IMG/VR virus record: IMGVR_UViG_3300047476_000041 | Location: 1-20,432 of that record | Length of the DNA: 20,432 bases | Source of the DNA: a virus | Strand: one strand, 5' to 3' | Shown: piece by piece, positions 1-20,432 of the stretch | Layout of the letters: each line of letters begins with the position of its first letter | How positions within the stretch are numbered: the first letter of the stretch is position 1 | The notes under the pieces: generated by a model | The model's input: the letters and a program-made list of their open reading frames with translations, nothing else | Databases searched by the model: none | What the model was told of the DNA's origin: nothing | Made by a program: the position numbers and the translations under genes

Positions 1-333
1 GCCGTGCTCCTTGCGCAAGACAGCAGGTAGCAACGCTTCAACCATAGATGCTTCATAGTAGAAGACATCGCTTGCCTCATAGCCACCGCTCTTAGCCTTC
101 CAATGCTGGCAGTAATCGAGCGCTTGGTTACGTAGTGAGCGATAGATTAAGTTCTTCGCATCCTTGTGACCGATAGCCTCCCAGGCATCTAACTTATTAG
201 GGTGCTCAACGAACCACTGATAGAGTGATTGTCTGATATCTTCGATATCTATATCGCTAAACTTACGGTGATACTCACTGGCTACTGAGTCAATCACATA
301 CTGCCACGCCTCAATGCGTGCCCATTCAATCAT
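1..333 (-). CDS. Sigma-factor-like protein, N-terminal part (cut by window edge)
   Basis: The frame opens at an ATG (331-333) and runs 111 codons to the left edge without a stop, so the C-terminus is missing. The protein is helical. It has an acidic stretch (SDIDIEDIRQSLYQWFVEHP, about residues 26-45) followed by a basic one (KNLIYRSLRNQALDYCQ, about 61-77), which resembles the order of sigma-70 region 2: a D-I-R-Q-aliphatic-aromatic core, then a helix with R-N-x-A-x-D-Y. If correct, it would redirect host RNA polymerase to phage promoters, or act as a related helix-turn-helix regulator. The start overlaps the stop of the upstream 57-aa gene in an ATGA junction, so the two are translationally coupled. 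The DNA-binding half that would settle the family lies outside the window, so the call is moderate. Confidence 0.5.
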   Translation of the reverse strand, partial: MIEWARIEAWQYVIDSVASEYHRKFSDIDIEDIRQSLYQWFVEHPNKLDAWEAIGHKDAKNLIYRSLRNQALDYCQHWKAKSGGYEASDVFYYEASMVEALLPAVLRKEHG

Positions 334-503
334 CGGTATTTCCTAATCACGTTGATAAGGATTGGTCCAACCCATAGCGCCCAGCCTGCGTGCTGGCCAT
401 TCATATATACTCTTTTACCTGATGGGTAGAGAGACTTCACCTTGTACTCTGTACCAAATTCATCAGAGGTTATTGCCTCCGGTATTGTGATACTAATTTT
501 CAT
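330..503 (-). CDS. Small hypothetical protein, 57 aa
   Basis: The ORF starts at ATG (501-503) and ends at TGA (330-332). It overlaps the sigma-like gene by four bases and the stop of the 129-aa gene upstream by three, which is typical of this compact operon. The product begins MKISITIPEA, carries a basic middle (KVKSLYPSGKRVYMNG), and has a hydrophobic tryptophan-rich segment (GWALWVGPILINVI, about residues 40-53). That segment is too short and mixed for a confident membrane span. No family is recognised. The support is the perfect fit between flanking genes with conserved overlap spacing, not sequence similarity. Confidence 0.6.
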   Translation of the reverse strand: MKISITIPEAITSDEFGTEYKVKSLYPSGKRVYMNGQHAGWALWVGPILINVIRKYR

Positions 504-889
504 AGTAACTTGAACCCCTGGTCTATGTGGATGAAGCCGACTAACTTCATCTTGTTATTCTTGTTAGCAAACTCAGTGGTGGAAGGTAGCCACTTCTCAT
601 TCCATACTATCTCACTCTGCAATTGTAGCAGATTGAATGCGTAGATACCCTCTGGTGTCCAGTTAATATACCAAGGCGAAAGCCCCAACTTACTTGATTC
701 GGATAACAAGAAGTCATACTTCATCTTCTCAATCAGTAAGTCAGGGTAATGCGTTCGCCTTGATTTTAATTCAATGAATAACTTCTGCGCCTCAGAGGTA
801 CAGTCAAAGCCATCATAGATTTCAGGGGAGTGAATGAGGTCGGGGAACTTATTCTCCTTAAGCCAGTTGAATAGTTCCTGCTCTTTCAT
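500..889 (-). CDS. Small protein with a PD-(D/E)XK-like motif, 129 aa
   Basis: The ORF starts at ATG (887-889) and overlaps the stop of the DUF1599 gene by three bases (ATGA). A short helical N-terminus is followed by YDGFD (residues 25-29) and, about ten residues later, FIELKSR (38-44). An Asp followed by E-x-K on a predicted strand is the arrangement of PD-(D/E)XK nucleases; candidate residues are D29, E40 and K42. The middle is rich in aromatics and the C-terminus (MKLVGFIHID) looks like another strand. The fold assignment rests on this short motif only, so the protein could equally be a non-catalytic member or unrelated. It sits in the early operon among nucleic-acid enzymes, which fits a nuclease but does not prove it. 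Confidence 0.6.
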   Translation of the reverse strand: MKEQELFNWLKENKFPDLIHSPEIYDGFDCTSEAQKLFIELKSRRTHYPDLLIEKMKYDFLLSESSKLGLSPWYINWTPEGIYAFNLLQLQSEIVWNEKWLPSTTEFANKNNKMKLVGFIHIDQGFKLL

Positions 890-1251
890 TTATCCCACTT
901 TCCTCGCAAAACAAGTAAGCCTATTATACCATAGTTAGCAAGGTCTTTGAATGAATCCTCTAGTGGTTCGTGTTGTGCAGCACCACCATTATCTAGCAGG
1001 TTGTTAATGCGTGCAGTCTTATCGTGCATACGCACACGCAGTCCATTGAGCGGACCACCTGGAGACTGAGAGATGTTCTTAGGCCCGTAGTCACGGTGCT
1101 TAGAGATAAGCAGGTCACCCAACTCCTTGAGTGTATCCCTTACATCCTGCTCAAAAGTGGAACTGATAGGGTTACCTTGAGGTAGTGGCCCTCCACGCTG
1201 TACGCCTGCACGTTCAAGCCTTGGTTTGCCAGTAGGGTTATAATCTGCCAT
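886..1251 (-). CDS. DUF1599 / nucleotide modification associated domain 1 protein
   Basis: A 121-aa protein from ATG (1249-1251), with a purine-rich AAGAGAT just upstream as ribosome binding site. After a Gly/Pro-rich N-terminus (about 1-30), residues 35-121 carry the family pattern: KHRDYGPKNI (51-60), LRVRMHDKTARI (71-82) and EDSFKDLANYGIIG (98-111). This is the pattern I know from Pfam DUF1599, also called nucleotide modification associated domain 1. The family is found in phages and is thought to act on nucleotides linked to base modification; the exact reaction is not established. The basic HDK-x-x-R segment and the acidic ED-x-x-x-D segment are the likely substrate- and metal-facing residues. 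No other base-modification enzyme, such as a thymidylate synthase-like or glucosyltransferase enzyme, is seen in the left part of this window. Confidence 0.8.
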   Translation of the reverse strand: MADYNPTGKPRLERAGVQRGGPLPQGNPISSTFEQDVRDTLKELGDLLISKHRDYGPKNISQSPGGPLNGLRVRMHDKTARINNLLDNGGAAQHEPLEDSFKDLANYGIIGLLVLRGKWDK

Positions 1252-1257
1252 ATCTCT

Positions 1258-1620
1258 TCACTCTCTGCTCTCGTCGTCATCTGTCCTCAATAACTTTTCT
1301 AGTTCCGTGTCAAGTCCTGACATCGCTTGGGATACTACCATATCTTCTACCAACTCCTCGACTCCTTCATACTCCATCTCCGCTGCAAAGAGCGTGATGT
1401 ATGTAGATTGTGCGAGGTTGCGAATCTTATCTGGCTTCTCTGCGTGACCATAGATGTAGCGCAGTAGCGAACCCATCATCAACTTGAACCCATTGGGCAA
1501 CAGGTAGTACGGGTCGAACTCTTCATCCTCTGGTAGCAAGTGGTCTATCAGTGCAAAGGAATCTTCGAACTCCGTATTGCACTCGTGACAGTACCGCTCA
1601 GGTAGATGCTCGTCGCTCAC
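1258..1620 (-). CDS. Zinc-finger-like small protein, 120 aa
   Basis: The gene uses a GTG start (1618-1620) that overlaps the TGA of the upstream MTHDEL gene (GTGA). The N-terminus has C11-x2-C14-x12-H27 (within RYCHECNTEF and LIDHLL), which looks like most of a C2H2-type finger; a fourth ligand is not obvious, with H59 as a candidate. The rest is acidic and helical, ending in a run of Asp/Glu. No catalytic motif is seen. A small acidic protein with a metal site in an early operon may be a transcription or host-takeover factor, but that is inference. Confidence 0.65.
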   Translation of the reverse strand: MSDEHLPERYCHECNTEFEDSFALIDHLLPEDEEFDPYYLLPNGFKLMMGSLLRYIYGHAEKPDKIRNLAQSTYITLFAAEMEYEGVEELVEDMVVSQAMSGLDTELEKLLRTDDDESRE

Positions 1621-1871
1621 GCCAACTCTTTTTCTATAGCATCTTTAATGATATTAGATAGAGCAAGTACGCCCTGATTAAACTCTGGATTGACTCGCTG
1701 CACCCCATCATTATAGGATTTTAAAATCTCCACTACTGCACGCAGGGCTAAATCGTTTCTATGCGGTCTTGTTTTTATTTCTTTAACTTCTTTGTGTGGG
1801 CAAGTGCATATTAATTCAGTTTCTAAAGTTCCATTGTTTTCTATCTTTGCCAGCAATTCATCGTGTGTCAT
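1617..1871 (-). CDS. MTHDEL-family small protein 1, 84 aa
   Basis: The start is set at the ATG at 1869-1871, which gives MTHDELLAKI. A longer reading to 1922 only reads through the neighbour's coding sequence and is rejected. GGAGTG lies upstream as ribosome binding site, and the start overlaps the upstream TGA (TGATG). The protein has CTCPHKEVKE in the middle (a Cys/His cluster) and a helical segment LALRAVVEIL that is also present in the third MTHDEL gene (KALRAVVELH). The first 27 bases match the next gene upstream at 25 positions, which marks the two as relatives or products of recombination at the 5' end. Function is unknown; similar small proteins are common in uncultivated actinophage genomes as I recall them. 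Confidence 0.65.
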   Translation of the reverse strand: MTHDELLAKIENNGTLETELICTCPHKEVKEIKTRPHRNDLALRAVVEILKSYNDGVQRVNPEFNQGVLALSNIIKDAIEKELA

Positions 1872-2122
1872 CAGTAATACACTCCAAACTCTGCAACCTG
1901 GGCTAATTTGTGATGCTCGCACCAGTTAAATCGCTCTTTTGTTGGACGATTATTCAATTTAGCATCAACCCAATCATCGTAGGTTTCACAAGAACAGTTC
2001 ATAGCATCTAAAAGTTCTTTGGCAATTCTTTTGCGCCAATATGATTCAGATAATTCAGCCATCTGAATCTGAGCATTATTGGCATTGGGGTATTTCTTTG
2101 TCAGCAATTCATCGTGAGTCAT
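1871..2122 (-). CDS. MTHDEL-family small protein 2, 83 aa
   Basis: ATG at 2120-2122 with GAGGAACT upstream as ribosome binding site; the start overlaps the upstream gene in an ATGA junction. Only the N-terminus (MTHDELLTKK) resembles its neighbours. The body is different: a helical middle (AELSESYWRKRIAKELLDAM) followed by C-x-C and W-C-E-H-H, a possible metal site. It lacks the ALRAVVE segment of the other two. The protein therefore looks like a shared start joined to a different body. No function is recognised. Confidence 0.6.
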   Translation of the reverse strand: MTHDELLTKKYPNANNAQIQMAELSESYWRKRIAKELLDAMNCSCETYDDWVDAKLNNRPTKERFNWCEHHKLAQVAEFGVYY

Positions 2123-2355
2123 TTAAGTTCCTCGGTTATCGCCTGAATAGTTGGGCAGGGATATGTCCAAATGTTTTCTACCGCATAATCTGTAGCACAT
2201 CCAGCGCAAGCACCATTCTTGTAGGGCTGATGTAATTCCACTACTGCACGAAGGGCTTTGCGATATAGAAGCGCATCCTCTTCGTGCGTTGCCATCCTTT
2301 GTCCAACCATCGTGATGCCATTGTTGATGGTAGATATCAATTCATCGTGGGTCAT
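2119..2355 (-). CDS. MTHDEL-family small protein 3, 78 aa
   Basis: The start is placed at ATG 2353-2355 (MTHDELISTI) because it matches the other two genes and overlaps the primase stop by four bases (ATGA); a longer frame to 2379 would run into the primase. The product has KALRAVVELHQPY (about residues 33-45), then NGACAGCA and, 17 residues on, YPCP-TIQAI. The three cysteines plus a nearby His suggest metal binding. This is the version with the arrangement I associate with the widespread phage family (ALRAVVELH ... C-x2-C ... YPCPTIQAI). Its role is unknown; location after primase suggests an early accessory function. Confidence 0.65.
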   Translation of the reverse strand: MTHDELISTINNGITMVGQRMATHEEDALLYRKALRAVVELHQPYKNGACAGCATDYAVENIWTYPCPTIQAITEELK

Positions 2356-2969
2356 ACATCTACCTTTGACTTGAACCACTCAGCGCCGTGAGATACGTAC
2401 ATTGAATTGACATCTTCACCATCTGGTAAATTTACCACAGTCACCGGCAACTCACGGGTAAGTGCATTAGCAAAGTCACGACCTGATGTATCTCCATCTG
2501 CAAAGATAAAGACTCGCTCAAAGTCTGCGAGCAATCTTGTGTAGTGTTTCTTCCACGCATTAGAGCCAGGTACTCCCACTGCTGGGATTCCCACACACTT
2601 AGATAGAGTAATAGTATCTATCTCGCCTTCACATATGGCAATGTAATTGCCAGCACGTTCTATATCTAGCACGTTATACATCTTGGTATCTGACCCAGGC
2701 ATACCCATATACTTAGGCTCTACCGCTGGGTTGAGTGAGCGGAATCTGATATCTACCACACCAGTCTTAGTGATGTAAGGGATAGCAAGGCGACCTGCGT
2801 ACTGCTCGTGACCTACCTCAGGTTCCGTAACTACGCCGAGCCAAGCCTGACGTGCTACTTCCGCTGTGACTCCTCTGTTTTCTAGGTAATCTTGCGCCTG
2901 ATGAATACTCGCTGCGTACTTTTTTGCTGCTCGTCCCAGTAATTCCTTCTGCGATACGCTTTGCTTCAC
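2352..2969 (-). CDS. DnaG-like primase, TOPRIM-domain part (split gene)
   Basis: A 205-aa frame carrying the catalytic half of a bacterial/phage primase. AICEGEID (111-118) is the TOPRIM glutamate motif (E114 or E116) and FADGDTSG (156-163) is the DxD motif (D158, D160). A separate start is possible: GTG at 2967-2969 with GAGGGGG about nine bases upstream. However, the zinc-finger half lies just upstream in another frame and the two overlap for 152 bases. Reading the joined product with loss of one A in an A6 run (2920-2925) gives a natural 281-aa primase with SKKYAAS across the joint. So this may be the second half of one protein made by +1 frameshifting or transcript slippage, a true two-gene primase, or a sequencing indel. 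The gene ends four bases into the next gene. Confidence 0.85.
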   Translation of the reverse strand: MKQSVSQKELLGRAAKKYAASIHQAQDYLENRGVTAEVARQAWLGVVTEPEVGHEQYAGRLAIPYITKTGVVDIRFRSLNPAVEPKYMGMPGSDTKMYNVLDIERAGNYIAICEGEIDTITLSKCVGIPAVGVPGSNAWKKHYTRLLADFERVFIFADGDTSGRDFANALTRELPVTVVNLPDGEDVNSMYVSHGAEWFKSKVDV

Positions 2970-3198
2970 GTATATCTACCCCCTCTTGCTGACATATGAG
3001 TTGCAAACTATTTCCTTGTACTCCACAGGCGAAGCAGATGAAGATGTTCTTGTCCAAGTTCGCCGTACCACTCTGGTGTGAGTCACCGTGGAAGGGACAC
3101 CGTAAGTTAATCTGTCCGTGGTCAGAACGAAGGCTGGCTCCGTAGTGTTCAAGGATTGCTTTGACTGAAGGTAGGTCGTTGTCAATTGCTCTCACCAT
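2818..3198 (-). CDS. DnaG-like primase, zinc-binding N-terminal part (split gene)
   Basis: ATG at 3196-3198, overlapping the upstream nuclease gene by 17 bases, with AAGGCAGG just before it. Residues 34-58 form a CHC2 zinc finger: C34-P-F-H37 and C55-F-A-C58, with NIFICFACGVQGN typical of DnaG and phage primases; this domain helps select the priming site. Sequence up to about residue 93 (AKRIAEGITGTSSKK) looks natural. After the two AAA lysine codons the frame continues to 2818 with a Ser/Arg/Gly-rich tail that looks like out-of-frame reading of the TOPRIM gene. The likely functional protein crosses into the next frame at that point. If no shift occurs, this would be a free 126-aa zinc-finger protein. 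Confidence 0.8.
   Translation of the reverse strand: MVRAIDNDLPSVKAILEHYGASLRSDHGQINLRCPFHGDSHQSGTANLDKNIFICFACGVQGNSLQLICQQEGVDIREAKRIAEGITGTSSKKVRSEYSSGARLPRKQRSHSGSSTSGLARRSYGT
2919..2926 (-). other. Putative slip or indel site in the primase gene (A6 run)
   Basis: The minus strand reads C-AAAAAA-G here (A6 at 2925-2920), with two AAA codons in the upstream primase frame. The downstream frame is +1 relative to it. A tRNA-Lys could re-pair on AAA or AAG after a one-base slip, or a polymerase could drop one A. A one-base homopolymer sequencing error would look the same. Confidence 0.4.
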
Positions 3199-3526
3199 AA
3201 CCTGCCTTCTTAAGTAACTCTATTACATCATCGAACCTGAGTAGGCATACCCAATCTCCCACGCTTTGTTCCCCCTGTCCATTTAATCGGAGCAGTGCAA
3301 TCCCTAGATTGCCTGACTCTCTATCTTTTAATTGTTTCATTACTGCACTAGGATTAAATCCAGTGCGAGCCTTTACTTCCCAGTCGATGCCAGGCGTGCC
3401 AGTGATATCACTACCGCTACGCCCAGCACCTGTTGATTCAGCATAAGGGAAGATAGATTCGGCAAGGTGCATAGCACCCACCTTCTGACTTCTATATCCC
3501 CTATGCTTCCTCGATTGACTAGGCAC
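3182..3526 (-). CDS. Small PD-(D/E)XK nuclease, Holliday-junction-resolvase-like
   Basis: A 114-aa protein from a GTG start (3524-3526) that overlaps the upstream TAG (TAGTG). A basic N-terminus (SRKHRGYRSQK) precedes AESTGAGRSGSDITGTPGIDWEVKAR-type sequence. Within it, D40 (GSDITG) and E50-V-K52 (WEVKAR) form the PD-(D/E)XK active site as seen in VRR-NUC and small resolvase-like families. The second half (LGIALLRLNG ... DWVCLLRFDD) supplies the remaining strands. Size and position between helicase and primase fit a resolvase or a nuclease acting on branched replication intermediates. The fold assignment is fairly firm; the junction-cleaving role is inference. Confidence 0.7.
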   Translation of the reverse strand: MPSQSRKHRGYRSQKVGAMHLAESIFPYAESTGAGRSGSDITGTPGIDWEVKARTGFNPSAVMKQLKDRESGNLGIALLRLNGQGEQSVGDWVCLLRFDDVIELLKKAGYGESN

Positions 3527-3723
3527 TACGATGCACTCTTATCCTTATTCAAGATACGAATAGCCCAGTTCATACCAGCATTGACACCTTCGGTGAAGTC
3601 ATCAGTTACTGGTGGCTTTGCATCTTCAATCTTTGAGATGTAAGTTGCAATCAATTCATCTGCCTTGGCAAGAATTAACTGGCGCATCTCTTGTGTTAGG
3701 TCGTCTTCTTCTTCTCTTATCAT
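3526..3723 (-). CDS. Small helical hypothetical protein, 65 aa
   Basis: ATG at 3721-3723 directly abuts the helicase stop, and the gene ends in a TAG overlapping the next GTG by one base. The protein is acidic at the start (REEEDDLTQE), then helical (MRQLILAKADELIATYISKIED), with an NAGMNWAIRIL segment near the end. No motif is recognised. Its place between helicase and resolvase suggests a replication accessory, for example a helicase loader or modulator, but nothing in the sequence shows this. Confidence 0.65.
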   Translation of the reverse strand: MIREEEDDLTQEMRQLILAKADELIATYISKIEDAKPPVTDDFTEGVNAGMNWAIRILNKDKSAS

Positions 3724-4512
3724 TTATATCCCTACGCTATCTGGCAAGTCTGCCATATACATCCACTCTGGATTGAACGCCAACCAGCATATCAGATTTG
3801 CATTGGCATCCGCTCTGCCATACCGATTCTTTACAGGAGCGACAGCCATAGAAGTGCCAACAACACCAAGAGTGCATATGAGAGCAGGTAACTGAGCGAC
3901 CTTGCCTTGGAGGGCGGAACGTGGCTGGCAAGGCGCACCAGGCACACCCTCAGAAGTGTGATGTAGGATAATAATAGCAGCGTTAGTAGCACGAGCAAGG
4001 TACTTTAACTCCTTCATAACCGCACGCATAGAGGCAAACTCTTCGCCCCCGTCTGTGGCAATGTCCATTAGGTTGTCGATGAAGATAGCCTCAGGGCTAG
4101 TGCCCCAGAGTTCTTCGAATGCCATAACCTCTTCGACTATATCCTCTAGCGTTGGGCTAGATTCGAATGACCAGACAATGTGACGACTCTTGTTGAGCAC
4201 AGCCTTAGTCCAGTCAGGGTCAGTGTTCATCAACTGTTCTACATCTGTCTGATTCTTACCGCTAATCATAGAGGCTAGTCTCATAGCCATAGTGTGTGCG
4301 TTGGTATCTGCCGAGATGTAGAGGGTAGGCACACCCATATGTAGTGCCATTGCAAGTGAGAGGGTGGATTTACCTACACCTGGAACCCCTGCAAACATAG
4401 AGACTTCTGCTCTGCGTGGTGTAATCTTATTAGCATCGAATGCTTTGAATACTGATGGTAGCGGTTCGCCACCTGAGTCGGACCTGCCGACTGTGCGTAC
4501 AAGGGTCTTCAC
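3724..4512 (-). CDS. DnaB-like replicative helicase (RecA-fold ATPase)
   Basis: A 262-aa protein from a GTG start (4510-4512) overlapping the TGA of the small gene upstream. The RecA-type core is complete: Walker A GVPGVGKST (42-50), a strand with YISADT (65-70), Walker B IFIDNL (143-148), the sensor-like IILHHT (181-186), and KNRYGRAD (228-235), the basic KNR-x-G motif of DnaB-family helicases that contacts the neighbour's ATP. The N-terminal DnaB scaffold domain is absent: only about 35 residues precede the core, as in short phage helicases. It should unwind the fork together with the primase encoded 0.5 kb downstream. A recombinase-type RadA/KaiC ATPase is the main alternative. Confidence 0.85.
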   Translation of the reverse strand: MKTLVRTVGRSDSGGEPLPSVFKAFDANKITPRRAEVSMFAGVPGVGKSTLSLAMALHMGVPTLYISADTNAHTMAMRLASMISGKNQTDVEQLMNTDPDWTKAVLNKSRHIVWSFESSPTLEDIVEEVMAFEELWGTSPEAIFIDNLMDIATDGGEEFASMRAVMKELKYLARATNAAIIILHHTSEGVPGAPCQPRSALQGKVAQLPALICTLGVVGTSMAVAPVKNRYGRADANANLICWLAFNPEWMYMADLPDSVGI

Positions 4513-4646
4513 TTAGCATCCCTTGCGATAGAAAGCGCAATACCCAAAGGTATAATCTGAGTATCGTTTTCTTTTGCAACTTGTTCAATCTCTTGAGCAA
4601 TCTGCTCACGCAGTTCTTGCAAATGTACTTCTAAAGTTTTTTCCAA
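4509..4646 (-). CDS. Small helical protein, 45 aa, TTG start
   Basis: The minus strand has AGGAGAAG seven bases before a TTG (4644-4646) that opens a 45-codon frame ending in TGA inside the helicase GTG start (GTGA). The product is an amphipathic, charged helix (EKTLEVHLQELREQIAQEIEQ-like, residues 2-22) likely to form a coiled coil, followed by a short hydrophobic segment (IIPLGIALSIA). Strong ribosome binding site and four-base coupling to the helicase support it despite the short length and rare start. It may be a small partner of the helicase; no family is recognised. Confidence 0.6.
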   Translation of the reverse strand: MEKTLEVHLQELREQIAQEIEQVAKENDTQIIPLGIALSIARDAK

Positions 4647-4670
4647 TTGACTTCTCCTGTCTAATGTTGA

Positions 4671-4709
4671 TGAAGGGGCAGTCACCTTCCCCTAATAACT
4701 ACCCCTTCA
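4671..4709. repeat. Inverted repeat TGAAGGGG / CCCCTTCA
   Basis: TGAAGGGG (4671-4678) and CCCCTTCA (4702-4709) are perfect 8-bp inverted arms 23 bases apart, in the 89-bp gap between the zinc-ribbon gene and the 45-aa gene. A further AAGG/CCTT pair lies inside. There is no U-run, so a processing signal, weak pause or operator is more likely than a terminator. Confidence 0.35.
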
Positions 4710-4735
4710 CCAATCCTATATTAATTTATCCTGCG

Positions 4736-5149
4736 TTAGTTCGCTGGTGCGCACTGGTCCGCGCCCTGCGGTTGGGTGCAAACCCACATTGAGTAAGGCT
4801 TGCCGTTCTTCTTGCTGACTCCGCTCAAGTGCTTTCTTGGACCGTGGATGCACGTAGGAGCCGACTGTTGCGGTGGGGTCGCCATTGGTGCCCCAGCGGA
4901 TACTGGTGCTGCCTGGGTTGTTGGTGATGTAGCCCAAGGCGGAGTGTCTGTAGCAGAAGCGTTCGTCGATAAAGGGGCTGCGTTATACGCGGCACCGATT
5001 ACCTTCTGAGTTGATACTGCTTGACCTGATACCTCAGCGATACCTTCAAGCAATACTGATAGTTCTTCCACGCTGTTAGCGCGGACGTTGATGAGGTCGC
5101 CAGATGGAGATTTGAAACTCCACTGTACCTTCCAGTCTTCGTTAGCCAT
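4736..5149 (-). CDS. Two-domain protein with C-terminal zinc ribbon, 137 aa
   Basis: ATG at 5147-5149 overlaps the nuclease stop by one base (TAATG). Residues 1-55 form a small compact domain (EDWKVQWSFKSPSGDLINVR then VEELSVLLEGI). Residues 56-97 are a flexible Ala/Pro/Thr/Ser linker. The tail has C100-x-H102 and C124-x8-C133, with basic and aromatic residues between (RKHLSG, KKNGKPYSMWVC). This looks like a one-metal zinc ribbon that could bind nucleic acid. Position between the RecB-like nuclease and helicase suggests a recombination or replication accessory, perhaps a single-strand-binding or nuclease-loading protein. No named family is recognised. Confidence 0.65.
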   Translation of the reverse strand: MANEDWKVQWSFKSPSGDLINVRANSVEELSVLLEGIAEVSGQAVSTQKVIGAAYNAAPLSTNASATDTPPWATSPTTQAAPVSAGAPMATPPQQSAPTCIHGPRKHLSGVSKKNGKPYSMWVCTQPQGADQCAPAN

Positions 5150-5763
5150 TATTTATTTTCCTTTGTGAATTGGCAATGCTGCTTTACTCCGCAGATATTG
5201 CACGATTGTATGTTCGGTAGAAATATACCAGACTTCCGAGCCTTATCAAAGCCCGCCACCATATACTCCAGTGAGTCTAGTGTGTATCTACTTAGGTCAA
5301 TCATCTCTCCTGTCCCCGATTCACGAGACATCCAGTAGTTGCCTAGATTGACTGATGCGCCTGTCATCATTTCGATTCCTATTTTATAGAAACCCAACTG
5401 AAGGTCAGATGTTGGTCGCCGTGCGCTGGTCTTGAGGTCGACAATCACAAGTTGCCCATTAACCTCAAACACACGGTCGATAAACATTTTGACTTTAACG
5501 CCTGCGATGATTGGATTTAGTTCCAACTCAATGGCTCTGGCACCCTGAGGTGTGGTCCATATCTTCCAATCAGGATTGTTCTTCCTCCACTTGATGTAGT
5601 TATCTACCCAAATGGAGCCGTTCTTGTACCACCACTCGCCATCCTCTTTGTTAGGATTTTCTTTGGTGGCTCGCCCTGCCCGTCTTGCAGTGGCGAAATC
5701 TAGTCCATCAGTTTCCTGTAGCCAAGCCTTGTGCCACAGTTCATTAGTCGTTGTCGCGGTCAT
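5149..5763 (-). CDS. RecB/Cas4-like PD-(D/E)XK exonuclease, catalytic part (split gene)
   Basis: A 204-aa frame from ATG (5761-5763). Active-site motifs are in the family order: FIDRVFEV (94-101, D96), VIVDLKTS (106-113, D109 and K111) and LQLGFYKIG (121-129, the Q-x3-Y motif). The C-terminus has C188-x2-C191-x5-C197, the last three cysteines of a Cas4/AddB-type Fe-S cluster. The N-terminal helix with the first cysteine is missing here and lies in the overlapping upstream frame (5744-5911). GGAG five bases before the ATG would allow separate initiation; a +1 shift at the end of the upstream frame would give one 253-aa protein. The likely role is 5'-3' or single-strand end processing in recombination or replication. 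Confidence 0.8.
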   Translation of the reverse strand: MTATTTNELWHKAWLQETDGLDFATARRAGRATKENPNKEDGEWWYKNGSIWVDNYIKWRKNNPDWKIWTTPQGARAIELELNPIIAGVKVKMFIDRVFEVNGQLVIVDLKTSARRPTSDLQLGFYKIGIEMMTGASVNLGNYWMSRESGTGEMIDLSRYTLDSLEYMVAGFDKARKSGIFLPNIQSCNICGVKQHCQFTKENK

Positions 5764-5911
5764 ATAACTCCGTCGCTAGGTGAAATGCTCGTCCTCCTGC
5801 TGACCAGATGGATGGTTCCTCTGGTACTTGCAATAGCCTACCGAGGTAGTACTGATATCCGCAACTCAAGTAGGTTGTGAATGATGAATATGAGATGTGC
5901 TCAGGGAGCAC
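5744..5911 (-). CDS. RecB/Cas4-like nuclease, N-terminal part (split gene)
   Basis: This short frame encodes LPEHISYSSFTTYLSCGYQ followed by YYLGRLLQVPEEP and WSAGGRAFHLATELYDRDND before TAA. This is the classic N-terminus of PD-(D/E)XK_1 nucleases: S-x-S-x-x-x-x-Y-x-x-C, then the GG-x-x-x-H helix in which the His is catalytic. The single Cys is the expected first ligand of the Fe-S cluster whose other three ligands are in the following frame. The start is uncertain: GTG at 5909-5911 with AGAAGAG close upstream is preferred; TTG at 5930-5932 is possible and would overlap the upstream gene. The last 20 bases overlap the catalytic frame, which is +1 relative to this one. Confidence 0.7.
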   Translation of the reverse strand: MLPEHISYSSFTTYLSCGYQYYLGRLLQVPEEPSIWSAGGRAFHLATELYDRDND

Positions 5912-5924
5912 GTACTCTTCTAAC

Positions 5925-6092
5925 TTAATCAAGGTTATCCTCAACAAAGTCAGTGAGGTCTTCAAGGTCAGCACGAATCTGTGCGAGGTCGTGCTCGATA
6001 AGAATTATCAGGCTATCTAGGTCACTGACCCAATCGACTACTGCTCGCTGGGTTAGTTGCTGCATCTTGCGTCGCTTAATAAACTTAAACAT
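5925..6092 (-). CDS. Small helical protein, 55 aa, first gene of the early operon
   Basis: ATG at 6090-6092 is preceded by GGAGG five bases upstream, one of the best ribosome binding sites in the window, and the frame ends in TAA at 5925-5927. The product has a basic start (MFKFIKRRKMQQLTQR) and an acidic helical remainder (DLDSLIILIEHDLAQIRADL, then EDLTDFVEDNLD) with a heptad-like leucine/isoleucine spacing, so a coiled coil is likely. It is the first gene after the non-coding region and the nuclease follows within 14 bases. No family is recognised. Confidence 0.65.
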   Translation of the reverse strand: MFKFIKRRKMQQLTQRAVVDWVSDLDSLIILIEHDLAQIRADLEDLTDFVEDNLD

Positions 6093-6113
6093 TTTTCCTC
6101 CGTCTAGTGGTTG

Positions 6114-6169
6114 TTAGATAGTCCCCCCTCAGAGGACAGGAGGTGACTCAATGAGAGGGAACTATCTAA
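6114..6169 (-). promoter_or_regulatory. Large imperfect stem-loop in the early-operon leader
   Basis: TTAGATAGT followed by C-rich sequence (6114-6130) can pair with GAGGGAACTATCTAA (6155-6169): nine perfect base pairs, then a mismatch, then more G-C pairs. It lies 22 bases upstream of the first early gene and its GGAGG site, so it may control translation or transcript stability. Function is inferred from position and pairing only. Confidence 0.45.
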
Positions 6170-6257
6170 ATCTATTATATTATATATTAATTATATATAT
6201 TATATAAGGCGCTCCGCGCCTATATATATTATTAATAATTAATAAATCTAATTATAC
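6170..6257. other. A/T-only tract in the non-coding region, possible promoter or origin
   Basis: Apart from one 15-base GC hairpin, these bases are almost entirely A and T. The minus strand contains TATAAT at 6174-6179, 6179-6184, 6190-6195, 6199-6204 and 6251-6256. Such a tract between the late and early gene blocks is a plausible early promoter region or DNA-unwinding element. No iterated origin boxes are evident beyond the A/T repeats. The whole non-coding stretch is 6093-6430. Confidence 0.4.
6207..6221. terminator. GC-rich hairpin flanked by A/T
   Basis: AGGCGC-TCC-GCGCCT is a perfect 6-bp stem with a 3-base loop, and the alternating TA flanks can extend it with one bulged base. It is symmetric, so it could stop transcription from either side. 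Neither flank is a pure U-run, and if the early promoter lies at 6251-6256 the hairpin sits in the leader as an attenuator or 5' stabiliser. Confidence 0.4.
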
Positions 6258-6280
6258 ACAGACTCTGACTGGTAAATCCC
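6244..6280 (-). promoter_or_regulatory. Candidate minus-strand promoter for the early operon
   Basis: TATAAT (6256-6251 on the minus strand) is an exact -10 hexamer. No good TTGACA is found 16-18 bases upstream (GATTTA is the nearest at 16), so it would be a weak or activator-dependent sigma-70 promoter, or one read by a phage factor. It faces the early genes and would give a leader of about 150 bases. Confidence 0.35.
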
Positions 6281-6311
6281 TCTGCGACACGCCGAGAATC
6301 ACCCCAAAATA

Positions 6312-6329
6312 TGTACATAATTCTGTACA
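6312..6329. promoter_or_regulatory. Paired TGTACA palindromes, possible operator
   Basis: TGTACA occurs at 6312-6317 and 6324-6329, separated by TAATTC. Each half is self-complementary, and the two centres are 12 bp apart. The pair lies between the terminators and the A/T tract, where a regulator of early transcription could bind. Chance occurrence is not excluded. Confidence 0.3.
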
Positions 6330-6351
6330 ACTTTCCAGGAGAATGACAAAA

Positions 6352-6383
6352 TGACCCCCACTCGCGGAAGCGAATAGGGGTCA
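6352..6383 (-). terminator. Rho-independent-type terminator of the late operon (second of two)
   Basis: TGACCCC (6352-6358) pairs with GGGGTCA (6377-6383), and an inner TCGC/GCGA stem is capped by GGAA. On the minus strand the hairpin is followed by TTTTGTC. It lies 48 bases past the last lysis gene, on the correct side to stop late transcription before the early region. Confidence 0.65.
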
Positions 6384-6393
6384 AAGTGTCTTA

Positions 6394-6414
6394 AAACCGC
6401 CTTAGAAGGCGTTT
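6394..6414 (-). terminator. Terminator-like hairpin just past the last late gene
   Basis: AAA-C-CGCCTT-AG-AAGGCG-TTT: a GC-rich stem extended by three A-T pairs around one bulged C. On the minus strand it ends GGCGGTTTTAAG, with a short U-run. It lies 16 bases after the stop of the 63-aa gene, forming a tandem with the hairpin at 6352-6383. Confidence 0.6.
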
Positions 6415-6430
6415 AAAGGGGACTGTAGGG

Positions 6431-6622
6431 CTATGCCTTGCGTCCGAATTCAGGTGCTGACTTGTCTAGCGCCTTGAGGATTGGGCCTACAAGACCGGCA
6501 AGGAAGGCAGTAGCCAATACCTTAGGGTCGTGCTGACCTGCTGTGTAGAGGGCAACCACTGAGGCTGCTGCTGCACGTAGGTATGAGAGGGCAATCTGCT
6601 TTGCTTTTTCTTTGTCGAACAT
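6431..6622 (-). CDS. Small holin-like membrane protein, 63 aa
   Basis: ATG at 6620-6622 with AGGAGG nearby upstream (in CTAAGGAGGACCT). A charged N-terminus (MFDKEKAKQ) precedes an Ala-rich hydrophobic stretch (ALSYLRAAAASVVALYTAG, about 11-29) and a second one (VLATAFLAGLVGPILKAL, about 35-52), with a basic end (APEFGRKA). Two short spans and a charged tail directly after the endolysin gene fit a holin, which would permeabilise the membrane at lysis. The segments are weakly hydrophobic, so a peripheral role is possible. It is the last gene before the tandem terminators. Confidence 0.65.
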   Translation of the reverse strand: MFDKEKAKQIALSYLRAAAASVVALYTAGQHDPKVLATAFLAGLVGPILKALDKSAPEFGRKA

Positions 6623-6631
6623 AGGTCCTCC

Positions 6632-7141
6632 TTAGGACTTGAACACTGGCTTGCCAAAGCCTACGATATATACTGGCAGGGACTTCTTGAGGGTAGGTCC
6701 GTTCTTCTTCTTGTAAGCACGAATCTTCTTGCAGACCTGACCGCCGTTGCGCTGGTCACCCTTCTTGTCAGGTGAGGTGTTACCCTCGATGCAAGTTACA
6801 GTTCCGTCTCCGTTGTCTTTAACCACGATTCCAACGTGACTAATACGGTCAACACCATCGTTGGGAAAATCAAAGAAAACAATATCGCCAGGTAGTGGAG
6901 TCGCTTCATCTACCTTCTCCCATTGCTTCTTTTGAATGAACGCCTGAGCGCCTTTAACCGTGCTGACCACATTAGGAATCTTAAGTCCCACTTCATTTGC
7001 ACACCAATTCACGAAGGAGCCACACCAAGGCAAGAAGTTAGCCTTAGTAAAAGCACCATACTTTGTCTCGTTATCCTTAGGTCCCTCGATAACACCGAGT
7101 TCTCCTCTTGCTACATTGATGAAGTCATTACGCTGACCCAT
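6632..7141 (-). CDS. CHAP-domain endolysin
   Basis: The start is taken at ATG 7139-7141 (MGQRNDFINVARGELG), which follows the upstream stop by one base; a longer frame to 7255 only shadows the neighbouring gene. The 169-aa protein is a single CHAP (NlpC/P60-clan) domain. FLPWCGSFVNWC (36-47) carries the catalytic Cys C40, SHVGIV (101-106) the His H102, and CIEGNT (117-122) the third polar residue (E119 or N121). PLPGDIVFFD (82-91) is the usual strand between them. It should cleave peptidoglycan cross-links as an amidase or endopeptidase. No cell-wall-binding domain follows, only a basic C-terminus (KKIRAYKKKNG). No signal peptide is present, so it depends on a holin for release. Confidence 0.85.
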   Translation of the reverse strand: MGQRNDFINVARGELGVIEGPKDNETKYGAFTKANFLPWCGSFVNWCANEVGLKIPNVVSTVKGAQAFIQKKQWEKVDEATPLPGDIVFFDFPNDGVDRISHVGIVVKDNGDGTVTCIEGNTSPDKKGDQRNGGQVCKKIRAYKKKNGPTLKKSLPVYIVGFGKPVFKS

Positions 7142-7142
7142 A

Positions 7143-7385
7143 TTATTCGCTCGCTTTCTTATCCACCTTGGCAAATGCCTGATTGATTTCCTCAGCCGAT
7201 AGAGAACCATCAGCGAGGTAGAACCGTGCAAGTGCTTCGAGTACTCTTGCTGCACCTAGGGCACCTGCAAGGACTGCTGCCTGCCATACCTCAATGCCAA
7301 CGAGTGAGCCAGCACCGATTACTCCTAGCGCTTCTGCTGCGATTACAGCGAGAATACGCATCATTACATTCTTGAATGTATCCAT
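7143..7385 (-). CDS. Holin-like membrane protein, 80 aa
   Basis: ATG at 7383-7385 overlapping the upstream TAA by one base. Two hydrophobic segments are clear: MMRILAVIAAEALGVIGAG (about 8-26) and VWQAAVLAGALGAARVLEAL (about 33-52), joined by a short turn. A charged tail (LSAEEINQAFAKVDKKASE) follows. Size, two spans, charged cytoplasmic tail and position immediately before the endolysin make it the best class II holin candidate in the cluster. It may act together with the three other small membrane proteins nearby. Confidence 0.7.
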   Translation of the reverse strand: MDTFKNVMMRILAVIAAEALGVIGAGSLVGIEVWQAAVLAGALGAARVLEALARFYLADGSLSAEEINQAFAKVDKKASE

Positions 7386-7555
7386 TACTCATCCTTTGGG
7401 TTACGTAGTTTGAAGGTGATAACCCAGATGAATAGGGATATCAGAATGAAATATCCGACTACATCTTTGGCTGAACCTTCTAGAACAACCCAGGCAATGA
7501 ACATACCTAGGAGTGTCCAAATTTGATTGACGATATCTGAGAGGAAGTTCTTCAT
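7385..7555 (-). CDS. Small two-span membrane protein, 56 aa
   Basis: A 57-codon frame from ATG (7553-7555) that overlaps the TAA of the stalk-protein gene (TAATG) and ends in TAA overlapping the next ATG. AGGAGAAA lies upstream as ribosome binding site. Two hydrophobic segments are visible: IWTLLGMFIAWVVLEG (about 12-27) and VVGYFILISLFIWVITF (about 32-48), with a charged end (KLRNPKDE). It is a plausible holin or antiholin partner of the 80-aa protein. No family is recognised. Confidence 0.7.
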   Translation of the reverse strand: MKNFLSDIVNQIWTLLGMFIAWVVLEGSAKDVVGYFILISLFIWVITFKLRNPKDE

Positions 7556-8853
7556 TATGGGTTTCTCCTGTATGCTGCAGCGCCTGCTACGGCTGCTGCC
7601 TGGGTGGCTATGTTTCCTACAATCACCGCTGATACGAGAACCTTCTCGGACTTCTCTCGTACCTCAGGTGACATATCCGCCCCTACTGAACCGAGTGCGC
7701 TGAGTACCGCACCTGGGTCTGTAAATAATTCAGAGAGTAACTCTGCTGGATTCTGCAGTAGCGCTACGGCTACGGCCTCCTCCTGTGTTAAGATAACTCC
7801 ATTGTCTAGCGTGACTGTTGGAGGTTCGTATGCAATTTCAGGTTGAGATGTTGGTTCAGGCGTTGCAGATTGCTCAATCTCGGGCACAGGATTTGGTTCG
7901 AGAGGTTCCTGAATCTCTGGCTCCTCAATTGGAGACTCATTCGTTTCTTCTTCTACTGGATGTTCAGAAGGTTCTTCGACAGGCGATTGCTCTTCAGCAA
8001 CTGGCTGCTCTTCCGAAGTCGGCTCCTCTAATGGAACCTCCGTATCTGTCTCCTCAGGAGAAGGCTCAGGCTCTGGTTCAGGCAGAGGCTCAGGTTGAGG
8101 TTCTGGAGCCGGAGGCTGCGGTTGTTCAACAACGACTGGCTGAGAAGGAACGATTGGTTGAGGTTCCACTACAGGGATTGGAGTAGGCAATGGAGTTTCT
8201 ATGGGCGACGTTTCTGTTTCTGACGGGATGGTTTGTGTGTTGGATTCAGATGTCTGCGTATCAACGACAGTTACAGTCTCGAGAACCAAATCCTGAGGTG
8301 GTAAGACTACAGAACTTGTATCTTGAGTTGAAGGAGATGAAAGAGTTTCTGCTGTCTGAGAATCAGAAGTTACACTCTCAGAATCAACAGTGGCAGTCAC
8401 AGTATCAGGAACTGGTAGAGGAGCAACAGACTCGGGAACACTTACTGGAGTCTCTGTTTCTTGAGGTGAAGAAGGGGAAGTTGACGTTTCCTGAGAAGCC
8501 GGAACTTGCACAGTATGAGTCTCATTCGTGGTCGTCTGGCTATCCTGAGGTAGCACACCCAGATAGTATCTCAGAGTCGGGTCGCTAAGGTTATCTGATA
8601 TATAGCCAGTGTTATGAACTATCTGGCAATAGAATGCAGCGATGTTTCCTTTATCTGCAAAGTATTGATTGTCGTTATCCCAACCAACATTAAAGGTGCC
8701 ATTGGTACAGGTGACCTGAACCATAGGTGTCATTGCGGCATTGGCTGAGCCCATAAAGCCAAAGCCAATGAATAGTCCTAAGACTACTGCTGCGTACTTA
8801 CTTGCTTTTATCTTCCAAGAGGAAGTGGTAAATCTGGTCAACGCGTTGTTCAA
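7555..8853 (-). CDS. Exported protein with Pro/Glu/Thr/Ser-rich stalk and C-terminal hydrophobic segment
   Basis: A 432-aa frame. Residues 14-40 look like a secretion signal: basic KIKASK, hydrophobic AAVVLGLFIGFGFMG, then SANAA with a likely signal peptidase I site near residue 39-41. Residues 41-103 form a small domain with two cysteines (C49, C76; possible disulphide), including NVGWDNDNQYF and LRYYLG. Residues 104-350 are low complexity: first Ser/Thr/Val-rich, then Pro/Glu-rich. The end has a helical segment and a hydrophobic stretch (VLVSAVIVGNIATQAAAVAGAA) before YRRNP, a possible anchor. The start is uncertain: only TTG codons (8851-8853 or 8839-8841) precede the signal, 56 bases inside the upstream gene. 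This looks like a surface stalk displayed by the infected cell; function unknown. Confidence 0.75.
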   Translation of the reverse strand: MNNALTRFTTSSWKIKASKYAAVVLGLFIGFGFMGSANAAMTPMVQVTCTNGTFNVGWDNDNQYFADKGNIAAFYCQIVHNTGYISDNLSDPTLRYYLGVLPQDSQTTTNETHTVQVPASQETSTSPSSPQETETPVSVPESVAPLPVPDTVTATVDSESVTSDSQTAETLSSPSTQDTSSVVLPPQDLVLETVTVVDTQTSESNTQTIPSETETSPIETPLPTPIPVVEPQPIVPSQPVVVEQPQPPAPEPQPEPLPEPEPEPSPEETDTEVPLEEPTSEEQPVAEEQSPVEEPSEHPVEEETNESPIEEPEIQEPLEPNPVPEIEQSATPEPTSQPEIAYEPPTVTLDNGVILTQEEAVAVALLQNPAELLSELFTDPGAVLSALGSVGADMSPEVREKSEKVLVSAVIVGNIATQAAAVAGAAAYRRNP

Positions 8854-9022
8854 CTCGGTCCAATCGCTCGGTGTTGATATTAACTGCGTCCCTCATTGAA
8901 CTGCCTGAATTAGGTTTTAACTCACTCAGGTAGTGTTCTACTAACCATTTAATTGCTGCAGTAAATCCAGCAATCAATGTCATTATTGCTACGGCAAATC
9001 CTGCCCACTCTGCTGCACTCAT
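8798..9022 (-). CDS. Membrane protein with one span and a coiled coil, 74 aa
   Basis: ATG at 9020-9022 overlapping the stop of the 744-aa gene (TAATG). One clear span (GFAVAIMTLIAGFTAAIKWLV, about 8-28) is followed by a polar linker and a heptad-like helix (NINTERLDRVEQRVDQIYHFL, about 49-69). This single-span plus coiled-coil layout is found in several actinophage holin-like proteins and in inner-membrane spanins. It is first in the lysis region. The 3' end overlaps the start of the exported stalk gene by 56 bases, if that start is right. Confidence 0.7.
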   Translation of the reverse strand: MSAAEWAGFAVAIMTLIAGFTAAIKWLVEHYLSELKPNSGSSMRDAVNINTERLDRVEQRVDQIYHFLLEDKSK

Positions 9023-11256
9023 TAGACCGTCCTAATTGTGATTGTTAGCACTCCACCGTACCCATCAAAGCGCTTGTCAGGTGGTGTGAGTCTGGTGAAT
9101 TTAATCTCTTCGATAACAGCCTGGCGTGATTCCTTAGTGTCAAGGTCCTGCCAAGTGATTACGTCTCCGCCTGCCTCTAAGTCTTCTAGTGTGCGGAGTT
9201 TGTCAAATGCTCGGCCCTCGTAGCCAACCATTACATTGTACTTGTCTATCTCTGTGTCATAGCAATAGACAGGGAACTGAATGATTCGCTGACGTGGGGT
9301 AGCGATAGTTGCCTTAGCCTGGTATCCCTTGAAGATAGGACCCTGACTTGTGGTAGTAGCATCACGATTGAGAATGAACTTATATGCTACATATTCCTGC
9401 GCTGTGGCAGGAGAAGATGTTGTTACTTCAATCGGTGTAACTGTTGCGTCATACGCAATATGGTCATACTCAACTAAGTCTTTATCTACTGTCTCAAGAG
9501 TCATTGAGCCATAGCGGAAGTCACCGCGTCCAAGAAGACGCTTAAAGTTCTTAGGCTCAAGAGTTCCGTACCGGATGTTACCTGTAGTCAGGTATCCGCT
9601 AGGCATTAGTTCGCTTTCTGCCTCGATATAGATAGCGCCAGGTGACTGTGCGCGGGCGAGGGCGCTAGATACTGCAGTAGATGATATGTTGCCTGCAGTG
9701 CGGGCATATGAGAATGTAAATTCAGTAACGTCGGTAATTGTAAATGGCTCGTATGGAGATACATTCGCTGAGTTAAAGGTTGAATCAACGCCCTCTACCC
9801 ACACTAAATTGCCGACGGCAAAGCCGTGGGCGCTAGATGTAGTCAGTGTTGCAACGTTAGATGTCAGTGCCTTATTGACAATCAAGCCACCCTTAGTCAG
9901 ACCTTGTGCTGTGTAGGCAAGACGGTCTGTTCCATTAAGGAATGCACACGATGTAGTGTGACGACCAGTGACTCCACCGTAGTAGATATCGTTTGCCCAA
10001 GCAAAGCGCAGTGGCTCTAACTCATTAGATAGGTCAATGCGGATTGTGCCAGGGTTTCCGGCTACAGATGTAGCACACCAGATGTAGTGGTCACGGGCAG
10101 CAAAGTCATAGCAAGGCTGGCTTGTTTCTACAATCAGAGGACCGTAGGTGATTGAGCCATCTTGGTCAGAGACTGTGGCAGCACGCACACCCTTGTTTGT
10201 GCCAATCATCATATAGCCAAGGTAGTAGTAAATCTTATGGACAATCTCGCCCACTGGCAACTCGGCTGCTACTACAGCGCTAGTCAGGGTAGGCATCACA
10301 CCTGCTGTAGATAGTGTGAATTTCTGAATGGTAGATTGAATGCCGTTGTATCCTGCAATATAGATAGCAGGGCCAGAGGCTGTGATAGATGTATAGACGT
10401 GGCTAGATGCTGGATGTGAGTAGAGAGCAGTAGGCAGAGCCGATGCGCTCGATGACATCTCATAGACTTTGTTGTTAAGGCAGAGAACAATACGCTCTTT
10501 GACGTATTCCATAATCGCATTAGAGACTACGTTGGAAGAATCCTTCCACATCTGTGTCTCATCTGCTGTGCTTGCTGCGCTGCCAGTCAATGGCTTTTTG
10601 TACATAGCACTCTTGATTACACCAGCATCATCAATCTTGGTAATCCAATAGGCTGTAGTTCCATCGTCGCAGATGGCATAGACTGGGTAAGATGAGCCAG
10701 CGTTGTAATTGACAAAGTGTGTCTCTTCGCCAGCAGAGTCAATCTTATCTACATCGTATCCATCGTGCATCAATACACCGGAGGTGTTGTTCCACTTGAT
10801 AGAACGGACGGTCTGCCAAGGGCGACCATTAGACTGCAAGTCTTCTGTAGTGATGTGGCCTGCAGCGGAGTTCTTAAGTAGGGTTACCTGTCCCTTGGTC
10901 CAGACATCGATACCGCGTGAGTCAGCAAATCGGTAGTGACCGTTCTCATCAGTAGTTGCTGGGTCATAGAACTTAATGCCGTCACCTGAATGGAATGATG
11001 CCTGACTTCTAATCCACCAACCAGTCAGGGATTGCTCACCTGGCTCTGCGCCATTGTCAAACTGGTCCTTACGGAAAGGTGCAGTCTGACGGATGTATGG
11101 CCGAGAATCATTGATAGCATAAATAAATGGGATGCCGCCGATAGCGACATTGTAGGCTACGTCAGTATTCTGCCATACAGATGTAGAAGAAACTACACCA
11201 ATATCTACGGCAATAGCACGCGTGGCTCTACCTTCGGTTATATCACGACCCGCCAA
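9022..11256 (-). CDS. Large virion structural protein, tail or tail-tip, 744 aa
   Basis: The start is a TTG (11254-11256) with a strong GGAGGTG four bases upstream. The protein is rich in beta-forming residues with recurring Gly/Asn/Asp turns and repeated strand-turn units such as YAICDDGTTAYWITKIDD (193-210) and VYEMSSSASALP, which suggests a beta-propeller or beta-rich tail component. A segment of about 60 residues (NKALTSNVATLTTSSAHGF onward) resembles the small Ig-like or hydrolase-fibre domain found in tail proteins (VWVEGVDSTFN ... FTITDVTEFTFSYA). Position between fibre genes and lysis genes fits a tail-tube, needle-tip or host-range protein. No enzymatic motif is seen. Confidence 0.7.
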   Translation of the reverse strand: MAGRDITEGRATRAIAVDIGVVSSTSVWQNTDVAYNVAIGGIPFIYAINDSRPYIRQTAPFRKDQFDNGAEPGEQSLTGWWIRSQASFHSGDGIKFYDPATTDENGHYRFADSRGIDVWTKGQVTLLKNSAAGHITTEDLQSNGRPWQTVRSIKWNNTSGVLMHDGYDVDKIDSAGEETHFVNYNAGSSYPVYAICDDGTTAYWITKIDDAGVIKSAMYKKPLTGSAASTADETQMWKDSSNVVSNAIMEYVKERIVLCLNNKVYEMSSSASALPTALYSHPASSHVYTSITASGPAIYIAGYNGIQSTIQKFTLSTAGVMPTLTSAVVAAELPVGEIVHKIYYYLGYMMIGTNKGVRAATVSDQDGSITYGPLIVETSQPCYDFAARDHYIWCATSVAGNPGTIRIDLSNELEPLRFAWANDIYYGGVTGRHTTSCAFLNGTDRLAYTAQGLTKGGLIVNKALTSNVATLTTSSAHGFAVGNLVWVEGVDSTFNSANVSPYEPFTITDVTEFTFSYARTAGNISSTAVSSALARAQSPGAIYIEAESELMPSGYLTTGNIRYGTLEPKNFKRLLGRGDFRYGSMTLETVDKDLVEYDHIAYDATVTPIEVTTSSPATAQEYVAYKFILNRDATTTSQGPIFKGYQAKATIATPRQRIIQFPVYCYDTEIDKYNVMVGYEGRAFDKLRTLEDLEAGGDVITWQDLDTKESRQAVIEEIKFTRLTPPDKRFDGYGGVLTITIRTV

Positions 11257-11279
11257 GGGACACCTCCACTAAATAGAAA

Positions 11280-11516
11280 TTAAAGAACGATTACTGCTGC
11301 TTCTTCTGCGGTCAGTTTCTGACCTGCTACCAACTTAGCCTTGGCAGATGCCTTAAGTGCATCAAGGGCAGCCTTGGCTGCAGCCTCTTCCTCTGCGCGA
11401 GTTGCTGCTTCAATGCCTGCAATCTCACGCTCGTTGATTTCCTCAGGGGTTAATTCGATGTACTCTTCCTTGCCAGTCTTAAGGTCAACGTGTAGTCTCA
11501 TTGGCTTAGTTGTCAT
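11280..11516 (-). CDS. Small tail-fibre-associated protein, 78 aa
   Basis: The start is set at ATG 11514-11516 (MTTKPMRLHVDLKTG), 11 bases inside the previous gene; the longer frame to 11594 shadows that gene. The N-terminal third is a beta-hairpin (MRLHVDLKTGKEEYIELTPEE), followed by a long Ala/Glu/Lys-rich helix (about residues 33-62) and a short end (KLTAEEAAVIVL). Short beta plus long helix proteins beside fibres often help fibre folding or attachment. That role is inferred from location and shape, not from a recognised domain. Confidence 0.65.
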   Translation of the reverse strand: MTTKPMRLHVDLKTGKEEYIELTPEEINEREIAGIEAATRAEEEAAAKAALDALKASAKAKLVAGQKLTAEEAAVIVL

Positions 11517-11850
11517 AGTTAATCGGTTCCCAATCTGTAATCTCTTCATTCCATTGATACATAAGTCCATCGGTAGGGTACTTAACTGGTGCAACCCATT
11601 GTGCTGCGCGAGTTAGAATCCAAGATGGATAAGGCTGAGGTGCTACAAACCAGTCTTCAACTGGGTCATAGGTGTAGCCAATTCCTGCATAGTTCATACG
11701 TATGCGGTTGTTGTAACTTGTCTGAATCCATCGTCCGCTTAAACCAAGTTCATCACGAAGATATTCTTCGCCACGATACTCTTGGTCGTCAGGTACAACG
11801 AGGACACGTGTTACGATATTGTTCTCATCTACTTCTGCAAAGTGTGCCAT
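11506..11850 (-). CDS. Virion/fibre-associated protein of the MAHFA type, 114 aa
   Basis: ATG at 11848-11850 preceded by AAGGAGAT. The sequence follows a pattern I know from many aquatic phages: MAHFAEVDENNIVTRVLVV, a short insert, GRWIQTSYNN, RMNYAGIGYTYDP, APQPYPSWIL, then W-x-AP-x-x-YP-x-DG with Y-x-WNEE near the end. It encodes a compact beta-rich protein usually found among tail fibre genes. A structural or fibre-tip role is likely, but I know of no defined biochemical activity. It directly follows the second glycine-rich fibre. Confidence 0.8.
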   Translation of the reverse strand: MAHFAEVDENNIVTRVLVVPDDQEYRGEEYLRDELGLSGRWIQTSYNNRIRMNYAGIGYTYDPVEDWFVAPQPYPSWILTRAAQWVAPVKYPTDGLMYQWNEEITDWEPINYDN

Positions 11851-11860
11851 TGTTATCTCC

Positions 11861-13231
11861 TTATACCACCGGGTATCTAATAATTACAATTCCTGAACCG
11901 CCATTGCCAGCAGTAGCGTTTCTGGTTGCTCCACCGCCACCTCCGACATTTGCGAAACCATTACTTCCGCCTCCGGCACCACCTCCACCTGCGCCGCCAA
12001 ATCCGTTGGTTCCGTTTCCGCGACCACCGCCGCCACCTGCATAGTAATTGCTACTACCAGTGCCAGTTGCTGATGCAAGTGCTGTGATTTGTACGCCATT
12101 TCCACCATCACCAGCAGATGATGTTGTTCCATTTGCGCCGGCCTGTCCAGCACCACCACCGCCACCGCCTGTGTAAATGACACCACCGCTACCAGAACCT
12201 CCTGCGTAGCCTTGTCCAACGACCCTTGCTCCACCAGCAGCGCCATTAGCACCACCGCCACCTGAGCCGCCATCTGCACCGCTGTAATTATTACCACCAG
12301 GGTGGCCACCGCCACCACCGCCACCAGTGGATGTAATTGTAGAAAATACGCTATCGCTACCGTTTGTTCCTCTATTAGCACCAGCGGTACTTCCTGCTCC
12401 ACCACTACCTACGGTGACAGTATAAGAAGTATTTGCGGTTACAGATATGGCAGACTCTAATGTTCCACCACCGCCGGTTGCAGTTACAGTTGAACGAAGA
12501 CCGCCCGCTCCACCACCACCTGCTCCTCGGCTATCAGTATAGGTATCAGTTCCACCGCCACCGCCACCTGCAACTACAAGGTAGTCACAAGTTAGATTCA
12601 ATTGTGGTCTAAATACGCTAGTAGAAAGAAACGCGTGATACCAGTATGTGCCATCAGTCTTGATGATGTCTCCACCGTCAGCCTTAGGTGCTAGTGCTGG
12701 AGTGGTATTGACATTGGCTATGCCGTAGAGTGCAAATGATGAGCCTGCTAAATAAGATGAACTATCTTCTGTTGCAATAGTGATTGATGTAATAGCAGAA
12801 TTGCTGCTCCATAAATTAGCAGCCATTTGCATTTGATTTGTTGAAGCATTGTTTTCTGAAATTCCATCACCACTAGATGACTTATAAGTAGATGTAGATG
12901 CATAGTTTGGAATATAAATTTCAGAACTTCCAAACGTGCTTGCAGTCTGACCGCTACTACTGGCCATACCACCATATTGAATGGTGCCACCAGTCGAACC
13001 AGTAGGTCCATTACCTTGACCATATATGCGTCTTGTGGAAAGATTGGTTGTCACTCCATTGTAGTAGTAAATAACTCCAGAACCATAACCACTGCTATTA
13101 TCGGTTCTTGCGCTGACAACAATCTTCAAATCAGTATAACCAGTTTGAGGGATTGAGTCAAAGGTGACAGAAGAAGCAGATGCAGTTAAAGTAATTCTAC
13201 GAAGTAGAACGTGATTTGCTGTCGTTGCCAT
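11861..13231 (-). CDS. Tail fibre with glycine-rich tip, paralogue A, 456 aa
   Basis: ATG at 13229-13231 with AAGGAGAAG upstream. Residues 1-172 form a beta-sandwich-like domain that begins with VTFDSIPQTGYTDLKIVVS and ends SSFALYGIA; it recurs in the two upstream genes. A joint (TDGTYWYHAF, 192-201) and CDYLVVAGGGGGG (215-227) lead into more than 200 residues with long Gly runs, ending GGSGIVIIRYPVV. The AGGGGGG entry and GIVIIRYP exit are signatures of phage glycine-rich fibre tips, where Gly strands pack as polyglycine II helices and exposed loops bind the host. The hypervariable loops between Gly runs would set host range. Confidence 0.8.
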   Translation of the reverse strand: MATTANHVLLRRITLTASASSVTFDSIPQTGYTDLKIVVSARTDNSSGYGSGVIYYYNGVTTNLSTRRIYGQGNGPTGSTGGTIQYGGMASSSGQTASTFGSSEIYIPNYASTSTYKSSSGDGISENNASTNQMQMAANLWSSNSAITSITIATEDSSSYLAGSSFALYGIANVNTTPALAPKADGGDIIKTDGTYWYHAFLSTSVFRPQLNLTCDYLVVAGGGGGGTDTYTDSRGAGGGGAGGLRSTVTATGGGGTLESAISVTANTSYTVTVGSGGAGSTAGANRGTNGSDSVFSTITSTGGGGGGGHPGGNNYSGADGGSGGGGANGAAGGARVVGQGYAGGSGSGGVIYTGGGGGGAGQAGANGTTSSAGDGGNGVQITALASATGTGSSNYYAGGGGGRGNGTNGFGGAGGGGAGGGSNGFANVGGGGGATRNATAGNGGSGIVIIRYPVV

Positions 13232-13241
13232 TTACTTCTCC

Positions 13242-14537
13242 TTACTTAGGGTATCTAATAATTAGGATTCCTGATGCGCCAGAACTGCTGACTCCGGTAG
13301 AGCCACCACCTCCACCACCGCCTCCTGTATAAGGTACGGCTGCTGTTGCGGATACAGTTGCGCCAGCGCCATTGGCTCCACCACCTGCTCCGCCAGTTCC
13401 ACCAGTACCTGCGTAAGTACCGCCTCCGCCTCCGCCAGCGTAGTAACCATTGGAGCCAGTATTAGTTGCAGTAGCCCAAGAGGACCAAGTATTTAATCCA
13501 GCGCCACCAGCGCCACCTGCAGATTGCGTGCTAGATGGTTGTCCAGCGGCTCCTGCGCCACCACCGCCACCGTGGTTGTAGGTTCCATAAGAAATACCGC
13601 CACCACCTGCATTACCGTAACCAGTTGCACCGCCGGTGTTTCCTTGGGTCGCTGAACCTCCTGCAGCGCCTTCACCGCCACCACCGCCAGAACCACCGGA
13701 ACCTGCTGCTTGGGCAGAGTTGTTTCCGTAACCGCCACCATTTGACGTAATGCCTACAAATGTTGAGTTGCTTCCGTTGCTAAAACTACCGCCTGCGCCT
13801 CCTGCACCGATAGTGCAAGAATAACTGCCAGCAGTAATCGACTTACCGGAAAGGTATGAAAGGCCACCGGCTCCTCCACCTCCACCTGAAGCACCATTAC
13901 CGCTACCTCCACCTGCTATTAGCAATATATCGGCAGTAATAGAATCATTAGCAATGAAAGTTCCAGAGTGCTTAAATGTATGATACCAATATGTAGAATC
14001 AGAAGTTACATATCCACCAGATGCTTTTGTAGATGAGTCGCTAGTCCAGGCTGCAATTCCATACAAGGTAAAGGTTGAGCCGATAGCAAAATTATTAGTA
14101 CCGTCGGCGGATACAGTTATAGAACTAATTGCATTTGTATTACGCCACAATCCAGCAATTGCAGATACTTCTCTTTCTGCATTATTATTTCTAGCCAAAC
14201 AAGTTTTATTTGTTGTTGTATTGGAATAATTCATTATGGAAACTATATTTGTAATAGTATTTCCGCTGGTTGCAGAACCAGAATAATCTATATAAATTTT
14301 ATTTCCGTTAGAGTCTCTGCTGGAGCCAGCAGTTGTACCATTGCCCCATACGCCAGTATCGGAATACAAGCCGCTAGTAGTATCTCCATTATAATTTAAA
14401 GTCATACCAATTTGACCAGTTGCTCTTGCAACTAAAACTAAATCAGTATATGCTTGTGAAATAGAAGTAAAGGTAACAGAAGATACAGCACTGGTTACTG
14501 TTTTTATATCAAGCGCTACGTATGTATTAGTTGCCAT
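13242..14537 (-). CDS. Tail fibre with glycine-rich tip, paralogue B, 431 aa
   Basis: ATG at 14535-14537 overlaps the upstream TAA (TAATG). Architecture matches paralogue A: an N-terminal beta domain (1-161; VTFTSISQAYTDLVLVARA near the start, GSTFTLYGIA at the end), the joint DSTYWYHTFK (180-189), ILLIAGGGSGNG, about 200 Gly-rich residues and ASGILIIRYPK. The two tips differ strongly in loop sequence although entry and exit are alike. The N-terminal domain DNA looks more A/T-rich than the tip, which suggests separate histories of the two modules. Both paralogues may be on the virion together or be alternative fibres. Confidence 0.8.
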   Translation of the reverse strand: MATNTYVALDIKTVTSAVSSVTFTSISQAYTDLVLVARATGQIGMTLNYNGDTTSGLYSDTGVWGNGTTAGSSRDSNGNKIYIDYSGSATSGNTITNIVSIMNYSNTTTNKTCLARNNNAEREVSAIAGLWRNTNAISSITVSADGTNNFAIGSTFTLYGIAAWTSDSSTKASGGYVTSDSTYWYHTFKHSGTFIANDSITADILLIAGGGSGNGASGGGGGAGGLSYLSGKSITAGSYSCTIGAGGAGGSFSNGSNSTFVGITSNGGGYGNNSAQAAGSGGSGGGGGEGAAGGSATQGNTGGATGYGNAGGGGISYGTYNHGGGGGAGAAGQPSSTQSAGGAGGAGLNTWSSWATATNTGSNGYYAGGGGGGTYAGTGGTGGAGGGANGAGATVSATAAVPYTGGGGGGGGSTGVSSSGASGILIIRYPK

Positions 14538-15088
14538 TATTTAACCCCATATAATGCAAATTGAGAGTACTGTGGAAAATTTCCAGTAGGAGGGGTAAGT
14601 TCTATTGTTGAAACAGCAGAAGTATTACGCCACGACCCACTGCTTAAAGCAACGTCTCCAGAACCATTTCTATCCCTGCCTTCAAGCGTTCTTGTTGTTT
14701 TGTACTTTGTAATACTTGCATAATCGAGGACATCAATTATGACTGTAGATACATACCCGCCATTAACTAAATATCCAGCGCCGATATATGTTTCATTGGC
14801 AAGACCATAGGCAACAGCGTTAGCGCCATTACCGTACAGTCCGTGACGCGAATAATTTGAACTTGAGTCTAAATTAAATCGCATCTTTACGTCACCATTT
14901 GAAGATGTCCAGTTTCCGTACAAAATGCGCAATTGTAAATGTTTATATCCACTTGGTATGCCGCTGAATGCTATTGATGCTAAACCACCTGATGGAACAT
15001 TAACTGTACTTAAAGCATCCATAGCGCCATTGGGAGCCCAAAGATGTCCGCTTATCTGCGAAGCATATATACCGACATTATTTTGCAT
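14537..15088 (-). CDS. Fibre paralogue without glycine-rich tip, 183 aa
   Basis: ATG at 15086-15088 overlapping the stop of the long fibre gene (TAATG region). After a short start (MQNNVGIYASQISGHLWAPN), residues 28-183 carry the same beta domain as the two downstream fibres: AFSGIPSGYKHLQLRILYG, SRHGLYGNGA, a WRNTSAVSTIELT strand shared with paralogue B (WRNTNAISSITVS), and QFALYGVK at the end. The gene stops where the others continue into the joint and Gly-rich tip. It may be a capping or connecting subunit that joins the long fibre to the adhesins, or a copy that lost its tip. Confidence 0.7.
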   Translation of the reverse strand: MQNNVGIYASQISGHLWAPNGAMDALSTVNVPSGGLASIAFSGIPSGYKHLQLRILYGNWTSSNGDVKMRFNLDSSSNYSRHGLYGNGANAVAYGLANETYIGAGYLVNGGYVSTVIIDVLDYASITKYKTTRTLEGRDRNGSGDVALSSGSWRNTSAVSTIELTPPTGNFPQYSQFALYGVK

Positions 15089-16776
15089 TAGGCAAGGTCT
15101 CCAATGGCGTGCCAGGTATCGGTTGCAATTTTCTTCAAAGTTATAGCAGAGTACTGAACTCTTGTCTTGGGCGCTGCTGCAGTTGCACCAGTTGAATAGA
15201 CAGTTGTTGTACCTGATGATGCTGCCTGGACTGTTACCTGTCCTGCACCGATTTGGATTAGGTCGATGCTTGCTCCGACCGGGATAGCAGCCGTTGCGTT
15301 AGTTGGAATTGACACAGTAATCGCAGATGCGTTAGACAATGTTATGTACTTACCGTGGTCAGATAGAACCAATGTGTAAGTTGTACCAGTCTGAGCGTTG
15401 ATAGTCTGAGTCAATTTAGCGTCAGAGATTGCAGGGCTGGTGCCAAAGACGAGGGCACCTGAGCCAGTCTCATCAGAGATAACTCCTGCTAGTTCAGATG
15501 AAGATGTGGCAGCCAGGGCTGACAACTTATCTGTAGTAACTACGAGTGTCTTAGATGATGGAATGGTTGTTCCATTGATAGATGTAGCAGTTGCTACACC
15601 GAGCACAGGCGTGATAAGAGTAGGAGTATTATCTACTACGAACTTAGTTCCCGTACCTGTCTGAGATGCAATAGATGTAACTGAGCCGACAGATGTGATA
15701 ACACCAGTCAAGTTGCTAGGTGCAACTGTAACAGTATCAACGTAGTTCTTTGTTGCAGCATCCTGGGCGCTAGTTGGGTCGCCCATACCTGTAATCTTGT
15801 TTGTACCCATAGCAAGGGCACCAGTCATAGTTGAACCGGACTTTAGGACTACGGTATCCGCAAAGTTCGCTGTGTCATTAAGTGCTGCAGCAATCTCATT
15901 GAGTGTATCGAGTGTGCTAGGCGCACCATCAATAAGGTTAGCGATAGATGTATCTACATAACCCTTAGTTGATGCATCGGTACTATCTGTAGGTGTAGCA
16001 AGGTTAGTTAATTTGTAGCCACCGTTGGATACATCTGCAGTTGGGTTAGCAATCTTAGTGCGGGCAATAGCCGCGCTCGCTGAGATGTCACCATTTACGA
16101 TAGTGCCATCGGCAATCATTGTGCTTGTGACTGTGCCAGTATCTGCCTGAGTTACAGCAGTACCTGCAATTTTGGTAGCAGCAATGGCTGCAGCAGTATT
16201 GATGTCAGCATTGACGATTGTATCATTTGCAATATCAGATGAGGTAATTGAGCCAGTCAGAGCCAACTTGCTGTAGGCAATAGCAGCACCAGCATTGATG
16301 TCCGTGTTGATGATTGTACCATCGGTAATCATACTGCTGGTAATGCCAAAGATGTTGTTTAGTCCAGCGTTGATTTGCTTATTGGTCAGAGTTTGGGCTG
16401 TGCTATCTCCGACTACTGCAACTCCAGAACCTAATCCGTGTACGCCAGTGCTTGCCTCAATGTGGGTGTTAGCCTCACGGTAGTCGCGACCAATACCCAT
16501 ATGGCGAACTACCGCACCCGCTGAGTGCTCCTGTGCGCTTGAGCCATCGATACCACGAACGATTGTTAGGTTGTTGGTCGATGTGGCTGTGACATCTACA
16601 ATTTCTTCAAGGGCTGTATCTGGGTCAATGACCACAGTAAATGTCTCACCTGAAGAGATTGTGATACCACCAAGGAGAGCAGATGCAGATACTACTGTTG
16701 CGCTTGTGGCACCTGATGTAAGCGTTCCAGTCAGGGTTGTTTGCTGAGAACGTGAGGAGTATTTACGTGTTGTCAT
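15088..16776 (-). CDS. Long tail fibre with YVD and GTI/DI repeats, 562 aa
   Basis: ATG at 16774-16776 with AAGGAAG upstream. Residues 1-110 are a beta-rich attachment domain (SGETFTVVIDPDTALEEIVDV, then RGIDGSSAQEHSAGAVVRHM). Three repeats follow at about 148-171, 179-203 and 218-242 with the pattern S-x-M/D-I-x-D/N-T-I-x-N-x-D-I-x-x-x-AAIA-x-x-K. Next come two classic phage fibre units ending in DASTKGYVD (267-275) and DAATKNYVD (339-347), the second preceded by MTGALAMGTNKITG. The C-terminal 120 residues resemble a beta tip (HGKYITLSNASAITVSIPTN). This would be the main fibre shaft, with the following paralogues supplying tips. Confidence 0.8.
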   Translation of the reverse strand: MTTRKYSSRSQQTTLTGTLTSGATSATVVSASALLGGITISSGETFTVVIDPDTALEEIVDVTATSTNNLTIVRGIDGSSAQEHSAGAVVRHMGIGRDYREANTHIEASTGVHGLGSGVAVVGDSTAQTLTNKQINAGLNNIFGITSSMITDGTIINTDINAGAAIAYSKLALTGSITSSDIANDTIVNADINTAAAIAATKIAGTAVTQADTGTVTSTMIADGTIVNGDISASAAIARTKIANPTADVSNGGYKLTNLATPTDSTDASTKGYVDTSIANLIDGAPSTLDTLNEIAAALNDTANFADTVVLKSGSTMTGALAMGTNKITGMGDPTSAQDAATKNYVDTVTVAPSNLTGVITSVGSVTSIASQTGTGTKFVVDNTPTLITPVLGVATATSINGTTIPSSKTLVVTTDKLSALAATSSSELAGVISDETGSGALVFGTSPAISDAKLTQTINAQTGTTYTLVLSDHGKYITLSNASAITVSIPTNATAAIPVGASIDLIQIGAGQVTVQAASSGTTTVYSTGATAAAPKTRVQYSAITLKKIATDTWHAIGDLA

Positions 16777-16785
16777 TGCGCTTCC

Positions 16786-17721
16786 TTATCGGCGGTTGAA
16801 ACGGATACGAGGTGGATAGTTCTTCTTCTGTGCCTTAACTTCTTCAGATAGACGCTGTTGGTAAAGGGCATACAGTTGCTTTGTTGCTGATTGGCTTGCG
16901 CCAAATGGTCGCTTAGAGTCAGTCTCATCCGCCTGTGGGCTGACCTGTGCGGCACGTGCTGGGTCAAGGAATGAGAGCAGTCGATAGGCTGCGCCTAGAA
17001 CTACTACATCCTTTGTAGATTGTGGCAACCCTGTCTGAGTTGCATAGTCTTGAGTATTCGTTGTAAAAGAAACTGGGTCAGTGACGTACATCACCTTGAC
17101 TGTGCGACCTGGCTGGACACCCTGCTCAAGTGTGATTGTCTGCACCTGGTCAGTAGTCTCGTAGCCAAATGCTTCAGCATCTGCAAGTGGGTCAAATGAG
17201 TAAGAGTTGATATCTTGCCAAGTCTTAGATGGTCCGATTGTCTCATAAGAGATTCTCAAGATATCTTTGATGTTCAGGTTAGCAAGTGCGTAAGTCTGAA
17301 CCGAAGGATTGTATGTAAAGGAAGTTGTCTTGACTGCAAAGATGTTAGCGCCAAGACCCTTGATGGTATCGTTGATAGCGTTCTTGATGTTAGCGCGTGG
17401 GAAGGTAGGAGAGATTGTCACCTTCGCATCGGCTGAGTGTGTTGCCGCTGTGGTGCCGTAGTAGCCACGTCCATAAGGTGCAACGGTCGCTGTGTTAGCA
17501 ACGCGGTCAAATGAATCAACCCAAAGCAACTCCTCGTCAATTTCAACGACACCCTTGCCTACGTTGTCAGTAGAGCCTAGGCTTAGGATAAGCGGGGATG
17601 CTGAAGATGAAGTCGTTGTGGTCACAGCCGAACGAAGATAGGTAGTTCTATCCTGTTGGAATGTGTAGCCAGCAAGACTGACTTGAACTTCATCAATCAG
17701 ATTGCTTAGGGTAGTTGTCAT
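16786..17721 (-). CDS. Virion structural protein, probable head-tail or tail connector, 311 aa
   Basis: The start is set at ATG 17719-17721 (MTTTLSNLIDEVQ), which has GGAGGAAAGAGGAAG upstream and overlaps the previous stop (TAATG); a longer frame to 17814 shadows the glycosyltransferase-like gene. The N-terminus is helical (LSNLIDEVQVSL), then beta-rich: ILSLGSTDNVGKGVVEIDEELLW, followed by the conserved-looking APYGRGYYGTTAATHS and SPTFPRANIKNAINDTI (an amphipathic helix). The end is helical and basic (KKNYPPRIRFNRR). I associate this layout with a virion protein common in uncultivated aquatic phages, encoded between capsid and fibre genes. Connector or tail-attachment role is inferred from position. 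Confidence 0.7.
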   Translation of the reverse strand: MTTTLSNLIDEVQVSLAGYTFQQDRTTYLRSAVTTTTSSSASPLILSLGSTDNVGKGVVEIDEELLWVDSFDRVANTATVAPYGRGYYGTTAATHSADAKVTISPTFPRANIKNAINDTIKGLGANIFAVKTTSFTYNPSVQTYALANLNIKDILRISYETIGPSKTWQDINSYSFDPLADAEAFGYETTDQVQTITLEQGVQPGRTVKVMYVTDPVSFTTNTQDYATQTGLPQSTKDVVVLGAAYRLLSFLDPARAAQVSPQADETDSKRPFGASQSATKQLYALYQQRLSEEVKAQKKNYPPRIRFNRR

Positions 17722-18419
17722 TACTTCCTCTTTCCTCCGTATAGTGCATTGTAGTAATGCACATCGAACGAGAATCTTTTCATATGTGGGGCGAGTACAG
17801 ATGTATCGCACCATAGTGGGATATTGGCTTTAGCACAGAGCGCGAAGAAGTAGATATCCTCACCGATGAATGTATCTCCCTTGCCCTGCTCGGCAAAGAG
17901 TCGTACATCTCCGTGTTCTTTACGCAGTCTCTCGACCACGCTACGGTGCATCAGGATGTATCCCATACCTGCTGCGCCTACCTGCATAAACTTATCTTTA
18001 GGAAGTGGATGTAACTTGACTATGCCAATGGTTCCATCTTCCTTTGGTGCAAAATTAAATACTGTGGGCCTTGGGTCCATCAGTGGTAACTCTGGCTCAT
18101 TGGATGTAAAATAAACTCCTGTCACCATAGGGCGCAAGTCGCGGTCCTTGTGGTTCCAGAGTTTCATAAAGCCTTCTACATCTATGACTACATCTGAATC
18201 AACCCAGAGTAGCCACTCGTAGTCAGTCTCGTCATACCAGTAATTGATAACCTGCTCACGCTGGCGAGCAATCTGGTTTCCGTTACTGCGCAGTGCTGTG
18301 CCGAATGTAATCCCTGACTTCAGAGTTACATCACATACACCCTGCATAAACTTGCCATCTACATTTCCATTATCGCACCAGGCGATAGCCACACTCTCTT
18401 GCATTTTGCCCCCCGACAT
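17721..18419 (-). CDS. Glycosyltransferase-like protein (GT-A fold), 232 aa
   Basis: The ATG at 18417-18419 gives 232 aa; an ATG five codons in (18402-18404), with GGGGGG three bases upstream, is at least as likely a start. YEWLLWVDSDVVID (67-80) is the nucleotide-sugar-binding strand with the DSD metal motif (D74, D76) of family-2-like enzymes, preceded by helix NGNQIARQREQVINYW. Later motifs are TGVYFTSNEPELP, VGAAGMGYILMHRSVVERL (the acceptor-side helix) and GEDIYFFALC (the E-D pair near the catalytic base). The C-terminus with HMKRFSFDVHYYNALYG closes the fold. Its place among virion genes suggests it decorates capsid or tail proteins, or alters a host glycan; the substrate cannot be told. 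Confidence 0.75.
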   Translation of the reverse strand: MSGGKMQESVAIAWCDNGNVDGKFMQGVCDVTLKSGITFGTALRSNGNQIARQREQVINYWYDETDYEWLLWVDSDVVIDVEGFMKLWNHKDRDLRPMVTGVYFTSNEPELPLMDPRPTVFNFAPKEDGTIGIVKLHPLPKDKFMQVGAAGMGYILMHRSVVERLRKEHGDVRLFAEQGKGDTFIGEDIYFFALCAKANIPLWCDTSVLAPHMKRFSFDVHYYNALYGGKRK

Positions 18420-18425
18420 TACTTG

Positions 18426-18683
18426 TTACCACTTAACCTTGTCAGCCCAGTATGCTGCGCTCATCTTGCCCTTGGCAATGTTCTTAGCGTGGCGTGCCTT
18501 GAATGCTGCCTGACGCTTAGTAGGTTGTCTGTCTCCAGTTACACCCTGCTGACCAAAGCGAATAGTCTTGACCTTATCTCCCTCTTTAGCAACAACAACG
18601 TGTGACTTAGTTGGGTGACTTGGTGTACGCTTTGGCTTGTTAAAGCCTGATACTCCTGCTCGCTTTAGTCGTGGGTCTGTCAT
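18426..18683 (-). CDS. Basic small protein, 85 aa
   Basis: ATG at 18681-18683, overlapping the stop of the 58-aa gene in ATGA. The product is strongly basic: PRLKRAGVSGFNKPKRTPSHP, then a short beta section (HVVVAKEGDKVKTIRFGQQG) and a helix (RQAAFKARHAKNIAKGKMSAAYWADKVKW). The conserved-looking order PRLKRAGVSG-x-NKPK ... KTIRFGQQGV ... FKARH ... MSAAYWA recurs, as I recall, in many phage genomes as a protein of unknown function. A nucleic-acid-binding role in the virion or in packaging is suggested by charge and location beside the capsid gene. Confidence 0.75.
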   Translation of the reverse strand: MTDPRLKRAGVSGFNKPKRTPSHPTKSHVVVAKEGDKVKTIRFGQQGVTGDRQPTKRQAAFKARHAKNIAKGKMSAAYWADKVKW

Positions 18684-18856
18684 TTCTTCTTTGCCTTACC
18701 TGCCTGTGAGAGGGCAATCGCAATTGCCTGCTTCTTGTTCTTAACAACCTTAGCCTTCTTAGGACCCTTTGGGTCGATGCCTGCGTGGAGTGTGCCCTTC
18801 TTAAACTCGCCCATAACCTTGGCGACTTTCTTCTGAGCAGCGCTTGGCTTCTTCAT
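18680..18856 (-). CDS. Lysine-rich small protein of the DUF6496 type, 58 aa
   Basis: ATG at 18854-18856, overlapping the stop of the 53-aa gene (TAATG). The sequence MKKPSAAQKKVAKVMGEFKK, then GTLHAGIDPKGPKK and KNKKQAIAIALSQAGKAKKK, fits the family I know as DUF6496: a K-V-M-x-E-F-K-x-G-T-L helix, a Lys/Pro linker, and KQAIAIALS-x-AGK at the end. Lysine makes up about a third of the residues. Such proteins are expected to bind DNA or RNA; function is not established. It is too small for many gene finders. Confidence 0.75.
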   Translation of the reverse strand: MKKPSAAQKKVAKVMGEFKKGTLHAGIDPKGPKKAKVVKNKKQAIAIALSQAGKAKKK

Positions 18857-19017
18857 TACTTCTTCTTGCCCATCTTCTTTGCAACAGCCTTCTTGACTAC
18901 AGCCTTCTTGACCATCTTCTTAGCGCCGTATTCCATCTTGCGCTCGGCCTTGCCTTCCATCTTTTCGTGCATCTTCTTCATTGCCATTGACTTGTACTTC
19001 TCGCCCTTAACTGACAT
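18856..19017 (-). CDS. Lysine- and methionine-rich small protein, 53 aa
   Basis: ATG at 19015-19017 overlapping the upstream stop by one base. The product is nearly all Lys, Met, Ala, Glu and Val: an N-terminal helix (KYKSMAMKKMHEKMEGKAER) and a C-terminal tail with repeated K-K-A-V and K-K-M units (KKMVKKAVVKKAVAKKMGKKK, about 33-53). It resembles a histone-H1-like or nucleoid-type tail and would neutralise DNA charge inside the head or on the host chromosome. Low complexity makes family assignment impossible. Coupled overlaps with both neighbours support a real gene. Confidence 0.7.
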   Translation of the reverse strand: MSVKGEKYKSMAMKKMHEKMEGKAERKMEYGAKKMVKKAVVKKAVAKKMGKKK

Positions 19018-19448
19018 TATGCCTTCTCCACTTCGTTGATTGTTGATGCTAGTGACTTTGTTACTTTGTCTGCTCTGGTCATTGTGCCTCCATCGTAGGC
19101 ACGACCTAGATTCTCACTTGCCTTATATGCTGCCTCTACCTGGACTGGATGTGTGCCATTCGGTTGAATGCCATCTGCCCTAGCCTGCTTGTAGAAGTCT
19201 ACTCTGCTCATTACTTTCTTAGCGGCTACATCTCGGCCAGCATCTCCAGTGTTTAGTTGGAGTCCTCTGGCTTTACATCCGAAGCAGTCGTCGTCACAGG
19301 CGGTGTGGTCGATTGCGATGTCGTCTTCGTCTCTGAATGGTTTATCGCTTGTCGCGTCACAGAGCACGCATCCCCATAGTGTCGCCATAAAATCGTGGTC
19401 ACTGGTAAAACCCCATTCGAGTACCTTGGTAATGTGACTGCATTCCAT
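19017..19448 (-). CDS. Cysteine-rich zinc-binding protein next to capsid, 143 aa
   Basis: ATG at 19446-19448 with AGGGGAT upstream. The N-terminal half is full of candidate metal ligands: C3 and H5 (ECSH), H18, C27-x2-C30 (GCVLC), H48, and C51-x3-C55-x2-C58 (ACDDDCFGCK). That is enough for two zinc sites. The C-terminal half is helical (KKVMSRVDFYKQARADG, then VQVEAAYKASENLGRAYDG). The pattern WGF-T-x-DHDFMATLWGC-x-x-CD and GLQLNTGDAGRD is one I recall in many aquatic phage contigs near virion genes, always without a known role. A structural or DNA-contacting part in head completion is one possibility. Confidence 0.7.
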   Translation of the reverse strand: MECSHITKVLEWGFTSDHDFMATLWGCVLCDATSDKPFRDEDDIAIDHTACDDDCFGCKARGLQLNTGDAGRDVAAKKVMSRVDFYKQARADGIQPNGTHPVQVEAAYKASENLGRAYDGGTMTRADKVTKSLASTINEVEKA

Positions 19449-19456
19449 ACTATCCC

Positions 19457-19726
19457 CTATATTGCTGTGAAGTTGTCTGTTGTAATTCCGATTCCTGCAT
19501 TGATAAGTCCTTCACGAGTAGCCTCAGTTACCTCGTGCTGGTGACCACCTAGCCAAAATTCATCAAATGAATCTGTCTCATCCTGGTTAAACCATTCGCC
19601 TATTGCATAGGTTGAGCCAGTGCGAACCACAGTCAGGCCTTGCTCTCTGCTAAAGAAAGAGAAGAGCCGATGAGTATTGGCTGGACGCTCACGCCTAGTA
19701 GGCGGGTTGAAGATATAGTTTGGCAT
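19457..19726 (-). CDS. Hypothetical protein after the capsid gene, 89 aa
   Basis: ATG at 19724-19726 with AAGGAGAA upstream. The protein is a small mixed alpha/beta chain: FNPPTRRERPANTHRLFSFF, then GLTVVRTGSTYAIGEWFNQ, an acidic DETDSFDEFWLGGHQHEV, and a short helix. The NPPT ... RLF ... G-x-T-V-x-R order is familiar from related phage genomes as an uncharacterised virion-region protein. Being first after the capsid hairpin, it could be a head decoration or completion protein; nothing in the sequence proves that. Confidence 0.65.
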   Translation of the reverse strand: MPNYIFNPPTRRERPANTHRLFSFFSREQGLTVVRTGSTYAIGEWFNQDETDSFDEFWLGGHQHEVTEATREGLINAGIGITTDNFTAI

Positions 19727-19752
19727 CAGTTCTCCTTAATGAACTTACCGCA

Positions 19753-19784
19753 AAGCAGGGGCGGTTTCGGCCTGCCCTCTGCTT
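19753..19784 (-). terminator. Strong hairpin after the capsid gene
   Basis: On the minus strand AAGCAG-A-GGGC-A-GG, loop CCGAAA, then CC-GCCC-CTGCTT: twelve pairs with two bulged A bases. It is followed by TGCGG, not a U-run, so it probably works as a partial terminator or as a 3' cap that protects capsid mRNA and lowers expression of the genes after it. Confidence 0.6.
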
Positions 19785-19797
19785 CACAGTCAATCAA

Positions 19798-20432
19798 TTA
19801 AGCGATTGATGAACCTGACTCGATGCGATAGAGAGCCTCTTCGCGGTAGCGAGCAAATCCGAGAACGCCGTACCATCCGATTGGACGGAAGCGCATCAAC
19901 TTGTCGGTGACTGGACCGATAACTGTGTGTGGCTCTTCTGCCACAGCCTCAGCAAGTGCCTGCTTTCCAGCGATGATTGTGCGATACACCTTTGCAGATG
20001 CTGCACCGTCTGTAGCCTTGTACATACGTGGTGACTCAACGAAGAAGACACCCTTGTAGCGGCCGACTTCACCTGACCAGATGCGGTCCTGTGAGATACC
20101 GTAAGCGTTAGGGATAACCCATCCTGCTCCGGCTGTTTCCTGCATAAGGTCAGCAGCAACGTCTGGGTGGATTCCGCCCCAGTAGTCCTGACCACGCATA
20201 CCTGAAGCCTTGTTACCGCGCAACTTAGCAACTGCCTTAGCGATGTTCGCTGTTGAGAGTGTTGCTGCTGCTGTAACAGTTGCTGTTGATGTTGCTGTTG
20301 AACCTGAGTAGATGACGTTTGAGCCACCACGGAGGGTTGTCATAGCAAGACCATCGATTGAGTCAGCCTGGTTACGTGCGATAAGGGTTACGATATCTGG
20401 GTCGACATCTGTGAGTGAGAACAACTTAAGAG
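19798..20432 (-). CDS. Major capsid protein, N4-gp56 family, C-terminal part (cut by window edge)
   Basis: The frame is open to the right edge; the displayed first residues (LFSLTDVDPD) are internal. The last about 208 residues show the P-domain and A-domain elements of the N4-gp56 type of HK97-fold capsid proteins: LRGNKASGMRGQDYWGGIHPDVAADL, then W-x-I-x-x-x-YG, GEVGRYKGVFFVESP, VYRTIIAGKQALAEAVAE, and RFRPIGWYGVLGFARYREEALYRIES at the C-terminus. These match the family order HPDV ... GEIG-x-x-x-GV-x-x-VE ... GK-x-A ... GW-x-x-x-x-A-x-x-x-x-E-A-x-x-RI. The product forms the icosahedral head. A strong hairpin follows the stop codon, consistent with high expression. Confidence 0.85.
   Translation of the reverse strand, partial: LKLFSLTDVDPDIVTLIARNQADSIDGLAMTTLRGGSNVIYSGSTATSTATVTAAATLSTANIAKAVAKLRGNKASGMRGQDYWGGIHPDVAADLMQETAGAGWVIPNAYGISQDRIWSGEVGRYKGVFFVESPRMYKATDGAASAKVYRTIIAGKQALAEAVAEEPHTVIGPVTDKLMRFRPIGWYGVLGFARYREEALYRIESGSSIA

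Follow-up and report, generated by a model that had tools for sequence, protein, structure and literature searches.

A Cas4/AddB-Type Nuclease Gene Split between Two Neighboring Reading Frames in a Group of Freshwater Phages

The Nuclease Locus and Its Two Frames

The window analyzed here is the whole 20,432-nt virus record IMGVR_UViG_3300047476_000041 (positions 1 to 20,432). On its minus strand lies a putative nuclease of the Cas4/AddB type (PD-(D/E)XK superfamily), written as two overlapping frames, an N half and a C half (Table 1). The surroundings are those of a replication/recombination operon, with a DnaB-like helicase, a RusA-like resolvase, a primase, and an L5 gp49-like protein. The N half contains the first cysteine, in TYLSCGY, followed by the GGxxxH motif as GGRAFH, and ends in GAC-AAC-GAC-TAA at 5744. 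FID, VDLKT, QLGFY, and CNICGVKQHC are found in the C half and correspond to the D, DxK, QxxxY, and C-x2-C-x5-C motifs. The split divides the cysteines, leaving one on the N half and three on the C half.

The two halves cover complementary stretches of one Pfam family, PF12705, with the N half matching positions 1-50 of 247 (2e-6) and the C half positions 83-247 of 247 (1.7e-7), both above the Pfam cut-off. Matches to phage exonuclease PHROGs were obtained for the N half (phrog_69, 7e-8) as well as for the C half (phrog_1870, 1.6e-41). The original prediction had described two frames sharing one Fe-S-type nuclease, with the motifs distributed as above and a +1 offset with GGAG and ATG at the junction, and in these respects it is borne out by the sequence. 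The extent it had given, 5149-5911, is correct at the end of the C half; the N half most likely begins just beyond 5911, at TTG 5932 (MIKLEEY...), since ATG ATT AAA stands at this place in most relatives. A 55-aa ORF of coiled-coil-like sequence (5925-6092, minus strand) overlaps the N-half start; a small gene resembling it is found at this position in relatives, with the stop-start overlap GATGATTAA.

Table 1. Features of the nuclease locus in the window
Feature	Position	Strand	Remarks
Nuclease N half	5744..5932	-	62 aa from the probable TTG start; open frame extends to 5974
Nuclease C half	5149..5763	-	204 aa; ATG start at 5763; +1 relative to the N-half frame
Overlap, C-half ATG to N-half TAA	5744..5763	-	20 nt
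GGAG, possible ribosome binding site	5768..5771	-	4 nt upstream of the C-half ATG; read in the sequence
N-half cysteine codon (TYLSCGY), presumed first cluster ligand	5861..5863	-	Cys in 148/148 split sequences covering the position
GGRAFH (GG-x3-H motif), N half	5780..5797	-	His in 153/153 split sequences covering the position
Catalytic Asp (FIDR, residue 96) and D-x-K (VDLKT, residues 109-111), C half	5431..5478	-	154/154, also A6
C-x2-C-x5-C, C half (residues 188, 191, and 197), presumed ligands 2-4	5173..5202	-	Each Cys in 154/154

Distribution and Origin of the Split

A first scan of viral contigs returned 80 near relatives, which are 77-94% identical over the C half. None of the 79 that hold both halves is continuous. 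The +1 offset was observed in 77 of these 79, a count that includes L074, where the +1 reading spans an inserted gene; in L038 and L040, the frames of the halves agree only because an inserted stretch separates them. With three further scans, aimed at other members of the group and at outgroups, the set grew to 198 distinct sequence pairs. The same gap, for which a search of related phage contigs had been suggested, recurs as a split of some kind in 181 of them: 144 at +1, 23 at +2, and 14 in which the halves are separated by whole genes. The remaining 17 sequences are continuous: L207 and 16 outgroup members, whose identity to the C half is 28-42%; four of the outgroup members are annotated actinophages. 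The N half was absent in only five loci, and in each of them the contig ends at most 51 nt from the C half. Relatives were not found in bacterial genomes, and a query with the C part from the Cutibacterium phage found no viral contigs.

The arrangement at the junction differs between the groups. In the +1 group, the start of the C half precedes the last base of the N-half stop by 4-35 nt in most sequences. Members of the +2 group (55-60% identical) usually have AAGGAG and then a GTG that overlaps the N-half TGA. Inserts occur in several separate branches (L038, L074/L088/L093, L090, L174, the L200 group, L205, and L243). That of L038 measures 225 nt and holds a 71-aa ORF, those of L074, L088, and L093 measure 329-353 nt with an ORF of 107-114 aa, and the longest, in L090, extends over 991 nt with two ORFs of 107 and 218 aa. 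Like ordinary neighboring genes, the inserted ORFs have a start that overlaps the N-half stop and an end at or beside the C-half start; in L074, the displaced C half begins with GTG behind AAGGAG. Small genes are thus placed exactly between the halves at L090:1524-2496, L074:3694-4023, and L088:2152-2496; two of them are lysine-rich with a coiled-coil-like end, and a similar ORF is present in L205. The best PHROG matches of the inserted ORFs are 0.006 or weaker, including one weak match (0.064) annotated as an endonuclease. No homing endonuclease was recognized in the five inserted ORFs scanned against Pfam and PHROG, and on this account the locus was not counted among the homing-endonuclease genes-in-pieces. 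A self-splicing intron between the halves was rejected, since neither the window nor eight insert-bearing loci gave an Rfam match.

When 42 C halves were placed in a maximum-likelihood tree, all split sequences were separated from the continuous outgroups by one branch (support 96/95), which indicates a single origin of the split clade. Because several of the outgroup branches are long and long-branch joining was warned of, the relative positions of the outgroups should not be relied on. L207 sits inside the clade of split sequences (support 100/99). Over 762 nt, L207 (1474-2232) and L248 (50-824) are identical except for 16 nt missing from L207 at the junction, a deletion that joins its halves into one 253-aa frame. 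L248 is split, as are the other relatives found alongside L207. A single homologue of 253 aa, which the original prediction had proposed looking for, does exist in L207, but because this sequence differs from L248 by the deletion only, it represents a deletion allele or an assembly fault and not the ancestral state. An evolved re-fusion was also considered for L207 and set aside, as the case consists of a single contig with one 16-nt deletion relative to L248 and could reflect an uncommon allele or faulty assembly. The cut falls in a loop whose length varies in the continuous outgroups as well, where the spacing between the matched parts ranges from 24 to 156 nt; in the L207 model it lies between helices 42-56 and 60-68. 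Two matches with different annotations had raised the possibility that the gene was split independently in Mycobacterium phage Phlei; it is one 270-aa CDS there, and this reading was rejected.

The split is also present in OX376641.1 (LanE43-AprF5; Planktophila phage LanE43AprF5), with the +1 offset. F5 is a lytic phage isolated on Ca. Planktophila LanE-43 (PMC10202952). The same matches were obtained in OX376640.1, taken as the sister isolate E7. Since a Ca. Planktophila phage carries the split, the phage of the window likely infects related freshwater Actinobacteria.

Assembly of the Two Halves and Alternative Readings

Three explanations had been put forward in the original prediction, a programmed shift, a two-subunit nuclease, and a sequencing indel, and the evidence favors the second. 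It is considered quite probable that fission of the gene has given rise to a two-polypeptide nuclease, whose halves assemble into one enzyme and share an Fe-S staple in a 1+3 manner. According to this model, a Cas4/AddB-type PD-(D/E)XK exonuclease gene would have been split once, in the ancestor of this freshwater phage group, at the loop after the GGxxxH helix, and the two pieces would now be ordinary neighboring genes of the replication operon, each translated separately. Translation of the C half would begin either by reinitiation, at a start overlapping the stop of the N half, or from a Shine-Dalgarno site of its own. Both polypeptides would then assemble into one nuclease, to which the N half would contribute the first cysteine and the GGxxxH helix, and the C half the catalytic sheet and three cysteines, with the cluster (presumably [4Fe-4S]) holding the two chains together. 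A more specific proposal, that two separately translated phage proteins supply the ligands 1+3 and that insertion of the cluster is the step that both joins and activates the nuclease, stands evenly balanced between acceptance and rejection.

The fold was predicted for the naturally joined L207 protein, with an alignment built from single halves and continuous outgroups of viral contigs. The model has a mean pLDDT of 93.7 and a pTM of 0.89. Comparison of its residues 2-253 with solved structures gave AdnA (Z 16.5), ACE1, an Argonaute-associated Cas4 protein (15.7), and AddB (14.2), followed by the zinc-bearing 3l0a (13.9), Cas4 (12.9), and Dna2 (12.0); a Foldseek search was also run. From this one contig with its 16-nt deletion, the joined halves are confidently predicted to form the full AdnA/AddB/Cas4-like fold. 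The sequence features of a PF12705-type iron-staple nuclease are found at the locus, namely the profile, the catalytic D, D-x-K, the Q/Y motif, the N-terminal His, and four Cys (on two ORFs), and the fold is predicted for the joined L207 allele. Conservation points in the same direction: besides the N-half residues listed in Table 1, the C-half D89, D102, K104, Q115, and Y119 (numbering from ELWHKAW) and the three cysteines are invariant in 154/154. Four cysteines are present in all members of the Cas4 family (PMC5704561). In Cas4, each Cys-to-Ala change yielded insoluble protein, and all four were reported to be needed for solubility (PMC3466216). The view that a single cluster is bound by all four cysteines, and that neither half would therefore work alone, is consistent with the invariance, the predicted fold, and the Cas4 mutants.

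The halves might also be translated separately and no longer form one enzyme, the N half having taken on another role and the C half acting alone or with another partner. This is rather unlikely, even though the assembly is a proposal and the genes can lie up to 991 nt apart, since the four ligands and GGxxxH are invariant, as in the single-chain enzymes, and the C half alone is modeled with low confidence exactly at its cysteines. When the C half of the window was predicted alone, the pLDDT was 82.7 and fell to about 50-58 in the last stretches with the three cysteines, compared with 89 and 87 in the joined model; the alignment was shallower (26 versus 55 rows), so the lower confidence is a hint only.

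A programmed +1 ribosomal frameshift at GAC-TAA-T, which would produce one continuous nuclease, is suggested by the +1 offset and short overlap in 144 sequences and by the presence of GAC-TAA-T in the window. Several properties of the relatives make it improbable. A close relative group is at +2, and one or two other genes stand between the halves in 14 sequences. The stop context varies among relatives (TAA-T, TGA-A, and TAA-C), and many sequences of the +1 group offer just 8 nt of open C frame ahead of the N stop. A start codon is kept at the C half in 181/181 split sequences (158 ATG, 22 GTG, and 1 TTG). As the offset is not fixed within the one clade, genes are inserted, and the downstream frame has its own start, a conserved programmed frameshift, one of the three original explanations, is not supported. 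In the +1 group, a frameshift product may be made in addition to the separate halves. A Shine-Dalgarno-like word stands at the right distance in 22/23 sequences of the +2 group and in 10/14 with inserts. In the +1 group it was seen in 31/116, which is not above background (17% of random positions and 42% of internal ATGs); in this group, the window included, the likelier route is therefore reinitiation where stop and start overlap. The window itself has GGAG ahead of its C-half ATG.

A broken gene, with one or both pieces decaying as remnants, is very improbable. A 62-aa N half alone cannot hold an active site, as such a reading would have it, but the ligands and catalytic residues are invariant, and the N half is never lost where the C half stays. 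Among 1500 pairs of split sequences, the median dN/dS was 0.084 (N half) and 0.123 (C half), figures that are rough because many dS values are near saturation; with dN/dS about 0.1, both halves are under strong purifying selection. An error of sequencing or assembly, with an indel breaking an otherwise intact gene, is practically excluded. Single contigs do differ (L207 continuous, L248 split by an extra 16 nt), but 181 distinct sequences taken from many samples have the same break, as do the isolates F5 and E7.

Relation to Known Nucleases and Split Genes

The closest counterparts of the split gene are the Cas4-like exonucleases of actinophages (PF12705; phrog_1870 and phrog_69), such as Mycobacterium phage Chupacabra gp66, Rhodococcus phage Nancinator gp56, and the Cutibacterium phage CA1NRNZ exonuclease. 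The motifs, their order, and the place near a DnaB-like helicase are alike, but in the four records examined the actinophage exonuclease, 28-42% identical, is one continuous gene. The joined halves match the iron-staple nucleases AddB, AdnA, Cas4, and ACE1 over the full length of the fold (Z 12.9-16.5). In those enzymes the four cysteines are on one chain, whereas here they are on two ORFs. The 1+3 arrangement of the four cysteines has been described for Cas4 and AddB (PMC3466216).

Genes-in-pieces are known from phages, as nrdA-a/nrdA-b of Aeromonas phage Aeh1, whose enzyme is still functional, and nrdJ-a/nrdJ-b of Thermus phage phiYS40 (PMC3653736). As proposed for the nuclease, one enzyme is obtained there from two neighboring genes. 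The nuclease differs in that no homing endonuclease is present at the junction in the loci examined, and in that the cut, which is a fixed trait of an entire phage group, separates the presumed ligands of a single metal cluster. Examples of a cluster coordinated jointly by two polypeptides are the nitrogenase P-cluster, F_X of photosystem I, and the NB cluster of DPOR; unlike the nuclease described here, these are neither nucleases nor recent products of a gene split.

No report of a split phage Cas4-like nuclease was found in the literature searched. The nuclease family and split phage genes are already known. The locus provides a natural, fixed split of a small nuclease through its presumed metal-binding staple, for which continuous relatives, two offsets, inserted genes, and a cultivated phage are all at hand. 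It makes directly testable whether two chains can be held together by an Fe-S staple, and it may supply a Cas4-like nuclease already made in two parts. When such phages are annotated, the N half will be entered as a hypothetical protein and the C half will pass for a truncated exonuclease.

Two further observations were made in the window. The primase is also written as two ORFs, with a zinc finger and a TOPRIM part, at 2352-2969 and 2818-3198 on the minus strand, in a +1 relation and with an overlap of about 150 nt. The same offset was found in 76/76 distinct related loci, and the TOPRIM frame has a start codon (ATG or GTG) at one place in 60/60 aligned sequences. Unlike in the nuclease, the offset and overlap hardly vary. 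The minus strand also carries, at 11861-14537, a pair of long ORFs rich in glycine (456 and 431 aa); their N-terminal parts resemble each other, and they are likely tail-associated paralogues.
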